A stretch of 64,000 nt of DNA. Source: an uncultured Veillonellaceae bacterium (GTDB lineage: Bacteria > Bacillota > Negativicutes > Selenomonadales > Selenomonadaceae). Every line of letters starts with the position of its first letter. Position 1 is the stretch's first letter. Below are positions 1 through 64,000 of the stretch, piece by piece. The notes below the pieces were generated by a model that did no database searches, was not told the origin of the DNA, and worked only from the letters and a program-made list of their open reading frames with translations. The position numbers and the translations under genes are program-made. The DNA is taken from the NCBI GenBank assembly GCA_902801565.1, contig CADCIX010000005.1:1-64000 (forward strand). Direction: 5' to 3'.

Positions 1-96
1 GGTTCCACCTGTTCCCATTCCGAACACAGTAGTTAAGCATCAAGAGGCCGAAAGTACTTGGCTGGCGACGGCCCGGGAGGATAGGTAATTGCCGGT
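1..96 (+). rRNA. rrf: 5S ribosomal RNA, 3' part
   Basis: The window opens inside a 5S rRNA. The stretches TTCCCATTCCGAACAC and AAGTACTTGGCTGGCGAC and the closing TAGGTAATTGCCGG are typical of the loop B/C region and the 3' half of bacterial 5S. About 20 nt of the 5' end lie outside the window. An intrinsic terminator follows directly, so this is the end of an rRNA operon. Confidence 0.93.
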
Positions 97-104
97 TTTG
101 ACTG

Positions 105-136
105 AAGCACCTGCTTTTTGCGGGTGCTTTTGTTTT
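105..136 (+). terminator. Intrinsic terminator of the rRNA operon
   Basis: A GC-rich hairpin (AGCACCTGC, loop TTTTT, GCGGGTGCT) is followed by a T-rich run. It starts about 9 nt after the 5S rRNA end. Confidence 0.9.
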
Positions 137-147
137 TGCTACAATTG

Positions 148-156
148 TGGTATAAT
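148..156 (+). promoter_or_regulatory. Extended -10 promoter of mscL
   Basis: TGGTATAAT is a perfect -10 hexamer with an extended TG motif, about 50 nt upstream of the mscL start. No good -35 is visible, as is usual for extended -10 promoters. Confidence 0.6.
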
Positions 157-205
157 TTACTACGATTTATTAATTACTTTCATTTCAAGAGAAAGAAGGA
201 TTCCT

Positions 206-637
206 ATGATTGAAGAATTCAAGAAATTCATTATGCGTGGCAATGTGCTGGACATGGCTGTTGGTATCATTATTGGTGCTGCCTTTGGGAAGATCGTGAC
301 CTCTTTTGTCAATGATCTGCTTATGCCTCCTTTGGGTCTGATTTTGGGGCATGTGGATTTTTCCAACCTGTTCATCAACCTTTCTTCCAAGGAGGTTGCA
401 ACCCTGGCTGAGGCGAAGGCAGCAGGATTGCCTGTCATAGCTTATGGCGCGTTCCTGAATTCTGTGGTGGATTTCCTGATTGTGGCCTTTGCCATCTTCA
501 TGCTCATCCGCCAGGTGAATCGCCTGATGCCGCAGAAGGAGGCAGAGCCTGAGGCACCGAAGCGCCTGTGCCCTTACTGCAAATCTGAGATTGCAGAGGA
601 TGCCACGCGTTGTCCCCATTGTACCTCTGAAGTGTGA
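206..637 (+). CDS. mscL: Large-conductance mechanosensitive channel MscL
   Basis: This 143-residue channel opens under membrane tension to release solutes during hypo-osmotic shock. The N-terminus [18 protein letters not shown] and the following glycine-rich first membrane helix are the MscL signature. The second helix ([18 protein letters not shown]) lies near residues 78-100. The C-terminus carries a small zinc-ribbon-like CPYC...CPHC pair, which is known in many Firmicute MscL proteins. The ATG at 206 follows AAAGAAGGA; an upstream in-frame extension into the rRNA terminator is rejected. The gene is monocistronic, between an extended -10 promoter and a hairpin terminator. Confidence 0.96.
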
Positions 638-660
638 TGAGGCAAGAGTTTCCCTAAAAG

Positions 661-717
661 TTATCCACATTATCCCCAGTCCTTTTGCAAAGACTTGTGG
701 ATAATGTGGATTTTTTT
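661..717 (+). terminator. mscL terminator built from inverted DnaA-box-like sequences
   Basis: The arms ATCCACATTATCC (663-675) and GGATAATGTGGAT (699-711) form a 13-bp stem followed by seven T. The outer sequences TTATCCACA (661-669) and TGTGGATAA (696-704) are exact matches, in opposite orientation, to the DnaA-box consensus. Termination is the more likely main role; DnaA binding is only a possibility. Confidence 0.75.
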
Positions 718-807
718 GCCACTTTCCTCTTGATGAGCAGTATGATAGAATTTTTTGGCGGAAAAAAGAGGATTCCATGATTTTGCGACGAATACAAAAA
801 ATGAAAA

Positions 808-933
808 ATGGAAAATGTGTCCGCTGCCTCCGAGGAGCAGTCTGCTTCTTCCGACGAAATCGCATCGGCCAGCGATTCCCTGGCAAAACTGGCACAGGAA
901 CTTCAGAATTCCTTGCAGAGATTCAAATTTTGA
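808..933 (+). pseudogene. Remnant of a methyl-accepting chemotaxis protein C-terminus
   Basis: Reading from 808, the 41 codons give a sequence with AASEEQSASSDEIAS followed by LAQELQNSLQRFKF and a stop. This is the characteristic extreme C-terminus of methyl-accepting chemotaxis receptors: the last signalling-domain helix and its methylation-site region. A stop codon (TGA, 802-804) lies immediately upstream in frame, and no receptor body is present in any frame. It is best read as the last fragment of a deleted receptor gene. It may still lie on a transcript with the small frame that starts 18 nt later. Confidence 0.7.
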
Positions 934-951
934 CGAATAGGGGTTGTTTGT

Positions 952-1110
952 GTGGAACAGGAAATACGAGAGAAGCTTCTGGATGTTTATGCTGAGATTG
1001 ACAGGGACGATGTGAGGCAAAGGCAGTTGTTTTGGGATGTCCTGTCGTGTTTTGGCGCGGCCAGTGATTTCATGAAGTGCCTTCAGGAGGAAAAAGAGGA
1101 AAAGAATTAA
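952..1110 (+). CDS. Small hypothetical protein, 52 residues
   Basis: A short frame starts with GTG at 952, about 9 nt after AGGGG, in the same frame as the chemotaxis-receptor remnant upstream. The product is very charged and probably helical, ending in QEEKEEKN, with two cysteines and a WDVLSCFG segment in the middle. No family is recognised. It converges on cobT and overlaps its stop codon by 4 nt. It may be a real small gene or the tail of the deleted locus upstream; no promoter is visible directly in front of it. Confidence 0.4.
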   Translation: MEQEIREKLLDVYAEIDRDDVRQRQLFWDVLSCFGAASDFMKCLQEEKEEKN

Positions 1111-3011
1111 TCCTTTCTGCGGGACTGGCGTCTGGTCCCCGGTCCGTCGTTGGCGGTGGGGACGCTGGTTTCGGCGAAGGTCTTCATATCGTTCAGCATG
1201 TGCAGCGATGCATCCACGATGCTTTTTCCAAGGCAGGCGGTGATACCGCCTGCTGTTTTTATGCCCATCTGGAGCAGGAAGGGCTGTATATGCAGGATAT
1301 AGGGCTTGATGGCGGGACATAGGGACTCGGCATATCTGGCGATGATCTCTGTGGACTCGTCATCCAGAATGACAAGGCTGCTGTTGTGGGCAGCGGCGAT
1401 GATGGCGCCCATGAGGGCCGCTGCATCGACCTTCAGGTCTTTCGGCACATGGGCCAGGAACTCGTCGGGGGCGTAGCGCAGGCTGCCGTTCTCATGGAGC
1501 AGGGCTTCTTTCAGGCGGGCTGCCTTGGTACCGCAAGGGTCTTCCATGCGGTTTTCTGTCAGGGCAACGCCAATGAGAGGCGAGGTGAAGGTGATGTCCT
1601 CTGCGGTTACGCGGCCAAAATCGAAGGCTGCGGTTGGCGGCAGACCGGGACGCAGGCAGGCAAGGGTCACTTCTGCCCCGGCGCTCTCGGCGAAGGCATG
1701 CATAAGGCATTTTTGGGTGTCTGAGAGACTCTTGCTCTTGTTGAAGCACAGGAGGTCAAAGTGAAGCCCTGTTTCCGGGCGGTCATCCGCAAGAATGCCG
1801 GCGATTTCTGTGGCAATCTGTTCCAGATATCCAAGGCAGTCGACGGGCTTGGCCAGATTGTCGATGCGGGACTGGCAGAGCTCCATGGATTGGCGGTCCA
1901 GCACGGGCATCGTGTGCAGGTAGAAATTGAAGGTCTTGTCCGTGACCGTGGGCGGTTCCGTGGGCATCTGCTCCCGATGGAAATCGACGGAAGCATCTTC
2001 CTCCAGGGCATTGCAGGCATGAATGGCTGTATCCAAAAAGGTGGCCGCAAGAGAAGAGCCGCAGGTTTCTCCCAAACGAAGCTTCAAATCCATGCAGGAG
2101 GAAAGCCCAAGTTTTTTGAGGATGGCCTGATGTCCCCGCTCCGTTGCCAGATGGGATGCCATAATGTATTCACGGGAGAGAGGTGCAATTGTGGCGGCAA
2201 TGAGGGCGGCAGCACCGGCATTGAACCCATCCAGCACGGCGATGGAGCGATGGGCTGCGGCGCCCAGTATGATGCCTGCGATGCAGCCAAGCTCAAAGCC
2301 GCCGACCTTGGCGAGGACATCCAGGCCGTCCGTGGGATCCGGGTGGTTGGTTTCCAGTATCTGCCGCACGACGGAGACTTTTTTCGCCAGCCGTTCATCG
2401 GAGATATTGGTTCCCCGGCCGGTTGCTTCCTCGGGGGAAATGCCGCAGATCGCTGCACAGATTGCAGCGCTGGAGGTGGTATTGGCAATGCCCATCTCGC
2501 CGGGCAGGAAGCAGCGGTAGCCATTCTCTGCACAGGCGGAGACGATCTTGATGCCGGACTCGATGGAGGTGATGGCCTGTTCCCGTGTCATGGCGGGGCC
2601 CAGGGCAGAGTTCGCCGTCCCGTCGGCAATGTGGCAGTTCACAAGGCAGGGGATATTGCCGGTATCTCCGGCGATTCCCATGTCCACCACCAGAAGGTCG
2701 GAGGAGGCGAAATTGGCCGCGGCATTGGCGGCGGCACCGCGGGAAATGAGGTAGTTGGCCGTCATCTGCACGGTGGTCTCGGGTGGATAGGCGCTGACAC
2801 CCATGGCAGCGACTCCGTGGTCGCTGCAGCAGATGATGGTGCATTTCTTTGGCGGTTCGGGAGTGCTTTCTCCTGTGATTCCGGCATAACGCAGGAGAAG
2901 TTCTCGGAGATGCCCAAGGCCTTTGGCATCGTCCAGCTTTTCCCCGACGGCCTGCATGGCAGCAGTGTCCAGGGGCTGGATGCGGGCGATGGTTTCCTCA
3001 AGAATGCTCAT
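1107..3011 (-). CDS. cobT: Fused tandem CobT-like phosphoribosyltransferase (ArsA-ArsB-like)
   Basis: CobT enzymes transfer phosphoribose from nicotinate mononucleotide to the lower-ligand base of cobamides. A normal CobT has about 350 residues; this protein has 634 and contains two CobT-like halves. Residues 1 to about 350 keep the family features, including IICCSDHGVAAMGVSAYP and RLGETCGS near residue 312, whose Glu matches the catalytic base. The second half begins near residue 366 with MPVLDRQSMELCQSRIDNLAKP, the usual CobT N-terminal pattern, but near residue 594 the Glu-bearing motif reads TAGGITACLG and lacks the Glu. In Sporomusa and Veillonella two separate CobT homologues, ArsA and ArsB, form a heterodimer that activates phenolics; this looks like a covalent version (inference). 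The start overlaps the tex stop as ATGA. Confidence 0.85.
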   Translation of the reverse strand: MSILEETIARIQPLDTAAMQAVGEKLDDAKGLGHLRELLLRYAGITGESTPEPPKKCTIICCSDHGVAAMGVSAYPPETTVQMTANYLISRGAAANAAANFASSDLLVVDMGIAGDTGNIPCLVNCHIADGTANSALGPAMTREQAITSIESGIKIVSACAENGYRCFLPGEMGIANTTSSAAICAAICGISPEEATGRGTNISDERLAKKVSVVRQILETNHPDPTDGLDVLAKVGGFELGCIAGIILGAAAHRSIAVLDGFNAGAAALIAATIAPLSREYIMASHLATERGHQAILKKLGLSSCMDLKLRLGETCGSSLAATFLDTAIHACNALEEDASVDFHREQMPTEPPTVTDKTFNFYLHTMPVLDRQSMELCQSRIDNLAKPVDCLGYLEQIATEIAGILADDRPETGLHFDLLCFNKSKSLSDTQKCLMHAFAESAGAEVTLACLRPGLPPTAAFDFGRVTAEDITFTSPLIGVALTENRMEDPCGTKAARLKEALLHENGSLRYAPDEFLAHVPKDLKVDAAALMGAIIAAAHNSSLVILDDESTEIIARYAESLCPAIKPYILHIQPFLLQMGIKTAGGITACLGKSIVDASLHMLNDMKTFAETSVPTANDGPGTRRQSRRKD

Positions 3012-5203
3012 GATATCTGTGCCTCCTTTGGCACCTGTTTCAGGGACAGGCCGATGCGTCCCCGTTTTTCGTCAACGCTGATGACCATGACGTTCAGGAT
3101 ATCCCCCACGGAAATCACGTCCAGGGGATGCTTGACGCGCTTCTTGCTGAGCTCGGAGATATGGATGAGCCCTGCGGTCTTGATGCCGATGTCCACGAAG
3201 GCGCCGAAGTCCGTGATATTGCGCACCGTGCCCCGCATGATGGTGCCGGGCTTGATGTCGGAGAGCTTTACGATGGCCTGCCGCGTCAAGGGGGCGGGAA
3301 GCTCCTCCCGGGGGTCACGGCCCGGTTTCACCAGGGCGTCGAGAATATCGTGGACCGTGGGGAGCCCTGCATCGAGTTCCCTGGCGAGTTTTTCCTCGTC
3401 CACGAGCTTGCGCTTGGCGGCAAGCATGGCGAGCTGGTTCTTGTCCGCAAGGTCCTGGAGAGCGAAGCCAAGTTTGGCAAGGACTTTTTCCGCCAGTTCG
3501 TAGGACTCCGGATGCACCGGAGTGTTGTCCAGGGGCGAGGCGGCTCCATGGATGCGCAGGAAGCCCGCGCATTGGGTGAAGGCCGCAGGGCCGAGGCGGG
3601 GAACCTTCAGGAGCTGGCGGCGGCTTTTGAATACGCCGTTTTCATTGCGGAAGGCGACGATGTTCTTGGCGATGGCGGCATTGATGCCGGCAATGTGCTT
3701 GAGGAGCGCACCGCTTGCCGTGTTGAGGTCCACCCCTACGTGGTTCACGGCAGACTCGATGGTGGCGTCCAGGGCGGCGGTGAGCTCCTTCTGGTTCACG
3801 TCATGCTGGTATTGCCCCACGCCGATGGCCTGGGGATCGATCTTCACAAGTTCCGCCAGGGGATCCTGCACCCGGCGGGCAATGGAGACTGCGCCGCGGA
3901 TGGTCACATCGTATTCCGGAAGCTCCTCCTTGGCGAGTTTTGAGGCGGAGTAGACGGAGGCTCCCGCTTCATTGGTGATGAGATAATGCACATCCTGAAG
4001 GCCGTTCTCGCGAATGAGATTCGCGGTGAATTCCTCTGTTTCGTAGGAGGCTGTGCCGTTGCCGATGGAAATCAGGGTCACATGGTGCTTTTTGATGAGG
4101 GCGAGGACCTTCTTTGCCGAGGCTTCGCGTTCCGCATCGCTCTTGGTGACCTGCAGCACGCCGTGGTCGATGACATGCCCGGTGGCATCCACCACAGCCA
4201 TCTTGCAGCCCGTGCGGTAGCCGGGATCGAGCCCCATGACCGTATGCCCTGCCAGGGGCGCCTGCAGCAGGAGTTGTTTGAGGTTCACGCCAAAGACCTT
4301 GATGGCCTGTGCCTCAGCGTCTTCCGTGAGCTTGGCGCGGATTTCCCGCTCCAGAGCGGGAAAAAGCAGGCGCTTGTAGCCGTCCTCCACGGCGAGCCTG
4401 AGATGCTCGGAGAAAATGGAGGGCTGGCGGTAGATGCGCTTGTAGATCTTCTCGATGTTGTCCTCATGATTGGCATTGAGCTTTACCTTGAGGAAGTCTT
4501 TTTTCTCGCCGCGGTTGATGGCGAGGATGCGGTGGGAGGGAAGGGAGCGCACGGGCTCCTCGTAGCCGTCGTACATGAGGAAGACCTGGCTTTCCTCCTC
4601 GTTCTTTTCCTTGTCCAGCTCGGTGGCAAGGATGCCGGTGTTCCAGAGATGCTTTCTCATTTCCTGGCGAAGGGAGGCCTCTTCCATGACCGTTTCCGCA
4701 ACGATGTCCATGGCGCCTGCCAGGGCATCCTCGGCAGAAGCGACGCCCTTTTCCTCGTCGATGAAGTCCTTGGCGGCCTCCAGCGCCGTGCCCTTTGTAG
4801 TCATCTGCATGACCATGGCATTGGCGAGGGGCTCCAGTCCCTTCTCCCGGGCGATTTGGGCGCGGGTGCGCTTCTTCTGCTTGTAGGGGAGGTAGAGGTC
4901 TTCCAGTTCCTGCAATTTCTGCGCCTTTTCAATGGACTGGCGCAGCTCGGGGGTCAGTTTCCCCTGTTCCTCGATCTTGGCGAGGATTTCCTCCTGCCTT
5001 TTCACGAGGTTGCGGAGGTAGGTAATGCGCTCCTCGATGGAACGGATCTGCTCCTCATCGAGGGATCCCGTCGCTTCCTTGCGGTAGCGGGCGATGAAGG
5101 GAACGGTATTGCCGCCGTCCAGAAGCTCCATGACAGCATCCACCTGTTTGGCACGTATTTTCATTTCAGCCGCAATGGTTGCGGAAATTTCTTCGATTCG
5201 CAT
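3008..5203 (-). CDS. tex: Tex family transcription accessory protein (YhgF)
   Basis: Tex is an RNA-binding protein thought to act with the transcription machinery. All expected parts are present in 731 residues: an N-terminal helical region containing PFIARYRKEATGSLDEEQIR, a YqgF/RNase H-like domain near residue 325 (VMGLDPGYRTGCKMAVVD), helix-hairpin-helix segments (NTASGALLKHIAGI) near residue 500, and a C-terminal S1 domain (GTVRNITDFGAFVDIG) near residue 655. The ATG at 5203 is followed by the usual Tex N-terminus, and an extended -10 promoter lies about 30 nt upstream. It is the first gene of a two-gene operon with the fused cobT; there is no obvious functional link between them. Confidence 0.96.
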   Translation of the reverse strand: MRIEEISATIAAEMKIRAKQVDAVMELLDGGNTVPFIARYRKEATGSLDEEQIRSIEERITYLRNLVKRQEEILAKIEEQGKLTPELRQSIEKAQKLQELEDLYLPYKQKKRTRAQIAREKGLEPLANAMVMQMTTKGTALEAAKDFIDEEKGVASAEDALAGAMDIVAETVMEEASLRQEMRKHLWNTGILATELDKEKNEEESQVFLMYDGYEEPVRSLPSHRILAINRGEKKDFLKVKLNANHEDNIEKIYKRIYRQPSIFSEHLRLAVEDGYKRLLFPALEREIRAKLTEDAEAQAIKVFGVNLKQLLLQAPLAGHTVMGLDPGYRTGCKMAVVDATGHVIDHGVLQVTKSDAEREASAKKVLALIKKHHVTLISIGNGTASYETEEFTANLIRENGLQDVHYLITNEAGASVYSASKLAKEELPEYDVTIRGAVSIARRVQDPLAELVKIDPQAIGVGQYQHDVNQKELTAALDATIESAVNHVGVDLNTASGALLKHIAGINAAIAKNIVAFRNENGVFKSRRQLLKVPRLGPAAFTQCAGFLRIHGAASPLDNTPVHPESYELAEKVLAKLGFALQDLADKNQLAMLAAKRKLVDEEKLARELDAGLPTVHDILDALVKPGRDPREELPAPLTRQAIVKLSDIKPGTIMRGTVRNITDFGAFVDIGIKTAGLIHISELSKKRVKHPLDVISVGDILNVMVISVDEKRGRIGLSLKQVPKEAQIS

Positions 5204-5233
5204 AATGCACCTGCTTTCTTTGTTTATCTATTC

Positions 5234-5242
5234 ATTATACCA
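5234..5242 (-). promoter_or_regulatory. Extended -10 promoter of tex-cobT
   Basis: On the minus strand the sequence TGGTATAAT gives a perfect -10 with the extended TG motif, about 30 nt upstream of the tex ATG. Confidence 0.6.
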
Positions 5243-5294
5243 CGTACAGTGCAAATTCGGGATTTATTCTTGCAGCTGCCCATGGATTCCCTGC

Positions 5295-5324
5295 TTGCAA
5301 AAAGAAAAGCATATGCGGTATACT
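5295..5324 (+). promoter_or_regulatory. Sigma-70-type promoter of yycJ-htrA-rlmH
   Basis: TTGCAA (5295-5300) and TATACT (5319-5324) are separated by 18 nt, about 80 nt upstream of the yycJ start. Confidence 0.6.
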
Positions 5325-5403
5325 CTAATGGAATGTTAATTTCCATGCAGGATGTTTACAGGCAGGTTTCGTATAGTGTGTGATGTATAGAGGTGGTTTC
5401 CCG

Positions 5404-6162
5404 ATGAGGGTTTCAGTCCTTGCCAGCGGCAGCAAGGGGAATGCGATTTTTGTGGAATTGGATGGGGTGCGGCTGCTCGTGGATGCGGGCATCAGCGCGA
5501 CGCGCATCAAGCGCGGATTGATGGAACAGGGCGTGGATGCAGGGACATTGGATGGCATTCTGGTGACCCATGAGCATACGGATCATGTGAACGGCTTGCC
5601 GATGCTCAGCAAATGGTACCATCTGCCCATCTTCACCCGCCTTGGGACCATGGAGCACATGGCCTGTCGGGAAAAGATTCCCATGGAATGCTTTCATGCC
5701 ATAGAGGAAGGATTTCAGCTGGGCGGAGTGAGGATCGTGTCCTTCAATATCCCTCATGATGCAGCAGAACCGGTGGGCTATCGCATCGAGGGTTCCGAGA
5801 CCTGCGTCGTGGCGACGGATCTTGGCTTCGTGACCAGCAGCGTCCAGGCGGCGCTGGAGGGCGCGGATGTCATGGTGCTGGAGGCGAACCACGATCCCGG
5901 GATGCTCAGGCAGGGTTCCTATCCCTGGCCCCTCAAGCGGCGCATCCTGTCAAACCGCGGGCATCTTGCCAACAGCGATGCGGCATGGGCTCTTGCGCGG
6001 CTGCACAGACGGCCGAGGCAGGTATTCCTTGCCCATCTTTCGGAGGAGAACAATCGGCCGGAACTGGCGCAGGAAACGGTGCAATCCATCCTGGCGCGGC
6101 AGGGTGTGGAGATTTCCCTTGCCATGGCATCCCAGTATGAACCGGTATCTCTTGTGGTCTGA
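5404..6162 (+). CDS. yycJ: MBL-fold metallohydrolase, YycJ/WalJ family
   Basis: The metallo-beta-lactamase fold is clear from MRVSVLASGSKGNAIFVE at the N-terminus and the metal-binding HxHxDH motif in THEHTDHVNG near residue 58, followed by further His and Asp ligands (IPHDAAEP, ATDLGF, HLSEENN). In Firmicutes yycJ often sits near htrA and rlmH, which is exactly the arrangement here, and the family has been linked to cell-wall and DNA-repair phenotypes as a probable nuclease. The start at 5404 is chosen over an upstream in-frame ATG because GAGGTGG precedes it at good distance and homologues begin with MRVSVLASGS. Length is 252 residues. Confidence 0.92.
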   Translation: MRVSVLASGSKGNAIFVELDGVRLLVDAGISATRIKRGLMEQGVDAGTLDGILVTHEHTDHVNGLPMLSKWYHLPIFTRLGTMEHMACREKIPMECFHAIEEGFQLGGVRIVSFNIPHDAAEPVGYRIEGSETCVVATDLGFVTSSVQAALEGADVMVLEANHDPGMLRQGSYPWPLKRRILSNRGHLANSDAAWALARLHRRPRQVFLAHLSEENNRPELAQETVQSILARQGVEISLAMASQYEPVSLVV

Positions 6163-6199
6163 TTTTTATATATTTTTTATTTTTGGGAGGCTGTCAGAT

Positions 6200-7330
6200 A
6201 TGAAAAACATCATCAGCAATATCGCGAAAAAACGTTGGAAGGGCTGTGCCATGACGACGGCGGCGCTCGCGGTCATGGGGTCGGTCTATTTTGCAGGCTG
6301 CGCCTTTGGGCCTGCAGGGGAGAATTCTGCAGCGGGCGTTGCGTCTTCTGCTCCATCTTCTTATTCTGATGCGAACATCTCCGAGGCGCGCAATACGCCG
6401 GTGGTGCGGGCGGCGAAGAATGTGGGCCCCACGGTGGTGGGCATCACTAACAAGGCCATTGCAAGGGACTGGTTCAACAATCCCATCCAGACGGAGGGTG
6501 TTGGCTCCGGCGTCATTTTCCGTGAGGATGGCTATATCGTCACGAACAACCACGTCATCGAGGGTGCCAAGGAACTCATCGTTTCCCTGGCGGACGGGCG
6601 GAGCCTCAAGGGCAAGCTCATCGGCGCGGATGCCCTGACGGATATCGCTGTGGTGAAGGTGGACGCCACGGATCTGCCCGCTGCGACTTTTGGAAATTCC
6701 GATGAGGTGGTGGTAGGGGAGCCTGCCATTGCCATCGGGAATCCCCTTGGCCTGGAGTTCAAGGGCAGCGTCACGGCAGGAGTCGTCAGTGCCTTGAACC
6801 GTACCCTGGAAATCAGTGACCGCCGCGTGAAGCTCATCCAGACGGATGCGGCAATCAATCCCGGCAATTCCGGCGGCGCTCTCGTGAACGCTGACGGCAA
6901 GGTCATCGGCATCAACAGCGCGAAGCTGGCGGCCAATGGCGTTGAGGGCATGGGCTTTGCCATTCCCATCAATACGGTGCAGACCATCGTGGATGAGATC
7001 ATGACCAAGGGCTATGTGGCCCGTCCCTATCTTGGCGTCACGATTTTCGACAAGCAGACGGCGGCCCGCTATGGCTATCAGCTCAACATCAGCAAGGGCG
7101 TCTATGTTTATCGCGTCTCTCTCGGCGCTCCTGCAGGCAAGGCCGGCATCCAGCCCGGCGATGTGATACTGAAGCTTGACGGCAATGAGGTGAACAGCGT
7201 GGCGGAGCTCCGGAATTCCATTGCCGAGCACAATGTGGGAGACAAGGTGACGCTGGTTCTTGATCGCAATGGGAGCGAGGAGACCGTGGAGGCTGTCCTG
7301 GAAGAGATGCCGCAGGAAAGCAATGGATGA
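6200..7330 (+). CDS. htrA: HtrA/DegP-like serine protease with one PDZ domain
   Basis: This is an envelope quality-control protease of 376 residues. A hydrophobic N-terminal segment (residues 15-33) ends in YFAGC, which could serve as a membrane anchor or a loose lipobox. The trypsin-like domain shows the complete triad: His in TNNHVIEG (about 118), Asp in LTDIAVVKV (about 147) and Ser in NPGNSGGAL (about 225). A single PDZ domain follows (GVYVYRVSLGAPAGKAGIQ, about residues 285-370). GGGAGG precedes the ATG at 6200. The stop overlaps the rlmH start as ATGA, so the two are co-translated. Confidence 0.95.
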   Translation: MKNIISNIAKKRWKGCAMTTAALAVMGSVYFAGCAFGPAGENSAAGVASSAPSSYSDANISEARNTPVVRAAKNVGPTVVGITNKAIARDWFNNPIQTEGVGSGVIFREDGYIVTNNHVIEGAKELIVSLADGRSLKGKLIGADALTDIAVVKVDATDLPAATFGNSDEVVVGEPAIAIGNPLGLEFKGSVTAGVVSALNRTLEISDRRVKLIQTDAAINPGNSGGALVNADGKVIGINSAKLAANGVEGMGFAIPINTVQTIVDEIMTKGYVARPYLGVTIFDKQTAARYGYQLNISKGVYVYRVSLGAPAGKAGIQPGDVILKLDGNEVNSVAELRNSIAEHNVGDKVTLVLDRNGSEETVEAVLEEMPQESNG

Positions 7331-7806
7331 GAATCACCATTGCAGCAGCGGGAAAGATCAAGGAAAAATATCTCAAGCTGGGCATCGAGGAGTTCCTGAA
7401 ACGATTGAAGCCCTTTGCCCAACTTGAGATCCGTGAGATCCATGAGGAGAAAATGCCGGAAAATCCTTCCCTGGCGGAGAAGGAGCAGGTGCTTCGGAGG
7501 GAGGGGACCCGGCTCTTGCGGCTGGTGCCCGAGGGCAGCTATCTCTTTGTGCTGGATGTCTACGGGAAGGAAATGTCCTCCGAGGAGCTGGCAGAGAGAA
7601 TTGCAGCCCTGTCCCTGGAGGGGCGCAGCAGCCTCACATTCCTCATCGGCGGTGCCTTTGGCATCTCCAGGGAGGTGCGTGATGCCGCCGATACCCTCTT
7701 GAGCTTTTCTCCCATGACCTTTACCCACCAGATGGTGAGACTCCTGCTTTTGGAGCAGGTTTACCGTGCCTTCAAGATCAACCGCGGAGAGAAATATCAT
7801 TGGTGA
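7327..7806 (+). CDS. rlmH: 23S rRNA (pseudouridine-1915-N3)-methyltransferase RlmH
   Basis: The 159-residue length and composition match RlmH, a SPOUT-class methyltransferase that methylates pseudouridine 1915 in helix 69 of 23S rRNA on assembled ribosomes. The N-terminus MRITIAAAGKIKEKYLKLGI, the knot region LTFLIGGAFGISREVRDAAD and the C-terminal RLLLLEQVYRAFKI...YHW are all typical. It is the last gene of the yycJ-htrA-rlmH operon, overlapping htrA by 4 nt, and is followed 4 nt later by a strong terminator. Confidence 0.97.
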   Translation: MRITIAAAGKIKEKYLKLGIEEFLKRLKPFAQLEIREIHEEKMPENPSLAEKEQVLRREGTRLLRLVPEGSYLFVLDVYGKEMSSEELAERIAALSLEGRSSLTFLIGGAFGISREVRDAADTLLSFSPMTFTHQMVRLLLLEQVYRAFKINRGEKYHW

Positions 7807-7810
7807 AGGA

Positions 7811-7845
7811 AACCCCGCCGGGATTAAGATTCCGGCGGGGTTTTT
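7811..7845 (+). terminator. Intrinsic terminator after rlmH
   Basis: AACCCCGCCGG and CCGGCGGGGTT form an 11-bp stem followed by a T-run. Confidence 0.92.
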
Positions 7846-7856
7846 GCACTGCATAC

Positions 7857-7885
7857 TTGACGGATAATAACTTTTTAGATATTGT
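7857..7885 (+). promoter_or_regulatory. Candidate promoter of the toxin-antitoxin locus
   Basis: TTGACG (7857-7862) and TATTGT (7880-7885) are spaced by 17 nt, ending just before the AAGGAGG ribosome-binding site of the toxin remnant. Confidence 0.4.
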
Positions 7886-7905
7886 ATAGTCAAGGAGGGC
7901 TGGCA

Positions 7906-8385
7906 TTGTACAGAATAAAATTCTACAGGAGCAGGGATGGAAAAAAGCCCGTATTGGAATATTTGCGTGGGCTTACAAAGAAGAATGACAAGGACAGCAG
8001 AATAAAGGCGAACAAGATAAGGGACTACATAAAGACTCTAAGTCACTACGGGACAGCGATAGGGGAACCGTATATAGTAAGAAACTGGACGGCGATATAT
8101 GGGAACTCCGGCCTTTACAGGACAGGATACTCTTTGCTGCATGGGTCGGAAAAAGTTTTCTTCTTATCAGCCACTTTGTTATACTCGCGATCAGCAAAAT
8201 TTATATCTCGTTACATCTCCCCCGCGGTATATGCAGAGACCGTAAAAGCTTTGCCTACGGCAAATTTTAACGGTCTCTAGTATAAAAAGACACAGAAAAC
8301 CCCGCGAGGAGAGATTGAAAAAGCCAAACGACTTTTGGATGAGTACAGGGAAAGGAGCGGAAAGGAAGATGGCAAACAGCTATGA
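7906..8385 (+). pseudogene. Broken RelE/HigB-like toxin gene (Gp49 family)
   Basis: A TTG at 7906 preceded by AAGGAGG (7892-7898) opens a frame starting LYRIKFYRSRDGKKPVLEYL, characteristic of the phage Gp49-like/HigB branch of RelE toxins. Near 8076 the frame is lost: the next frame carries the expected KLDGDIWELRPLQDRILF and FLLISHFV. After that segment a 101-bp insertion (8182-8282) separates it from the normal C-terminus, KKTQKTPRGEIEKAKRLLDE, which ends at TGA 8383-8385. Removing the insertion with one copy of the flanking TA restores FVKKTQKTP. The toxin is therefore inactive by two lesions while the antitoxin downstream is intact. A sequencing error could explain the frameshift but not the insertion. 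Confidence 0.82.
8182..8282 (+). mobile_element. 101-bp MITE-like insertion flanked by TA
   Basis: The insert lies inside the toxin remnant between two TA dinucleotides (8180-8181 and 8283-8284). Its ends are imperfect inverted repeats: TACTCGCGATC on the left, TACTAGAGACC (reverse complement) on the right, 8 of 11 matching. The right half folds into a hairpin pairing GAGACCGT (8235-8242) with ACGGTCTC (8270-8277) around TTTGCC-TAC-GGCAAA. A TA target duplication with terminal repeats is the hallmark of IS630/mariner-type miniature elements. No coding capacity is present. Confidence 0.62.
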
Positions 8386-8728
8386 GGAAGCCTTGCAGGA
8401 AGCAAGAGCCGCACTGGAGGACATAAAAGAACGGGGAGAGGACGCAATAGGCGAGGACTGGGAAGATGTGGAAAAGGAGCTTTTTACGCCGCAGGAAATA
8501 GCAGAGAGCAATTTGAGAGTGGCCATTATGGGAGAGCTTATCCGGGCGAGGCAGGAGCAGGGCATCAGCCAGAAGAAGCTGGAAGAGATGAGCGGTGTCA
8601 AGCAGCCCGTGATAGCGCGCATGGAAAAAGGGTATACAAGCCCGCAGATTGATACATTGCTGAAAGTGCTTGCCCCGCTGGGCAAAACGCTTGCCATAGT
8701 GCCGCTGCAGGCGAGCACTGAAGCGTAA
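8369..8728 (+). CDS. XRE-family antitoxin (HigA-like)
   Basis: The 119-residue protein has an N-terminal helical part (SYEEALQEARAALEDIKE) and a C-terminal helix-turn-helix of the Cro/CI type at about residues 60-112, with ARQEQGISQKKLEEMSGVKQ and VIARMEKGYTSPQIDTLLKV. Such proteins bind and neutralise Gp49/HigB toxins and repress the shared promoter. The start at 8369 overlaps the end of the toxin frame, the usual toxin-first arrangement, and GGAAAGGAAG precedes it. Since the toxin is broken, this is probably an orphan antitoxin that may still act as a repressor or neutralise a related toxin elsewhere. Confidence 0.88.
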   Translation: MANSYEEALQEARAALEDIKERGEDAIGEDWEDVEKELFTPQEIAESNLRVAIMGELIRARQEQGISQKKLEEMSGVKQPVIARMEKGYTSPQIDTLLKVLAPLGKTLAIVPLQASTEA

Positions 8729-8905
8729 AAAGTGTAATAAAACCTGCAACCTAAGGAAATGAGAGATATCACAAGTTTTGGCCAGGGAAAATTGGTACGG
8801 GGGGTTTGGCAGGAATTTTGAGTTTCCTGGAGAAATATATAAGTTGATGTATTAATGGAAAGATAAAGATGTCAATATACCCTATGGAAAGAGAGGAATA
8901 TTATC

Positions 8906-9205
8906 ATGGAAATCAGGAAGGAACAGAGTGGGGATTCGCTCACGATTGCGTTGGCGGGACGTTTGGATGCGGTGACGGCGCCGGAACTGGACAAGGTCAT
9001 CCAGAGCAGCCTGGATGGGATCAAGAATCTCGTTTTCGATTGCAAGGAACTGGTCTATATTGCCTCGGCCGGGCTGCGTGTGCTCCTTGTGGCACAGAAG
9101 CGCATGAAGAAGCAGGGGGATATGAAGCTCATCCATGTGAGCAAGGACGTGAAGGATGTACTGGAAATGACGGGTTTTATCGACTTTTTGACGGTAGAAG
9201 AGTGA
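8906..9205 (+). CDS. STAS-domain anti-sigma factor antagonist
   Basis: A 99-residue single-domain STAS protein of the SpoIIAA/RsbV type. The strand-helix pattern LTIALAGRLDAVTAPELDK and the conserved YIASAGLRVLL loop with the phosphorylatable Ser near residue 54 are clear. Such proteins sequester anti-sigma kinases when unphosphorylated. No partner kinase, phosphatase or sigma factor lies within the window, so its circuit is unknown. GAGAGGAA precedes the ATG. The 180-nt gap upstream shows only a weak hairpin (CAGGAA/TTCCTG near 8810-8831) and no convincing promoter. Confidence 0.9.
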   Translation: MEIRKEQSGDSLTIALAGRLDAVTAPELDKVIQSSLDGIKNLVFDCKELVYIASAGLRVLLVAQKRMKKQGDMKLIHVSKDVKDVLEMTGFIDFLTVEE

Positions 9206-9218
9206 CGCCAACTTATTC

Positions 9219-9247
9219 TTGAATCTGCTTTGGAAACATGCTATACT
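9219..9247 (+). promoter_or_regulatory. Sigma-70-type promoter upstream of the XpaC-TelA genes
   Basis: TTGAAT (9219-9224) and TATACT (9242-9247) are separated by exactly 17 nt. Transcription would start near 9254 and meet a terminator hairpin about 70 nt later, before the next gene. Confidence 0.6.
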
Positions 9248-9288
9248 ATTCGTGGGCAAGAGTCTTCTGATATCATCGTACCCAAATA

Positions 9289-9325
9289 CCCCGACAAGAG
9301 CTGCGGTCTCTGTCGGGGTTTCTTG
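9289..9325 (+). terminator. Terminator or attenuator before the XpaC-like gene
   Basis: CCCCGACA (9289-9296) pairs with TGTCGGGG (9311-9318), followed by TTTCTT. Because a good promoter lies only 40 nt upstream, it either ends a very short RNA or attenuates the xpaC-telA transcript. It also serves the STAS gene. Confidence 0.7.
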
Positions 9326-9368
9326 TATAAATGAAGAGAAGATGCGAGCATAGGAACGGGGAAGCGCA

Positions 9369-10403
9369 ATGAAGTATCTATATATTATCATGGGGTTGGC
9401 TTTTTTGGGCTCGGGCGCCATTGGTGCCAGCGAGGAACTGCTTCGCATGGGTCTGGCGTTTTCGGGGCTTCTGGTGGGCTGGCAGGGCGTGCGGCAGTGG
9501 CGGAAGGAATCCACGCCGCCTGCCCTGGACTGGCAGCATGCAGGCGAGATTGCAGAGGAGCGTGTGGAGCTCCTGCAGGAGAGCTATGAAAAGGCCGTGG
9601 CGGATTGTGCCTATATTGAGGAGTCTCGCCGACAGATCGGCGATGTGGATCTTTCCCGCCAGCTTGGAAAGATGCAGCAGGTGGCAGGAAATATGCTGCA
9701 CTATCTGGAGAAGAATCCACAGAAGATTCCGCTGGCCCAGCGTTTTATCGATTACTATCAGGACAGGGCCGTACTTCTTGTCAAGGAATACAGGGAAATC
9801 GAGGCGACGAATCTTCAGACCGCCCAGGTGCAGGAGATGAAGAAGCGGATGAAGGAGGCGCTGGACGGGCTGGATGCGGCATATGAGGAGCAGTTTGAGC
9901 GGATTTTGAGCGACCAGTTCATCGATCTGGATGCAGAAATCAAGGTGATGCAGCAGACCATGAGCTCGGAGGGCATACAGAGGACGGCGGATGCGAAGAA
10001 GGAACGGGCGACGGGGGACAATGCACCCGGCCTCGAGGGCATGCTGAACCGCCTGCAGAGCGCCATTTTGGGAAAGAACAATCGCAGCGTGGATGGCGGG
10101 ACGGGCTCCGGATTTCGCGGCGTTCACGTTGAGCACGGAAACAGGGGATACAGCATGATTCCGGAGGAGCAGAAGGGGGATGTCCTGCTGACGAAGGTCA
10201 TACAGTCGGCCCTGGCCATTGTGCTGGGGTCCTTTGGCGCCCATAAGTTCTATCAGGGGAAGACCTTCCAGGGAGTGCTCTACTGCATGTTCTTCTGGAC
10301 CTTCCTCCCGGGGGTGGTTGGCTTTTGTGAGGGCATTCGCTACCTGAGCATGAAAATGGATGATTTCTATGAGGACTACTATATCGATCGACTGAAAGGA
10401 TGA
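9369..10403 (+). CDS. XpaC-like protein with a C-terminal TM2 domain
   Basis: The N-terminal 250 residues resemble the XpaC family (5-bromo-4-chloroindolyl phosphate hydrolysis proteins): a membrane segment at residues 4-35 and a long charged helical region (ERVELLQESYEKAVADCAYIEE). The C-terminus (about residues 275-330) is a TM2 domain, with VLGSFGAHKFYQGKTFQGVL and a second hydrophobic helix. The gene is followed at 4-nt overlap or closer by a TelA-family gene, the same pairing as Bacillus xpaC-yaaN, which supports the assignment. The TM2 fusion is less usual. Biochemical function is unknown; a role in envelope or toxic-anion stress is inferred from the partner. Confidence 0.82.
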   Translation: MKYLYIIMGLAFLGSGAIGASEELLRMGLAFSGLLVGWQGVRQWRKESTPPALDWQHAGEIAEERVELLQESYEKAVADCAYIEESRRQIGDVDLSRQLGKMQQVAGNMLHYLEKNPQKIPLAQRFIDYYQDRAVLLVKEYREIEATNLQTAQVQEMKKRMKEALDGLDAAYEEQFERILSDQFIDLDAEIKVMQQTMSSEGIQRTADAKKERATGDNAPGLEGMLNRLQSAILGKNNRSVDGGTGSGFRGVHVEHGNRGYSMIPEEQKGDVLLTKVIQSALAIVLGSFGAHKFYQGKTFQGVLYCMFFWTFLPGVVGFCEGIRYLSMKMDDFYEDYYIDRLKG

Positions 10404-10408
10404 GGACC

Positions 10409-11560
10409 ATGGCGGATATCAATCTGGAAGATTTGATGAAGAATCGTCGGATGGAGGATGAGAATGCGGCTGCAGGAGCCCTGACGGAAGTGGAGCCGAA
10501 GGCCGAGCAGGAGCGGATTGCCCGGCAGGTGGAGATGCTGACGCCGGAGGAGCGCAGACAGGTGGAGTCCATCAAGGAGAGCATCAACCTCATGGATTCC
10601 ACGACACCCCTTTCCTATGGCGCGGCGGCACAAAAGGATATTGCGGATTTCTCCGACAGCATTCTCGCCAGTGTGCGGACAAAGGACAGCGGCCAGGTCG
10701 GGACGCTTCTTGGGGAACTGGTGACGAAGGTCAAGGGATTTGAGCCGGCAGAAGAAAAGAGCTTCCTCAGCAAGCTTCCCATCATCGGCTCCCTGAAGGA
10801 AAAGGCAGGGAATCTCATGGAGGGCTACACGAAGCTCTCCACCCAGGTGGATCGCATCCAGTCGGAGCTGGAGAAGTCCAAGATGCGCATGATGAAGGAT
10901 GTGGCCATGTTCGACGGGCTCTATGAGAAGAACCTCTCCTATTTCAAGTCCTTGCAGCTCTACATTCAGGCAGGGGAGGAAAAACTGCAGGAGATGAAGA
11001 CCGTGACGCTCCCGAAGCTCCGCCAGCAGGCGGCGGCCTCCAACGATCCCATGGCAGTGCAGGTGGTCAGCGATTTCGAGAACAGCGTGGACCGCTTCGA
11101 GAAAAAGGTCCATGACCTCAAGATCAGCAAGACCATTGCCATCCAGACAGCGCCACAGATCCGCCTCATCCAGAACAACGACAAGGTCCTGGTGGACAGG
11201 GTACAGACGGCCATCTACAATACGATTCCCCTCTGGAAGAACCAGATGGTCATCGCCCTCGGCCTTCAGCGGCAGCAGCAGGTGCTCGGGATGCAGCGGG
11301 CGGTGAACGACGCGACGAATGACCTTCTCCGGCGCAATGCAGAGCTCCTGAAGCAGAACACCATCGAGACGGCGAAGGAGAACGAGCGCAGCATCGTGGA
11401 TATCGAGACGGTACAGAAGGTGAACGACGACCTCATCACCACCATCGAGGAGACGATGCGCATCCAGCAGGAAGGCAGGGCAAAGCGGCAGGCTGCGGAG
11501 CAGGAGCTCGTGCAGATCGAGGAGCGGCTTAAGCAGACTTTGATGTCGAATAGCCGATGA
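10409..11560 (+). CDS. TelA/YaaN family toxic-anion resistance protein
   Basis: This 383-residue, almost entirely helical protein belongs to the TelA family, named for tellurite resistance but with an unknown mechanism. Recognisable stretches are FLSKLPIIGSLKEKAGNL, IQTAPQIRLIQNNDKVLVD and IPLWKNQMVIALGLQRQQQ, all strongly conserved in TelA/YaaN. The start at 10409 (MADINLEDLMKN) is favoured because AAAGG lies about 9 nt upstream; an in-frame ATG at 10400 overlaps the xpaC stop and is the alternative. It forms a two-gene unit with the XpaC-like gene. Confidence 0.93.
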   Translation: MADINLEDLMKNRRMEDENAAAGALTEVEPKAEQERIARQVEMLTPEERRQVESIKESINLMDSTTPLSYGAAAQKDIADFSDSILASVRTKDSGQVGTLLGELVTKVKGFEPAEEKSFLSKLPIIGSLKEKAGNLMEGYTKLSTQVDRIQSELEKSKMRMMKDVAMFDGLYEKNLSYFKSLQLYIQAGEEKLQEMKTVTLPKLRQQAAASNDPMAVQVVSDFENSVDRFEKKVHDLKISKTIAIQTAPQIRLIQNNDKVLVDRVQTAIYNTIPLWKNQMVIALGLQRQQQVLGMQRAVNDATNDLLRRNAELLKQNTIETAKENERSIVDIETVQKVNDDLITTIEETMRIQQEGRAKRQAAEQELVQIEERLKQTLMSNSR

Positions 11561-11666
11561 TATTTTGCCTCAAATCCATGAATCTGTGATACAATGGAAA
11601 GGTATGTTTAGGATTTTGCTATGAAATCTTAGCGAGTCAAGCCCGAAGGGCGCAGAATCGGTTAGA

Positions 11667-11707
11667 TTTCGTGCAAGGGCGTAGTGCGAAACATCGTTTC
11701 GCACGAA
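11667..11707 (+). promoter_or_regulatory. Leader with two competing hairpins before the PBP gene
   Basis: GTGCGAAA (11684-11691) can pair with TTTCGCAC (11697-11704). TTCGTGC (11668-11674) can instead pair with GCACGAA (11701-11707), and the two pairings share bases. The structure ends 11 nt before the ribosome-binding region (GAGGTGAAA) of the following gene. Upstream, a TACAAT hexamer (11590-11595) may be the -10 of its promoter, and a GCCC-GAA-GGGC hairpin lies at 11641-11651. Confidence 0.4.
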
Positions 11708-11725
11708 GTTTGAGGTGAAAGTTTT

Positions 11726-13705
11726 ATGAAACGTGCTCGTTTTCGAGTGCAGAACAATATAAGGTGGCTGGTGGTCGGGCTCTGGGCAATCCTCGGCATC
11801 GTGACTTTGCGCTATGCCTGGATCCAGCTCGTGCAGGGGGATGAGATGGCGGCGCGCATGCGGCAGCAGGTGGGAGAGGACTATTCCCTGCAATCCCCCC
11901 GGGGCGCCATCATCGACCGCAACGGGCGGGAACTCGCCGTGAGCACCATGACGAAATCCCTCTTCGTGGACCCGAACCATGTGGAGGATCCGGAGACTTT
12001 GGCGGCGGATCTTGCACCCCTCATCGGGAAGACAGAGGAGGAGATTCTCGATGATATTGCTGTAGGCGGTGGCTTTTCCTGGGTGAAGCGCCGCATGGAG
12101 CACACGGAGTCGGAAGCGGTCCGGCAGCTCATACGGGAGAAATCCTATGGGAATTGTCTGGGGTTCCGCGAAGAGGCAAAACGCTACTATCCCAATGATG
12201 TGCTGGCGGCGAATGTGCTGGGCTTCGTGGGGACGGATGACAAGGGGCTTGATGGCGTCGAGCAGGCCATGGACAAGTACATCAAGGGGGAGGTCACGGA
12301 TACCTTTCTCTATACCGACCGCAGCTCGCGTCCCATTCTGGAGTCCATCTTTGCCAGGCGGCGGTATCAGGGCGATCAGTGCAAGACCATCGAGCTGACC
12401 ATTGACAGCACCATCCAGTTCCTCGTGGAGCAGGAACTGGACAAGGCAATGGCGGCCACAAGCCCTGCGGCGATTACCTGCATCGTGATGGATCCGAAAA
12501 CCGGGGAAGTATTGGCCATGGCATCAAGGCCCTCCTACAACCCCAACAGATTCCTGGATTATCCTCCGGAGGTCTGGAAGAACCGGGCCGTGTCCTTCAT
12601 CTATGAGCCCGGCTCCACCTTTAAGGCGATTGTGGCAGGGGCGGCCCTGCAGGAAAAGGTCGTGACGCCGAACCAGGTCTTCGTCGACCCCGGCTATGTC
12701 ATGGTGTCGGGGCGCCGCATCCAGAACTGGAACGGCGCGAGTTTCGGCACGGTGACCTTCACGGATGTGGTGAAGAATTCCCTCAATACGGGCTTCGCCC
12801 AGGTGGGACTCCGCCTTGGGGCAGACAAGCTCATCGAATATGCAAAGAAGTTTGGCTTTGGGGAGCCTACGGGCATCGAGCTTCCGGGGGAGGAATCGGG
12901 GCTCCTCTTTAACCCTGATGATATGGGGGACTCGGACATGGCCACCACGGCCATCGGCCAGTCCATCGCCGTGACACCCTTGCAGCTTGTGACGGCAATG
13001 TCGGCCATTGCCAACGATGGGGTGCTCCTAAAGCCCCATATCGTGAAGTCCATCCGGAATGCGGATGGCTCCACCTATATGGAGACGGAGAAGGAGGAGG
13101 TCCGCAGGACGATTGAGTCGGTGACGGACAAGACCCTCATGGGGCTCCTGGAGGAGGTAGTCGCCACGGGCGGCGGCGCAAAAGCCGCTGTCAAGGGCTA
13201 CCGCATCGCGGGAAAGACGGGAACGGCCCAGAAGATCCGCGAGGACGGCGCAGGCTACATGGATGGCCGCTATATTGCATCCTTCTGCGGCTTTGCCCCG
13301 GTGGAGGATCCGCAGGTGACGGTCCTCGTGATGATAGATGATCCTCTCGGGATTTTCTACGGCGGCCAGATTGCCGCACCGGTGGCGGGCAATATCTTTG
13401 CCCAGCTCTTCCGCTATCTGCATATCGAGCCCACCGGGGATGTGTTCCTGGGCATGGATGAGGAACAGCATGTGCCAAAAACGGAAATACCGAAGCCGAG
13501 ACACGTCTATCAGGGCGAGGTTCCAAACGGCAAGGTGGTTGTGCCGGACTTCACGGGCAAGAGCATCCGTGAGGCGGCGAAACTCGCTACGGACAACGGG
13601 CTCACCATTGACAGCGAGGGTTCCGGCCATGCGGTGGGGCAGAGCATTGAACCGAATACATTGGTAGATAATGGGACAAAGGTCGTTGTGTCTTTCAGCC
13701 CATAG
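11726..13705 (+). CDS. Class B penicillin-binding protein with PASTA domain (FtsI/SpoVD-like)
   Basis: A 659-residue transpeptidase that crosslinks peptidoglycan. One membrane helix spans residues 14-34. The dimerisation domain contains the typical SPRGAIIDRNGRELAVS. The catalytic domain has all three motifs: STFK in EPGSTFKAI (about residue 297), SLN in VKNSLNTGF (about 353) and KTG in AGKTGTAQ (about 494). A single C-terminal PASTA domain begins near residue 598 (KVVVPDFTGKSIREAAKLA). The gene is alone, outside a division-and-cell-wall cluster, so a FtsI role is not certain; the PASTA tail recalls SpoVD and PBP2x. GAGGTGAAAG precedes the ATG and a terminator follows. Confidence 0.93.
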   Translation: MKRARFRVQNNIRWLVVGLWAILGIVTLRYAWIQLVQGDEMAARMRQQVGEDYSLQSPRGAIIDRNGRELAVSTMTKSLFVDPNHVEDPETLAADLAPLIGKTEEEILDDIAVGGGFSWVKRRMEHTESEAVRQLIREKSYGNCLGFREEAKRYYPNDVLAANVLGFVGTDDKGLDGVEQAMDKYIKGEVTDTFLYTDRSSRPILESIFARRRYQGDQCKTIELTIDSTIQFLVEQELDKAMAATSPAAITCIVMDPKTGEVLAMASRPSYNPNRFLDYPPEVWKNRAVSFIYEPGSTFKAIVAGAALQEKVVTPNQVFVDPGYVMVSGRRIQNWNGASFGTVTFTDVVKNSLNTGFAQVGLRLGADKLIEYAKKFGFGEPTGIELPGEESGLLFNPDDMGDSDMATTAIGQSIAVTPLQLVTAMSAIANDGVLLKPHIVKSIRNADGSTYMETEKEEVRRTIESVTDKTLMGLLEEVVATGGGAKAAVKGYRIAGKTGTAQKIREDGAGYMDGRYIASFCGFAPVEDPQVTVLVMIDDPLGIFYGGQIAAPVAGNIFAQLFRYLHIEPTGDVFLGMDEEQHVPKTEIPKPRHVYQGEVPNGKVVVPDFTGKSIREAAKLATDNGLTIDSEGSGHAVGQSIEPNTLVDNGTKVVVSFSP

Positions 13706-13712
13706 TCGGAGA

Positions 13713-13746
13713 CGTCCGCAGACGAAGGAGCCTGCGGACGTTTATT
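13713..13746 (+). terminator. Terminator after the PBP gene
   Basis: CGTCCGCAG (13713-13721) and CTGCGGACG (13732-13740) form a 9-bp stem followed by TTTATT. Confidence 0.85.
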
Positions 13747-13820
13747 GTATTTGACGTTTTCTGAAAAAACCCGAAATTGCTTACTGCTTTTTGATATAGT
13801 TACCATTTTTTTGAAAACTA

Positions 13821-13849
13821 TTGATGTTCTTGCAAAAATAGATTATCAT
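13821..13849 (+). promoter_or_regulatory. Candidate promoter of the lipoprotein gene
   Basis: TTGATG (13821-13826) and TATCAT (13844-13849) are separated by 17 nt in an AT-rich stretch, about 65 nt upstream of the start codon. Confidence 0.45.
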
Positions 13850-13912
13850 ATATATGTCGGAAGGAGTCCGATGGGACTCTGTAACATAATCCATTTTAAA
13901 GGAGAGGGTTTT

Positions 13913-14569
13913 ATGATGAAAAGATGTTTGGTTTCCCTTATTGCCATTGTGGCAATGCTGGCCCTTGTGGGCTGTGGCGCCGAGAAGCCGAAGGACAGCG
14001 CGGATAAGGCAATCCTTGGCTATGCTGAGCTGTTTTCTGTCGGTTTCTCGGACAATCTCGCGGCTACCGGCATGACGACGGAGCAGAGCGATCAGATCTC
14101 GCAGCAGGTGATCGGCGCCCTGTTGACAAATTTCAGCCAATTTCCTCTGAGCGATGAGAATGTCAAGACAATCACCACGCAGTACATTACCAAGCTCAAT
14201 CTTGCCATGGATATCAAGACCAAGGTCAAGAAGGATGATGACGAGCATCCTGTCGTGGAAGTCAGTGCTTCCGTCATTGATCCGCAGGCAGCTGCACAGA
14301 TGACTACCACCAATGAAGATCTCCTTGCCCTTGGCGTGGCTTTGGGCCAGCTTCGGGCAGAGGGCGTTACCGATGACCAGCTCAAGGCAAATGCTAACTT
14401 CCAGCAGGCTTTGGTGGAGTGCATCAACAACTACATCGACGCCATTCCCTTGAAGGGAACCCAGACCTTTGACGTGAAATGCAAGGTTGCAAAGGGCGAC
14501 GATGGAAAGATGTACTGGGCACCGGAGGATGTAACGGCTCTCCAGCAGTTCCTTGCCGGAAACAAGTAA
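13913..14569 (+). CDS. Lipoprotein of the DUF5105-like type
   Basis: The protein starts MMKRCLVSLIAIVAMLALVGCG, a type II signal peptide with a good lipobox (LVGC, Cys near residue 21). The mature part of about 197 residues is acidic and soluble, with YAELFSVGFSDNLAATGM near its start and a conserved-looking C-terminus PEDVTALQQFLAGNK. The fold resembles Firmicute DUF5105 lipoproteins; function is unknown. AAAGGAGAGGG gives a strong ribosome-binding site for the ATG at 13913; a longer upstream frame is rejected. A small membrane-protein gene follows after 25 nt and may be co-transcribed. Confidence 0.8.
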   Translation: MMKRCLVSLIAIVAMLALVGCGAEKPKDSADKAILGYAELFSVGFSDNLAATGMTTEQSDQISQQVIGALLTNFSQFPLSDENVKTITTQYITKLNLAMDIKTKVKKDDDEHPVVEVSASVIDPQAAAQMTTTNEDLLALGVALGQLRAEGVTDDQLKANANFQQALVECINNYIDAIPLKGTQTFDVKCKVAKGDDGKMYWAPEDVTALQQFLAGNK

Positions 14570-14594
14570 TTTCTTGGAAAGCAAGGGGAGCTTC

Positions 14595-14948
14595 ATGGAG
14601 CTGCAGGAAAATATTACCACCGGGCAAAAACTGGCTGCGGCGGTGGCGCAAGGAGGATGGCTTCTTGGGCTTGGGTCTGTTTTTGTGCCCTTGTTGATAT
14701 GGCTGGTCACGCGAAAGGATCATCCTTTTGTGGCGCATCATGCAAAGCAATCTCTTTTATGGCAGGTTTTGATGTTCGTAGGCTGCACCATTGCGATGAT
14801 TGCCTTGATTGTCATTGTCCAGGATGCGACAATTTCAGCTTTGGCTCTAATTGTTCTTCTGTTGCCATGCGCCCTTTGCAGCATATATGCTGTCGTCAAG
14901 GCTTTGACCGGTGAAGAGTATCATTATCCCTTGTTGGGAAGGTTTTGA
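14595..14948 (+). CDS. DUF4870-type small membrane protein
   Basis: The 117-residue protein has three hydrophobic segments separated by short polar loops. It carries GSVFVPLLIWLVTRKDHPFV followed by AHHAKQSLLWQ, the signature pattern of DUF4870 (TIC20-like fold) proteins. AAGGGGAG precedes the ATG at 14595. It lies 25 nt after the lipoprotein gene and 38 nt before a secreted-protein gene, suggesting a three-gene envelope operon. No function is established for the family. Confidence 0.85.
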   Translation: MELQENITTGQKLAAAVAQGGWLLGLGSVFVPLLIWLVTRKDHPFVAHHAKQSLLWQVLMFVGCTIAMIALIVIVQDATISALALIVLLLPCALCSIYAVVKALTGEEYHYPLLGRF

Positions 14949-14986
14949 TTGGTTGATGTTGAGTTAAATTGTTAGGAGGATATATC

Positions 14987-15340
14987 ATGAAAAATTTCCG
15001 TGCAGTAAAAATCTTGATTCTTGCCGCTATGATGATTATGGCGTATGCGAGTGTTGCCTTTGCGGGTGCGCAGAATTTCACTTTGCATAACAATACCGGC
15101 TATACGATTTACCAGGTCAATATCAGTCCTACCAATACGAATGACTGGGAAGAGGATATTCTTGGCTCCAATGTTTTGATGAATGGCGAGTCGACCTATG
15201 TCAACTTTAATGCCGGCAATTCGCAGTATTGGGATATCCAGGCCATTTTTGAGGATGGCACGGCATGGTCGTGGTACGGTTTTGACCTTTTCAGCGCCTA
15301 TGATGTGTACTTGAATGCTGACGGCTCCGCCAGCTACTAA
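14987..15340 (+). CDS. Small secreted protein with a conserved beta-rich domain
   Basis: A Sec signal peptide (residues 1-25, ending AYASVAFA) is followed by a 92-residue mature domain. The mature sequence FTLHNNTGYTIYQVNISP, DDWxEDxLGxxxL-type segment (NDWEEDILGSNVL) and a glycine- and aromatic-rich end resemble small secreted proteins common in Gram-negative-type bacteria and often misannotated by name transfer. AGGAGG lies 8 nt upstream of the ATG. A strong terminator closes the unit 27 nt downstream. Function is unknown. Confidence 0.8.
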   Translation: MKNFRAVKILILAAMMIMAYASVAFAGAQNFTLHNNTGYTIYQVNISPTNTNDWEEDILGSNVLMNGESTYVNFNAGNSQYWDIQAIFEDGTAWSWYGFDLFSAYDVYLNADGSASY

Positions 15341-15367
15341 TATCGGCGGCCTGTACGATCTTGAAGG

Positions 15368-15404
15368 CAGCGTGAAGCCTCTTGGGGCTTCACGCTGTTT
15401 TTTT
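15368..15404 (+). terminator. Terminator after the secreted-protein gene
   Basis: CAGCGTGAAGCC (15368-15379) and GGGCTTCACGCTG (15385-15397) form a long stem followed by seven T. The T-run merges into an interrupted copy of the repeated promoter module. Confidence 0.93.
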
Positions 15405-15471
15405 GCCTCTGGCAAAATTTGAATCCCCTCCGGGGACTAACTTCGCTTTGCTTCGTGTCGCAATGCGTTAT
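15402..15471 (+). repeat. Interrupted copy of the repeated promoter module
   Basis: The sequence TTTTGCCTCTGGCAAAA plus TTTGAA matches the start of the promoter module exactly. It is then split by about 37 nt (15424-15460, with its own CCCC-TCC-GGGG hairpin) before resuming as CAATGCGTTAT. The TATAAT is changed to TATGAC, so this copy should be promoter-dead. A GACGGAT/ATCCGTC hairpin follows at 15472-15489. Confidence 0.6.
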
Positions 15472-15506
15472 GACGGATATCCATCCGTCGAAACGCCAAT
15501 CTGAAT

Positions 15507-15545
15507 ATTTTGCCTCTGGCAAAATTTGAACAATTGCGTTATAAT
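15507..15545 (+). promoter_or_regulatory. Repeated promoter module, copy A
   Basis: The palindrome ATTTTGCCTCTGGCAAAAT overlaps the -35 CTGGCA (15516-15521). TTTGAACAAT and a TATAAT -10 (15540-15545) follow, with 18-nt spacing. Near-identical modules occur at 33146-33183 and 59421-59458. Copies A and B also share the upstream stretch GAAACGYCAAT. Confidence 0.72.
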
Positions 15546-15593
15546 AAATATGCCGTATCAGTTATAATGAGGCTTCACCCTGGGGGGATTTCT

Positions 15594-15833
15594 ATGGCAA
15601 TCAAGGACATTGAGATGGATCGCCGTGACAGTGTGAGTTATCGCAAACTGCTCAAAAGGGGCGGATTCCTTTCTGCAAGCTATCTCTCGGTCAGCGGGAT
15701 TGATGTGGAAAGCCTCAAGAAACTTGCCCGGCAGGGAAAGATTGATGCTGTACGCTGCGCCATCGGGAAGTCCATTCGATGGTATTACCGTGAAAATCAG
15801 GCAGAACTGGCTCATTTGCACGGCGAGGCCTGA
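15594..15833 (+). CDS. Small hypothetical protein, possible helix-turn-helix
   Basis: A 79-residue protein with GGGGGG upstream of the ATG at 15594. The stretch FLSASYLSVSGIDVESLKKLARQGKIDAVR resembles the recognition part of excisionase or MerR-like winged helices, and IGKSIRWYYREN could be the following wing, but the similarity is weak. Upstream in-frame codons fall inside the repeated promoter module and are not used as start. It is transcribed from promoter copy A and followed by a short terminator. Confidence 0.6.
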   Translation: MAIKDIEMDRRDSVSYRKLLKRGGFLSASYLSVSGIDVESLKKLARQGKIDAVRCAIGKSIRWYYRENQAELAHLHGEA

Positions 15834-15887
15834 GGCGGTCTTCGGAGGCAAAGATGCGGATTTGAGCTTATATGATGATGATTTTTC

Positions 15888-15918
15888 AGGGCGTGTTGAA
15901 AGACAAGCCCTTTTTTTC
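15888..15918 (+). terminator. Terminator after the small hypothetical gene
   Basis: AGGGC-G-TGT and ACA-A-GCCCT pair around a short loop, followed by seven T. Confidence 0.6.
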
Positions 15919-15936
15919 CAGGAAGGTTTGAGAGCG

Positions 15937-17097
15937 ATGATGACGGTGCATATGTTCATGGTTCTGGTAGCTGTGGTCATGGTTCTCCTCCTTTTTCTGT
16001 CACTGCAATCGTTGAAATACGTGTTTGATGGGGTGGTTCATCAAGCGGTCTATCGAGGGTTGCTCATCTTTGATGGGCTTTCTGTGTTGGCTATGCTGGT
16101 CGGGCCGTTCTTTTTGCGGGGGGCTTCCTGGACAGGGCCGGTCATCCGTGTCATGTCCGTCGTATTCGTGGCACAGGCTGCCCTGCTGGTCTTCGTTTAT
16201 CTGGCGGTGTTCCTTCGCTGGCTTGTCAGAAGGATGAATTCCTCGGTGCCCTTCAGCCGGAGCCGCCGGAAACTCCTGAAAAGGGCAATTCTCTATCCTG
16301 CGGCAGCGGTGGCGGCTGCAGGGTATGGCGGCGTCTGTGGCGTTGATGCGATGGTGGAGCGGGAGTATCAGATTCCCGTGAAGGATTTGCCGGACAGCCT
16401 GAAGGGCTTCCGCATTGCCCAGCTCAGCGATATCCATCTTGGGATGTTCTTTCCCCTGGAAAAATTGAGGGCGCTCCTTCATCAGACGGCCCAGGGGAAG
16501 CCGGATGCCGTGGTCATCACGGGGGATATCTTCGATGATGTGTCGCTGAACCCGGAGGCGGTGCAGATCGTGGACAGCTTTGCGGGAGAGTTTCCCAGGG
16601 GCATCTGGTACTGCCATGGAAATCATGAGCATTTTCGGGGCATCGAGAGAATCCAGGAGATGCTGGCAGAGACGCAGATCCATTCCCTGGTCAATGCTGC
16701 AGAGACCGTGGTGGAGGGGCCGCGTCCCCTGGTCTTTATCGGGGTGGACTATCCCATGCACCGGGAAGACAAGGCCTTTGAGGTCGACAAGAAATCTTTT
16801 CTGGGCACGGCGATGCAGGAGGTCCCAAAGGATGCGGTGAAGGTCCTTCTGGCGCATCATCCGGAATTCATCGACAACGCGGCGGAGCATGGCGTGGAGC
16901 TCACACTCACCGGCCATACCCATGGCAGCCAGTTCGGCATTTTCGGCATTCCGCTGTTCCCCTTGTTCAAATACACGCGGGGCATGGTGCAGAAAGGCCA
17001 GAGCTATGGCTATGTCCACTGCGGAAACGGCAGCTGGTTCCCCTACCGCATCGGCTGCCCGCCGGAGATCGCCTATTTTACTTTGCGGAAGGGGTGA
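15937..17097 (+). CDS. Membrane-anchored metallophosphoesterase
   Basis: This 386-residue protein has about four N-terminal membrane helices (residues 5-25, 33-55, 60-80, 85-105) and a calcineurin-like phosphoesterase domain from about residue 160. The metal-binding motifs are complete: LSDIHLG, TGDIFDD, CHGNHEHF and LTGHTHGSQFG. Similar proteins (YkoQ/YaeI-like) are thought to act on lipid-linked or membrane substrates. AGGAAGG precedes the ATG at 15937. The start is chosen so that the protein begins with the first membrane helix; a longer upstream frame overlaps the previous gene. The glycosyltransferase gene begins 4 nt after the stop. Confidence 0.88.
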   Translation: MMTVHMFMVLVAVVMVLLLFLSLQSLKYVFDGVVHQAVYRGLLIFDGLSVLAMLVGPFFLRGASWTGPVIRVMSVVFVAQAALLVFVYLAVFLRWLVRRMNSSVPFSRSRRKLLKRAILYPAAAVAAAGYGGVCGVDAMVEREYQIPVKDLPDSLKGFRIAQLSDIHLGMFFPLEKLRALLHQTAQGKPDAVVITGDIFDDVSLNPEAVQIVDSFAGEFPRGIWYCHGNHEHFRGIERIQEMLAETQIHSLVNAAETVVEGPRPLVFIGVDYPMHREDKAFEVDKKSFLGTAMQEVPKDAVKVLLAHHPEFIDNAAEHGVELTLTGHTHGSQFGIFGIPLFPLFKYTRGMVQKGQSYGYVHCGNGSWFPYRIGCPPEIAYFTLRKG

Positions 17098-17101
17098 GGG
17101 A

Positions 17102-18046
17102 ATGGATTTTGTGGAGCAAAAGCAGGAACTCCTTCCCGGTCTTGTCAGCATCATGATACCGACCTATGAGCGGCCCGTTTTCTTTGAGAAGGCGTTGCAG
17201 AGTGCCCTTTCCCAGACCTATTCTTACTATGAGGTCATTGTCTGTGACAACAGCCGCGACGAGGAAACGGCGGTCCTCATGCAGAAGTACCGGTCCAATT
17301 CCCATGTGCGGTACGTGAGGAACCGGGAGGCCAGGACGAAGGCGGAGAACTTCATGCCCTTTGAGCATCTGGCACGGGGGGAGTATCTGCAGTGGCTCAT
17401 GGATGACGATATTCTTGCACCGGGGAAGCTCAGCCTCATGGTCCGCTGCTTCAAGAAGGAACCGAAGGTGGTTCTGGTGACATCCCGGAGGGGAATGATT
17501 GATGCCGAGGACAATTACCTTGGGCAGAGGGCCCAGGAACTTCAGATTGACGGCCTTTATGGTGTGTACACGGGAAGGGAGCTCGGGAACTGTATGCTGG
17601 AGGACTATGTGAATCCCATCGGCGAGCCTTCGGCAGCCCTTTTCCGTCGCAGGGATCTCAGGAACCACTACTGGAGGGCGGAATCCCGGGGCTACCGGGC
17701 CATCTCCGACGTGGCCATGTGGCTGGAGCTTCTGGAAAAGGGGGAATGCGCCGTTTTTCGCGAGCCCCTGAGCCTCTACCGTCGCCACGAAGCGCAGGAA
17801 GGGCAGAAGGACGATGTCATTCTCCTGAGCCGGATCGAGTGGTTCCACCTGGCGACGGAGTATTACGACAGAAGGATCTTCCTGGAGCGATGGGGGAGCT
17901 ATACCCGCCTCATGAACGGCCTGTGCAAGGAGTACGAGACGGTCATCTGGCCGGAGAGGAAGCGCTTCTCCCTCTGTCCCAACTGGGAGAGATATCTGCT
18001 CTGCATCTGGAAGATGCGGGGGCTGCTGGACAACGGCCCCGCATGA
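17102..18046 (+). CDS. Family 2 glycosyltransferase
   Basis: A GT-A fold glycosyltransferase of 314 residues. The N-terminus LVSIMIPTYERPVFFEKAL and the metal-binding LMDDDIL (about residue 101) are typical of GT2 enzymes; a nucleotide-sugar is the expected donor. GGGGTGAGGG, overlapping the upstream stop, is the ribosome-binding site. The gene follows a metallophosphoesterase and precedes a radical SAM gene with short gaps, so these form an operon. The acceptor is unknown; its position 3 kb before the flagellin locus allows a role in filament glycosylation, but surface polysaccharide is equally possible. Confidence 0.88.
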   Translation: MDFVEQKQELLPGLVSIMIPTYERPVFFEKALQSALSQTYSYYEVIVCDNSRDEETAVLMQKYRSNSHVRYVRNREARTKAENFMPFEHLARGEYLQWLMDDDILAPGKLSLMVRCFKKEPKVVLVTSRRGMIDAEDNYLGQRAQELQIDGLYGVYTGRELGNCMLEDYVNPIGEPSAALFRRRDLRNHYWRAESRGYRAISDVAMWLELLEKGECAVFREPLSLYRRHEAQEGQKDDVILLSRIEWFHLATEYYDRRIFLERWGSYTRLMNGLCKEYETVIWPERKRFSLCPNWERYLLCIWKMRGLLDNGPA

Positions 18047-18062
18047 GACGGGAGGCATGGAA

Positions 18063-18722
18063 ATGATTGTATATGCAACACACAAGGGCGGGAAGTATCT
18101 GCCCCTGGAGGAGAGCCTGCGGGTGCAGCCGGAGGGCAGGAGGAACCTCTACGTGAACCTCACGAACCGCTGCAACTGCTCCTGCGTGTTCTGCCTGCGC
18201 ACCATGAAGAAGATGGCGGAGGAGTCCACCCTCTGGCTGAAGGAGGAGCCCTCGGCGGAGGAGGTCAAGGCGGAGCTTGACCGGGTGCCCTGGGAATACA
18301 TCAGGGAGGTCGTGTTCTGCGGCTTCGGGGAGCCGACCCAGAGGCAGGAGGTGCTGACAGAGCTCCTGCGCTATGTGAAGGAGAAGCATCCGGGCATGCC
18401 CACGCGGCTCAATACCAACGGCCTTGGGGAGCTGGAATACGGGCGGGAGATTGCCGCGGACTTCGAGGGGATCCTGGACACGGTGTCCATCAGCCTCAAT
18501 GCCTCCAATGCGGAGCGCTATCTGGAGCTCACCCGGGCGAAATACGGCATGGCATCCTTCGAGGGCATGCTTGCCTTTGCGGAGCATTGCAAGAAATACA
18601 TCCCCCATGTGGTGCTGACCGTCGTGGACCAGGTGGAGAACGCCGACGAGATCGCCCGCTGCCGGGAAATCTGCAAGGAGCGGGGGCTCACCTTGCGCGT
18701 CAGGGAATATGAGGATTCGTGA
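18063..18722 (+). CDS. Radical SAM protein of the TatD-linked type
   Basis: The 219-residue protein begins with IVYATHKGGKYLPL and carries the radical SAM cluster motif CNCSCVFC (CxxxCxxC) in YVNLTNRCNCSCVFCLR, followed by the glycine motif FCGFGEPTQR. This pattern matches the family usually encoded beside or fused to TatD nucleases. No tatD gene is present in the window, which is unusual for the family. ATG 18063 is preferred over 18057 because GGGAGG lies 7 nt before it. It sits between two glycosyltransferase genes; whether it modifies a sugar, a peptide or something else is not known. Confidence 0.85.
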   Translation: MIVYATHKGGKYLPLEESLRVQPEGRRNLYVNLTNRCNCSCVFCLRTMKKMAEESTLWLKEEPSAEEVKAELDRVPWEYIREVVFCGFGEPTQRQEVLTELLRYVKEKHPGMPTRLNTNGLGELEYGREIAADFEGILDTVSISLNASNAERYLELTRAKYGMASFEGMLAFAEHCKKYIPHVVLTVVDQVENADEIARCREICKERGLTLRVREYEDS

Positions 18723-18783
18723 TTCCGGTGCGTCGGTGGGGAAGCAACATTACAGGAGATGAGGATGGAAAGGAAGTGGAACA

Positions 18784-20097
18784 TTGGCAAAAGTGATGTA
18801 CAGTGTCCTGCTGTTTGTGAAGGATGAATCTTACGAGGAGGACTTGGAATCGACCATAGGGGCGATCCAGCAGCAGATGGGGGAGCACATCTACGAGATT
18901 TTTCTCGTATCCCATATGGAATTGGCTCCTTGGAGAGACATACGGATTTTTCCGGTCAAAGAGGCCATGGAGGAGATCAGCGGCAAATACGTGCTCTTTC
19001 TTTCGGCGGAGACTTTTCTGGTGGGGGATTCCCTTGCCAGGATGCGGCAACTGTTGGAGGATAATCGGGGGGTTGGTGCTGCAGGGCCTTTTTTGAACCG
19101 TTCCCATAATGGCTTCCAGCAGTGTTTCCCAGGGAAGGCATACAAGAGCATCCGGGAGTTGCAGGAAATGATCGGGACATGGCAGGAGCGTGATGCTGCA
19201 GAGAATAAACGTGTCATGCACTTGGATGACCATTGTCTGTTGGTTCGTCGCAGTGCCTTGCTGGAGGCGGGGGCACCGGACGGGCGGATTCCCGGAATGT
19301 GGGCATCGGACTTCTCGTTGCGGCTTTTGCTGGCCGGTTATCGGTTGCGGATTTGCGGGACGGCATACGCCCATTGCGACAGGCAAGCATTTTCCGAGGA
19401 GGAAAGGCAGCTTGGAAGAGAAGCCTTTCATGAAAAGTGGGGGTTCCATTGTGGCTACAGCATGAATATTCGGGATTCACTGCTGGGCACAGTGGATGTC
19501 CGCAGAAAGGGAATCCGAGTGCTGGATCTCGGTTGTGCATGCGGGGGTACGCTTATGTGGCTGCGGGAGGTCAATCCATCGGCAGAGCTTTACGGCATTG
19601 AGTTCAACAGCACTGCTGCGTGGGTGGCAAAGACTTGGGGACAAGTCCTGAACGTGGATCTTGAGACATGGGACGATCCCGAATGGAGAGGGAAGTTTGA
19701 CATCATCATCATGGGGGACATTCTCGAGCATCTCAGGGATACAGAAGGTGTTTTGAAAAAAGTGAATGGCTGGTTGAAGCCGGATGGGCAGGTGCTCCTC
19801 AGCGTGCCGAATGTCATGCACATCTCGGTTTTGCACGACTTGCTTCGGCTTGGCCGGTGGCACTACCAGGAAGAAGGGATTCTCGACCGTACCCATCTGC
19901 GCTTTTTCACAAGGAAGGAGATTGTGGACTATGTGCAGGAGGCGGGGTTTGCGATTCAGGACATGATGCATAGTGAGGTGAAGCTTTGCGATGCATGGCA
20001 GGATGTGCTGGATGCCCTGAAGGGAAGTGTTGTGCAGGATGGCTGGGAAGACTGCCTTGCCGTGCAATGGATTCTTGTTTTGGGGAAAGGACAATAG
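18784..20097 (+). CDS. Glycosyltransferase-like/SAM methyltransferase fusion
   Basis: Residues 1-215 resemble a reduced GT2 domain: YSVLLFVKDESYEEDLESTI at the start and MWASDFSLRLLLAGYRLRIC near 180, with no clear DxD motif. Residues 235-437 are a class I methyltransferase with VLDLGCACGGTLMW (motif I), MGDILEHLRD and LKPDGQVLLSVPNV. A TTG start at 18784 is preceded by AAGGAAG at good distance; the next alternative is ATG 18796. Such fusions are common in clusters that build methylated surface glycans. Its end faces the leftward structured RNA and they share a hairpin. Confidence 0.82.
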   Translation: MAKVMYSVLLFVKDESYEEDLESTIGAIQQQMGEHIYEIFLVSHMELAPWRDIRIFPVKEAMEEISGKYVLFLSAETFLVGDSLARMRQLLEDNRGVGAAGPFLNRSHNGFQQCFPGKAYKSIRELQEMIGTWQERDAAENKRVMHLDDHCLLVRRSALLEAGAPDGRIPGMWASDFSLRLLLAGYRLRICGTAYAHCDRQAFSEEERQLGREAFHEKWGFHCGYSMNIRDSLLGTVDVRRKGIRVLDLGCACGGTLMWLREVNPSAELYGIEFNSTAAWVAKTWGQVLNVDLETWDDPEWRGKFDIIIMGDILEHLRDTEGVLKKVNGWLKPDGQVLLSVPNVMHISVLHDLLRLGRWHYQEEGILDRTHLRFFTRKEIVDYVQEAGFAIQDMMHSEVKLCDAWQDVLDALKGSVVQDGWEDCLAVQWILVLGKGQ

Positions 20098-20104
20098 CGG
20101 ACAC

Positions 20105-20449
20105 AAAAATAAACCGGCTTGCAACAATGCTGCAAGCCGGTTTACACGTGAATGACCATACATGAATAACCTCGTGTCTCGTTTCTTCCTGTCCGATGAC
20201 GGTGCGCATGACGATTCCATATAGCCTCAGATACAAATCCCGGCAGAGCCGACCTCACATCCTTGCCTCGATGGACATCCTCTCACTCCACAGGCGGCAC
20301 TCATCAGCCAGTCCGAAGGGTCTCCAGTCCGACAATCATCAATAGACATCCCACCCTTTCAACGACGAGAGAAGAGCCTCTTTCGGCTGCCGCTGCCACA
20401 TTCCCATCAGGGATCTTTCCTGTGGCTCGCTGGCCATTCCCCTCTGCTT
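20105..20449 (-). ncRNA. Candidate structured non-coding RNA of about 345 nt
   Basis: A leftward sigma-70 promoter (TTGCCA at 20479-20484, 17-nt spacer, TATAAT at 20456-20461) would start transcription near 20449, and the hairpin at 20111-20143 followed by U-rich sequence would end it. No convincing protein fits: the best frame has 32 codons with its Shine-Dalgarno sequence one base from the ATG. The ends can close on each other, GAATGGCCA (20431-20439) with TGGTCATTC (20150-20158), just before the terminator. Inside, GCCAC/GTGGC encloses CCC-TGAT-GGG, and AGCC/GGCT forms another stem. It does not match the conserved parts of RNase P RNA, tmRNA or SRP RNA that I know; 6S RNA or a novel class remain possible. 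Confidence 0.6.
20111..20143. terminator. Bidirectional hairpin between the methyltransferase gene and the ncRNA
   Basis: AAACCGGCTTGCA (20111-20123) and TGCAAGCCGGTTT (20131-20143) form a 13-bp stem. On the minus strand it is followed by TATTTTTGTG, a good terminator for the leftward RNA; on the plus strand only TTT follows. Confidence 0.85.
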
Positions 20450-20455
20450 GTTAAA

Positions 20456-20484
20456 ATTATAGCATAGATTTGGAGGCTTGGCAA
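20456..20484 (-). promoter_or_regulatory. Sigma-70 promoter of the candidate ncRNA
   Basis: On the minus strand TTGCCA and TATAAT are spaced by exactly 17 nt. It diverges from the flagellin promoters. Confidence 0.75.
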
Positions 20485-20531
20485 GATTCTGATAAAAATA
20501 ATTTGTCGGCCCAAAAAATTTCAAAAAAGGC

Positions 20532-20558
20532 TTAAGTTTTTCCAGAAACTGCCGATAT
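20532..20558 (+). promoter_or_regulatory. Sigma-28 promoter 1 of the major flagellin
   Basis: TTAA (20532-20535), a 15-nt spacer and GCCGATAT (20551-20558) match the flagellar sigma-28/SigD consensus. The surrounding 55 bp are duplicated downstream. Confidence 0.8.
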
Positions 20559-20622
20559 ATATAACAGAATAGGGAAAACCAATATGGTTCACGAAAAAAA
20601 TCGAAAAAATTTCAAAAACCAC

Positions 20623-20649
20623 TTAAGTTTTTCCGAAAACCGCCGATAT
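20623..20649 (+). promoter_or_regulatory. Sigma-28 promoter 2 of the major flagellin
   Basis: TTAA (20623-20626), 15 nt, and GCCGATAT (20642-20649). The unit from AAAAAATTTCAAAAA to GCCGATATATA repeats the first promoter with only a few changes. Confidence 0.82.
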
Positions 20650-20689
20650 ATAAGGCAGAGATACAGATAATCAGCAGGCAGGCCGGAGT

Positions 20690-20812
20690 TCCCCGAGGGC
20701 CAGCTAGCAGCCGGAGGGCAAGGAAAGCGTGCTTGCTATTATACAACCAATGACGGTCATGGAAGGCCGTTGAGGAATAAACAACTGAAAAGAATCAGGG
20801 AGGAATTAATCA
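20690..20812 (+). promoter_or_regulatory. Flagellin leader with candidate CsrA sites
   Basis: The 150-nt leader contains several GGA motifs in or near hairpin loops: GCAAG-GAAAGCGTG-CTTGC (20718-20736), ACGG-TCATGGAAGG-CCGT (20753-20770) and the Shine-Dalgarno CAGGGAGGA (20797-20805). CsrA blocks such sites in Bacillus hag mRNA, and fliW and csrA are encoded 23 kb downstream. Binding itself is inferred. Confidence 0.5.
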
Positions 20813-23178
20813 TGGCAATGGTAGTAAAGAACAACATGTCGGCAATCAGCACTCTGAACACGCTGAACAGGAACTCGGCTTCTCTCACGAAGAGCCTCGC
20901 GAAGGTCTCCAGCGGCATGCGCATCAACGGCGCAGCCGATGACGCTTCCGGGTACGCCATCTCCGAGCGCATGCGCGTCCAGATCCGCTCCCTCGACCAG
21001 GACAACCGCAATACCCAGAACGGCAACAGCATGATGAAGGTTGCTGAGGGTGCTGTCAGCTCCACCGTTGAGATCCTGAAGACTCTCAAGGAGAAGGTCA
21101 TCAATGCAGCCAACGACACGAACACCGATGCTGACCGTGCCACGGTTCAGAAGGAACTCGATCAGTCCATCGACCAGATTGACGACAATGCCAACATGAC
21201 CTACAACGGCAAGTACCTTGTGGACGGTTCCAAGAACAAGGCGGGCGATGCTACCTACACGTCCCTCACGAACCAGAGCCTGTCCACGGACACCACGGCA
21301 GCGACGAAATTGACGGAGCTCAAGAGCCGCAGCGGTGATGATCTCCAGATCCAGTCCACGGACAAGATCACGGTATCCTATGTGCAGCAGGGCAAGACCT
21401 ACTCCACCAGCTTCCAGGTAGGGGACAAGACGTTGCAGGATATCTTTACCGAGGCTGAGAATATCGATACCAACTCCAAGACCTTTGCTGCTGCGGACAA
21501 CAAGAGCGTTGCCTCTGCACTGGACACGAAGGCTGCAAACAGCGCCGACAAGGCTGCCGTGGATGCAACGGTGAATTATCTCCGTTCGGCTCTTGGCAGA
21601 GCTACCACCGAGGGGACTGTTGGTGCGGCTGCTAGTATGTCGAGCGGGCTTGAGTTCACTACGCTTGTATCGGCTACTAATGACTTGGGCACTAATCCTC
21701 CGAACTATACGCTCAAGGTTTCCACTGCTGACAAGACGGATGATTTGGGTACGAAGAGGAAAGTGGCGACGAGCCTTGGTACGGTAAACGGCGAAATCTA
21801 CAAGGATCTCAAGTCTGCGGCGAATGCCGCGACCACGGCGTATTCGGCACTGAAATCCCAGACGGATGTGCTCAAGAATGCGCTTGCTAACGAGCCGGCG
21901 AACAGTGCCCAGCATACATGGGACGGAGAACCGGGGTCTCTTGATAACGATGCCATCCAGTCGATCATCGCAAATGGGAACGAACAGACCAAGGCAGCCT
22001 ATGCGACCTACAAGGAAAATCTCCAGGCATGGAAGGACGCAGATGCCAAGGCGAAAGAGGCACTTTCCACATACAATTCCAGCCTCAACGAATTGTCGGC
22101 TCTGGAAAAGGAGAAGACCTATCTGGATAAGCGTTCCACCTATGACAAGAACGTCAATACCATGTTGACGGATCTCGAGGATGCGGCCAGCGATACCAGC
22201 AAGGAAGTAAAGTATACGGATGCAGATGGCAAGGTGCAGACGTCTGCTGCAGGCGACAAAAGCCGTTCGGCATTCATCAAGGATATGGTGAATGATCTTC
22301 GTTCCCAGCTTACGAATGCTGACGTCGCAGGGACAGCGGATGCGGCGACGGCCATTGTCCAGTCCATCACGATCGATGGTGCGGCGGCAACGGCTGATAC
22401 TCAGGTAGCTCCGTTCTCCAATTCGGCAGGTAATGTGCTAACGGCCGGCGGTGATGTCAATGACGCATATGGAAAGCTTAAGGATGCTTCCACGGATCTT
22501 GAGCGTGCCCACAGTGACCAGCTGAAGAAATTCACTGGGCCGCAGCTGATTTCTGGCAGTGATATCGGTATTGACGGATCCGGCAAGAAGATTTCTACCG
22601 CCAGCGGCGATAACGCCATCACTGTCACGGCTGCCAACAGTGGCGTGGAAGGCCAGATTGCAGGTTTCACCATCCGCATCACCGATGAGAACGACAACAC
22701 GAAGAAGTCCGCCCAGGCATCCCTGGATGACTTCAACGAGACTATCCGCGGGCAGAACAAGTCCGAGGACAATGCCATCAGCCTCCAGACGGGCACGAAG
22801 GCGAACCAGACCATCCGTGTGGCTCTCACCGACATGCGCTCCCAGGCTCTCGGCCTCAAGGGTTCCGACGGCTCCACGCTGAACATCGGCACCCGCGAGA
22901 ATGCCAATGCGGCCATCAATGTTTTGGACAATGCGCTCCAGAAGGCACTTGACCAGCAGACCACCATCGGTGCTGTCCAGAGCCGCTTGGAGTACACCAG
23001 CTCCAACCTGACCACGGCCAGCGAGAACGTGACGGCTTCCGAGTCCACGATCCGCGATGCCGACATGGCAAAAGAGATGACCGAGTACACGAAGAACAAT
23101 GTTCTTCTGCAGGCTGCACAGTCCATGCTCAGCCAGGCGAACCAGAACAGCTCCGCTGTCCTCTCGCTCCTCCAGTAA
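20812..23178 (+). CDS. Major flagellin (788 residues)
   Basis: The conserved N-terminal D0/D1 region (residues 1-140: NNMSAISTLNTLNRNSASL, SSGMRINGAADDASGYAISE) and C-terminal region (residues 690-788: TASENVTASESTIRDADMAKEM, ending SVLSLLQ) are typical. Between them lie about 500 variable residues, partly long helical and alanine-rich (KENLQAWKDADAKAKEALST), making this far larger than the usual 270-500 residues. Such inserts form surface-exposed D2/D3 domains and are common glycosylation sites. ATG 20812 lies 8 nt after GGGAGGA. Two sigma-28 promoters and a structured leader precede it, and a strong terminator follows, so it is expressed separately from the genes downstream. Confidence 0.96.
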   Translation: MAMVVKNNMSAISTLNTLNRNSASLTKSLAKVSSGMRINGAADDASGYAISERMRVQIRSLDQDNRNTQNGNSMMKVAEGAVSSTVEILKTLKEKVINAANDTNTDADRATVQKELDQSIDQIDDNANMTYNGKYLVDGSKNKAGDATYTSLTNQSLSTDTTAATKLTELKSRSGDDLQIQSTDKITVSYVQQGKTYSTSFQVGDKTLQDIFTEAENIDTNSKTFAAADNKSVASALDTKAANSADKAAVDATVNYLRSALGRATTEGTVGAAASMSSGLEFTTLVSATNDLGTNPPNYTLKVSTADKTDDLGTKRKVATSLGTVNGEIYKDLKSAANAATTAYSALKSQTDVLKNALANEPANSAQHTWDGEPGSLDNDAIQSIIANGNEQTKAAYATYKENLQAWKDADAKAKEALSTYNSSLNELSALEKEKTYLDKRSTYDKNVNTMLTDLEDAASDTSKEVKYTDADGKVQTSAAGDKSRSAFIKDMVNDLRSQLTNADVAGTADAATAIVQSITIDGAAATADTQVAPFSNSAGNVLTAGGDVNDAYGKLKDASTDLERAHSDQLKKFTGPQLISGSDIGIDGSGKKISTASGDNAITVTAANSGVEGQIAGFTIRITDENDNTKKSAQASLDDFNETIRGQNKSEDNAISLQTGTKANQTIRVALTDMRSQALGLKGSDGSTLNIGTRENANAAINVLDNALQKALDQQTTIGAVQSRLEYTSSNLTTASENVTASESTIRDADMAKEMTEYTKNNVLLQAAQSMLSQANQNSSAVLSLLQ

Positions 23179-23199
23179 TCTCCAGGATTGCTCCAGAGA

Positions 23200-23228
23200 A
23201 AGCCTCCCCGAAAGGGGAGGCTTTTTTG
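23200..23228 (+). terminator. Terminator after the major flagellin
   Basis: AAGCCTCCCC, loop GAAA, GGGGAGGCTT and a run of six T. Confidence 0.95.
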
Positions 23229-23265
23229 CGAGGACAGTGTTTTGATAAGATGAGAGGATGGTTTT

Positions 23266-25119
23266 ATGCTCAAAATTTCAGCCTGCGTCATTGTAAAAAA
23301 CGAAGAGAAAAATTTGCCCCGATGGATTGAGGGGGTCAAGGATATTGTCGATGAAATGATTGTTGTGGATACGGGTTCGACAGATATGACGGTGGAAATT
23401 GCAAGAGAAGCGGGAGCCAGGGTATACAGTTTCCCTTGGACCGGGGACTTTTCGGCGGCGAAGAACTATGCGCTGTCCAAGGCCACCGGTTCCTGGATTG
23501 TATTCCTGGACGCGGACGAGTACTTTGTTCCGGAGTCCCAAAAACGGCTGCGGGGTGTTCTCCAGAAGTGGGATAGGAATCGACACATCGTGGGGCTAAT
23601 GACACCCCTTTATAACATCAACGTGGATGACGGGGATTCAATCATTGGTTCCATGATGCAGCTCCGGCTGTTCCGCAATCTTCCGCATCTTCGCTATAGG
23701 GGGCGTATCCATGAAGTCCTGAAACTGAAGGAGGGCATGTCTGGCGATACCAGGGAGGCAGACCTGGTCATCCATCATACAGGATATTCGACGAGCGTTC
23801 TTCGTGCGAAGCATGAGCGCAATCTGAAGATTCTTCTGGCAGAAGCAGAGGCTGCCGGTGGTGAGAGTGCGAAATCCTATTACTATCTGTCTACCACCTA
23901 TTTCGGCCTTGGAGAGAATGAGAAGGCTATTCATTATGCGAAACTTGCTGTGGCAAGCAAAGGCGTAGTTGCCAAGGAGATCGACTATATCACGCAATAC
24001 GATATTTGGTATCGTGCAGCGAAAAATCTCAATGCACCCTATGAGGAACTCAGGGACATCGTAAATCAGGCACTAACTCTTATTCCGGATCATGCGGACT
24101 TTCTCTGGGAGTCGGTCAACCTTGACTTTGATCATGAGGAATATGTTGCTGTAGAGCCGAAGCTCGTGAAGATTATTCGGCAGGCGAAGGATCCCAATCT
24201 TGCCAAGAAATACCTCACGACCATCTACAAGAAACTCCCGAAACTCTATGCTATGCTGGGGCTTCTCAGAACGCTTCAGGGACGCACGGAGGAGGCTGTT
24301 GCGGCCTATGGCAAATCTATCCAGAAGGAGCCGGAGAGCAAGGCGGTTTTGGAGAAGTTGCTGGATATTCTTTATCTGCATTCGGAGGAAGAAGCTATTC
24401 ACGTTCTGGATGGGCTCTACGACAAGGAAAGGGACAGGGAATTCCTTGTGAAATGTTTCTCAAAGCGTCCGAGAGATCTGCTCTATCTCACCTATGCGCA
24501 TCCAGAGGAGGGAAGCTACGAGTGGCGCATGTGCAAGGGGGAATATCTTGATGCGGCGAGGATGTGTGCATTCTACCTTGCTTCCCATAGGGAAAACATG
24601 ACTCCCGATGTTGCCATTGCAGTGCGGGATCTTTCCCTTGCCCTGTCCCATTGCTCGGCTCAGGAATTTGCAGATGCGGGGGATATGGTTTCCCTGCTTC
24701 CGGAGACCTTTGCCGACTGTCTGCGCCGGTTCCACGGAGGAGATATGACCTTGACGGAAAGACATCTGGAGACTTTCTGCACACTGCGTCGGGAGCTTTT
24801 TCGATACGGACGGAGAGAGGTGGTCTCCCGTGCTGTTCTCCTTGCCTCCGATTTCAGCACGGATGTGGTCATGGAGACGGCAGCGCTTCTTGGGAAGAAA
24901 GGTGCCTGGGAGGACGCCTTTGCGCTGTACCAGACCATTCCCGCCGACAGCCCGGCGGTCACCGGGGAGTTCTGGTACCGGGTGGGGCTGTGCTTTTTCT
25001 ATGGGAAGGAAACGGAGACAGCGAAGGAATGCTTTGCCAAGGCGCGAGAGTTGGGCTGTGACCTTCCGGAGATGGAATGGTACCTTGCATGGTGCGGCGA
25101 TGAGGTGAGCGAGGGATGA
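23266..25119 (+). CDS. Family 2 glycosyltransferase with TPR region
   Basis: Residues 1-210 are a GT2 domain: KISACVIVKNEEKNLPRWIE, VVDTGSTDMTVEIA, and the metal-binding LDADEYF near residue 84. Residues 210-617 are helical repeats (for example AKSYYYLSTTYFGLGENEKA and AAYGKSIQKEPESKAVLEKL), which in such proteins bind a protein partner or acceptor. GAGAGGATGG precedes the ATG. The gene lies between two flagellin genes and its stop overlaps the next glycosyltransferase as ATGA. A role in flagellin glycosylation is a strong inference from position and architecture; donor sugar is unknown. Confidence 0.9.
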   Translation: MLKISACVIVKNEEKNLPRWIEGVKDIVDEMIVVDTGSTDMTVEIAREAGARVYSFPWTGDFSAAKNYALSKATGSWIVFLDADEYFVPESQKRLRGVLQKWDRNRHIVGLMTPLYNINVDDGDSIIGSMMQLRLFRNLPHLRYRGRIHEVLKLKEGMSGDTREADLVIHHTGYSTSVLRAKHERNLKILLAEAEAAGGESAKSYYYLSTTYFGLGENEKAIHYAKLAVASKGVVAKEIDYITQYDIWYRAAKNLNAPYEELRDIVNQALTLIPDHADFLWESVNLDFDHEEYVAVEPKLVKIIRQAKDPNLAKKYLTTIYKKLPKLYAMLGLLRTLQGRTEEAVAAYGKSIQKEPESKAVLEKLLDILYLHSEEEAIHVLDGLYDKERDREFLVKCFSKRPRDLLYLTYAHPEEGSYEWRMCKGEYLDAARMCAFYLASHRENMTPDVAIAVRDLSLALSHCSAQEFADAGDMVSLLPETFADCLRRFHGGDMTLTERHLETFCTLRRELFRYGRREVVSRAVLLASDFSTDVVMETAALLGKKGAWEDAFALYQTIPADSPAVTGEFWYRVGLCFFYGKETETAKECFAKARELGCDLPEMEWYLAWCGDEVSEG

Positions 25120-27602
25120 GGATTTCTGCCTGTGTTATTGTGAAAAACGAGGAGAAGAATCTGCCACGATGGGCAGAAAGTGTCCGTGTTGCTGCGGATG
25201 AGATGATTGTGGTGGACACGGGCTCTGCCGACAAGACGGTTGCCCTTGCGGAGTCCTTCGGGGCGAAGGTCTTCCATTTTGCATGGCGAAATGATTTTGC
25301 GGCAGCGAAGAACTTTGCTATCGGGAAAGCCACAGGGGACTGGATCCTGTTCCTCGATGCAGACGAGGCATTCAGCGAGGAGGCGCGGGGGAAAGTGCGT
25401 CCTTTTCTGGAGGGAGTGGACGACAAGCGGCAGATCATTGGCGTGGAGAGTCCCCTTTGGAACGTGGATGCGGATGACGGGAACCGGGTACTGGACCGCA
25501 TTTTTCAGCGCAGGATTTTCCGGCGGCTGCCGGATCTTCGCTATCGGGGAAGGATCCACGAGGATCTTTTCTACGATTCCCCGGAGGAGGGCATCTTTGC
25601 GGAAAGCGACCTCCTGATCTACCATACGGGGTATTCGCCCCGCCTCATGCCCGGGAAGACCGAGCGCAATCTTGCCATGCTGCAGGAGGAGATGAGGGGT
25701 AGCGGCGAGAGCATGGAGCTCTTCCCCTATCTTGCCACGACATACTACCATAAGAAGGATTATGACAAGACGGTGTATTATGCAAGGCGTTTCGTGGAGA
25801 GCAAGGGGGCAAGGGAACATCGGATGTTCGTGCGCCAGTACGGGCTTTGGTTGCTTGCGGAGGACGAGCGGGGTGCATCGGAGGAGACGAAGGAGGGCAT
25901 TCTTCGCAAGGCTCTGGCGGCACTGCCGGATCATCCGGACTTTCTGGCGGAGCAGGTGATATTCCTTTCCAAGCGGCAGGACCATGCAGGGGTTGTGCAA
26001 ACCATGGAGCGGCTGTTGGAGCGGATGCGGGACAAGGTACTCATGAAAAAGTACGATTCCACCGTGGACACAAGGCTTCCCTTTCTTCACTATCTCTATG
26101 GTGTCTCTTGTGCTGCGTTGGGGGAGCGGGAGAAGGCGACGGAAAGCATTGTGAAGGCACTCAGGGCATTTCCCTACAAGCCTTACATACTCAAGTCGTT
26201 TCTCTCCCTCTTCGAAGGGGACAGAGAGAGAGTCATCCCCTATCTCCTTTCCGTGTACAACGTCAACAACGGGCGGGACAGGGCATTCCTGGACGAACAG
26301 CTGGCAGGGGATGGATGTGAAAAGCAAACGTATGATGCAGAGCAGATGGCCGAATGCCTTTGGCGCATGAAAGATGCCGATTTTCCTGGTCTTTGCGACA
26401 GAATTGACGAGTTATCCGTTCTTTTGCTTGCAGCGACCAAATGCTTTCATGCGGGACAATATTCCGATGCCATCCTGCATATAGACAGATGGCGTGAACT
26501 GTACAGGGCTATATCGAGATTGAAACCGAACCGGATGGTATTTTATGCGGAAGTTTCAAAGTACCAGGGAATTGCGTATTACAAACTGGGGGAACTGGCA
26601 TTGGCCCAACGCATTTTTTCGGAGTACGGCCTGGGTGCCAATGACGAGGAGACACAGTTTTATTATGGAAACACAGAGTACCGCTTGGGAAATTACGGGC
26701 AGGCATTGGCCAAGTACGAAAACGCAATCCGCATCAAAAAAAGCTTGCAGGAGGCATTCATCAACTCCGGTCTGTCGCTTTGCAAACTGGGGTATGCAGA
26801 AGAGGCGCGAAAGCTGTTTGCCGATGCGGACGAATCCTTTTGCCGCGAGATATTTTCCGTGGGTCAATTGAAGGAATTGCTGCATCATGACATATCTTTG
26901 GGAGAGGGGATTGATATTTACGGCATTCCCATCTTCATCAATTCCCGTGACAGGATGGATTGCTTGCGGCAATTGGTTTCTTGGCTGTCGGGGGCCGGAT
27001 ACCGCAACGTCTATGTCCTGGACAATGCTTCCACTTATCCCCGGCTGCTTGAGTATTATGAGGAATTGGAGCAATGCGGGCAGGCGAAGGTGATCCGGCT
27101 GGAGGCCAATCTGGGCCATACAGCCCTTTGGAACAGCGGCATTCTGAACCGCTTGCAAATTGTATCTCCATATGTCTATACGGATTCCGATGTGCTCCCC
27201 GGCGAGGAATGCCCGATGAATGTGCTCCAATCCTTGGTGGACATATTGGTGAGGCATCCGTATCTTGACAAGGTGGGCCTGGGGCTGAGGACAGATGACA
27301 TTACCTTTTATGATGCGGAAAAAGTGCAGGAATGGGAGAGCCGGTTTTACCGTATTCCATTGGAGCCGGAGGTTTTCTTTGGCGCGGTGGACACGACCTT
27401 TGCCCTGTACCGGAATATATACCATTATTCGTTGCTTGCGTCTGCAAGGACAACGGGAAATTTGACGGCACGTCACTTGCCGTGGTATTACGACTACGAT
27501 CATCTGCCGGAGGATGAGGCGTACTACATGAAACATGCCAACCAGTCGTCTACTGTGGCACAAACATATAAGTCATCAAAACGCGATTCCCACAGTACCT
27601 AA
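25116..27602 (+). CDS. Two-domain glycosyltransferase: GT2-TPR-GT2
   Basis: The 828-residue protein begins like its neighbour (RISACVIVKNEEKNLPRWAE, VVDTGSADKTV, LDADEAF), so the two genes are paralogues. A TPR-like region spans about residues 210-600 (TQFYYGNTEYRLGNYGQALA is a clear repeat). A second glycosyltransferase-like domain occupies about residues 610-800, with IPIFINSRDRMDCLRQLV, VYVLDNASTYPRLLEYY and the acidic motif YTDSDVLP. Two catalytic centres could add two sugars in sequence. The last codons run into the sigma-28-like promoter of the next flagellin. No ribosome-binding site is needed because of the ATGA overlap with the upstream gene. Confidence 0.88.
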   Translation: MRISACVIVKNEEKNLPRWAESVRVAADEMIVVDTGSADKTVALAESFGAKVFHFAWRNDFAAAKNFAIGKATGDWILFLDADEAFSEEARGKVRPFLEGVDDKRQIIGVESPLWNVDADDGNRVLDRIFQRRIFRRLPDLRYRGRIHEDLFYDSPEEGIFAESDLLIYHTGYSPRLMPGKTERNLAMLQEEMRGSGESMELFPYLATTYYHKKDYDKTVYYARRFVESKGAREHRMFVRQYGLWLLAEDERGASEETKEGILRKALAALPDHPDFLAEQVIFLSKRQDHAGVVQTMERLLERMRDKVLMKKYDSTVDTRLPFLHYLYGVSCAALGEREKATESIVKALRAFPYKPYILKSFLSLFEGDRERVIPYLLSVYNVNNGRDRAFLDEQLAGDGCEKQTYDAEQMAECLWRMKDADFPGLCDRIDELSVLLLAATKCFHAGQYSDAILHIDRWRELYRAISRLKPNRMVFYAEVSKYQGIAYYKLGELALAQRIFSEYGLGANDEETQFYYGNTEYRLGNYGQALAKYENAIRIKKSLQEAFINSGLSLCKLGYAEEARKLFADADESFCREIFSVGQLKELLHHDISLGEGIDIYGIPIFINSRDRMDCLRQLVSWLSGAGYRNVYVLDNASTYPRLLEYYEELEQCGQAKVIRLEANLGHTALWNSGILNRLQIVSPYVYTDSDVLPGEECPMNVLQSLVDILVRHPYLDKVGLGLRTDDITFYDAEKVQEWESRFYRIPLEPEVFFGAVDTTFALYRNIYHYSLLASARTTGNLTARHLPWYYDYDHLPEDEAYYMKHANQSSTVAQTYKSSKRDSHST

Positions 27603-27610
27603 GAAATGGC

Positions 27611-27638
27611 TTAAGAAATTTGCATGGAAATACGATAT
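27611..27638 (+). promoter_or_regulatory. Sigma-28-like promoter of the flagellinolysin operon
   Basis: TTAA (27611-27614), a 16-nt spacer and TACGATAT (27631-27638) resemble the sigma-28 consensus and keep the CTTAAG context of the major flagellin promoters. Spacing and two -10 positions deviate. Confidence 0.55.
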
Positions 27639-27684
27639 ATATACGATAGGATAAAAGTACAACAATCAAAGGTGGTGACCGCGA

Positions 27685-29562
27685 ATGGCAATGTCGGTTT
27701 TGTACAGCTCGTCCTCCATGTCTGCGCTGGGTGAACTGAACAAGAATTCGAATGCGCTGGCAAAGGATTTGAAGAAAGTATCGACCGGCATGCGGGTGAA
27801 CGGCGCCGGGGATGATGCGGCGGGGTATTCCATCTCGGAAAAGATGAGGGTGCAGCTTCGCGGGCTGGAGCAGGATGTGCGGAATGTCCAGAACGGGCAG
27901 AAGCTTCTTCGGACGGCGGAGGGGGCTGTGGCATCCACGGTGGACATCCTGCGGACGATGAAGGAGAAGGCGCTGAATGCCGCCAACGATACGAACACGG
28001 ATGATGACCGTGCCATCATCCAGAAGGAGATCGACCGCCTTGTGGATCAGGTGGACGAGAATGCCTACATTACCTATAACGGAAAGTATATCCTCAATAT
28101 CCCCGGCTATACGGTTCCCATGGCAGACGAAAGCGACGATTCCGTGGAGGCGGCCATCGTGAGAGCCCTTCACAGCGAGTGGTTCCAGAGTTGCCTGGAC
28201 CTTCTGGGCGAGTCCTTTGACATGAGCTTTGACGAGAGCGGCACGACGGTGAACACCATCAATGTGGAGTTTGGCAATGACGGGGGAAATGCGCTGGCCT
28301 ATGTCTCCCATACCTATAACACGGCCACGGGCGAGACTACGGGGCTGCTCCTGCATATCAACATGGACTATTATGGGCAGCTCAACACCAAGGATGTGAA
28401 TGGCTCGACGGCAACGGCAGGTGCGGGCTATCTTGACCGCACACTGGCTCATGAACTCACCCATGCACTCATGGCGGCAAACATTACACATTTTGATTCG
28501 CTTCCCCTGTATGTCATGGAGGGCATGGCAGAGCTTGTCCATGGGATTGATGATCAGCGCACGGGTTCCATCCTGAACTATGCACAAAAGAGCAAGGCAG
28601 CAGATACCGCCAATGTGCTGGCGAATTCCGGCAATTACAAATCGGGGGAGGAACCCTATGCCATTGGCTATACCCTGCTCCATTACATGGCGAAGAACGG
28701 AGCTGCCAGCACGGGAAAGTCGCAGCTTCAGGTCATCAAGGATTTCATGAAGGAATTGGACGATTCCACCGTTGGCGGGATGACTGCCTACGATGCTGCG
28801 ATCAATACTGCCACAGGGGGGCTTTTCGCGGACTCTTCGGCTCTGACATCGGCATATATCACTGATGTGACAAATAATGGAGGAAATGGGACAGCTGCAG
28901 ATGCGGTGCGCTTCCTGAAGGATTATTGTGGCATTGTGATGTACAATGCCGATACCGGGTCGGCCACCGGCTCGGACATGGGAGGCAGTGTTACCAAGAC
29001 AGCGGAGAGCATTGTCCCCGAGGAGGGCCCCACATCGAAATGGACCTTGCCGACCTCTGTCTCCACAACCTTCGTGGGCGGGTTGACTGCCATCTGGCCC
29101 AGCGAATACGTGGACCTGCTTGGAGGCATCACCAGCAAGGAGGAAGGTTCCCCCGGCGTGATGTACCTGCAGGTCGGCACGAAGGCGAATCAGACGACGA
29201 TGATCTCCTTTGGCGATATGCGGGCGAAGGCTTTGGGCCTCCGGGATGCGGCGGGGAACACCATCAGCGTCAATCCGCGGGAGAATGCGGAAAAGGCAAT
29301 CGACATCTTCGATGCTGCCCTTGACAAGGCCTTGGAGGAACAGACGAACATCGGGGCCCTGCAGGTCAGGCTTTCCTATACTGCGGACAACCTTACAACG
29401 GCCAACGAGAATACCCAGGGTGCGGAATCCGTCATCCGTGATGCGGATATGGCGAAGGAAATGGCCTCTTATACGAGGTCCAATGTCCTGCAACAGGCGG
29501 CACAATCCATGCTGGCGCAGGCAAACCAGAACCTGTCTGCTGTGCTTGCGTTGCTTCAGTAA
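27685..29562 (+). CDS. Flagellinolysin: flagellin with internal zinc metallopeptidase domain
   Basis: The flanks are flagellin: N-terminal residues 1-135 (LGELNKNSNALAKDLKKVST, GMRVNGAGDDAAGYSISEKM) and C-terminal residues 490-625 (GAESVIRDADMAKEMASYTR, ending SAVLALLQ). The central variable region of about 340 residues holds a zinc-peptidase motif, LAHELTHALM near residue 255, with Glu-containing EGMAELVHG about 20 residues later, as in gluzincin-type peptidases. This is the layout of flagellinolysins, enzymatically active flagellins known from several phyla. AGGTGGTGA is the ribosome-binding site, the same as for flgM. It has its own sigma-28-like promoter and is probably co-transcribed with the next flagellin 42 nt downstream. 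Confidence 0.93.
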   Translation: MAMSVLYSSSSMSALGELNKNSNALAKDLKKVSTGMRVNGAGDDAAGYSISEKMRVQLRGLEQDVRNVQNGQKLLRTAEGAVASTVDILRTMKEKALNAANDTNTDDDRAIIQKEIDRLVDQVDENAYITYNGKYILNIPGYTVPMADESDDSVEAAIVRALHSEWFQSCLDLLGESFDMSFDESGTTVNTINVEFGNDGGNALAYVSHTYNTATGETTGLLLHINMDYYGQLNTKDVNGSTATAGAGYLDRTLAHELTHALMAANITHFDSLPLYVMEGMAELVHGIDDQRTGSILNYAQKSKAADTANVLANSGNYKSGEEPYAIGYTLLHYMAKNGAASTGKSQLQVIKDFMKELDDSTVGGMTAYDAAINTATGGLFADSSALTSAYITDVTNNGGNGTAADAVRFLKDYCGIVMYNADTGSATGSDMGGSVTKTAESIVPEEGPTSKWTLPTSVSTTFVGGLTAIWPSEYVDLLGGITSKEEGSPGVMYLQVGTKANQTTMISFGDMRAKALGLRDAAGNTISVNPRENAEKAIDIFDAALDKALEEQTNIGALQVRLSYTADNLTTANENTQGAESVIRDADMAKEMASYTRSNVLQQAAQSMLAQANQNLSAVLALLQ

Positions 29563-29604
29563 ACATGGCTTCCAATCTTTTCACATAGAAAGAGGCTTGA
29601 TGAT

Positions 29605-32600
29605 ATGGCGATGACAGTCCTGAATAACACAGCGTCAATGATGACCTTGGGAGAGCTCAACAAAAACATCACCCAGGTCGGCAAGGAACTTGCGAGGATT
29701 TCCAGCGGGCAGAGGATCCGGGGAGCAGGAGATGGGGCGTCCGAGTATGCCATTTCAGAGAAAATGAGGGTGCGCATTCGTGCCTTGGACCAGGACAAGC
29801 AGAATGTGCAAACAGGGGCGAACCTCTTGCAGATTGCGGCAGGAGCAATCCAGGAACAGATGGATATCATGAAGAAAATCAAGGAAAAGGTGCTTGATGC
29901 CGCCAATGACAGCAATACAGATATTGACAGGGCAACGATACAGAAGGAAATCACCCATGGATTGAAACAGATAGAGACAATCGCCTATGATACGACCTAC
30001 AACGGAAAGCACATCCTTCTGGGAAGCGAAACCTATGGGGAGAAGGTTCTCGATGAGTGGGATGAGAGTCATATTGAGAAGATTCTTTTGGGGCAAAGGG
30101 TTGAGTGGGAAATTCTGTCGGGAGGAACGCAGGATGTTGACGGAAGTTCCCTGGACATCATTCCCGATGATTTTCCGGAACTCGATGGGGTGCAGGGGCC
30201 GTTTGCCGTTTTTGAGCCTTACCATGCCGGAAGATTGACATCGATTGACAGCCTTTCCATATTCTCGAATTACAATATGAATTATTTCAGCGGCGGGGAA
30301 AACGGGACGCCGAACCACGTGATTGTGGATCTTTCCTCCTATGGCAGCGTGGAGGAGTTGGATGGTGTTGGCTTTGTGGTAGGCGACTCGTCCAACAGGC
30401 TCACATATATCCTGACAACGGATCCCGATGCCCGCTTCAACAATAGCGCGAACAATACGGTCTTTGGAATCAATTACCAAAATTCCACCACGAAGAACAG
30501 CAATTACAAGATGATTGATATCAGTGGATGCAATGAGGTCTGGGAGGTGGCGGAAAAAATCAAATCGGCTTCCTACACTTATTTCGATACGGAGCGTGAT
30601 GGGGAGAAGATAACCTTCAAGACGAAGGATGGGTATCTGTCCGATTTGGCGGAGACGAACAATAATCGCACCATTGTCAGTGCTGAGGCCAGCAATGCCG
30701 ATACAAGGGAAGTAATCATTCAGCAATATTCTCCTGCGGGCACTACAACTGTATCGGAAAGAAAGACTGGTACGTATACGGCCGGCAGCACAGGAAGGGT
30801 GCCATCTCCGAACACCTTGGGCGGTGGGGAAATGAAGATTACAAACCCTGACAATGAGCCGGACATCACGCCTCAGGACGGCAAGTCCCCATGGCTGGAA
30901 ATGAATGTCAGCGGTGTTGCGGCGGGAACCGGCATAACCATTCATGGTCCGAGCGGCACGGCGTATCTGCAATTTTCCTCGGATTCGTCCGAATTGTCGC
31001 GTGTTACGGGTACAAATGGTTACTCTACGGGTGTTTACAGCGTGGGCACATCCTATAGCGGATCTTTTTCCTTGGCGGGTCTTAACCTGACGATGTCCGG
31101 GGGAACACTGAAACTGGAGGTGCCTTTACGGGCGAATGTTCCGGTGGAGAATGGCAAATATTCCGTGACGGAGGGGATATCCACGTCATATACTTATTAT
31201 GATTCGAAGGAACAGGAAATCCCTGAGGTGCCGGAAGTGAAGGCCACCTATGAGTTCAGGGCGGTAAAGACGCTCAATGATATCGACAACAAGAGGGATG
31301 CGGGGGATCCTACTTACGCGACATATAAGATTGATCTGGGTCCATACGTTGGCAGTACCGACATGAACAAACTCGACAGTCTTATCAACGACATGACGGG
31401 CAAGGCACTCAAGTATTTTAGTTCAAAACAGTATTATTATGGCTACAATTACGTTACATATCAGTTCAAGGACTCGGATATGGAAGCGGATGAATTTTCC
31501 AAAACGGATTTAAATGGCAGGAGCGTGCGCTTTTATGGCGTGGCGGAACAAATTTCCGGAGCGACGCAGATTGATTTGGCACCTTTGCGCACGGCGGTAA
31601 AGAACGGAACATCCATCGACCAGGCCATGAAGGATCTTTTGACATCGACGATGCTCCGTGCCACATCCACCAGTGATGGGGTTTTGATTCGCGTGCCGGA
31701 TGAACTCACTGGAACCAAGGGCAACAGCACATCGACGCAGCAATATGTAACAGCCAGTGAGGGATGTGTCTTGAGTCATTACGATGTGGATTTCAAGACA
31801 TATCTTGAGAACAATCCGGGTTTGAAAGTGCCGGACGATTTGTACGGCAAGGGATTTCGGGTTTATTGTGCATCGGATCCGGACCAATGGTTCAATTTCA
31901 CGTTTACCGGCAATGTCATAGAGGGGCAGGAGGACAAACCGGAGCTTGAGGATGTGCCGGATGTAAAAAACATATTTGTTGATATATCGGAAGCGGAAGA
32001 TGCGGCATCCCTTGTGGTTGCTATCCGTAACAGCGCAGAGACGCAGCTGGATGAGATCAATCACTACATTCACATTGAGGCAAACCCTTCCAGTGGAATC
32101 CTGACCATTTACGATGATCGCCCCTTCAATCCGAAAGACGATCCCAGGCTCCAGCAATATCCGGAAAAGCTCAGGGAAAAAGGGGCAAAGATCATGGATG
32201 GCGTGATGGACTATCTGGGAAAGACGTTCATCAATCTTTACCTTGATGAAACTGTTGTCGAGCACAAGGTGCGTTCCATTCTCAAGAAGTCCGAGGGCAT
32301 TATCATCCATGACACGGACAAGGCGAGCATGAATATCCATCTCAGGATCCCGCGCATGACACTTGACCAGATATTCGAGTACCCTCCGGGGGAAATGAAA
32401 CTGGAGGATTTCAATGTCATGACCAAGGAAATGCGGGATAAATTGCTGGGAAAGAATTCCGGGAGCGGAGGCGGTGCGGCGGAGAAGGGATTTCTTGACA
32501 CTGCCATTGAATATATGGCGGATGCCAATACGCTTATTGGAGCGCAAATGGCCCGACTGGACCATACCTTCAGCAATCTTGTTTCTGCGTCCGAGAACAC

Positions 32601-32748
32601 GATAGCATCGGAATCAGTGATTCGTGATGCCGATATGGCAAAAGAAATAGTGGAGTACACAAAGGCAAATATTCTCATGCAGGGTGCACAGGGCATGCTG
32701 TCCCAAGCCAATCAGAATGCCAGTGGTGTCCTGGGGTTGCTACAGTGA
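29605..32748 (+). CDS. Giant flagellin (1047 residues)
   Basis: N-terminal D0/D1 (residues 1-140: LGELNKNITQVGKELARISS, YAISEKMRVRIRALDQDKQN) and C-terminal D1/D0 (residues 950-1047: TIASESVIRDADMAKEIVEY, ending ASGVLGLLQ) are well kept. The central region of about 800 residues is rich in beta-type, Thr/Ser/Gly/Tyr sequence, with no recognisable enzyme motif, and would form a very large exposed domain. The gene follows the flagellinolysin by 42 nt with AAAGAGG before the ATG, so both are likely on one transcript. Its N-terminus is more divergent than that of the other two flagellins (GDGASEYAIS instead of DDASGYAIS), suggesting a special place in the filament. Confidence 0.93.
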   Translation: MAMTVLNNTASMMTLGELNKNITQVGKELARISSGQRIRGAGDGASEYAISEKMRVRIRALDQDKQNVQTGANLLQIAAGAIQEQMDIMKKIKEKVLDAANDSNTDIDRATIQKEITHGLKQIETIAYDTTYNGKHILLGSETYGEKVLDEWDESHIEKILLGQRVEWEILSGGTQDVDGSSLDIIPDDFPELDGVQGPFAVFEPYHAGRLTSIDSLSIFSNYNMNYFSGGENGTPNHVIVDLSSYGSVEELDGVGFVVGDSSNRLTYILTTDPDARFNNSANNTVFGINYQNSTTKNSNYKMIDISGCNEVWEVAEKIKSASYTYFDTERDGEKITFKTKDGYLSDLAETNNNRTIVSAEASNADTREVIIQQYSPAGTTTVSERKTGTYTAGSTGRVPSPNTLGGGEMKITNPDNEPDITPQDGKSPWLEMNVSGVAAGTGITIHGPSGTAYLQFSSDSSELSRVTGTNGYSTGVYSVGTSYSGSFSLAGLNLTMSGGTLKLEVPLRANVPVENGKYSVTEGISTSYTYYDSKEQEIPEVPEVKATYEFRAVKTLNDIDNKRDAGDPTYATYKIDLGPYVGSTDMNKLDSLINDMTGKALKYFSSKQYYYGYNYVTYQFKDSDMEADEFSKTDLNGRSVRFYGVAEQISGATQIDLAPLRTAVKNGTSIDQAMKDLLTSTMLRATSTSDGVLIRVPDELTGTKGNSTSTQQYVTASEGCVLSHYDVDFKTYLENNPGLKVPDDLYGKGFRVYCASDPDQWFNFTFTGNVIEGQEDKPELEDVPDVKNIFVDISEAEDAASLVVAIRNSAETQLDEINHYIHIEANPSSGILTIYDDRPFNPKDDPRLQQYPEKLREKGAKIMDGVMDYLGKTFINLYLDETVVEHKVRSILKKSEGIIIHDTDKASMNIHLRIPRMTLDQIFEYPPGEMKLEDFNVMTKEMRDKLLGKNSGSGGGAAEKGFLDTAIEYMADANTLIGAQMARLDHTFSNLVSASENTIASESVIRDADMAKEIVEYTKANILMQGAQGMLSQANQNASGVLGLLQ

Positions 32749-32852
32749 ATGCCTCTTTGGCGACAAAATGATGGATGGGAATGGAAGAGACCGCCATTAT
32801 GGCGGCCTCCGAGGTATACGGTTATATCCTCCCTCTGCATCGGCACAAGCGG

Positions 32853-32948
32853 TTATTTGTGACGATACTTCCTTCTCTGTGCCTCAATCCAATGGTATAC
32901 GTAGCAGGCAACTACGCCCGAAAGGACGGACATAAAGAAACCAAACAA
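32853..32948 (-). CDS. Candidate type I toxin: 31-residue membrane peptide
   Basis: On the minus strand AAAGGAGGTGA, a near-perfect Shine-Dalgarno, lies 5 nt before a TTG that opens a 31-codon frame. The peptide is hydrophobic for about 22 residues (FGFFMSVLSGVVACYVYHWI) and ends in a basic tail, QRRKYRHK. That is the standard form of holin-like type I toxins. A good minus-strand promoter starts the mRNA about 20 nt upstream of the Shine-Dalgarno, and a CCGCCA-TTA-TGGCGG hairpin (32801-32815) may end it. A divergent small RNA with complementarity to the start region lies next door. Confidence 0.6.
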   Translation of the reverse strand: MFGFFMSVLSGVVACYVYHWIEAQRRKYRHK

Positions 32949-32977
32949 CTGGCTCACCTCCTTTAGAGGCTATGAGA

Positions 32978-33015
32978 ATTATAGCATTGACTTCAGGACA
33001 TAGCAACGGTATAAT
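32978..33015. promoter_or_regulatory. Interlocked divergent promoters
   Basis: Plus strand: TTGACT (32987-32992), 17 nt, TATAAT (33010-33015). Minus strand: TTGCTA (33006-33001), 17 nt, TATAAT (32983-32978). Each -35 lies in the spacer of the other promoter, so RNA polymerase cannot occupy both at once. Confidence 0.78.
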
Positions 33016-33021
33016 ATAGAT

Positions 33022-33103
33022 AAGTACCAGATAACTGGCAAAACCGGGATGGTAACCCGGAACAGGCAACAAAAAAGACCTTCGGGGACGGAGGTCTTTT
33101 TTG
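33022..33103 (+). ncRNA. Candidate antitoxin small RNA of about 80 nt
   Basis: A plus-strand promoter with 17-nt spacing starts transcription near 33022 and a strong terminator ends it near 33103, with no reading frame inside. The RNA folds as CCAG-ATAA-CTGG, CCGGG-ATGGTAA-CCCGG and the terminator stem. Its segment CCAGATAACTGGC can pair over 13 positions, two of them G-U, with GCCAGTTGTTTGG, which covers the TTG start of the divergent toxin gene. That fits a trans-acting type I antitoxin. Confidence 0.6.
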
Positions 33104-33104
33104 T
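33072..33104 (+). terminator. Terminator of the small RNA
   Basis: AAAAAGACC (33072-33080) and GGTCTTTTTT (33093-33102) form the stem and T-run. Confidence 0.9.
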
Positions 33105-33145
33105 TTGCGAAATTTGAAGCACTTCTGGGAAACGTCAATTGGAAG

Positions 33146-33183
33146 ATTTTGCCTTTGGCAAAATTTGAACAATGCGTTATAAT
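33146..33183 (+). promoter_or_regulatory. Repeated promoter module, copy B
   Basis: The palindrome ATTTTGCCTTTGGCAAAAT contains the -35 TTGGCA (33155-33160). The -10 TATAAT (33178-33183) follows after exactly 17 nt. Transcription would begin about 30 nt before the yqeB start. Confidence 0.8.
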
Positions 33184-33221
33184 GGTTCCATGGATTTCAC
33201 AGCGAAATGGAGCGAAACGAC

Positions 33222-34058
33222 ATGAAGCGATTGGTTGTCATCCGGGGTGGCGGGGAGCTGGCCACTGCTGCCGCTATTTATCTGCACAAATCCGGCTTTC
33301 GGGTGCTGATGCTGGAGAAGGCGCAGCCTACCTCGACGCGCCGGGAGGTGTCCTTTGCCGATGCCGCCTATGACGGGAAGAAGGTGGTTGCCCGCGTGAC
33401 CTGCAGCAGGGAGGATGATCCAAAGACTGCGGAGAAGCGTCTCAAGGCGGGGGAGGTCATCCTGATGGTGGACCCCAAGGGGAAGCACATCCCCTATTTC
33501 AAGCCCAAAGTGGTTCTCGATGGCATCATGGCCCATGAGAACAAGGGAACCTCCCGGGATATGGCGGAGCATACCCTTGCTCTTGGCCCAGGCTTCTGCG
33601 CCGGGCGGGATGTGGATGCGGTCATCGAGACCATGCGGGGGCACAATCTGGGAAAGATCATCTACGAGGGCTATTCCTACCGCGACCAGGGGAAGCTCAG
33701 CCTGGTGGATGCCGCGGGTGCCGTAGGCCAGATTCTCTTTTCTCCAGAGGAGGGAACCTTTGAGGGGCTGCAGAACATTTCCTATCGGATACGGCGGGAT
33801 GAGCCTGTGGCGAGGATCCGCCGGGAGGATGGAGAGGTGATCGGGATCCGGGCGAAGATCGACGGCGTTCTTCGGGGAATCCTGCACAGCGGATGCCCTG
33901 TGAAGAAGGGACAGAAAATCGTCGACGTCAATCCCGTCATGAGCCGCGAGGAGTGCTTCACAATGACCGACAAGGCCCGCTGCGTTGCCGGTTCCGTCCT
34001 GCAGGCGGTCATGGCATGGGAAAGCAAGAAGCGCAAGCGTATCACCTTTGATTTTTGA
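33222..34058 (+). CDS. yqeB: YqeB-family selenium-dependent molybdenum hydroxylase accessory protein
   Basis: The 278-residue protein has a Rossmann-like start (RLVVIRGGGELATAAAIYLH) and matches the YqeB/EF2563 family, which is encoded with selenium-dependent molybdenum hydroxylases and their maturation genes. Other visible segments are VDPKGKHIPYFKPKVVLDGI and GIRAKIDGVLRGILHSGCPV. No hydroxylase, selD or yqeC is in the window, so its partners must be elsewhere. The ATG at 33222 has GGAG 9 nt upstream; ATG 33207 lacks a site. It is transcribed from repeated promoter copy B and precedes comF by 7 nt. Confidence 0.85.
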   Translation: MKRLVVIRGGGELATAAAIYLHKSGFRVLMLEKAQPTSTRREVSFADAAYDGKKVVARVTCSREDDPKTAEKRLKAGEVILMVDPKGKHIPYFKPKVVLDGIMAHENKGTSRDMAEHTLALGPGFCAGRDVDAVIETMRGHNLGKIIYEGYSYRDQGKLSLVDAAGAVGQILFSPEEGTFEGLQNISYRIRRDEPVARIRREDGEVIGIRAKIDGVLRGILHSGCPVKKGQKIVDVNPVMSREECFTMTDKARCVAGSVLQAVMAWESKKRKRITFDF

Positions 34059-34065
34059 AATAACG

Positions 34066-34725
34066 ATGAAACTTTTGGATGAAATCGTGGATTTCCTGTA
34101 TCCGCCCCATTGTCCGAAATGCGATGCCTATGTTGAGGCACGGGGCGCATGGTGCAGCAGTTGTCTGCAAGAGACGGCCCATGTTCAGTGCCTTCCCATT
34201 TCCGTGGAGCTTGCGAAACTGCTGGAGGGAGGCGCATGGGCCTTGGGCCACTACCGCGGGGGATTGCAGATGCTCATACGCGGCTTGAAGTATCAGGGGA
34301 GGAAGGAGAATCTTCCTTATCTCCGGACCTTCTTGCAGGCCTGCCAGGGGGAGATGGGCATGCTCCACGAGGGCATGGTCGCGGTTCCCGTTCCCTTGCA
34401 TCCTGAAAAAGAGAGGCAGAGGGGCTTCAATCAGGTGGAGCTGATTTTCAAGGAATGGCTGCAGGGGCAGGGGATTCCCATGGAAAGGCTGCTTTGCCGA
34501 TCAAGGCCCACGAGGGCACAGTACGGGCTTTCGGCAGCGGAGCGCAAAAGCAATCTGAAGCATGCCTTTTCCCTGGCGGAGGGCGCGGAGGTGAGGGGGA
34601 AGGACATTCTCCTCGTGGATGATATCATGACCACGGGGACCACCTTCCATATGTGCGCCGAAGAATTGAAAAGAGCCGGAGCGGCAAGGATACTTGGGCT
34701 GGTTTTGGCCAGCGACCGAACATAA
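34066..34725 (+). CDS. comF: ComF family phosphoribosyltransferase-like protein
   Basis: The 219-residue ComF homologue has an N-terminal zinc-finger-like part (YPPHCPKCDAY and WCSSC) and a phosphoribosyltransferase fold with the PRPP-binding motif DILLVDDIMTTGTT near residue 185. VPVPLHPEKERQRGFNQVEL is also typical. ComF supports DNA uptake during transformation in competent bacteria, though many non-competent species carry it. It begins 7 nt after yqeB without a strong ribosome-binding site, suggesting translational coupling. No other competence genes are in the window. Confidence 0.92.
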   Translation: MKLLDEIVDFLYPPHCPKCDAYVEARGAWCSSCLQETAHVQCLPISVELAKLLEGGAWALGHYRGGLQMLIRGLKYQGRKENLPYLRTFLQACQGEMGMLHEGMVAVPVPLHPEKERQRGFNQVELIFKEWLQGQGIPMERLLCRSRPTRAQYGLSAAERKSNLKHAFSLAEGAEVRGKDILLVDDIMTTGTTFHMCAEELKRAGAARILGLVLASDRT

Positions 34726-34728
34726 AGA

Positions 34729-34757
34729 TTGCCAGCCGCTCCCTGAATTGATATAAT
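34729..34757 (+). promoter_or_regulatory. Promoter of ilvB-ilvN
   Basis: TTGCCA (34729-34734) and TATAAT (34752-34757) are separated by 17 nt. The short leader leaves no room for a T-box or a leader-peptide attenuator. Confidence 0.75.
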
Positions 34758-34811
34758 ATGTTATCTTTGGATTTTTTGTATGGAAGTGTTTGCCTTGAGG
34801 AGGTTTTTTGT

Positions 34812-36506
34812 TTGCGGATGAATGGTGCCCAGGCTGTCTTGGAAAGCCTGAAGAAAGAGGGCGTCGATATCGTGTTCGGCTATCCGGGCGGTGTTGTGCT
34901 GAAGCTCTACGATGAATTGTACAAGATGAAGTTCCCCCATATCCTCACAGGCCATGAGCAGGGGGCCGTGCATGCGGCGGACGGCTATGCCCGCGCCACG
35001 GGGAAGGTGGGGGTGGTCTTTGCCACCTCGGGGCCCGGCGCGGCAAATCTCATCACCGGGATTGCGACGGCGAATATGGATTCCGTGCCCCTGGTCTGCA
35101 TCACGGGGCAGGTGGCGAATCCCGCCATCGGCAAGGACTCCTTTCAGGAGGTGGATGTCTGCGGCATCACGACGCCCATCACGAAGCACAATTATCTGGT
35201 CAAGGACGTGAGGGATCTGCCCCGCGTCATCAAGGAGGCATTCTTCATCGCCAGGACAGGGCGCCCGGGCCCTGTTTCCATTGATGTGGCGGCGGACGTG
35301 TTCAACACGGAGTTCGATTATGCATATCCCGAAACCGTCAAATTGCGGGGCTATACGGGAGACTATACCGGCGATCCCGCTGAAATCGATGGGGTCATGG
35401 AGGCCATCGGGCGGGCGAAGAAGCCCCTGGTGTTTTTCGGTGGCGGCGTAACTTCCTCCAACACTTCGGAGGAACTTCGCGCCATCGTGGAGCGTCTGGG
35501 AGTGCCCAGCACGAGCACCATCATGGGGCTTGGATGCGTTGCATCAGGCATGAAGGGCTTCCTTGGCTTTGCGGGCATGCACGGCTCCTATGGGGCGAAT
35601 ATGGCCATTCAGGAATGCGACCTTCTGCTCTGCATCGGCATGAGGTTCAGTGACCGCGTGACGGGTCGGGTGGCGGATTTTGCCCCGAAGGCGATGATCG
35701 TGCATTTCGAGCTGGATCCCGCTGAGGTCAACAAGAACGTTTCGGCAGACTACCGTGTTCTGGGGGATCTGCGCTGGTCCCTGCCCATCCTGCGGGAGAG
35801 GCTGGAGGCATCGGGGGCAGACTATCCTGCGAAGTATGCGGACTGGCTCAAGCATGTCATGGAGGTTGCGGCGGAGCATCCCTTTTCCTATCAGCAGGAA
35901 GGGGATGCCATCAAGCCCGGGGCATTGATCCGGAAGATCAGCGGCCTGATGGACGAGAATACCATTGCCGTCACGGATGTGGGGCAGCACCAGATGTGGG
36001 CGGCCCAGTTCTATGCGGCGAAGAAGCCGCGCCAGTTCCTGACCTCCGGGGGCCTCGGCACCATGGGCTACGGACTTCCTGCCGCCATGGGGGCGAAAAT
36101 CGGCTGTCCGGACAAGAAGGTGGTGCTGTTCACAGGGGATGGCAGCATCATGATGAACTGCCAGGAATTTGCCACCATTGCCGACCATGATATCGATGTT
36201 AAGGTCGTGATTTTCGAGAACCACCTGCTGGGGATGGTTGGCCAGTGGCAGCGGCTGTTCTACAACCACCATTACTCTGCCTCCGAGCTCAAGGGCAAGC
36301 GGGATTTCGTGAAGCTTGCCGAGGCCATGGGCCTTCGCGGCTATCGTCTGGAGAAGGCAGAGGAAATCGAGACGCGTCTGCCGGAAATCCTTGCGGAGCC
36401 GGGCCCGGCGGTCATTGACTGCATCGTGCCTCAGGAGGAGAATGTCCTTCCCATGGTGCCGGGAGGAAAACGGCTGGACCAGATGGTGCTGGGGGAGGAT
36501 GCATGA
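34812..36506 (+). CDS. ilvB: Acetolactate synthase large subunit
   Basis: This thiamine-diphosphate enzyme makes acetolactate or acetohydroxybutyrate in branched-chain amino acid synthesis. The N-terminal catalytic Glu is in FPHILTGHEQGAVHAADGYA, and the ThDP-binding motif is GDGSIMMNCQEFATI near residue 440. Length is 564 residues. I chose the TTG at 34812 because GAGGAGG lies 8 nt upstream; the ATG two codons later (34818) is the alternative, and further upstream codons lie in the promoter. The gene has its own promoter, and its stop overlaps the ilvN start, so the two subunits are co-translated. Confidence 0.95.
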   Translation: MRMNGAQAVLESLKKEGVDIVFGYPGGVVLKLYDELYKMKFPHILTGHEQGAVHAADGYARATGKVGVVFATSGPGAANLITGIATANMDSVPLVCITGQVANPAIGKDSFQEVDVCGITTPITKHNYLVKDVRDLPRVIKEAFFIARTGRPGPVSIDVAADVFNTEFDYAYPETVKLRGYTGDYTGDPAEIDGVMEAIGRAKKPLVFFGGGVTSSNTSEELRAIVERLGVPSTSTIMGLGCVASGMKGFLGFAGMHGSYGANMAIQECDLLLCIGMRFSDRVTGRVADFAPKAMIVHFELDPAEVNKNVSADYRVLGDLRWSLPILRERLEASGADYPAKYADWLKHVMEVAAEHPFSYQQEGDAIKPGALIRKISGLMDENTIAVTDVGQHQMWAAQFYAAKKPRQFLTSGGLGTMGYGLPAAMGAKIGCPDKKVVLFTGDGSIMMNCQEFATIADHDIDVKVVIFENHLLGMVGQWQRLFYNHHYSASELKGKRDFVKLAEAMGLRGYRLEKAEEIETRLPEILAEPGPAVIDCIVPQEENVLPMVPGGKRLDQMVLGEDA

Positions 36507-37009
36507 TGATGGAAAAATATTTACTTGCCGTGCTGGTGGACAACAAGCCGGGTGTTCTGACCCATGTGTCGGGGCTCATCAGCCGCCGCGCCTTCAACAT
36601 TGAGAGCATCTCGGCGGGATACACGGAGGAGCCTTCCGTCACCCGCATCAATATCGTGGTCTCCGTGGAGTCGGAGAACGAGCTGGACCAGGTGGTGAAC
36701 CAGCTCTCGAAGCTCATCGATGTCATCAAGATCGTGAACCTCAGCAAGGCACCCTCCATCGAGCGGGAGCTCGTGATGATCAAGGTACGGGCCACGAAGA
36801 AGGACCGGGCAGATTTGGTGAACATCGTCGATATCTTCCGCGCCAATATCGTGGACATCACACAGGAGAATGTCGTCATTGAGCTCACGGGGCACCAGGC
36901 GAAGATCGATGCCATTTGCGAGGTGCTTTCCGAGTACGAGATCGTGGAGATTGCACGGACCGGGGCGATTGCACTTTCCCGCGGGCCGGTTCCCGTGAAG
37001 CGCATGTGA
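36503..37009 (+). CDS. ilvN: Acetolactate synthase small (regulatory) subunit
   Basis: A 168-residue protein with an N-terminal ACT domain (LLAVLVDNKPGVLTHVSGLI, RRAFNIESISAGYTEEP) and the conserved C-terminal IlvN/IlvH domain (IVDIFRANIVDITQENVVIE). It activates the large subunit and normally confers valine feedback inhibition. It starts within the last codons of ilvB (ATGA overlap). No other branched-chain biosynthesis gene follows. Confidence 0.95.
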   Translation: MMMEKYLLAVLVDNKPGVLTHVSGLISRRAFNIESISAGYTEEPSVTRINIVVSVESENELDQVVNQLSKLIDVIKIVNLSKAPSIERELVMIKVRATKKDRADLVNIVDIFRANIVDITQENVVIELTGHQAKIDAICEVLSEYEIVEIARTGAIALSRGPVPVKRM

Positions 37010-37141
37010 GAAAAATTTATTTCATCCATAAAGAGGAATTTTCCTGTTTGTGGCGAAACTATATCCTAGGATTTGTTTGAAGATTCAAGACTGTGTATTG
37101 AATGGCGTATACAACCCATGACAGAAAGGACTGTTGCTGAA

Positions 37142-37567
37142 ATGGCTGGCAAAATCAAGAACTGTCCCAATTGCGGCAAACTCTATGCGGAGATTGGAAG
37201 GAAGATGTGCCCGGATTGTTATGACAAGGAACTGGAAAAGGAAGGTGATGTCATAGCCTACGTCCGTGAGCACAAGGGGGCAAAGATCCCGGAAATCGTC
37301 AAGGAAACAGGCGCCAATGAGACGATGATCAAGCGCCTGATCCGTGAGGGAAGATTCGAGCAGGTCGGCATCAAGATGACCTATCCCTGCGAGAAGTGCG
37401 GGGAGCCCATCATTACCGGAAAGCTGTGCCAGAACTGCCAGGAGAAGATAAGGAATGATCTTCAGGCCACGCAGTCCAAGGCTGTGGCCGCAAAGCAGAT
37501 GGCGAAGGCTGCGGCTCCCAAGCCGCAGTCAAAGGGCAAGGGGATGTACTCCCTGAAGAACCGTTGA
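37142..37567 (+). CDS. yvyF: YvyF-family flagellar operon protein
   Basis: The 141-residue protein has a zinc-ribbon-like N-terminus (KNCPNCGKLYAEIGRKMCPDC), a middle helix-turn-helix-like part (KIPEIVKETGANETMIKRLI) and a second cysteine pair (CEKCGEPI...CQNC), then an alanine- and lysine-rich tail. This is the layout of the flagellar-operon protein YvyF, which in Bacillus precedes flgM just as here. AAAGGA lies about 11 nt before the ATG; ATG 37118 is an alternative. It is separated from flgM by a terminator. The 130 nt upstream hold an ATCCTAGGAT palindrome (37064-37073) but no clear promoter. Confidence 0.87.
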   Translation: MAGKIKNCPNCGKLYAEIGRKMCPDCYDKELEKEGDVIAYVREHKGAKIPEIVKETGANETMIKRLIREGRFEQVGIKMTYPCEKCGEPIITGKLCQNCQEKIRNDLQATQSKAVAAKQMAKAAAPKPQSKGKGMYSLKNR

Positions 37568-37660
37568 CGCAAGGAATCCTCATTTCCCGATGAAAAGGCA
37601 AAAAACGCAGGAATCGGGAGATATTCGAAGATAATCCGAGAAAATTGGCGAAAATAACCA

Positions 37661-37693
37661 GAGGGCAGGAGTTAAGTCTCCTGTCTTTTTTTT
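37661..37693 (+). terminator. Terminator after yvyF, overlapping the flgM promoter
   Basis: GGCAGGAG and CTCCTGTC pair around the loop TTAAGT, followed by eight T. Confidence 0.85.
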
Positions 37694-37699
37694 CGATAA
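37672..37699 (+). promoter_or_regulatory. Sigma-28-like promoter of the flgM operon
   Basis: TTAA (37672-37675), 16 nt and TTCGATAA (37692-37699) resemble the sigma-28 consensus. The -35 lies in the loop of the terminator hairpin. Confidence 0.55.
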
Positions 37700-37784
37700 A
37701 AAGATTGAAGGAAAAGGAAGTCCTATTCGTTCGAACAGAATCGAAAATGAAATGCAACAGCAATCACAACAGGTGGTGACGATC

Positions 37785-38063
37785 GTGTATATCAACAATA
37801 ACATTCAGTCCCTGGCGGGAGCGTATGCAGTGAACACGGCATCTTCTGCAAAGCGGCCACGTGCGCAGGAGCAGGTTTCTTTCCGGGATGAGGTGCATCT
37901 TTCCAGTGAGGCGCAGTCTTTCCGGAGCATGCTCCAGGAACTCAAGAACATGGATGATGTCCGCCAGGACAAGGTGGATTTCTATACTGCGGCCATTGAG
38001 GGCGGCAACTATGATGTGTCGGCGGCGAACATCGCCAGCCGGATGCTGGCGAACCGTTTCTGA
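37785..38063 (+). CDS. flgM: Anti-sigma-28 factor FlgM
   Basis: The 92-residue protein has the FlgM C-terminal domain: DEVHLSSEAQSFRSMLQELK, VRQDKVDFYTAAIEGGNYDV and NIASRML. FlgM holds sigma-28 inactive until the hook is finished. I chose the GTG at 37785 because AGGTGGTGA (37771-37779) lies 5 nt before it, the same ribosome-binding sequence as at the flagellinolysin gene; a longer frame from ATG 37752 is possible. It opens the late flagellar operon that continues to fliT. Confidence 0.92.
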   Translation: MYINNNIQSLAGAYAVNTASSAKRPRAQEQVSFRDEVHLSSEAQSFRSMLQELKNMDDVRQDKVDFYTAAIEGGNYDVSAANIASRMLANRF

Positions 38064-38083
38064 GGCAGGAGGCATAGGGTTTT

Positions 38084-38569
38084 ATGTGGCAGGAACTCAT
38101 GACGGTTTTGCAGCAACTGAACAAGGAATACGGTGCGCTGCGCTCTCTCGGAGAGGAGAAGCATCGCCTTCTGGTCTCGGTCAATCTGGCGGAACTGGAA
38201 GGCCTCCTGAAGAAGGAGAGCCAGCATGCAGCGCGCATCGCTGAAATGGAAGCCCGCAGGAAGAAAGTCCTTGCGAAACTGGCGGGACTGGAAAAGAAGC
38301 TCCGCCCGGACATGAAGATGGCAGAGCTCTTTTCTGCTGTATCGAACCCGCAGACGAGGGCATCCCTGGAGAAAGTCCACAAGGAGCTCAGCGAGCAGGT
38401 GGAGGCTGTGGTGCGGCAGAACGAGATCAATTCAATCCTCGTCCATGGGGCGCTGAACGCAGTGAACGTGAAGCTGAACCGGGTGGGGGGCGCCAAAGTG
38501 GAGCCGGCCTATGGCCAGGGCGGCAAGGATGTTGTCAGCCATCGCAAGAACTTTGAGTTCCGGGCATGA
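38084..38569 (+). CDS. flgN: FlgN family export chaperone
   Basis: A 161-residue, mainly helical coiled-coil protein (LNKEYGALRSLGEEKHRLLV, LEGLLKKESQHAARIAEMEA) in the position of flgN, between flgM and flgK. FlgN binds the C-terminal helices of FlgK and FlgL and delivers them to the export gate. CAGGAGG lies upstream of the ATG. The tail RKNFEFRA is typical of the family in Firmicutes. Confidence 0.88.
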   Translation: MWQELMTVLQQLNKEYGALRSLGEEKHRLLVSVNLAELEGLLKKESQHAARIAEMEARRKKVLAKLAGLEKKLRPDMKMAELFSAVSNPQTRASLEKVHKELSEQVEAVVRQNEINSILVHGALNAVNVKLNRVGGAKVEPAYGQGGKDVVSHRKNFEFRA

Positions 38570-38600
38570 ACATGAATGAGAGGAAATAGGAAGGGTTTCA

Positions 38601-39068
38601 ATGGAAGAGGCAATCAGGCTCATTCGCCAGCAGATTCTCGTCTGCGCAAGGATCAACGAGCTGTTTGAGGCACTCAGGGAGGTTCTTCGGAAGAAAGCGG
38701 AGGGGAAGGCTCTCAGCAATGCCGTGAAGCGCATGGAGGCGGTGTTTTCCGAGCTTTCCGGACTGGAGGATCAGCAGCGGGGATTTCTGGAGGCGCAGCA
38801 ACAACGGAATATGATTGGCTTTGTGCAGGCGCAGCCCGCCTCGGTGGAGAGAGATGTGGCCATGCGCCTGCTTTCGCAACTTGGGGCGTGGCAGACGAGG
38901 CTTTCCCGGCAGTCCGTGACGGCGAAGGAGCTTTTGCGGCACAGCAAGGAGTTCGTGGATTACCATATGAATGTCCTTTCCCAGACAAAGGCGGAGGCCA
39001 CCTATGGCCCGCCGGGTGCCTCTGCGGGAGCCGGACGCGGTCCCAAGATGTTTGACGCGAATGTGTAG
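38601..39068 (+). CDS. Second FlgN-like or hypothetical flagellar protein
   Basis: This 155-residue protein is mainly helical (VLRKKAEGKALSNAVKRMEA, LEDQQRGFLEAQQQ) with a Gly/Pro-rich C-terminal tail ending KMFDANV. It lies between flgN and flgK and has the size and composition of an export chaperone, so it may be a FlgN paralogue serving FlgL or FlgK separately. Sequence similarity to FlgN is weak, so function is inferred from position only. The ATG follows GGAAATAGGAAGGG. Confidence 0.65.
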   Translation: MEEAIRLIRQQILVCARINELFEALREVLRKKAEGKALSNAVKRMEAVFSELSGLEDQQRGFLEAQQQRNMIGFVQAQPASVERDVAMRLLSQLGAWQTRLSRQSVTAKELLRHSKEFVDYHMNVLSQTKAEATYGPPGASAGAGRGPKMFDANV

Positions 39069-39116
39069 AAATGACAGTAATGGATACAGTTTGATACAGA
39101 AAGATGAGGGATGAAT

Positions 39117-40898
39117 ATGCGGTCCACCTTTGCAGGCTTGAATACCATGGTGCGGGGCATCAATATGAACCAGTTGTCCCAGCAGACCGTGGGTCACAAT
39201 ATCACCAATGCGGATACGGACGGGTACTCCCGCCAGAGTGTGAACCTTGGGGCAACCCGCGCTCAGGAGCACGGCTCTGTCTATGGGAATGTCCTGGTGG
39301 GGACGGGGGTGGATGCCCTTTCCCTGACCCGTGCCCGGGATATCTATGCGGACCGGCAGTATTGGTCGGAGAACTCTCCCAAGTCTTACTATGAGGCCCG
39401 CGCCAAGGAATACGACAAATTGGAGGCAATCTTCAACGATACGGTGGAGGGCATTGAGAGCGCCTTGGGGGATTTCTTCAAGTCCTGGCAGACGCTTTCC
39501 GTCTATGCCAGCGACTCCAGTGCCCGGGTTTCCGTGCTGGAGCATGGGAAGGTCTTTGCCGACAAGATCCATTCCACAGCGAAGGAGCTTCAGGAGCAGA
39601 TTGAGGCGAATTACGAGGATATCCGCATGAATGTGGGCAAGGTCAACGAAATGCTGGAGAATATGGTGGAGCTCAACAAGAGCATCATGGGCGCAGAGGC
39701 GACGGGAGCTTCCGCCAATGATCTCAGGGACCAGCGGGATCTTTTGGTGGACAGTATTTCAAGCTTTGTCAACGTCAATGTCTACGAGAGCAACGATGGC
39801 ATGTATTCCCTTGTCTCCAACGGGGTTTCCTTGGTGAACGGCATCAACCATCTGACACTGGAGATGTCGGCGCCCATCGCAAATGCGGACTATGGCATCA
39901 ATGACTACTCCATACTCATCAAGGAGGCGCAGATTGCCTACCAGCCTCTCAGCGGTTCCTTGAAGGCGGAGATGGATGCCATTGAAGAGGACAAGTCCTA
40001 TATCGACCAGCTCTCCAATATGGCGGCATTCATGCTTTCCGACCTCAACGAGCAGCACCAGCAGGGGCATGGCATCGATACGACACGGACGGCGGGAACC
40101 AATTTCTTCGGCGACTCCAATACCCAGTATGTATGGGATGCGGATACGAAGAGCCTGAAGTACACGAAGTACACAGAGTCGCTGGATACCATCGGATATA
40201 ATTATACCGTGAAAGAGAACAAGAATTACAAGGAAGGGGAGCCTAATTACTATTACGTGGAAGCGGCGTTGGATGAGACCAAGGGCACTGTGGCAAAGGA
40301 TCCTACGGATTCCACTAAGGAACTGAAAGATGTGACGATGAAGAAAATCGAGATCATCAATACCCTTGCACTCAATACCCAGCTTACGGCTCCCAATGGC
40401 CAGCTTCTGATTGCGGCCAGCGGCTATGGCTATAAGCTGGGGGATGACGGGAAGCCCTATGCACAGACCCCGGGCGGTGACAAGGAGACGAACGGGATTG
40501 TTGAGAACAATGAAGGCGACGGTGCCAACTCCGTTCTGGTGGAGACACTGTTCAACCTTGACATGACGAAGACGCCGAAGTATGACAAAGAAGCTACGGC
40601 GGCAGCCAACGAGGCGAAGCGCGCCATTGGGTCGATTTCCCTCAATGCGTACTACAACAAGGCAATGACAGAACTTGGAAGCAATGCAGAGGCCATGGAT
40701 GCCAAGGTCAAGGCCCAGGACGAGGTGGTGAGCCAGATTATCGAATGGCGGGAAACCACTGCAGGGGTCAACTGGAATGAGGAACTCACGAATATGATCA
40801 TGTTCCAGCAGGGGTTCAGTGCATGTTCCAGGTGCCTTACGACCATGGATGAGATGCTGGACCGTCTCATCAACAGCACGGGCGTGGTAGGAAGATGA
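39117..40898 (+). CDS. flgK: Hook-associated protein FlgK
   Basis: FlgK forms the first hook-filament junction ring. The N-terminus RSTFAGLNTMVRGINMNQLS with NITNADTDGYSRQSV is the axial-protein signature, followed by the helical region LEAIFNDTVEGIESALGDFF. The C-terminus ITQ-like segment WNEELTNMIMFQQGFSACSR and DEMLDRLINSTGVVGR is typical. The length of 593 residues is slightly above usual. ATG 39117 is preferred over 39111 because GAGGG lies 7 nt upstream. It is in the flgM-to-fliT operon, 28 nt before flgL. Confidence 0.95.
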   Translation: MRSTFAGLNTMVRGINMNQLSQQTVGHNITNADTDGYSRQSVNLGATRAQEHGSVYGNVLVGTGVDALSLTRARDIYADRQYWSENSPKSYYEARAKEYDKLEAIFNDTVEGIESALGDFFKSWQTLSVYASDSSARVSVLEHGKVFADKIHSTAKELQEQIEANYEDIRMNVGKVNEMLENMVELNKSIMGAEATGASANDLRDQRDLLVDSISSFVNVNVYESNDGMYSLVSNGVSLVNGINHLTLEMSAPIANADYGINDYSILIKEAQIAYQPLSGSLKAEMDAIEEDKSYIDQLSNMAAFMLSDLNEQHQQGHGIDTTRTAGTNFFGDSNTQYVWDADTKSLKYTKYTESLDTIGYNYTVKENKNYKEGEPNYYYVEAALDETKGTVAKDPTDSTKELKDVTMKKIEIINTLALNTQLTAPNGQLLIAASGYGYKLGDDGKPYAQTPGGDKETNGIVENNEGDGANSVLVETLFNLDMTKTPKYDKEATAAANEAKRAIGSISLNAYYNKAMTELGSNAEAMDAKVKAQDEVVSQIIEWRETTAGVNWNEELTNMIMFQQGFSACSRCLTTMDEMLDRLINSTGVVGR

Positions 40899-40925
40899 TA
40901 ATTTGATGGGAAAGGCCAGGTGGGC

Positions 40926-43145
40926 ATGATGAGAATATCCAGCGGCTTGATGATGGACCGCTATCTCCGGCAGATCAACAACAGCTATGCGGAGCAGGCG
41001 AAGTTGATGGAGCAGAGCGACGGCAGCAATCTGCACCGTCCCTCGGATGATTCCGTGAAATATTCCAGGTATCTTCGCTACCAGAACAGCAATACAGAGA
41101 ATCTTCAGTACCAGGACAATGTGAATGCCGGAATCTCCTGGATGAAGACGGCGGATTCTGCCATGGTCAACATGACGGATATCTATACGACCTTGAAGGA
41201 AAAGACCGTGGATGCCGCCAACGACACGAACGGGGAATCGGATCTCGTGGCGATTTCCAAGGAATTCAAGGCAAAGCTCTATGAAATCGTTTCCCTGGGC
41301 AATACCCAGCAGGGGGATCGCTATGTGTTCTCGGGCCAGTCGGATCTCACACAGCCCTTTCTCGTGTCGGTGGAGGAGAAGGACCGGGGGCTTGCTAAGA
41401 CTCTGGATGACCCGCAGTCAGCTTTCTTCTTGAACCCGACGGATACCAAGAATCTGAATGCGGACGATACCGGAAGCCTGACGCAGATGCTGACGCTGCA
41501 AAAGGATGGCCAGGACTATTACCTGAACACCATGAACGGCAAAATCTACACGAAGGAATTCGTCCAGGAGGGTTACAAGGACAAGGTGGCCCATGGGCAG
41601 ACCCATGTGGCGGAGGGGGATGAGGTCGCAACCATTCCCTTTTTCTCAACGGATGCTCTGAAGGTGGCGGGGTATTTCGAGAACACCGGGGTGATACGGA
41701 CGGAATCCGAAGTCACAATCACGGATTCATCGGGAAACACCACGAAAAAAACCATTGAGTTCGGGGAATCCATTGGGTTGGCGGCGGGAGAAACCGCCGT
41801 TGCGGACACAACGGTATGGATCAAGAACTCCTCCACCGGGGATATCAGGGCGGTGGCGCCCGGAAATACCATCGAGATTGATCCCGATGAGGAAATGACC
41901 ACCGTTGGGGTTCCCCTTGAGGCGACGACTTATTTGAGCGGGAAGGCAGTCTCCATATCTTCTACATCCACCCTTGCCACATCCACGACCTATTCGGCAG
42001 GGACTCAGGTCGCTGATCTGGGTTATTACCAGGCCATGGCGGACGCGGATGTAGAGGTGGAGAATACTTCATCGGGGACTACCAGGACAGTCAAGGCGGG
42101 AGAATTGATTGTCCTGTCAGCAAATGAAGTCGTCAATATTCTCGCGGACGGGACGAATCTTGTGAGAGACCCCTCCGAGACAGCGGCATATAATGCGGGA
42201 GATACGATCTCGGTAAGTTCTTCCTCCGATGACGATACCATTGCAGACCAGGATGTGGACATATACGATACCAATGGAACTGTTGTCCGCACGGTAACCG
42301 CAGGAAATCCTATCAGCATCAATACGAGTGCAGGGGAGACGGCGAAGATTGTTGCTGACGGCAATGTCACGATCATCCATCACAATACTCTTTCCAGCAC
42401 ATCCTATGACACGGGCGCGAAGGTTTCCATGGCAGCGGGGGAAACAGCTGTCCTGCCGGGTGCGGATGTTATGATTAAGGATGCGGAAGGAAATGCAAGG
42501 ATTGTCAAGGCCGGCAATACCATCAGCCTGGATACAAGCAAAGGGGAGACCGAGTATGAGATACTGGGGAAGGCTTCCGGCAAGATGACCTTTGATTCCT
42601 TTGCCACCATCAAGCAGCCTATTGTCTCCTACCAGGGGGATGCCAAGTACATCTCCATGGTCAAGCTCAACGGGACAGTGGACCAGACGGCGGATACGGT
42701 GAATGCCACGGGTCAGGATCTCAATGGCTCGGATATCTTCGATGATGCGAATTCCGGCAACCAGACGACCATCATGTCGAACGGGCGTCTCTGCTATGTG
42801 TCCTCCGGTACTGCGATGCTCAACAACATGTTCACGGTCTGCGCCAAGATGGAGGCAGGGGACAACCACTGGATGACCACGGACGGCATCACGGTTGCCG
42901 ATGTGTCCCATGAGACGGTGGTCAGGGCGCAGTCCTCCACGGCCGCCCGGCAGAATGTCTATGATAGCGTTGCCGTGATGCTGGACAAGCAGAATGAAGG
43001 CATCACTTCGGATCTCAATGATGTGAGTGCTACGGATGTGGCGGAGCTGGCAGTAAAGCTCATGGCGGCGCAGACCATCTACAATATGTCCCTGTCTGTG
43101 GGAGGCCGCATCCTGCCACCATCCCTTGCAGACTATCTGTCGTGA
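40926..43145 (+). CDS. flgL: Hook-associated protein FlgL with a large repeat insertion
   Basis: The N-terminus (MMRISSGLMMDRYLRQINNS, RPSDDSVKYSRYL, DRYVFSGQSDLTQPF) and C-terminus (TDVAELAVKLMAAQTIYNMS) are those of FlgL, the second junction protein. Normal FlgL has about 300 residues; this one has 739. The extra part, about residues 180-560, contains about five imperfect repeats of the type ADVxIxDxxGxxRxVxAGNxI, for example DVDIYDTNGTVVRTVTAGNP and DVMIKDAEGNARIVKAGNTI. They are beta-rich and probably surface-exposed. ATG 40926 is chosen with AAAGG 10 nt upstream; the frame could also start at GTG 40920. Confidence 0.93.
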   Translation: MMRISSGLMMDRYLRQINNSYAEQAKLMEQSDGSNLHRPSDDSVKYSRYLRYQNSNTENLQYQDNVNAGISWMKTADSAMVNMTDIYTTLKEKTVDAANDTNGESDLVAISKEFKAKLYEIVSLGNTQQGDRYVFSGQSDLTQPFLVSVEEKDRGLAKTLDDPQSAFFLNPTDTKNLNADDTGSLTQMLTLQKDGQDYYLNTMNGKIYTKEFVQEGYKDKVAHGQTHVAEGDEVATIPFFSTDALKVAGYFENTGVIRTESEVTITDSSGNTTKKTIEFGESIGLAAGETAVADTTVWIKNSSTGDIRAVAPGNTIEIDPDEEMTTVGVPLEATTYLSGKAVSISSTSTLATSTTYSAGTQVADLGYYQAMADADVEVENTSSGTTRTVKAGELIVLSANEVVNILADGTNLVRDPSETAAYNAGDTISVSSSSDDDTIADQDVDIYDTNGTVVRTVTAGNPISINTSAGETAKIVADGNVTIIHHNTLSSTSYDTGAKVSMAAGETAVLPGADVMIKDAEGNARIVKAGNTISLDTSKGETEYEILGKASGKMTFDSFATIKQPIVSYQGDAKYISMVKLNGTVDQTADTVNATGQDLNGSDIFDDANSGNQTTIMSNGRLCYVSSGTAMLNNMFTVCAKMEAGDNHWMTTDGITVADVSHETVVRAQSSTAARQNVYDSVAVMLDKQNEGITSDLNDVSATDVAELAVKLMAAQTIYNMSLSVGGRILPPSLADYLS

Positions 43146-43229
43146 TTCCATAGAATCTGCTTGCTGTTCCGGTGAGTTCGATGGTAAAATAATAAAAAGG
43201 ATACATTTTCATGGAAAGGGGGAGCCGGT

Positions 43230-43817
43230 ATGGAGATTGCACGGCTGAACATACGCCAGACGTTGCCGAGAATCGGGATTCGCACACAGAAGGCACAGTT
43301 GGAGATGCATACCTCCAAGGCGGAGCTCCATGGGGATTACCAGGCTCCCCGCTCCAATATGGGGGCAACCCAGCCGACCATTGAAATGGACAGTTATCCC
43401 AGCCGCCATTCCTATGGCTATACGAACAATGGAGACTTTGCCAAGGAGTACGGGCAGAAGGGACTGCAGGACTTGCGCCAGGGCATGGCGCACCGCAATG
43501 CGATGGCCCAGACCATGGTGAACAATGGGGCGCGTCCCGGCAGGAATGTGGTGGTCGAACAGGTGAAGCAGGAGATTTCCTCCCGCATTTCCAAGCAGCG
43601 GTACATGGATGTGCAGTCCATACCGGATCCCAAGGTGCACATCACGCCGGGGAAGGTCACGGGAAAGCCGGATCCGGGGCATTACACCACCCGCATTGAT
43701 GCGCCGAAGGACAGGGCGAGGGGCGAGTTTACCCCCGGCAAGGCGGAGACCTATCTGCAGCAGGAGGGGGATATCCGGCGCTGGGTCACCTGGGGCAAGT
43801 ATGATACCTACGCGTAA
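43230..43817 (+). CDS. DUF6470 (YviE-like) flagellar operon protein
   Basis: A 195-residue protein starting MEIARLNIRQTLPRIGIRTQ with KAQLEMHTSKAELHGDYQAP, the conserved pattern of the DUF6470 family. In Bacillus the corresponding gene yviE sits between flgL and fliW, exactly as here. It is polar and lacks membrane segments. The function is not established. GGGGGAG-type sequence precedes the ATG, and fliW begins 23 nt downstream. Confidence 0.87.
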   Translation: MEIARLNIRQTLPRIGIRTQKAQLEMHTSKAELHGDYQAPRSNMGATQPTIEMDSYPSRHSYGYTNNGDFAKEYGQKGLQDLRQGMAHRNAMAQTMVNNGARPGRNVVVEQVKQEISSRISKQRYMDVQSIPDPKVHITPGKVTGKPDPGHYTTRIDAPKDRARGEFTPGKAETYLQQEGDIRRWVTWGKYDTYA

Positions 43818-43840
43818 TTTCATGATATGGAGGTATATCG

Positions 43841-44287
43841 ATGAGGAAAGTCAATACGGTAAGGTTTGGCGAAATCGAGATCGAGGATGACAAGGTGGTC
43901 CATTTTGCGCAGGGGATTCCCGCCTTTGAGGAGGAGCATGAGTTCGTCATCATTCCCTATGATGAGACGAGCCCCTATGTGTTCCTGCAATCCCTTGCAA
44001 CACCGGATTTGGCATTTCTCTTGACGATACCATTCGTATTTTTCCCGGAATACGAGTTCGAGATTGACGATGAGTCGCTGTCCAGGATCGGCACCAGGCA
44101 GCAGGAAAATCTTCTGATCTATGTCATTCTCACGGTACCCGGGGGCGATGTGAAGGCAATGACAGCAAATCTTATGGCACCCCTTGTGATCAACAAGGTG
44201 AATATGCAGGCGAAACAGGTCGTGCTGGACAAGAGCCGTTATAATACCAGGCACCCGCTGTTCCAGAAAACGAAGGAGGATGCTTGA
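43841..44287 (+). CDS. fliW: Flagellar assembly factor FliW
   Basis: This 148-residue protein has the FliW signature FGEIEIEDDKVVHFAQGIPA followed by FEEEHEFVIIPYDETSPYVF and a C-terminal VPGGDVKAMTANLMAPLVIN. FliW binds free flagellin or CsrA; when flagellin is exported FliW is released and sequesters CsrA, relieving repression of flagellin mRNA. GGAGG precedes the ATG. Its stop overlaps the csrA start by one base, so the two antagonists are co-translated. Having three flagellins raises the question of which one FliW senses. Confidence 0.96.
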   Translation: MRKVNTVRFGEIEIEDDKVVHFAQGIPAFEEEHEFVIIPYDETSPYVFLQSLATPDLAFLLTIPFVFFPEYEFEIDDESLSRIGTRQQENLLIYVILTVPGGDVKAMTANLMAPLVINKVNMQAKQVVLDKSRYNTRHPLFQKTKEDA

Positions 44288-44517
44288 TGCTTGTACTTAC
44301 CAGAAAACCGCGCCAGCAGATCATGATCGGGGACGATATTGTCATCAATGTGGTGGAGGTGCAGGGGGATAATGTCCGAATTGCCATTGATGCGCCGAGA
44401 TCCGTAAAGATTTATCGGGGCGAGATCTATCGGGCAATTCAGGAGGAGAACAAGAAGGCGGCCGTTGTGCCGGCGGGCAGCATCGATCTCAGTGCTGTCT
44501 TGCCGAAACTGCCGTGA
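44287..44517 (+). CDS. csrA: Carbon storage regulator CsrA
   Basis: The 76-residue RNA-binding protein starts MLVLTRKPRQQIMIGDDIVI and contains the conserved VRIAIDAPRSVKIYRGEIY, with Arg and neighbouring residues of the RNA-binding strand. It represses translation by binding GGA motifs near ribosome-binding sites; the major flagellin leader in this window has several. The start is ATG 44287, directly at the fliW stop (TGATG); GGAGGATG precedes it. Confidence 0.96.
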   Translation: MLVLTRKPRQQIMIGDDIVINVVEVQGDNVRIAIDAPRSVKIYRGEIYRAIQEENKKAAVVPAGSIDLSAVLPKLP

Positions 44518-44594
44518 GGGTATAAAGGGAGCAATCCAGGTCAAGGAATATATGGATATATAAAGACCACGTGCATTCTATGGAGGGATGGAAA

Positions 44595-45038
44595 ATGATT
44601 GGAAAAGTACAAGATGTCATGGCCGGTGCCATTGTGATCGGTGCAGCGGACAAGGCTGCCTCATCCGCTAGCAAGGCGGAAAATACGCAGCCACAGTCTG
44701 CTTCGGCTGTAACGGAAATAGAGCGGATGCAGGATGAGTGGAATGCCAATGGCGGACTGGCACCTATAGATTCTGCGGACCAACAGAAGGTGAATGGGGA
44801 GGAGCCCCGCCTGGACGAGAAGTCCGTGAGCCTTATCACCGATGAGCTCAATGAACTCATGGAAAAGATCAACTGCGATATTGCTTTTAAATATCATAAG
44901 GAAGTCAATATGATGTCCGTGAGCATGATCAACAAGAAGACGGAAGAGGTCATCAAGGAATTGCCTCCGGAAGAGATGATTGAAAATATCAAGAAAGCCA
45001 GGGAATGGATTGGCGCGTTTCTTGACAAGAACGCGTAA
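44595..45038 (+). CDS. flaG: FlaG family flagellar protein
   Basis: The C-terminal half of this 147-residue protein is a FlaG domain: LNELMEKINCDIAFKYHKEV, MSVSMINKKTEEVIKELPPE and EMIENIKKAREWIG. FlaG proteins influence filament length or stability in several bacteria. The N-terminal 70 residues are polar and variable. ATG 44595 has GGAGGG about 8 nt upstream; the longer frame from 44571 lacks such a site. It precedes fliD by 21 nt. Confidence 0.92.
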   Translation: MIGKVQDVMAGAIVIGAADKAASSASKAENTQPQSASAVTEIERMQDEWNANGGLAPIDSADQQKVNGEEPRLDEKSVSLITDELNELMEKINCDIAFKYHKEVNMMSVSMINKKTEEVIKELPPEEMIENIKKAREWIGAFLDKNA

Positions 45039-45059
45039 GCACGCAAAGGAGTGAGCAAA

Positions 45060-47405
45060 ATGGGTGTCAATGGTATTTATGGGCTTTCCGGCTCCGGGCT
45101 GGACATCGAGTCCATGGTCAAGGTCGGCATGATGTCGAAGCAGAGCCAGTACGACAAGATGTACAAGACGGAAACCAAGATGTCCTGGCAGAAGGAAGCA
45201 TACTCCACGGTCTACACGGATCTGACGAATTTCGGCATGAACAAGCTGACGGATTACAAGCTGCAGTCCAAGATGAATGCCATGGCGGCAACGTCGAACA
45301 ACAGCAGCGCATTTACCGTGTCCGCCAACGGCTCGGCGGTTGCCATGAGCCATAAGGTGGAGGTGAATGAGCTGTCCTCCAATGCCTATCTCATGTCCAC
45401 GAAAGGCATTACGCGTACAGTTACAGGTGCTTCGTCTGGTAGCATTGAGCTCAAGGACAGCATGTTTGAGACATTCAAAGAGGTTTCATCAGAGGATGCT
45501 GAGGGCGAAGCGGGAAACAAAATAACTACTTATGAAGTCGATGGGAAAACCGTAAATGGGAGCGATGTTGCTTTCCAGCTTGTGGTGAATGACGGGAAAT
45601 CTGAGTTGAAGGAGGAGGCCAGAACCATCAAGTTCACTTATGATGATCTTGCCAACGGGAAGACATTCAACGACCTTGCCTCCAGCATCAAGAACCTGGG
45701 CCTCAATGTCACGGCATCCTATGATTCCGTAAACGATTCCTTCAGTCTTTATAACAGCAAGGGCGGGTCGGAAAATACGATATCCCTGACCATGGGGAAC
45801 TCTGCGACAGCGAACCTGTTCAACAATCTGCATCTTGGGGAGTCGAGGAACGGGGAACTGAATCCGCTGGGGAGCAGTGCCACTCTTTCGGGGACGGTTT
45901 CGCGCGCCAATGCGGACGCATCGGAGAGCAATGCCCTCAAGGATGTCATGTTCCAGAAGATTGCAGCGGCGCCTACCCTTTCGGGAACCACCTATGCGGG
46001 AATGGAGGTGGAAACAGATGACGAGAACGGGGTGGTCACCTATTCCCTGCTCAATGAGAATAAGTCCGTCGGAGCCATGGTCAAGGAGACGACGGATGCG
46101 AGTACGGGTGCTGTCACGTATCAGACTTCGATGGACGGTGGAAATACGTGGTCTGCTTCCGAGGCAGACAATCCCATCGGGAGTTCCAATACGAGTTTGG
46201 CCGTTACAAAGGCAGACGGAAGTCTCGCTCTTGTCGAAAGGGATGCGAAGGCATTTTCCTTCAAGGTGGGGGATGGGGAATTAAAAACAACCATCAGTCT
46301 TACTTACGGGGATCTTGCAGATGGGAAAGATTTGGATGCTCTGGTGTCCAAAATCAATGACAGTGGGCTCAATGTCCAGGCATCCTATGAAAATGGAAAG
46401 TTCAGCATTGTCAACAGTGAAATCGGCGTGGAAAGCAAGGTCGTTCTGACAGCGGAGGATGACGGGGCAGCAACGCTTCTCAATCAGCTGGGGGTTACCT
46501 CCAACATGAAGTCCGGTGACACGGTGTCGGTAGACGGCGGTTACTTCTCGAATGGGGAAACTTCCGCAATCAGCGGCTCCAACGGCAAGATTACCGTGGA
46601 TGGACGTGAGTACACGAACATCACGGACAACAGGATTACCGTGGCCGGCGTTACCTATACCTTGCTTGACAAGACCTCCTCGGCTGCCACGGTGACGGTG
46701 ACACAGGACACGGATGCCATCGTTGACCGCGTGAAGCAGTTCGTGGAGGATTACAACTCCATGCTGGACGAGCTTCAGGAGAAGTACACGGAGACGAAGT
46801 ATTCAGACTATGATGTGCTGACGAAATCCCAGGAAGAGGCCATGACGAAGGAGCAGGTGGAGAAGTGGAACGAGAAGGCAAAGTCCGGTCTGCTCTATCA
46901 CGACAAGTATATCGGCGACATCATCAGCAAGATGCGCGAGGCTCTTTCCACACCGGTGGAGGGTGTGTCCGGGAAGTACAATTCCGCTTTCAATATCGGA
47001 ATCCGTACATCGACGGACCAAGGGCATATCGAGCTGGACGAGGACAAGCTCAAGGCCGTGCTCAATGAAGAGCCGAACAGTGTCTATGAGGTTTTCGGCA
47101 AGCTGGGTGCCTATGATGAGAAGACGAAAAAATATGATTACAAAGCCAGCGGCGTGGCACAGCGTTTGGGGGATGTCATCAATGACGGCATGAAGAGCAT
47201 CAAGTCCTATGCCGGTACCTCCACAGAGGCGGATGACGGCAGCACCCTTGGCACCAAGATCATGGAATGGCAGAACAAGATGAGCGATTTCAAGACGAAG
47301 ATGAGCGCCTTCGAATCGTTGCTCTACAAGAAATACGATGCCATGGAGGTCGCCCTGCAGAGGCTGGCGATGACCTTGAACTACGTCTCATTCAACAATG
47401 GCTGA
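45060..47405 (+). CDS. fliD: Filament cap protein FliD, enlarged
   Basis: FliD forms the cap under which flagellin subunits fold. The N-terminus NGIYGLSGSGLDIESMVKVG and C-terminus with WQNKMSDFKTKMSAFESLLY and MEVALQRLAMTLNYV define the family. At 781 residues it is larger than the usual 450-670, because the middle contains two related segments: FTYDDLANGKTFNDLASSIK near residue 200 and LTYGDLADGKDLDALVSKIN near residue 418, each followed by a GLNV-AS-SxxN pattern. ATG 45060 is chosen, with AAAGGAG 8 nt upstream; GTG 45051 overlaps that site. It precedes fliS. Confidence 0.95.
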   Translation: MGVNGIYGLSGSGLDIESMVKVGMMSKQSQYDKMYKTETKMSWQKEAYSTVYTDLTNFGMNKLTDYKLQSKMNAMAATSNNSSAFTVSANGSAVAMSHKVEVNELSSNAYLMSTKGITRTVTGASSGSIELKDSMFETFKEVSSEDAEGEAGNKITTYEVDGKTVNGSDVAFQLVVNDGKSELKEEARTIKFTYDDLANGKTFNDLASSIKNLGLNVTASYDSVNDSFSLYNSKGGSENTISLTMGNSATANLFNNLHLGESRNGELNPLGSSATLSGTVSRANADASESNALKDVMFQKIAAAPTLSGTTYAGMEVETDDENGVVTYSLLNENKSVGAMVKETTDASTGAVTYQTSMDGGNTWSASEADNPIGSSNTSLAVTKADGSLALVERDAKAFSFKVGDGELKTTISLTYGDLADGKDLDALVSKINDSGLNVQASYENGKFSIVNSEIGVESKVVLTAEDDGAATLLNQLGVTSNMKSGDTVSVDGGYFSNGETSAISGSNGKITVDGREYTNITDNRITVAGVTYTLLDKTSSAATVTVTQDTDAIVDRVKQFVEDYNSMLDELQEKYTETKYSDYDVLTKSQEEAMTKEQVEKWNEKAKSGLLYHDKYIGDIISKMREALSTPVEGVSGKYNSAFNIGIRTSTDQGHIELDEDKLKAVLNEEPNSVYEVFGKLGAYDEKTKKYDYKASGVAQRLGDVINDGMKSIKSYAGTSTEADDGSTLGTKIMEWQNKMSDFKTKMSAFESLLYKKYDAMEVALQRLAMTLNYVSFNNG

Positions 47406-47438
47406 TGAAATCGGATCCTGTGCATAGGAGGCAATGAA

Positions 47439-47834
47439 ATGGTAAATGCGGCAGAGGCCTATAAGCGGCAGCAGATCATGACGGCAACCCCGGAGGCATT
47501 GACCCTCATGCTTTACAACGGTTGCCTGAAGTTCATGTCGGAGGGCATGGAGGCCTTGGAGAAAAAGGATTATGAGCAGGCCAACACATCCATACAGAAA
47601 GCAGAGAACATCATTTCGGAGTTCCGGGTGACACTCAATATGGACTACGAGATCTCCCATCAGTTGCTTCCTCTGTACAACTATGTTTATGACCGGCTGG
47701 TAGAGGGAAACATGAAGAGCGATGTAAGCAAGATCGAAGAGGCGAAAGGGATCATCACGGAGCTTCGGGATGCCTGGGTGCAGGCCATGAAGAAGGCAAG
47801 GGCGATGAAAGGACCGGCGGGCAACTATGCATGA
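47439..47834 (+). CDS. fliS: Flagellin export chaperone FliS
   Basis: The 131-residue helical protein contains NAAEAYKRQQIMTATPEALT, LMLYNGCLKFM and the ISEFRVTLNMDYEISHQLLP region, all typical of FliS. It binds the C-terminal helices of flagellin and prevents early polymerisation. With three flagellins of 625 to 1047 residues it has several possible clients. GGAGG precedes the ATG and the end overlaps the next gene by 8 nt. Confidence 0.96.
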   Translation: MVNAAEAYKRQQIMTATPEALTLMLYNGCLKFMSEGMEALEKKDYEQANTSIQKAENIISEFRVTLNMDYEISHQLLPLYNYVYDRLVEGNMKSDVSKIEEAKGIITELRDAWVQAMKKARAMKGPAGNYA

Positions 47835-48180
47835 GAATGCAGATGTGAACGAACAGGCGGCAGCACTTTGGCGCAAATATCTCGTTCTGTCGAAGGAACT
47901 GCTGAAGTTCATCAATCAACAGGATATCGATACCTTTCTGGAAATCGTGGACCAGCGTTGCGCCCTGGTGGACAAGATGAAGGCACTGCCTCCCCATACC
48001 TTCCGAAAAACCAAGGAGTTCGCGGATTTGGTGGAGGAGATCAAGCCCATCGACATGCAGGTCATCTACAAGGCACGGACATGGCTCAACAAGTCACGGC
48101 ATAATACCAGTGCAGTGAAGGCCTATGACCTTACCTCAAGTTTCGGCTCAGCAGGCAATTTCTTCAATCGGAAATATTGA
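47827..48180 (+). CDS. FliT-like flagellar chaperone
   Basis: A 117-residue helical protein directly after fliS and overlapping it by 8 nt. The pattern LWRKYLVLSKELLKFINQQD with IDTFLEIVDQRCALVDKMKA is what FliT-type proteins in Firmicutes show: three amphipathic helices and a ...DTFLELVDQR-like turn. FliT chaperones FliD in enterobacteria. The assignment rests mostly on position and fold. A strong terminator follows and ends the late flagellar operon. Confidence 0.75.
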   Translation: MHENADVNEQAAALWRKYLVLSKELLKFINQQDIDTFLEIVDQRCALVDKMKALPPHTFRKTKEFADLVEEIKPIDMQVIYKARTWLNKSRHNTSAVKAYDLTSSFGSAGNFFNRKY

Positions 48181-48184
48181 AAAC

Positions 48185-48211
48185 ACTCCCCTTCGGGGGA
48201 GGTTTTTTTTG
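48185..48211 (+). terminator. Terminator of the late flagellar operon
   Basis: CTCCCC-TTCG-GGGGAG stem with eight T. Transcription of the downstream glycosyltransferase array needs either readthrough or a promoter I cannot define in the 45 nt before the first gene. Confidence 0.9.
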
Positions 48212-48254
48212 TGCCTTGGAGAAGTATATAACAGACAGGATGGGAGGATGGGCC

Positions 48255-51056
48255 ATGAAAAAGAAGCGTACGTTTTATCATGCCTGGAGGAATGCAGACC
48301 AGAAGAAGATTCGCATAGGATATCTTTCCCCATATTTTTATTTTCATGGGATGATGCAGCTTGGCATTGTTTTCTTGAGCAACTATGACAAGGAGAAGTT
48401 TGAGGTCTTTGTCTATATGTACGGCAAGGAGGATGAGGTAAGCGGTTTTCTGGAAGGCCGGGTGCAGGGATGGAGATATATCGGCAACTGCACGGCAGAT
48501 GAGGCGGCAAAGCGTATCTACGAGGACAGGATTGACGTTCTCGTGGATGTTTCGGGAAATGAGGGAGGCAGGGCCATCCCGATTCTGGAACGCAAACCGG
48601 CTCCCGTACAGATAGCAGGGATTGGGTACTGCGAATCGACGAAATGCCCTGCTGTGGATTACTTTCTGGGGGATGCTTTTGTGGATGATGATGAGACGGA
48701 GAAGGCATTTCGGGAGGAATTGCTGATTCTGCCTCAAAGCCATCTCTGCTATACCCCTGCCTGTCGAAGCGGGTCTGTGGTGGGAGCTGCCGAACCTTTG
48801 GGGAAACCCGTCACCTTTGCAGGCATCTGTTCCTTGGCAGAAATCAAGGAACATGTCTTGTCCGCATGGGCAGAGATTCTGAAACAGGTGCGGGATGCCC
48901 GGCTGGTGTTTCTGACGGAGGACAGCGGGAACGAAAAACTGCAGAGAAGGGTGCTCCGTCAAATGAAGGCGGCAGGTATTGACCTTGCGCGATTGGAAAT
49001 GCGTGATGTGCCGGAATCTTTCCTGGTGGATTTCACGGGGATCGATATCGTTCTGGATGCAGGGACCCGATGGAATGACTGCATCTTTTGCGATGCCCTT
49101 TACATGGGCGTTCCCGTGGTAGCATGGAGTGGGGAGACACATCGGGAACGTCTGGGGAAGTGCATTCTCGAGAATGCCGGTCTGGGGGATCTGTGCGCAG
49201 GCAACGGAACAGAATATGTGGGGCGGGCTGTTGTGCTGGCAAGGGACAGGGAACTTCTTGCAATGCTTCGGCAGAATCTTCGTGGTATGATGGAGAAATC
49301 TCCTCTGATGGACGAAAAAGGTTATATGGAATCCTTGGAGCAAGGATTTCAGATGACATGGGAACAGCTTGTTTCCTCCAAGAAGCTTCCGTCCCCACAG
49401 GAACAGGAACACCTTGTGGCTGTTATGGATGAACTGATTGATACGGGGGCGAGAGAACAGGCTTTTGGGATTGCAGAGATGATTCTGGCAGCAAAACCAA
49501 AGGACATGGAGATTAAGCTAAAATTGTTCTCTCTTTACTTGGGAAGGGAGGACAAGGAAAGTCTTGAGAAAGTGGTGCCTCTTTTTCCAAAGGACAGTCC
49601 TTATGGGAGGTTGTTGCGTGCACAGATATATTTCGTGCAGAAGAAGTGGACGGAGGCAAAGCACCTGTTGCAGGTATTGATGGCACAAGGGGGCATGCCC
49701 CATCCTTGGGGGAGTACAGCCCCATATCTCTTGGCCAAGACTTGTGAAAGCCTGGGGGATGTGAAAAAGGCTGCGAAATGTTATCGGATGGCCAGCGAGC
49801 CCAAGAATGAAGGCGTTGAGAATAGGAAGCGACTTTCGTTCAGCAGTTACCTGCTCAGTCTTCATTTCACATCGCAATTGCCGGAATTCATGTACCAGGA
49901 GGCTTGTCGATTTCATGAGTTCTTCAAGGATGTCAAAGGTTTTTCCCACAGTCATCGAAACCATCACAAGAGACTTCGTATCGGCTATATCTCCCCGGAT
50001 TTTTGTCGGCATGTGATGATTTGCTTTGTTCAGGCGTTTTTTGGAGCTGCAGACAGGGAGCGGTTCAAGATATATGGGTATGCGAATTGTGCGGAAAATC
50101 TCTTTAGCCGGGAATTGGAGAAGAAATCGGACGTGTGGAGGAATGTTGCACAATGCAATGATATGGAGGTGGCACAGCTTATCTATGATGACCAGATTGA
50201 CATTCTCGTGGAACTTGCGGGACACACTGCAAACAATTCAATGGCGGTTATGGCATTGCGTCCTGCTCCGGTGCAGCTTTGCGGCATAGGGTATTTTGCG
50301 ACCACGGGGCTTCCTCAGGTGGACTATTTTATCGTGGACCGATATACTGCGCCCACTGGGGAGGAGAAATTCTTCTCTGAGAAATTGTTGCGGCTTCCCC
50401 ATAGCCATTTCTGTTATGAGCCGGTTCTTGATGATGCGGAAGTTCGGACAGACTTGCCTTGCGAGAGGAATGGCTTTGTCACCTTTGGCAGCATGAACCA
50501 GATGAACAAGGCCAATGAGGATGTCATCAGAGTGTGGGCGGGGATTTTGGAACGGTGCCCGAAGTCACGATTGCTGCTGAAGAATGCTGACTTACTGAAA
50601 GATTCCTTGAGGTGGGAAATTGAGATAGAACGATTGCGGCAGGCCGGCATAGATCCCTCCCGCGTCATTATGGAGGGGGCGACGAAGAATTATCTTAAGG
50701 AATACAACCGCATCGATATCGCTTTGGATACCTTTCCCTATCCGGGAGGAGGGACGACCTGTGATGCGCTCTATATGGGGGTTCCTGTCGTTACGCTTGT
50801 GGGAAACAGCCATCATGAAAGATTTGGGGCGAGCTTTCTTTCGAATGTTGACCTAGAGGATCTCTGCGCGGAGACATTTGAAGAATATATTGACATTGCA
50901 GTGAATCTGGCGAAGAATCAGGATCGCTTGCGGCAGTTGCGCAAAGATCTTCGCGACCGTATGAAAAAAAGTGCTATCATGGATCAGAAGCTGTACATGA
51001 AAGATCTTGAGTCTGCTTATGAGAATATATGGAGAAAATATGAGGAATCGCTATGA
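48255..51056 (+). CDS. Tandem double-GT41 glycosyltransferase, copy 1
   Basis: The 933-residue protein has two SPINDLY/O-GlcNAc-transferase-like (GT41) regions: N-terminal (about 15-385) and C-terminal (about 570-930), joined by a helical repeat linker. The C-terminal one keeps the family motifs: RIGYISPDFCRH, ELAGHTANN, FGSMNQMNKAN (phosphate-binding Lys) and DIALDTFPYPGGGTTCDALY. The N-terminal one keeps DALYMGVPVV but has SGNEGG instead of SGHT, E where the Lys should be, and LDAGTRWNDCIF in place of the GGTT motif. It may be a non-catalytic or altered domain. GGGAGGATGG precedes the ATG. Position after fliS-fliT suggests flagellin as acceptor; the sugar donor is unknown. Confidence 0.9.
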   Translation: MKKKRTFYHAWRNADQKKIRIGYLSPYFYFHGMMQLGIVFLSNYDKEKFEVFVYMYGKEDEVSGFLEGRVQGWRYIGNCTADEAAKRIYEDRIDVLVDVSGNEGGRAIPILERKPAPVQIAGIGYCESTKCPAVDYFLGDAFVDDDETEKAFREELLILPQSHLCYTPACRSGSVVGAAEPLGKPVTFAGICSLAEIKEHVLSAWAEILKQVRDARLVFLTEDSGNEKLQRRVLRQMKAAGIDLARLEMRDVPESFLVDFTGIDIVLDAGTRWNDCIFCDALYMGVPVVAWSGETHRERLGKCILENAGLGDLCAGNGTEYVGRAVVLARDRELLAMLRQNLRGMMEKSPLMDEKGYMESLEQGFQMTWEQLVSSKKLPSPQEQEHLVAVMDELIDTGAREQAFGIAEMILAAKPKDMEIKLKLFSLYLGREDKESLEKVVPLFPKDSPYGRLLRAQIYFVQKKWTEAKHLLQVLMAQGGMPHPWGSTAPYLLAKTCESLGDVKKAAKCYRMASEPKNEGVENRKRLSFSSYLLSLHFTSQLPEFMYQEACRFHEFFKDVKGFSHSHRNHHKRLRIGYISPDFCRHVMICFVQAFFGAADRERFKIYGYANCAENLFSRELEKKSDVWRNVAQCNDMEVAQLIYDDQIDILVELAGHTANNSMAVMALRPAPVQLCGIGYFATTGLPQVDYFIVDRYTAPTGEEKFFSEKLLRLPHSHFCYEPVLDDAEVRTDLPCERNGFVTFGSMNQMNKANEDVIRVWAGILERCPKSRLLLKNADLLKDSLRWEIEIERLRQAGIDPSRVIMEGATKNYLKEYNRIDIALDTFPYPGGGTTCDALYMGVPVVTLVGNSHHERFGASFLSNVDLEDLCAETFEEYIDIAVNLAKNQDRLRQLRKDLRDRMKKSAIMDQKLYMKDLESAYENIWRKYEESL

Positions 51057-53854
51057 AAAAGAAGCATACATTTTATCATTCTTGGAGAAATGCAGACCAG
51101 AAGAAGATTCGCATTGGGTACCTTTCCCCGTATTTCTGTTTCCATGGGATGATGCAGCTTGGCATTGTTTTTTTGTGCAACTATGACAAGGCGAAGTTTG
51201 AGGCCTTTGTCTATATGTACGGCAAGGAAGATGAGGTGAGCGGTTATCTGGAAGACCGGGTGCAGGGATGGAGGAATATCGGCAGCTGCACAGCGGATGA
51301 GGCAGCGAGGCGCATCTATGAGGACAGGATCGACATTCTCGTGGATATTTCAGGAAATGCAGGAGGCAGGGCAATCCCGATTTTGGAACGCAAACCGGCG
51401 CCCATACAGATTGCGGGGATTGGATATTGCGAATCGACGAAATCCCCCTTTGTGGATTATTTTCTGGGGGATGTTTTCCTGGATGACGATGAGACGGAGA
51501 AGGCATTTCGGGAGGAATTACTGATTTTGCCCCAAAGCCATCTCTGCTATACCCCTGCCTGTCGAAGTGGGGCTGTAGTGAAACCGGCTTGTTATCTCGG
51601 GGAGACTGTCACCTTCGCCGGTATTGGTTCCTTGGCGAAAATCAAGGGAGCTGTCCTGTCCGCATGGGCAGAGATTTTGGGGCAGGTACAGGAGGCGCGC
51701 CTGGTATTTTGGGCAGAGGATAGCGGGAGTGAAAAACAAAGGAGGAAAACAATCCGGCAAATGGAGGCGGCGGGCATTGACCTTGCGCGGGTGGAAGTAC
51801 GTGACATGCCGGAGTCCTTTCTGGTGGATTTTTCAGGTATCGATATTGTCTTGGATGCAGGTTCCTGCTGGAATGGCGGTCTTTTTTGCGATGCTCTTTA
51901 CATGGGGGTTCCGGTGGTAGCATGGAATGGGGCATCTCACAGGGACCGTTTTGGATGGAGTGTTCTCAAGAATGCAGGATTGGGAGATTTGAGCGCAAAT
52001 ACTGGAGAGGAATATGTGAGACGGGCGGTCATGCTGGCAAGGGACAAGGAGCTTCTTGCAGCGCTTCGGCAAAACCTTCGCGGTATAATAGAGAAATCTC
52101 CTTTGATGGATGGAAAAAACTATATGGAGTCACTGGAACAGGGCTGCCAAATGGCGTGGGAACAGTTTGTTTCCTCCCAGAGGATACCTTCCACACAAGA
52201 TGTGGAGAACCTTGTGGCTGTTATGGATGAACTGATTGAGGCGGGCGAGAGAGGGCAGGTCTTTGCGGTTGCAGAGCGGATTATAGCGGCAAAACCCCAG
52301 TCCATGAAGACGAAATTGAAACTGTTCGCCATTTATTTGACAAAGGGGACAGAGGAAAGCCTCGAGATGGCTGTTCCGCTTTTTTCAGGTGACACGATCT
52401 ATGGAAAGTATCTGCGTGCGCGGACGTGCTTTGCGAAGAAAAACTGGGCAAAGGCAAAACAGCTTTGCGAGGAACTGCTCGAACAAGGGGGGGTACCGTA
52501 TCCATGGGGGAGCGCGGCTCCCCATCTCCTGGCAAAAATATACGAGTGTTTGGGTGATGCGCAGAAGACTGCGAAATGTTATCGGCTTGCCAGTGAATTC
52601 GGAAATGTAGAAGACAGAAAGGAAAGATTGATTTCTTACAGCAGTTATCTTTTGTCCCTCCAATATACATCGCAGTCACCTGATTTTTTGTATCGGGAGT
52701 CTGCCCGATTTGGTGATTTTTTTGAAGGGATTGCGCCTTTTTCCCATCGTCGTCGGTCTCGTCGGAAAAAACTGCGCATTGGCTATCTTTCTCCGGATTT
52801 TCGGCAACATGTGGTGGCTTGTTTCATTCAGGCATTCTTTTTTGCTGCGGACAGGGAAAGGTTTGAAATTTATGGATATGCAAAATGCAAAGAAGATGAT
52901 TTCAGCCAAAGATTGCGTGGGATGACGGATGGCTGGAGGAATGTCTTGAATTGTAGCGCGGAAGAGACTGCGCGGCTTATCCAAAAGGACGAGATTGACA
53001 TTCTGGTGGAGCTTGCAGGCCATACGGCAGACAATGCCTTGTCCGTTATACCTTTCCATCCTGCCCTGATTCAAATCTGTGGCGTTGGATATTTCTCGAC
53101 AACGGGGCTTCCTTCCATGGATTACTTTCTTGTAGATGAGCATACTGCCATGGAGGGGGAGGAGGCCTTCTTCGTGGAGAAACTGCTGAGGCTTCCCCAC
53201 AGCCACTTTTGCTACACGCCAATCTGGGATGTCCCGGAAATCGATTCGGCATTGCCATTGGAAAAGAATGGATTTATCACCTTTGGCAGCATGAACAATG
53301 TCAACAAGATCAGTGATGATGTGGTGGCAGCATGGGGGAAGATCATGGCAGAACTTCCGGATGCTCATTTGTTCCTGAAATATGGCTATTTGGATGACCC
53401 GACAAGATACGAGCGAGAGATGAAGCGTCTGGAAGAAGTTGGCATAGCCTCCTCTCGTGTCACAATGGAAGGATTTACATCTCACCATCTCAAAAAATAC
53501 GGCTGCATCGACATTGCTCTGGACACTTTTCCCTATCCCGGAGGAGGAACAACATGCGATGCGCTCTACATGGGAGTTCCTGTTGTTTCCCTAGCGGGGA
53601 ACAGCAACCATGAGCGGTTCGGTTTAAGCATTCTTGCAAATCTTGGCCTTGATGAAGAGCTTTGTGCACGGACAGTGGAAGGATACGTTGAGTGCGCAGT
53701 GCGATTGGCAAGAAACGAAGAGAGGTTGCGGGAATTACATGTAAGCCTTCGTGAACGAATGGAAAAGAGCCATGTCATGAACCAGCAGCTTTACATGAAG
53801 GATCTTGAGGCCGCTTATGAGGAGATATGGAGAAAATACGAGGAAGGGAAATGA
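51053..53854 (+). CDS. Tandem double-GT41 glycosyltransferase, copy 2
   Basis: Same architecture and length (933 residues) as copy 1, and very close to it in the first 250 residues at both protein and DNA level. The C-terminal GT41 domain is intact: RIGYLSPDFRQH near residue 577, ELAGHTADN, FGSMNNVNKIS and LDTFPYPGGGTT. The N-terminal domain has RIGYLSPYFCFH and retains the Lys (SLAKIK) but shows SGNAGG and LDAGSCWNGGLF at the other sites. The start overlaps the stop of copy 1 as ATGA, so the array is one operon. The C-terminal half is much less similar to copy 1, giving a mosaic pattern. Confidence 0.9.
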   Translation: MKKKHTFYHSWRNADQKKIRIGYLSPYFCFHGMMQLGIVFLCNYDKAKFEAFVYMYGKEDEVSGYLEDRVQGWRNIGSCTADEAARRIYEDRIDILVDISGNAGGRAIPILERKPAPIQIAGIGYCESTKSPFVDYFLGDVFLDDDETEKAFREELLILPQSHLCYTPACRSGAVVKPACYLGETVTFAGIGSLAKIKGAVLSAWAEILGQVQEARLVFWAEDSGSEKQRRKTIRQMEAAGIDLARVEVRDMPESFLVDFSGIDIVLDAGSCWNGGLFCDALYMGVPVVAWNGASHRDRFGWSVLKNAGLGDLSANTGEEYVRRAVMLARDKELLAALRQNLRGIIEKSPLMDGKNYMESLEQGCQMAWEQFVSSQRIPSTQDVENLVAVMDELIEAGERGQVFAVAERIIAAKPQSMKTKLKLFAIYLTKGTEESLEMAVPLFSGDTIYGKYLRARTCFAKKNWAKAKQLCEELLEQGGVPYPWGSAAPHLLAKIYECLGDAQKTAKCYRLASEFGNVEDRKERLISYSSYLLSLQYTSQSPDFLYRESARFGDFFEGIAPFSHRRRSRRKKLRIGYLSPDFRQHVVACFIQAFFFAADRERFEIYGYAKCKEDDFSQRLRGMTDGWRNVLNCSAEETARLIQKDEIDILVELAGHTADNALSVIPFHPALIQICGVGYFSTTGLPSMDYFLVDEHTAMEGEEAFFVEKLLRLPHSHFCYTPIWDVPEIDSALPLEKNGFITFGSMNNVNKISDDVVAAWGKIMAELPDAHLFLKYGYLDDPTRYEREMKRLEEVGIASSRVTMEGFTSHHLKKYGCIDIALDTFPYPGGGTTCDALYMGVPVVSLAGNSNHERFGLSILANLGLDEELCARTVEGYVECAVRLARNEERLRELHVSLRERMEKSHVMNQQLYMKDLEAAYEEIWRKYEEGK

Positions 53855-56658
53855 AAAAGAGCGGAAAACAGCAGAAATTCTATCATCGCTGGCGAAAAGA
53901 ACATCAAGGAAAAATTCGAATCGGCTATCTGTCCCATCATTTTTGTGACCATGTGAACATGCGGCTCCTCTATGCCTTTTTGAGCGGCTGCAATGGGGAG
54001 CGGTTTGAGGTTTTCGCATATATGGGAGGAAAGGAGGACAAGGTGACCGGCCATCTTATGGGGTTGGCGGATGGCTGGCGGGATATCAGCCAATGCACGG
54101 CAGAGGAGGCGGCGAGGCAGATCTATGAGGACGGGATTGATATTCTCGTGGATTTTTCAGGGAATGCCGGGAACAGGTATCTTCCCATTCTCGCCCGAAA
54201 ACCGGCTCCCGTGCAGATGGCAGGCATTGGCTATCCGGAATCCACAGGGAGCTCTGCTGTGGATTATTTTCTCGGCGATGCCTTTTTGGACGATGGGGCG
54301 GCAGAAAGCAAATTCGCAGAGGAACTTCTAGTCCTGCCCCAAAGCATCTTTTGCTACATGCCTTTCTATGGGGACTTCCTTGTGGAGGAAGCCCCCTGCC
54401 GCCGGAATGGATTTGTCACTTTTGGAAGTCTTTGCGATGTTTCGGAATTGAAAAAAGCGACACTGAAGGCCTGGGCAGGCATCATGGATGCGGTGCCGGA
54501 TTCCCGCCTGCTGCTGACAGCCGATGTGAATGACGACGGGCGGGATGCTATGAAACGCATCAGGGCCATGGGGATCGACACGGAGAGGGTGGAACTTCGC
54601 GATGCCGGACAGGGATATTGGAAAATCTACCATGAAATCGATATTGCATTGGATGCGTTTTCTTGTTCCAATGCCGGAAAAATTTGCGATGCCCTTTATA
54701 TGGGGATTCCCGTGGTGACGCTGAAAGGCAAAAGCCATGGGGAACGCTTCGGCTGGGATATCCTGCAGAATGCCGGACTGGGGGAATTGTGCGCCCGGAC
54801 GGAAGAGGAGTATGCGGAGCGTGCCGTCATGTTGGCAGGGGACGGGGAACTCCTTGCGGCGCTTCGGCAGAACCTGCGCGGCATGATGGAGAACTCCCCG
54901 CTGATGAATCGAAAGGACTACATGGAGGCGGTGGAACAAGGCTATGAAATGGTATGGGAGCATTTCGTGGCCGGCCAGACCGTGCCATCTAAACAGGAGG
55001 CAAGGCGGCTTGTCTCCATTTTTGACGAGCTGCGGGATATGGGGGAGACAAAGCAGGCACTGGCGGTTGCGGACAGGATTCTCGAAACAAGGCCCGAAGC
55101 ACTGGAGGTCATAAAAAAGCTTTGCGCCATCTATATCGACGAGGAGGACATAGAGCATTCCGTCAGGGCGCTGGATCTCATGCCAAAGGATTTGCCTTTG
55201 GGAAAGTTTCTGCTGGGAAAGATGTGCTATTTGCAGAAAAAGTGGGAAGATGCAGAGGCTCTTTGCATGGAAGTGGCAAGAACAGGAGGACTGGATCATC
55301 CTCTGCGTGGGGCGGAGCATCATGTCCTGGGGGATGTGTACAAGCTCTGCGGGGAGATGCTGAAATCGGCAGAGGAGTATCGCCTTGCCAGTTCCTGCCC
55401 GCCCAATCTCACCATAGAGGAACGGATGGAGCAGTACAGCAACTATCTTCTGATGCTCCATTTCACGGAGCAGGCACCGGAATTCATGTATCGGGAGGCG
55501 TGCCGTTATCGCGACTACGTGAAGGATGTGCAGCCTTTCTCCCATGCCGGTCGGAGACGGCATGGAAAACTGCGCATCGGCTATATCTCCCCGGATTTCC
55601 GTCGGCATGTGGTGGCCTGTTTCAGCCAGGCGTTTTTTGATGCCGCCAATCGGGAACGTTTCGAGGTATATGCCTATGCGAAATGCAGGGAGGACGATAT
55701 CAGCTGCAGGATGGCACAGCGGGCGGATGTCTGGAGTAATATCCGGGATTGCGGAACGAGGCAGGCTGCCCGGATGATTTATGAGGATGAGATTGACATC
55801 CTTGTGGACATTTCCGGCCATACGGCGAACAATGCCCTGACGGTTATGGCCTTGCATCCGGCCCCCGTGCAGCTTTGCGGCATTGGGTATTTCTCTACCA
55901 CAGGGCTTCCCACAGTGGACTATTTTCTGGTGGATGAGCATACGGCCCCCGAGGGGGAGGATGCCTTTTTTTCCGAAAAGCTGCTTCGTCTGCCCCACAG
56001 CCATTTTTGCTATACCCAGGTGGTTGATGTCCCCGACATCTCTTCTGAGATGCCCTGCGAGAGGAATGGCTTTATTACCTTTGGCAGTATGAACAATGTG
56101 AACAAGATGAGTGATGGCGTCCTGGAGGCATGGGGGAAACTCATGAAGGAAATCCCGGAGGCGCGTCTGTTCCTGAAGCATGGGCTGTTGGACGACCCGG
56201 CGAGGAGGGAACGGGAGAGAAGGCGGCTGGAAAAGGCCGGAATTGACAGCTCCCGTGTCATGATGGAGGGGTTTTCGGGGGATTACCTCAAGGAGTATCG
56301 GCGCATGGACATCGCGCTGGACACCTTCCCCTATCCCGGCGGGGGGACTACCTGCGATGCCCTCTATATGGGGGTTCCCGTCATCACTTTGGCGGGCAGC
56401 AGCAACCATGAGCGTTTCGGGTTGAGCATCCTTGCGAACATCGGCCTGGAGGAGCTTTGCGGCAGGACGGTGGAGGAATACGTTGCCCGTGCGGTGGGGC
56501 TGGCAAGGGACAAGGTGCGCTTGCGGGAGATTCATGAAAGTCTGCGTGACCGTCTGGCAGGCAGCGCTGTCATGAACCAGAAGATGTACATGAGGGATTT
56601 GGAAGATGCTTATGAGGCGGTATGGAAAAGGTACGAGGAAGAGCATGGGAAAGGATAA
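53851..56658 (+). CDS. Tandem double-GT41 glycosyltransferase, copy 3
   Basis: A 935-residue member of the array. The C-terminal domain carries RIGYISPDFRRH near residue 575, DISGHTANN, FGSMNNVNKMS and LDTFPYPGGGTT. The N-terminal domain reads RIGYLSHHFCDH, SGNAGN, SELKK at the Lys site and LDAFSCSNAGKI, again lacking the donor-binding signature. A TPR-like linker (MCYLQKKWEDAEALCMEVAR, VYKLCGEMLKSAEEYRLA) spans about 390-560. It overlaps copy 2 by 4 nt. Its last 300 bp are nearly identical to those of copy 4 although upstream parts differ. Confidence 0.9.
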   Translation: MKKSGKQQKFYHRWRKEHQGKIRIGYLSHHFCDHVNMRLLYAFLSGCNGERFEVFAYMGGKEDKVTGHLMGLADGWRDISQCTAEEAARQIYEDGIDILVDFSGNAGNRYLPILARKPAPVQMAGIGYPESTGSSAVDYFLGDAFLDDGAAESKFAEELLVLPQSIFCYMPFYGDFLVEEAPCRRNGFVTFGSLCDVSELKKATLKAWAGIMDAVPDSRLLLTADVNDDGRDAMKRIRAMGIDTERVELRDAGQGYWKIYHEIDIALDAFSCSNAGKICDALYMGIPVVTLKGKSHGERFGWDILQNAGLGELCARTEEEYAERAVMLAGDGELLAALRQNLRGMMENSPLMNRKDYMEAVEQGYEMVWEHFVAGQTVPSKQEARRLVSIFDELRDMGETKQALAVADRILETRPEALEVIKKLCAIYIDEEDIEHSVRALDLMPKDLPLGKFLLGKMCYLQKKWEDAEALCMEVARTGGLDHPLRGAEHHVLGDVYKLCGEMLKSAEEYRLASSCPPNLTIEERMEQYSNYLLMLHFTEQAPEFMYREACRYRDYVKDVQPFSHAGRRRHGKLRIGYISPDFRRHVVACFSQAFFDAANRERFEVYAYAKCREDDISCRMAQRADVWSNIRDCGTRQAARMIYEDEIDILVDISGHTANNALTVMALHPAPVQLCGIGYFSTTGLPTVDYFLVDEHTAPEGEDAFFSEKLLRLPHSHFCYTQVVDVPDISSEMPCERNGFITFGSMNNVNKMSDGVLEAWGKLMKEIPEARLFLKHGLLDDPARRERERRRLEKAGIDSSRVMMEGFSGDYLKEYRRMDIALDTFPYPGGGTTCDALYMGVPVITLAGSSNHERFGLSILANIGLEELCGRTVEEYVARAVGLARDKVRLREIHESLRDRLAGSAVMNQKMYMRDLEDAYEAVWKRYEEEHGKG

Positions 56659-59443
56659 GGGCAGGAATCCGAAGTTTTATCATCGCTGGAGAGCGGAAGA
56701 CCAGGGGAAGATTCGCGTGGGATATCTGTCGCCGTATTTTAAGAAGGACAGGATGATGCAGTTCCTGTACGCTTTTTTGCATGACTGCGACAGGGAAAGA
56801 TTCCAGACTGTGGTCTATATGTGTGGCGAGGGGGATGGCGTAACCTTTCAGCTCATGAATATGGCGGATGGGTGGCGTGACATCAGCCATTTCACGGTAG
56901 AGAAAGCAGCAAGGAGGATTTACGAGGACGAGGTGGATATCCTTGTATGCCTTTCGGGGGAAGGGAACTGCAAGGACATCCTTGGCCTTGGGCCGGCCCC
57001 CATACAGATTGCAGGCATGATGGTCGAAGATACTTCCGGTGTGGATTGTTTTCTCGGAGATGGTTTTCTGGGGGATGGGAATTCGGAAGAGAAAATGCTC
57101 GTTCTTCCCAGAAGCCATATCTGCTATGTGCCGATTCATGGAAATGCCTCTTTGGGCGAAGTGCCTTTTCGGCAGAGGGAGCATATTGTCTTTGGCTGTT
57201 TCCATGACTTCAGGGAGATGGGCGACGATGCCATGAACGTCTTGGCAAGGATCATGGAAGCCGTACCTGGGTCCCATATGATGCTGGGAACAAAGCATTC
57301 TTGCAGCAAGCATGAGCAGAAAGAGTTTCTTCAGCGCATTGCGGACACGGGTATGGATACTGCCCGGATAGAGTTTTCGGGGGCAGAAAAGGATGGGGGG
57401 ATGGACTTCCGCGATGTGGACATTGTTCTGGACAGTTTTCCATGCTCTGATGGGTATGCAATATGCGATGCCCTTTATATGGGCGTTCCGGTGGTGACAT
57501 TGAAAGGGGAAAGCTGCAGAGGCCGTCTCGGATGGAGTGTTTTGCAAAACCTGGGGCTTGGGGAACTGTGTGCCGCCACGATGGAGGAATATGTGCAACG
57601 GGCGGTCATGCTGGCGGGAGATTCGGAGCTTTTGACGGTGCTTCGGCAGAACTTGCGGGGCATGATGGGAAAATCCGCCCTCATGGATGGCAAGGGATAT
57701 ATGAGAGATGTGGAAGATGGATATCAAATGCTCTGGAGGAAGTTCCTTTCCCAACAAAAACCTCCATCTTCCCAGGCAATGAAAAACCTTGTTTTGCTGA
57801 TGAACAGATTCATAGAGGAGGGAGATACGAAACAGACCTTGGCGGTTGCCGATATGCTTCTGGAGGGGAAAATGCAATCGCTGGATACGGTGAAGCAGCT
57901 ATGCGTCCTTTATTTAGATGCCGAGGAATTGGGGAGAACTCTTCGGGTCATCGGACTTTTGCCGGAGAATTGCCTTTTAGGGAAATTTTTGCGGGCGAAG
58001 GTATGTTTTTTGCAGGCAAAATGGAAGGAGGCAGAAGAACTCTGCAAGGAGGTGAAGACAGGAGGTGGCCTGGATTATCCTTGGGGAGGGGCGGAATGCC
58101 AGCTTCTGGCAGAGATTTATTCCCATTTGGGAAATGTGTTGGAGTCTGCCAAGGAATACAAGCTCGCCAGCGAAAACAGGAACAGTGGATCAGTCAGAGA
58201 ACGTATGGCGCAGTACAGCAAATACCTGTTCAAGCTGCAGTATGTGTCCGGATCCAGGGAATTCATGTATCGGGAAGAATGCCGTTTTCGGGAGTTCCTG
58301 AAAGATGTACGGCCTTTTTCCCATAAGCGCAGGAGGCAGCATTCCAAATTGCGTATCGGCTATATATCGCCGGACTTCCGGGAGAATGTTCTGGCATATT
58401 TCAGCCAGGCGTTTTTTGCAGCGGCGGACAGAAGCCGGTTTGAGGTATATGGGTATGCGAAGTGCGTGGAGAACGATGTCAGCCGGATGATGGAAAAGTC
58501 GGCGGACGTCTGGAGGTATGTTTTGGGAAGGGAGCCGGAGGAGATTGCGCGTCTCATTTATGAGGATGAGGTGGATATCCTTGTGGAGCTCAACGGGCAT
58601 ACGGGGGACAATTCCTTGGAAATCATGGCCTTTCGTCCGGCTCCCGTACAGATTTGTGGAATAGGGTATTTCTCCACTACAGGGCTTCCTGCGGTGGATT
58701 ATTTCCTTGTGGACAAGCATACAGCAACGGAAGGGGAGGATGCCTTTTTTGTCGAGAAGCTGCTGCGGCTTCCCCATAGCCATTTCTGCTACACACCGAT
58801 GAAGGAAGCACCGAATATCAGTTCTTCAATGCCTTTTGAACAAGTTGGCTGCATTACCTTCGGCAGCATGAACGATATGAACAAGGTGGGGGAGGATGTT
58901 CTTCTGGTATGGAGGAAGATCCTGGTGGAAATCCCGGATGCAAAGCTGTTCCTGAAAAGTGGCTTGTTCGAGGCTCCTCAGCGGAAGGAATTGGAAATGG
59001 AACGCATGAGGAAGGCCGGTATCGATGTTTCTCGTGTCATTATGGAAGGTTTTACACTGGATTACCTCAAGGAATACCGGCGCATGGATATTGCATTGGA
59101 CACGTTCCCCTATCCCGGCGGGGGGACCACCTGCGATGCCCTCTATATGGGGGTTCCCGTCATCACTTTGGCGGGCAGCAGCAACCATGAGCGTTTCGGG
59201 CTGAGCATCCTTGCGAACATCGGTCTGGAGGAGCTTTGCGGCGGCACGGTGGAGGAATATGTTGCTTGTGCGGTGGGGCTGGCAAGGGACAGGGAGCGCT
59301 TGCGGAAGATCCATGGAAGTTTGCGTGACCGATTGGCAGGAAGCGCTGTCATGAACCAGAAGATGTACATGAAGGATTTGGAAGATGCTTATGAGGCGGT
59401 ATGGAAAAGGTACGAGGAAGATTTTGCCTTTGGCAAAATTTGA
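56645..59443 (+). CDS. Tandem double-GT41 glycosyltransferase, copy 4
   Basis: The 932-residue last member of the array overlaps copy 3 by 14 nt. The C-terminal domain keeps ELNGHTGDN, FGSMNDMNKVG and LDTFPYPGGGTT, but the His of the DFRxH motif is replaced: it reads SPDFRENVLAYF. The N-terminal domain is the most altered (SPYFKKDRMM, SGEGNC, FREMGD, LDSFPCSDGYAI). The protein ends KRYEEDFAFGKI: the last seven codons come from the repeated promoter module copy C, not from the ancestral gene, since the sisters end in EESL, EEGK or EEEHGKG. Activity of this copy is therefore doubtful. Confidence 0.88.
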   Translation: MGKDKGRNPKFYHRWRAEDQGKIRVGYLSPYFKKDRMMQFLYAFLHDCDRERFQTVVYMCGEGDGVTFQLMNMADGWRDISHFTVEKAARRIYEDEVDILVCLSGEGNCKDILGLGPAPIQIAGMMVEDTSGVDCFLGDGFLGDGNSEEKMLVLPRSHICYVPIHGNASLGEVPFRQREHIVFGCFHDFREMGDDAMNVLARIMEAVPGSHMMLGTKHSCSKHEQKEFLQRIADTGMDTARIEFSGAEKDGGMDFRDVDIVLDSFPCSDGYAICDALYMGVPVVTLKGESCRGRLGWSVLQNLGLGELCAATMEEYVQRAVMLAGDSELLTVLRQNLRGMMGKSALMDGKGYMRDVEDGYQMLWRKFLSQQKPPSSQAMKNLVLLMNRFIEEGDTKQTLAVADMLLEGKMQSLDTVKQLCVLYLDAEELGRTLRVIGLLPENCLLGKFLRAKVCFLQAKWKEAEELCKEVKTGGGLDYPWGGAECQLLAEIYSHLGNVLESAKEYKLASENRNSGSVRERMAQYSKYLFKLQYVSGSREFMYREECRFREFLKDVRPFSHKRRRQHSKLRIGYISPDFRENVLAYFSQAFFAAADRSRFEVYGYAKCVENDVSRMMEKSADVWRYVLGREPEEIARLIYEDEVDILVELNGHTGDNSLEIMAFRPAPVQICGIGYFSTTGLPAVDYFLVDKHTATEGEDAFFVEKLLRLPHSHFCYTPMKEAPNISSSMPFEQVGCITFGSMNDMNKVGEDVLLVWRKILVEIPDAKLFLKSGLFEAPQRKELEMERMRKAGIDVSRVIMEGFTLDYLKEYRRMDIALDTFPYPGGGTTCDALYMGVPVITLAGSSNHERFGLSILANIGLEELCGGTVEEYVACAVGLARDRERLRKIHGSLRDRLAGSAVMNQKMYMKDLEDAYEAVWKRYEEDFAFGKI

Positions 59444-59458
59444 ACAATACGTTATAAT
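59421..59458 (+). promoter_or_regulatory. Repeated promoter module, copy C
   Basis: ATTTTGCCTTTGGCAAAAT, with -35 TTGGCA (59430-59435), 17 nt and TATAAT (59453-59458). It overlaps the 3' end of the fourth GT41 gene and gives the following genes their own promoter. Confidence 0.8.
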
Positions 59459-59498
59459 ATAACAAGCAGTTTTTCTGTTTGCTGTTGGAGGTTTTGGC

Positions 59499-60185
59499 AT
59501 GGGGTTGGATGCGGGGAAGGTTTGTTTTATTACTTGCGTCAATGATGAGGATTGGTATAGTGAGTGTCTTCTGTACCTGAAACATCTGCGGCTTCTGGAT
59601 GGGATGAGGGCGGAGTATCTGCCTGTGCGGGGGGCTTCCTCCATGTGCTCGGGGTACAATCAGGGGATGCGGGAATCCGATGCGAAATACAAGGTGTATC
59701 TGCATCAGGATACTCTGGTGGTGAATAAGGATCTCGTGAGGGATCTGTTGGAGCTTTTCTCGGATGAGACGATTGGGCTTGTTGGGGTCATCGGCTGTCG
59801 TTCCCTTCCCAGAAGCGGGGTCTGGTGGGATGGGCTCCGCACCTATGGCAGGGTGCTCCATGCCTGTGAGCCGGAGAGTGTGGTGGATTCCCAGTGCCGT
59901 CAGCCAGAGGGGAAGTATATGGAGCTGGAGGCCGTGGACGGGTTGTTCCTTGCGACCCAGTATGATATTCCCTGGCGGGAGGATCTCTTTACGGGGTGGC
60001 ATCTCTATGATACTTCCATGTGCATGGAGATGAGACGGCGCGGGCGCCGGGTGGTGGTGCCGAACCAGAGTGAGGATTTCTGGTGCATCCACTGCCCGAA
60101 AGAAAAGCCTCTGGCGCAGGAGTACAAGGGATACCAGAAGGCGTTCCTCAAGGAGTATGGAACGGAACTCCATCCGGAGGTGTGA
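59499..60185 (+). CDS. Glycosyltransferase-like protein (GT2-related, PF13712 type)
   Basis: The 228-residue protein starts GKVCFITCVNDEDWYSECLL and has YKVYLHQDTLVVNKDLVRDL, the typical acidic HQD segment of the glycosyltransferase-like family found in surface-glycan and flagellin-modification loci. FTGWHLYDTSMCMEMRRRGR is another family-like stretch. GGAGG lies 8 nt before the ATG and the repeated promoter module copy C lies directly upstream. It is followed after 3 nt by a methyltransferase-like gene, and the pair may form and modify one sugar unit. Confidence 0.85.
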   Translation: MGLDAGKVCFITCVNDEDWYSECLLYLKHLRLLDGMRAEYLPVRGASSMCSGYNQGMRESDAKYKVYLHQDTLVVNKDLVRDLLELFSDETIGLVGVIGCRSLPRSGVWWDGLRTYGRVLHACEPESVVDSQCRQPEGKYMELEAVDGLFLATQYDIPWREDLFTGWHLYDTSMCMEMRRRGRRVVVPNQSEDFWCIHCPKEKPLAQEYKGYQKAFLKEYGTELHPEV

Positions 60186-60188
60186 GGC

Positions 60189-61142
60189 GTGGCGGAGAAG
60201 ATCAAACCGGAGCTTTTGAACTTTCTTGCACCGGGGGAGCTTCCCTTGAGGATTCTCGTGGTGGAGAGTGTCGGGTATCTGCGGAAGCTCAGGGAGATGT
60301 TTCCCGTGGCGGAGCTCTATGCGGCGGCAGCTGAGCCGGAGCTGCGGGAGAAGGAAGAGTTCCGGGGGCTTCGGGTGGAATGGTTGATTTTGGACTATCG
60401 GGAGACGCCGCTGCCCTTTCCAAGGGAGTTCTTTGACTACATCATCGGGGATCTGACTCTGGAACATGTGGGGAACCCGCAGGATATTGCATCGGGGCTT
60501 GGCATGTTCCTCAAGCAGACGGGGGCCTGGCTTACGAGTTTCCGCAACATCCGCCATTGGTCGGTGCTGGAGAATCTCATGGAGGGGCATTACTACAATG
60601 TGGTGTCGCGCCTCTATGCGAAGCAGGAGTTTGAGCGGCTGATGTACGCCTGCTTCTACAAAGAGGTCCGAGTGGCATCCCAGCGGCGGAAGGGAGATCC
60701 CGAACTCATCCGGCGATTGGAGGAGGCCGGGTTCGACAATACCCAGGGGGATCTGGAGGTGGAGTTCTGGCTGGTGCGAGCGGCCCGTTCCATGCCGGAG
60801 ATGGCTCTGCTGAAATCCATGTATACGGCGGAGGAGCGGAAGAAACTCTCCCGTATCCTGCACCGCATCGAGTACGATATTGATGCAAAAAAGGAGTGCG
60901 GGGCACTTTGGACGATCTATGACGGGGTCGGGATGTTCCCAGATTATCTTGCGGCCTTTGCGAAGCAATCGGTGTTCCATCATCGGCAGTTCTATGAAGC
61001 TCTGATTGCCCATTCGCCCGGGCGCAGAGATCTGGTACGGGATGTCTTGCGGGCGGCTCTTGGAGAAAGTACGCGGGGTGAGGAACGGGACATGCTGCTG
61101 GAGTTGGTGAGCATATGCGAAGGAGGGGATGGAAATGGCTGA
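60189..61142 (+). CDS. Methyltransferase-like protein
   Basis: A 317-residue protein starting with GTG at 60189. Residues 20-150 resemble a class I SAM methyltransferase: FDYIIGDLTLEHVGNPQDIA and a following FLKQTGAWLTSFRNI match motifs IV and VI, but motif I (ILVVESVGYLRKLREMFP) lacks the glycine-rich loop, so SAM binding is uncertain. The C-terminal 150 residues are helical and unassigned. It starts 3 nt after the glycosyltransferase gene and overlaps the Uma2 gene by 8 nt, indicating one operon. Methylation of a flagellar sugar is a plausible role only. Confidence 0.7.
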   Translation: MAEKIKPELLNFLAPGELPLRILVVESVGYLRKLREMFPVAELYAAAAEPELREKEEFRGLRVEWLILDYRETPLPFPREFFDYIIGDLTLEHVGNPQDIASGLGMFLKQTGAWLTSFRNIRHWSVLENLMEGHYYNVVSRLYAKQEFERLMYACFYKEVRVASQRRKGDPELIRRLEEAGFDNTQGDLEVEFWLVRAARSMPEMALLKSMYTAEERKKLSRILHRIEYDIDAKKECGALWTIYDGVGMFPDYLAAFAKQSVFHHRQFYEALIAHSPGRRDLVRDVLRAALGESTRGEERDMLLELVSICEGGDGNG

Positions 61143-61698
61143 AGCAAAAGCATATGAGCAGGAGTATGGGCAGTACGAGATCATTGATGGCAAGACCGTC
61201 ATGATGAGTCCGGCGGCCACGAACCACAGGAGGATACAGAGAAATCTGGCGGGAATTATCTATGCCTATTTGAAGGGCAAGCGTTGCGAGCTGTTTTTGG
61301 AAGAGGATGTCTATTTTGAGGACAAGTCCCACTTTATCCCCGACTTGATCATTGTCTGCGACAAAAGCAAGATCAAGGAATTCCACGTGGAGGGTGCGCC
61401 GGATCTGGTGGTGGAGATACTTTCCGCGGGTACGCAGAAGCGGGACCTGGGTATCAAGAAGGATACCTATGAGAGATTTGGCGTAAGGGAATACTGGATT
61501 GTCAATCCCTGGGACAAGTCCATCGTGGTCTATCATTTGGTGGACGGGAAATATCAGGTGGATGATGTCTACCGTGACCATCCGGAGGAATATCTCGCGC
61601 AAATGCCGGAAGAGGAAAGGGCTGAGGTCAAGCTGAGCCTGAAGGTGAGCCTCTATCAGGATCTGGAAATTGACATTCGGGAGATTTTTGGGTATTGA
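61135..61698 (+). CDS. Uma2 family nuclease-fold protein
   Basis: A 187-residue Uma2 (DUF820) protein with a restriction-endonuclease-like fold: IPDLIIVCDKSKIKEFHVEG gives the PD motif, and LVVEILSAGTQKRDLGIKKD the E and K of the active site, followed by YERFGVREYWIVNP. Uma2 proteins are abundant in cyanobacteria and scattered in Firmicutes; no function is established. AGGAGG lies 7 nt before the ATG at 61135. Its presence inside a glycosylation operon is unexpected and suggests insertion by transfer or a regulatory cargo gene. Confidence 0.9.
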   Translation: MAEAKAYEQEYGQYEIIDGKTVMMSPAATNHRRIQRNLAGIIYAYLKGKRCELFLEEDVYFEDKSHFIPDLIIVCDKSKIKEFHVEGAPDLVVEILSAGTQKRDLGIKKDTYERFGVREYWIVNPWDKSIVVYHLVDGKYQVDDVYRDHPEEYLAQMPEEERAEVKLSLKVSLYQDLEIDIREIFGY

Positions 61699-61700
61699 AT

Positions 61701-63512
61701 ATGGATGAGCGTTTGAATTGGCTTTTGCTGGCAGACAAGTTTGCATCCGAGGGGGATCCCAGGGGGATGCGGGCCTGTGCCAGGGAACTTTTCGATATGG
61801 ACGGGAATCTGCCGGACGGGCCCGCGGTGATGGCGGAGGCGGCTCTTTACAGCGGGAGTTTCGACGAGGCGGATATGCTGGCCCGTGATGCCTTGGGGAT
61901 GGATGAGCGTCATCTTCGGGCGCGGCTCGTGCTGGCCGGTGTTGCGGGGCAGGAATTCCGGCTGGATGAGGAGATTCCCATGCTCCGGGCAGTGATCGAG
62001 GATGCCCTGCAGAGGCAGGCCCGGGTGGAAAGGCTTCGTAAAGAGCTGGATGTCCGCCTTCATATGGGGAAGGGAATCCCGGAGGATGAGAAGCTTCTTC
62101 GGGCGAACCAGGCGGCGGAGGAGAAAATCTATCGTCATATCATTGCCAAGGCCCAGGGTTGGCTGGCGGATGCCTTCTATCTTGCGGCGGATCCGGAGAA
62201 GGCGGCAGAGGCCCTCAAGGAGGCAAGCGAACTTTCGGAGGATGCGGAGCGAAGGGCATCTCTCTACAGCAAGTACCTTTTCATGATGAATTACCGTCCC
62301 ACGTCGCCGGAAGCTTCCAGGCGGATTGCGGAGCGTTATGCTACGCTTTTGCCGGGGGTCACGCCCTACAGCCACCAGGAGGTCAAGCGGTCACCGGACA
62401 AGCGGCTTCGCATCGGCTATCTTTCGCCGGATTTCCGTCTGCATGCCGTGGCATATTTTGTGGCGCCGCTTCTCCGTGATTTCGACGAGAAGAATTTTAC
62501 GGTCTATTGCTATTCCCGCGGGAATGGTGACGCGGTGACGAAGCGGTTCCAGCGGTTCCCCGTGAAATGGAGGGATATCCGTGGCCGCTCTGCGCGGACG
62601 GCGGCCCGGATGATCGCCGAGGACCACATCGATATTCTGGTGGACTTGTCGGGCCATTCCCAGAACAACTGCCTCGACATCATGGCCTATCGTCCGGCTC
62701 CCGTGCAGGTGACAGGCATCGGCTACATGAACACCACGGGGCTGGGGGTGATGGATTATGTGCTCTCCGATGAAATCTGCATGCCCCTCGCCCGCAATGA
62801 GGGCTTTACGGAGGAGCCCATGCGTCTTGCCGGGTGCCATCTTTGCTATGACCCGGGAGCGGTGCGGGAGATGCCGCCGGTGGCGAAGGAGTCTCCCGTG
62901 ATGGTGACCGGCTGTGTGACCTTTGGCTGTTTCAACAACTTTTCCAAGGTCACGGATGACATGATCTGCCTCTGGCGTGGAGCGATGGATCGGGTGCGGG
63001 ATTCGCGCATCGTCATCAAGGGGAAGGTGTGCAGCATCCCGTCGGGGCAGAAGATGGTGCGGGAGCGCCTCATGCGCCTGCACTTCCCCATGGGGCGGGT
63101 GGAGCTTCGCCCCTACAGCCCGGATTATCTGGAGCAATACGGGGACATTGACATCTCTTTGGACACGCAGCCCTATACGGGAGGGCTCACCACCTGCGAG
63201 TCCCTGTTCATGGGGGTTCCCGTGGTGACCATGCGGGGGCGGAGCCATGGGGCGCGCTTCGGCGCGAGCATTCTCCAGAGTGCGGATCTCGGGGAACTGA
63301 TAGCGGAGAACCAGATGGAGTACGTGAAGAAGATCGTCCAGCTTGCCTCGAACAAGGAACTCATCCAGAAGTACAGGAACGCGCTCCGGGAGCATCTCCT
63401 GAAGTCGCGGCTCATGGATGGCAAGGCCTACATGAGGGAGCTGGAGGGAAAGTACCGGGAGATCTGGAAGCGCTTTTGTGCGGGGAATGCAGAGCGAGAC
63501 AGGGAGCAGTGA
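61701..63512 (+). CDS. TPR-GT41 glycosyltransferase, single catalytic domain
   Basis: Here the usual bacterial O-GlcNAc-transferase/SPINDLY layout is present in 603 residues. N-terminal helical TPR-like repeats (about 1-225, for example AAEALKEASELSEDAERRAS) are followed by one GT41 domain from about residue 235, with RIGYLSPDFRLH, DLSGHSQNN, FGCFNNFSKVT and ISLDTQPYTGGLTT. All key positions are filled, so it should be active. The start at ATG 61701 lacks a strong ribosome-binding site; it is probably coupled to the upstream gene, which ends 3 nt before. It is more distant from the four tandem copies than they are from each other. Confidence 0.92.
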   Translation: MDERLNWLLLADKFASEGDPRGMRACARELFDMDGNLPDGPAVMAEAALYSGSFDEADMLARDALGMDERHLRARLVLAGVAGQEFRLDEEIPMLRAVIEDALQRQARVERLRKELDVRLHMGKGIPEDEKLLRANQAAEEKIYRHIIAKAQGWLADAFYLAADPEKAAEALKEASELSEDAERRASLYSKYLFMMNYRPTSPEASRRIAERYATLLPGVTPYSHQEVKRSPDKRLRIGYLSPDFRLHAVAYFVAPLLRDFDEKNFTVYCYSRGNGDAVTKRFQRFPVKWRDIRGRSARTAARMIAEDHIDILVDLSGHSQNNCLDIMAYRPAPVQVTGIGYMNTTGLGVMDYVLSDEICMPLARNEGFTEEPMRLAGCHLCYDPGAVREMPPVAKESPVMVTGCVTFGCFNNFSKVTDDMICLWRGAMDRVRDSRIVIKGKVCSIPSGQKMVRERLMRLHFPMGRVELRPYSPDYLEQYGDIDISLDTQPYTGGLTTCESLFMGVPVVTMRGRSHGARFGASILQSADLGELIAENQMEYVKKIVQLASNKELIQKYRNALREHLLKSRLMDGKAYMRELEGKYREIWKRFCAGNAERDREQ

Positions 63513-63521
63513 GGTGAAGCG

Positions 63522-64000
63522 TTGCAGAAGTGGTTTGCGTTTGATCTGGATGGGACGGTGACCTGCGAGGAGACTTTGCCGCTGCTTGCCAGGGAACTGG
63601 ATCTGGTGGAGGAAATGGAGCGGCTGACGAGGCTGACCCTGGAGGGGCGCATCCCCTTTGCGGAGTCCTTCTCCCATCGTTTCCGGCTCCTGCGGGAAAT
63701 TCCCGTTGCCCGCATCCGGGAAATCATGGATGGTGTGCGGCTGGATGAGGATATCAGCGGATTCATCCGAAGGAACAGGGAATCCTGTGCCATCGTGACG
63801 GGAAATCTCGATGTGTGGATCGAGCCCATGATCGGGAAGTTGGGATGCCGGTGCTATTCCTCCGTGAGTTCGAGGGATGCGGACGGCGGCCTTGTGCTGG
63901 AGGAAATACTGGACAAGGCCGGAGTTGTGCGCACCTTGCAGGAAAAGGGCGGAAAGGTGATTGCCGTGGGGGATAGCTTCAATGATATTCCCATGTTCCG
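63522..64000 (+). CDS. HAD-superfamily phosphatase (partial)
   Basis: The frame runs off the window end; 159 codons are visible. The first motif WFAFDLDGTVTCEET and the last visible motif VIAVGDSFNDIPMF are the HAD nucleophile and the Mg-binding motif, of phosphoserine-phosphatase type; CAIVTGNLDVWIEP gives motif II with Thr. The start is a TTG at 63522 with GAGGTGA a few nucleotides upstream, overlapping the stop region of the GT41 gene. It may supply a dephosphorylation step for an activated sugar, but the substrate cannot be told. Confidence 0.85.
   Translation, partial: MQKWFAFDLDGTVTCEETLPLLARELDLVEEMERLTRLTLEGRIPFAESFSHRFRLLREIPVARIREIMDGVRLDEDISGFIRRNRESCAIVTGNLDVWIEPMIGKLGCRCYSSVSSRDADGGLVLEEILDKAGVVRTLQEKGGKVIAVGDSFNDIPMF

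What the first reader, a model, noticed from the sequence alone, without database searches (positions are those of the whole stretch)
32853..33103. Candidate type I toxin-antitoxin pair with interlocked divergent promoters
A 31-residue hydrophobic peptide with a basic tail and a near-perfect Shine-Dalgarno is transcribed leftward; an 80-nt RNA with its own terminator is transcribed rightward. Both promoters have 17-nt spacing and each -35 sits in the other's spacer, so they should exclude one another. The RNA segment CCAGATAACTGGC can pair over 13 positions with the mRNA around the toxin start codon. In the RNA this segment is itself a CCAG-ATAA-CTGG hairpin, so pairing would start at the loop. 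I know of no described system with this layout in Negativicutes. Known type I systems with divergent trans-acting RNAs (for example tisB/istR) support the logic.
Basis: partly seen in the sequence, partly recalled or inferred. Interest (0 to 1): 0.78.

Follow-up and report, generated by a model that had tools for sequence, protein, structure and literature searches.

The report
Divergent RNA-controlled small toxin gene pair
A tiny membrane peptide, very probably a toxin, is made next to a short RNA that is built to block its translation; the pair belongs to a large, apparently undescribed family in the same bacterial class, and about a quarter of the members examined share this back-to-back layout, about half of those with overlapping promoters like these.

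Summary
The locus has no DNA-level relatives, but the peptide leads to a large family (consensus FxxSVxAGvvxYyiCKWLD, many copies per genome, also on plasmids). Of 130 non-redundant members, 76 have a convergent RNA downstream (layout of the Fst/par system) and 32, including this one, a divergent RNA upstream. In both, a 14-24 nt RNA segment pairs with the toxin start region; sequences differ between loci but complementarity persists (1.4-1.9% of swapped partners reach the threshold). Reciprocally interlocked promoters recur in 16 of 32 divergent loci against 1 of 76 convergent ones (both promoters strong), at near-constant spacing. Divergent loci have a terminator for the RNA (26 of 32); convergent ones usually a bidirectional terminator (46 of 76). 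The peptide carries the published Fst/Ldr signature (SxxxG, then W, then charged tail). Loop-first pairing is specific to this locus, and promoter exclusion is plausible but unproven. Verdict: a new variant of a known kind, a Fst/Ldr-like toxin under a tisB/istR-like divergent antisense RNA.

The parts
32853..32948 (-). Toxin-like peptide MFGFFMSVLSGVVACYVYHWIEAQRRKYRHK (31 aa, TTG start)
   Evidence: Profile match E 2.5e-12 to a multi-genome family (the window peptide is itself a row of that profile); start fits MLFSFFMSVVAGV-type homologues; SxxxG, W and basic tail
32954..32962 (-). Shine-Dalgarno AGGAGGTGA, predicted sequestered by CCTCT at 32965-32969
   Evidence: Sequence; SD pairing probability 0.93
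32978..33006 (-). Toxin promoter TTGCTA-17-TATAAT with TG extension; predicted start near 32971
32987..33015 (+). Antitoxin RNA promoter TTGACT-17-TATAAT, reciprocally interlocked with the toxin promoter; predicted start near 33022
33022..33102 (+). Predicted antitoxin RNA, about 81 nt
   Evidence: Promoter plus terminator; fold
33026..33039 (+). Antisense segment ACCAGATAACTGGC at nt 5-18 of the RNA
   Evidence: 14-bp match to the mRNA start region
32940..32953 (-). Target in toxin mRNA, GCCAGTTGTTTGGT, from 5 nt before to 8 nt after the first base of the TTG
33044..33060 (+). Internal hairpin CCGGGATGGTAACCCGG of the RNA
   Evidence: MFE fold
33070..33103 (+). Intrinsic terminator of the antitoxin RNA
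   Evidence: Fold; terminators found at 26 of 32 divergent relatives
32787..32809 (.). GC-rich hairpin between the toxin and the convergent flagellin gene; possible mRNA 3' end
   Evidence: Sequence only; weak T-tract
33155..33183 (+). Separate promoter of the downstream gene (33207-34058), so the RNA is not simply its leader
   Evidence: similar promoter before the same gene in a congener that lacks the module

Best explanation
A chromosomal type I toxin-antitoxin module. A 31-aa single-span membrane peptide of the Fst/Ldr kind is encoded leftward on a short-leader mRNA. An RNA of about 81 nt is transcribed divergently from a promoter interlocked with the toxin promoter. Its 5'-proximal segment (nt 5-18) pairs with the toxin mRNA from -5 to +8, covering the start codon, and blocks ribosome loading; RNase III-type decay may follow. 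The 5' leader probably also hides the Shine-Dalgarno by itself. Because RNA polymerase cannot occupy both interlocked promoters together, strong antitoxin transcription may lower toxin transcription and vice versa. Shown by sequence and comparison: the parts, the family, the complementarity, its co-variation and the promoter geometry. Inferred: transcription, translation block, toxicity, promoter competition.
For: Family profile finds relatives in most genomes of the same family and in several other families of the class. Complementarity to the start region at score 28 or more: upstream 36 of 130 against 1.9% of swapped pairs; downstream 78 of 130 against 1.4%. Each of the 17 interlocked mRNAs pairs best with its own RNA out of the 17. 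Interlocked promoters, both scoring 11 or more: 16 of 32 divergent against 1 of 76 convergent, outer -10 to -10 span 37-44. Terminators fit each layout. Fst/Ldr-type signature in 101 of 130 members including the window (signature from PMC7472228). The TimP/TimR study used the same comparative pattern and confirmed it by experiment (PMC7667032).
Against: No transcript or toxicity data. No DNA-level relative of the locus itself; one congener has a flagellin gene and the same downstream gene with no module between them, another has a MazE/PemK pair there. The window's 14 bp with 2 G-U is among the shorter pairings of the group. Its leader lacks the leader/post-stop pairing common in relatives.
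Confidence: 0.86

Rival explanations
1. A non-toxic small membrane peptide (regulatory or stress peptide) controlled by a divergent antisense RNA; the RNA control is real but the peptide is not an addiction or growth-arrest toxin.
For: Toxicity cannot be computed, and small membrane peptides are not always toxic (general knowledge).
Against: Fst/Ldr signature; weak matches of 22 of 24 members to a type I toxin model and of 7 to Ldr; relatives on many plasmids, one near ParA, which suits addiction; many diverged copies per genome.
Confidence: 0.08
2. The rightward RNA is a terminated leader (attenuator) of the downstream gene at 33207, and its match to the peptide start region is a chance direct repeat.
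For: It is transcribed toward that gene and ends in a terminator.
Against: The downstream gene has its own promoter at 33155-33183, and a congener keeps the gene and a similar promoter without the RNA. Chance of the match 0.0007. The same layout recurs at other loci.
Confidence: 0.02
3. The peptide ORF and RNA are decayed remains of such a module, no longer working.
For: Absent from congeners at this place; shorter pairing and shorter leader than most relatives.
Against: Intact ORF, strong SD, promoters 10 and 11 of 12, intact terminator, pairing retained.
Confidence: 0.04

Closest known systems
par of pAD1 and the Fst/Ldr superfamily (PMC7472228)
   Same: About 30-aa peptide, P/D/S/TxxxG motif in the membrane span, tryptophan then charged tail, SD sequestration, RNA pairing at the start codon through a repeat.
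   Different: Known par loci have convergent promoters and a shared bidirectional terminator; here the RNA is divergent with its own terminator. The NCBIfam Fst model is reached by only 3 of 24 members, weakly.
tisB/istR-1, shoB/ohsC, zorO/orzO, dinQ/agrB, timP/timR of enterobacteria (PMC3919570, PMC7667032)
   Same: Divergent adjacent RNA with limited (18-21 nt) pairing, in the 5' part of the RNA for OrzO and TimR.
   Different: Other toxins, other phylum; in the cases read (tisB, zorO, timP) pairing is in the 5' UTR, here across the start codon. No reciprocal promoter interlock was mentioned in the passages read.
Clostridioides difficile CD0956.2/RCd10 family (PMC6563280)
   Same: Small membrane toxin with charged tail; weak profile similarity (best E 9.9e-5 among 24 members).
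   Different: Those toxins are mostly 46-53 aa, some 34-35; the genes overlap convergently with long complementarity.
Prokaryotic bidirectional promoters (PMC12825309)
   Same: Divergent transcription from overlapping elements; polymerase can bind one way at a time.
   Different: There a shared -10 with start sites usually 10-23 bp apart; here two full promoters with interlocked -35 elements and predicted start sites about 51 bp apart.

Membership tests
Type I toxin-antitoxin system | Small hydrophobic peptide with charged tail | tested here: met
   Peptide sequence and family alignment
Type I toxin-antitoxin system | Non-coding RNA able to pair with the toxin mRNA, kept by co-variation | tested here: met
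   Swap controls over related loci and window controls; the RNA itself is predicted, not observed
Type I toxin-antitoxin system | Peptide toxic when expressed alone | not testable with these tools
   Needs experiment
Type I toxin-antitoxin system | RNA represses toxin synthesis in the cell | not testable with these tools
   Needs experiment
Fst/Ldr toxin superfamily | P/D/S/TxxxG motif, conserved W between membrane helix and charged C-terminus | tested here: met
   SVLSG, W20, 7 charged of 11 tail residues, histidine counted (signature from PMC7472228)
Fst/Ldr toxin superfamily | Match to curated Fst or Ldr models above cut-off | tested here: not met
   Window peptide has no Fst or Ldr hit; a few relatives match weakly
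par locus (Fst layout) | Convergent antitoxin RNA with shared bidirectional terminator | tested here: not met
   RNA is divergent; best downstream match is weak (26.4) and not at the usual position
Divergent type I class (tisB/istR-like layout) | Divergent RNA with own terminator and limited pairing | tested here: met
C. difficile type I toxin family NF047374 | Score above the curated cut-off of 60 bits | tested here: not met
   15.2 bits, E 0.021

The most novel reading that the evidence does not exclude
One toxin family of Fst/Ldr type has its antitoxin gene on the convergent side in most members but on the divergent side in part of this bacterial family, with two reciprocally interlocked promoters of fixed geometry, so that toxin and antitoxin transcription compete at the polymerase-binding step in addition to RNA pairing at the start codon.
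Probability: 0.45. Interest if true: 0.75.

Novelty: new variant of a known kind. Interest (0 to 1): 0.64.

Why it matters
It points to a large, unannotated family of RNA-controlled peptide modules in a class for which the open literature searched shows none. Having convergent and divergent layouts within one toxin family is a natural experiment on how type I modules evolve and keep cognate pairs apart in genomes with many copies. The fixed interlocked promoters make direct transcriptional competition between toxin and antitoxin testable.

Tried and rejected
DNA-level search of 189 same-family genomes: only the own locus and short, mostly terminator-like matches. Viral contigs with the three-member alignment: no relatives. 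Rfam: only the 5S rRNA at the window edge. Pfam and NCBIfam hits of the window peptide to YabQ and Git3: sub-threshold, judged chance. Solved structures: no meaningful match. Leader role for the downstream gene: rejected, it has its own promoter. Loop-first kissing as a family feature: rejected, the segment is mostly weakly structured in relatives. A tree of the roughly 30-residue peptides gave at least 15 layout changes, but such a tree is too weak to lean on. No structure prediction was run; for a 31-residue single span it would say little.

Full report
Observation. The peptide ORF (TTG 32948 to stop 32853, minus strand) has AGGAGGTGA before it; the two sigma-70-type promoters have 17-nt spacers and lie with each -35 inside the other's spacer; the rightward RNA of about 81 nt ends in a strong terminator. 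Among 13 promoter-like sites of at least 10 of 12 matches in the 64 kb, this is the only reciprocally interlocked pair. The complementarity is 14 bp (12 Watson-Crick, 2 G-U); an equal match between the start region and a random 81-mer of the window occurs with frequency 0.0007. Duplex energy is -21.3 kcal/mol against opening costs of 4.3 and 5.4.

Finding relatives. At DNA level the locus has none in 189 genomes of the same family, apart from short, mostly terminator-like stretches. The peptide alone gave weak hits, but two of these, in other genera, showed the same anatomy with different sequences: L003, MDQVITNFVTSILAGIIAYYICKWLDSHL, and L002/L040, MQNFSLIRDFLLSVIAGIVANFLFYWLIGP. A profile of the three (A1) matched 163 of 189 genomes at E of 1 or below, up to 11 matches per genome; many of the weakest of those will be chance, but 24 aligned members share S and W at all rows and F, A and Y at 90%. 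A 24-member profile matched 98 of 252 genomes of the class at E 1e-4 or better, in four family codes (f1, f4, f15, f32). Two named Lachnospiraceae contigs and unannotated places on plasmids of Ligilactobacillus, Butyricicoccus, Waltera, Mediterraneibacter and Carnobacterium carry it too.

Two layouts. From fetched loci, 152 members gave 130 non-redundant ones. For each, the region -35 to +45 around the start codon was compared with the opposite strand of a 115-nt stretch upstream and a 110-nt stretch downstream. At score 28 or more, 36 matched upstream and 78 downstream, 6 both; partners swapped between loci reach that score in 1.9% and 1.4%. Assigning each to its better side gives 32 divergent (class U), 76 convergent (class D) and 22 unassigned. 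Pairings are 14-24 nt long (10th-90th percentile) and lie within about -10 to +26 of the start in both classes. The swap control is the test of co-variation: in the 17 interlocked loci every mRNA pairs best with its own RNA; over all U loci this holds for 28 of 32 and over all D loci for 59 of 76. Members outside f1 that were classified, including the Lachnospiraceae and most of the plasmid ones, are convergent; divergent ones were found only in f1.

Terminators and promoters agree with the classes. A terminator on the divergent strand lies upstream in 26 of 32 U loci against 18 of 76 D loci; a bidirectional terminator lies downstream in 46 of 76 D against 3 of 32 U. The best toxin and divergent promoters are reciprocally interlocked in 17 of 32 U loci, 16 with both scores at least 11, against 5 of 76 D loci, 1 at that score; the outer -10 to -10 span is 40-44 in 16 of the 17 and 37 in the window. 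Another 8 U loci, of a sub-family with RDF in the peptide, have a span of 32, some as an inverted repeat of extended -10 elements. U-class RNAs are predicted at mostly 55-97 nt, with the pairing segment usually at or near the 5' end.

Mechanism. The most likely mechanism is translation block at the start codon by a divergent antisense RNA. SD sequestration is also likely: mean pairing probability 0.82 against 0.67 for shuffled leaders over the family, and 0.93 in the window. Many U relatives have a leader segment able to pair just behind the stop codon (score 20 or more in 66% against 16% swapped), a feature like the intramolecular pairing reported for par RNA I; the window, with its shorter leader, does not show it clearly. 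Promoter exclusion is plausible; in E. coli bidirectional promoters competition appeared only when one direction was strongly activated (PMC12825309).

What it is. The published signature of the Fst/Ldr superfamily is a conserved tryptophan between the membrane helix and a charged tail, with a P/D/S/TxxxG motif in most (PMC7472228). The window peptide has SVLSG, W and a tail with 7 charged residues of 11 (histidine counted); 101 of 130 members fit a relaxed form that also admits SxxxS. Curated models do not claim it: the window is below cut-off for NF047374 (C. difficile type I toxins) and has no Fst or Ldr hit, although 22, 3 and 7 of 24 members match these three models weakly. So the toxin is Fst/Ldr-like by signature, the D loci look like par loci, and the window has the layout of tisB/istR, zorO/orzO and timP/timR instead. 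The Fst/Ldr review states that the convergent promoters, bidirectional terminator and direct repeats of par were highly conserved across the homologues it covered, so a divergent form is a departure.

Neighbourhood. The module sits between a flagellin gene and the gene at 33207. One congener has a flagellin gene and that gene with only a terminator and promoter between; another has a MazE/PemK type II pair just before the same gene. This suits an accessory module at a spot that tolerates insertions; with one genome each it is suggestive only. The window's genome holds several further family members, most with a downstream match.

Limits. Promoter and terminator calls are consensus matches. The thresholds for U and D were chosen after seeing the first loci, though the swap control uses the same thresholds. 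The divergent loci come largely from a few genera, so they are not all independent. The literature searched is open-access only; no paper describing this peptide family or type I systems in this class was found, which is weak evidence of absence. Nothing here shows expression or toxicity.

Noticed in passing
window 27685-29562 (+): Flagellin-like ORF whose central insert holds HELTH, a zinc-protease-like motif (flagellinolysin-like); Pfam finds only the flagellin ends with confidence.
   Followed up: no
window 29605-32748 (+): Flagellin of 1047 aa with an insert of about 800 aa between the flagellin N and C domains, without a Pfam match.
   Followed up: no
L037 910-1487: In a congener a MazE/PemK type II pair lies directly before the gene that follows this module in the window.
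   Followed up: partly
L040, L134, L214-L220: Sub-family (LLRDFLLSLIAG...) with divergent RNA and promoters of 32-bp span, some as an inverted repeat of extended -10 elements.
   Followed up: partly
U-class loci, e.g. L105, L041, L202: Leader and post-stop segments of the toxin mRNA are complementary with changing sequence (TTGCTGCG/CGCAGCAA, GCTGTGC/GCACAGC), suggesting a closed, inert mRNA form.
   Followed up: partly
L013 (G002:C28) and L181 (G298:C13): Two members end at a stop codon where the conserved tryptophan should be; probably broken copies.
   Followed up: no
L223-L227 (plasmids), L228 (phage-collection record): Unannotated family members on plasmids of Lactobacillales and Clostridia and in a faecal phage-collection record; five of six have the convergent RNA match, one is near ParA.
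   Followed up: partly
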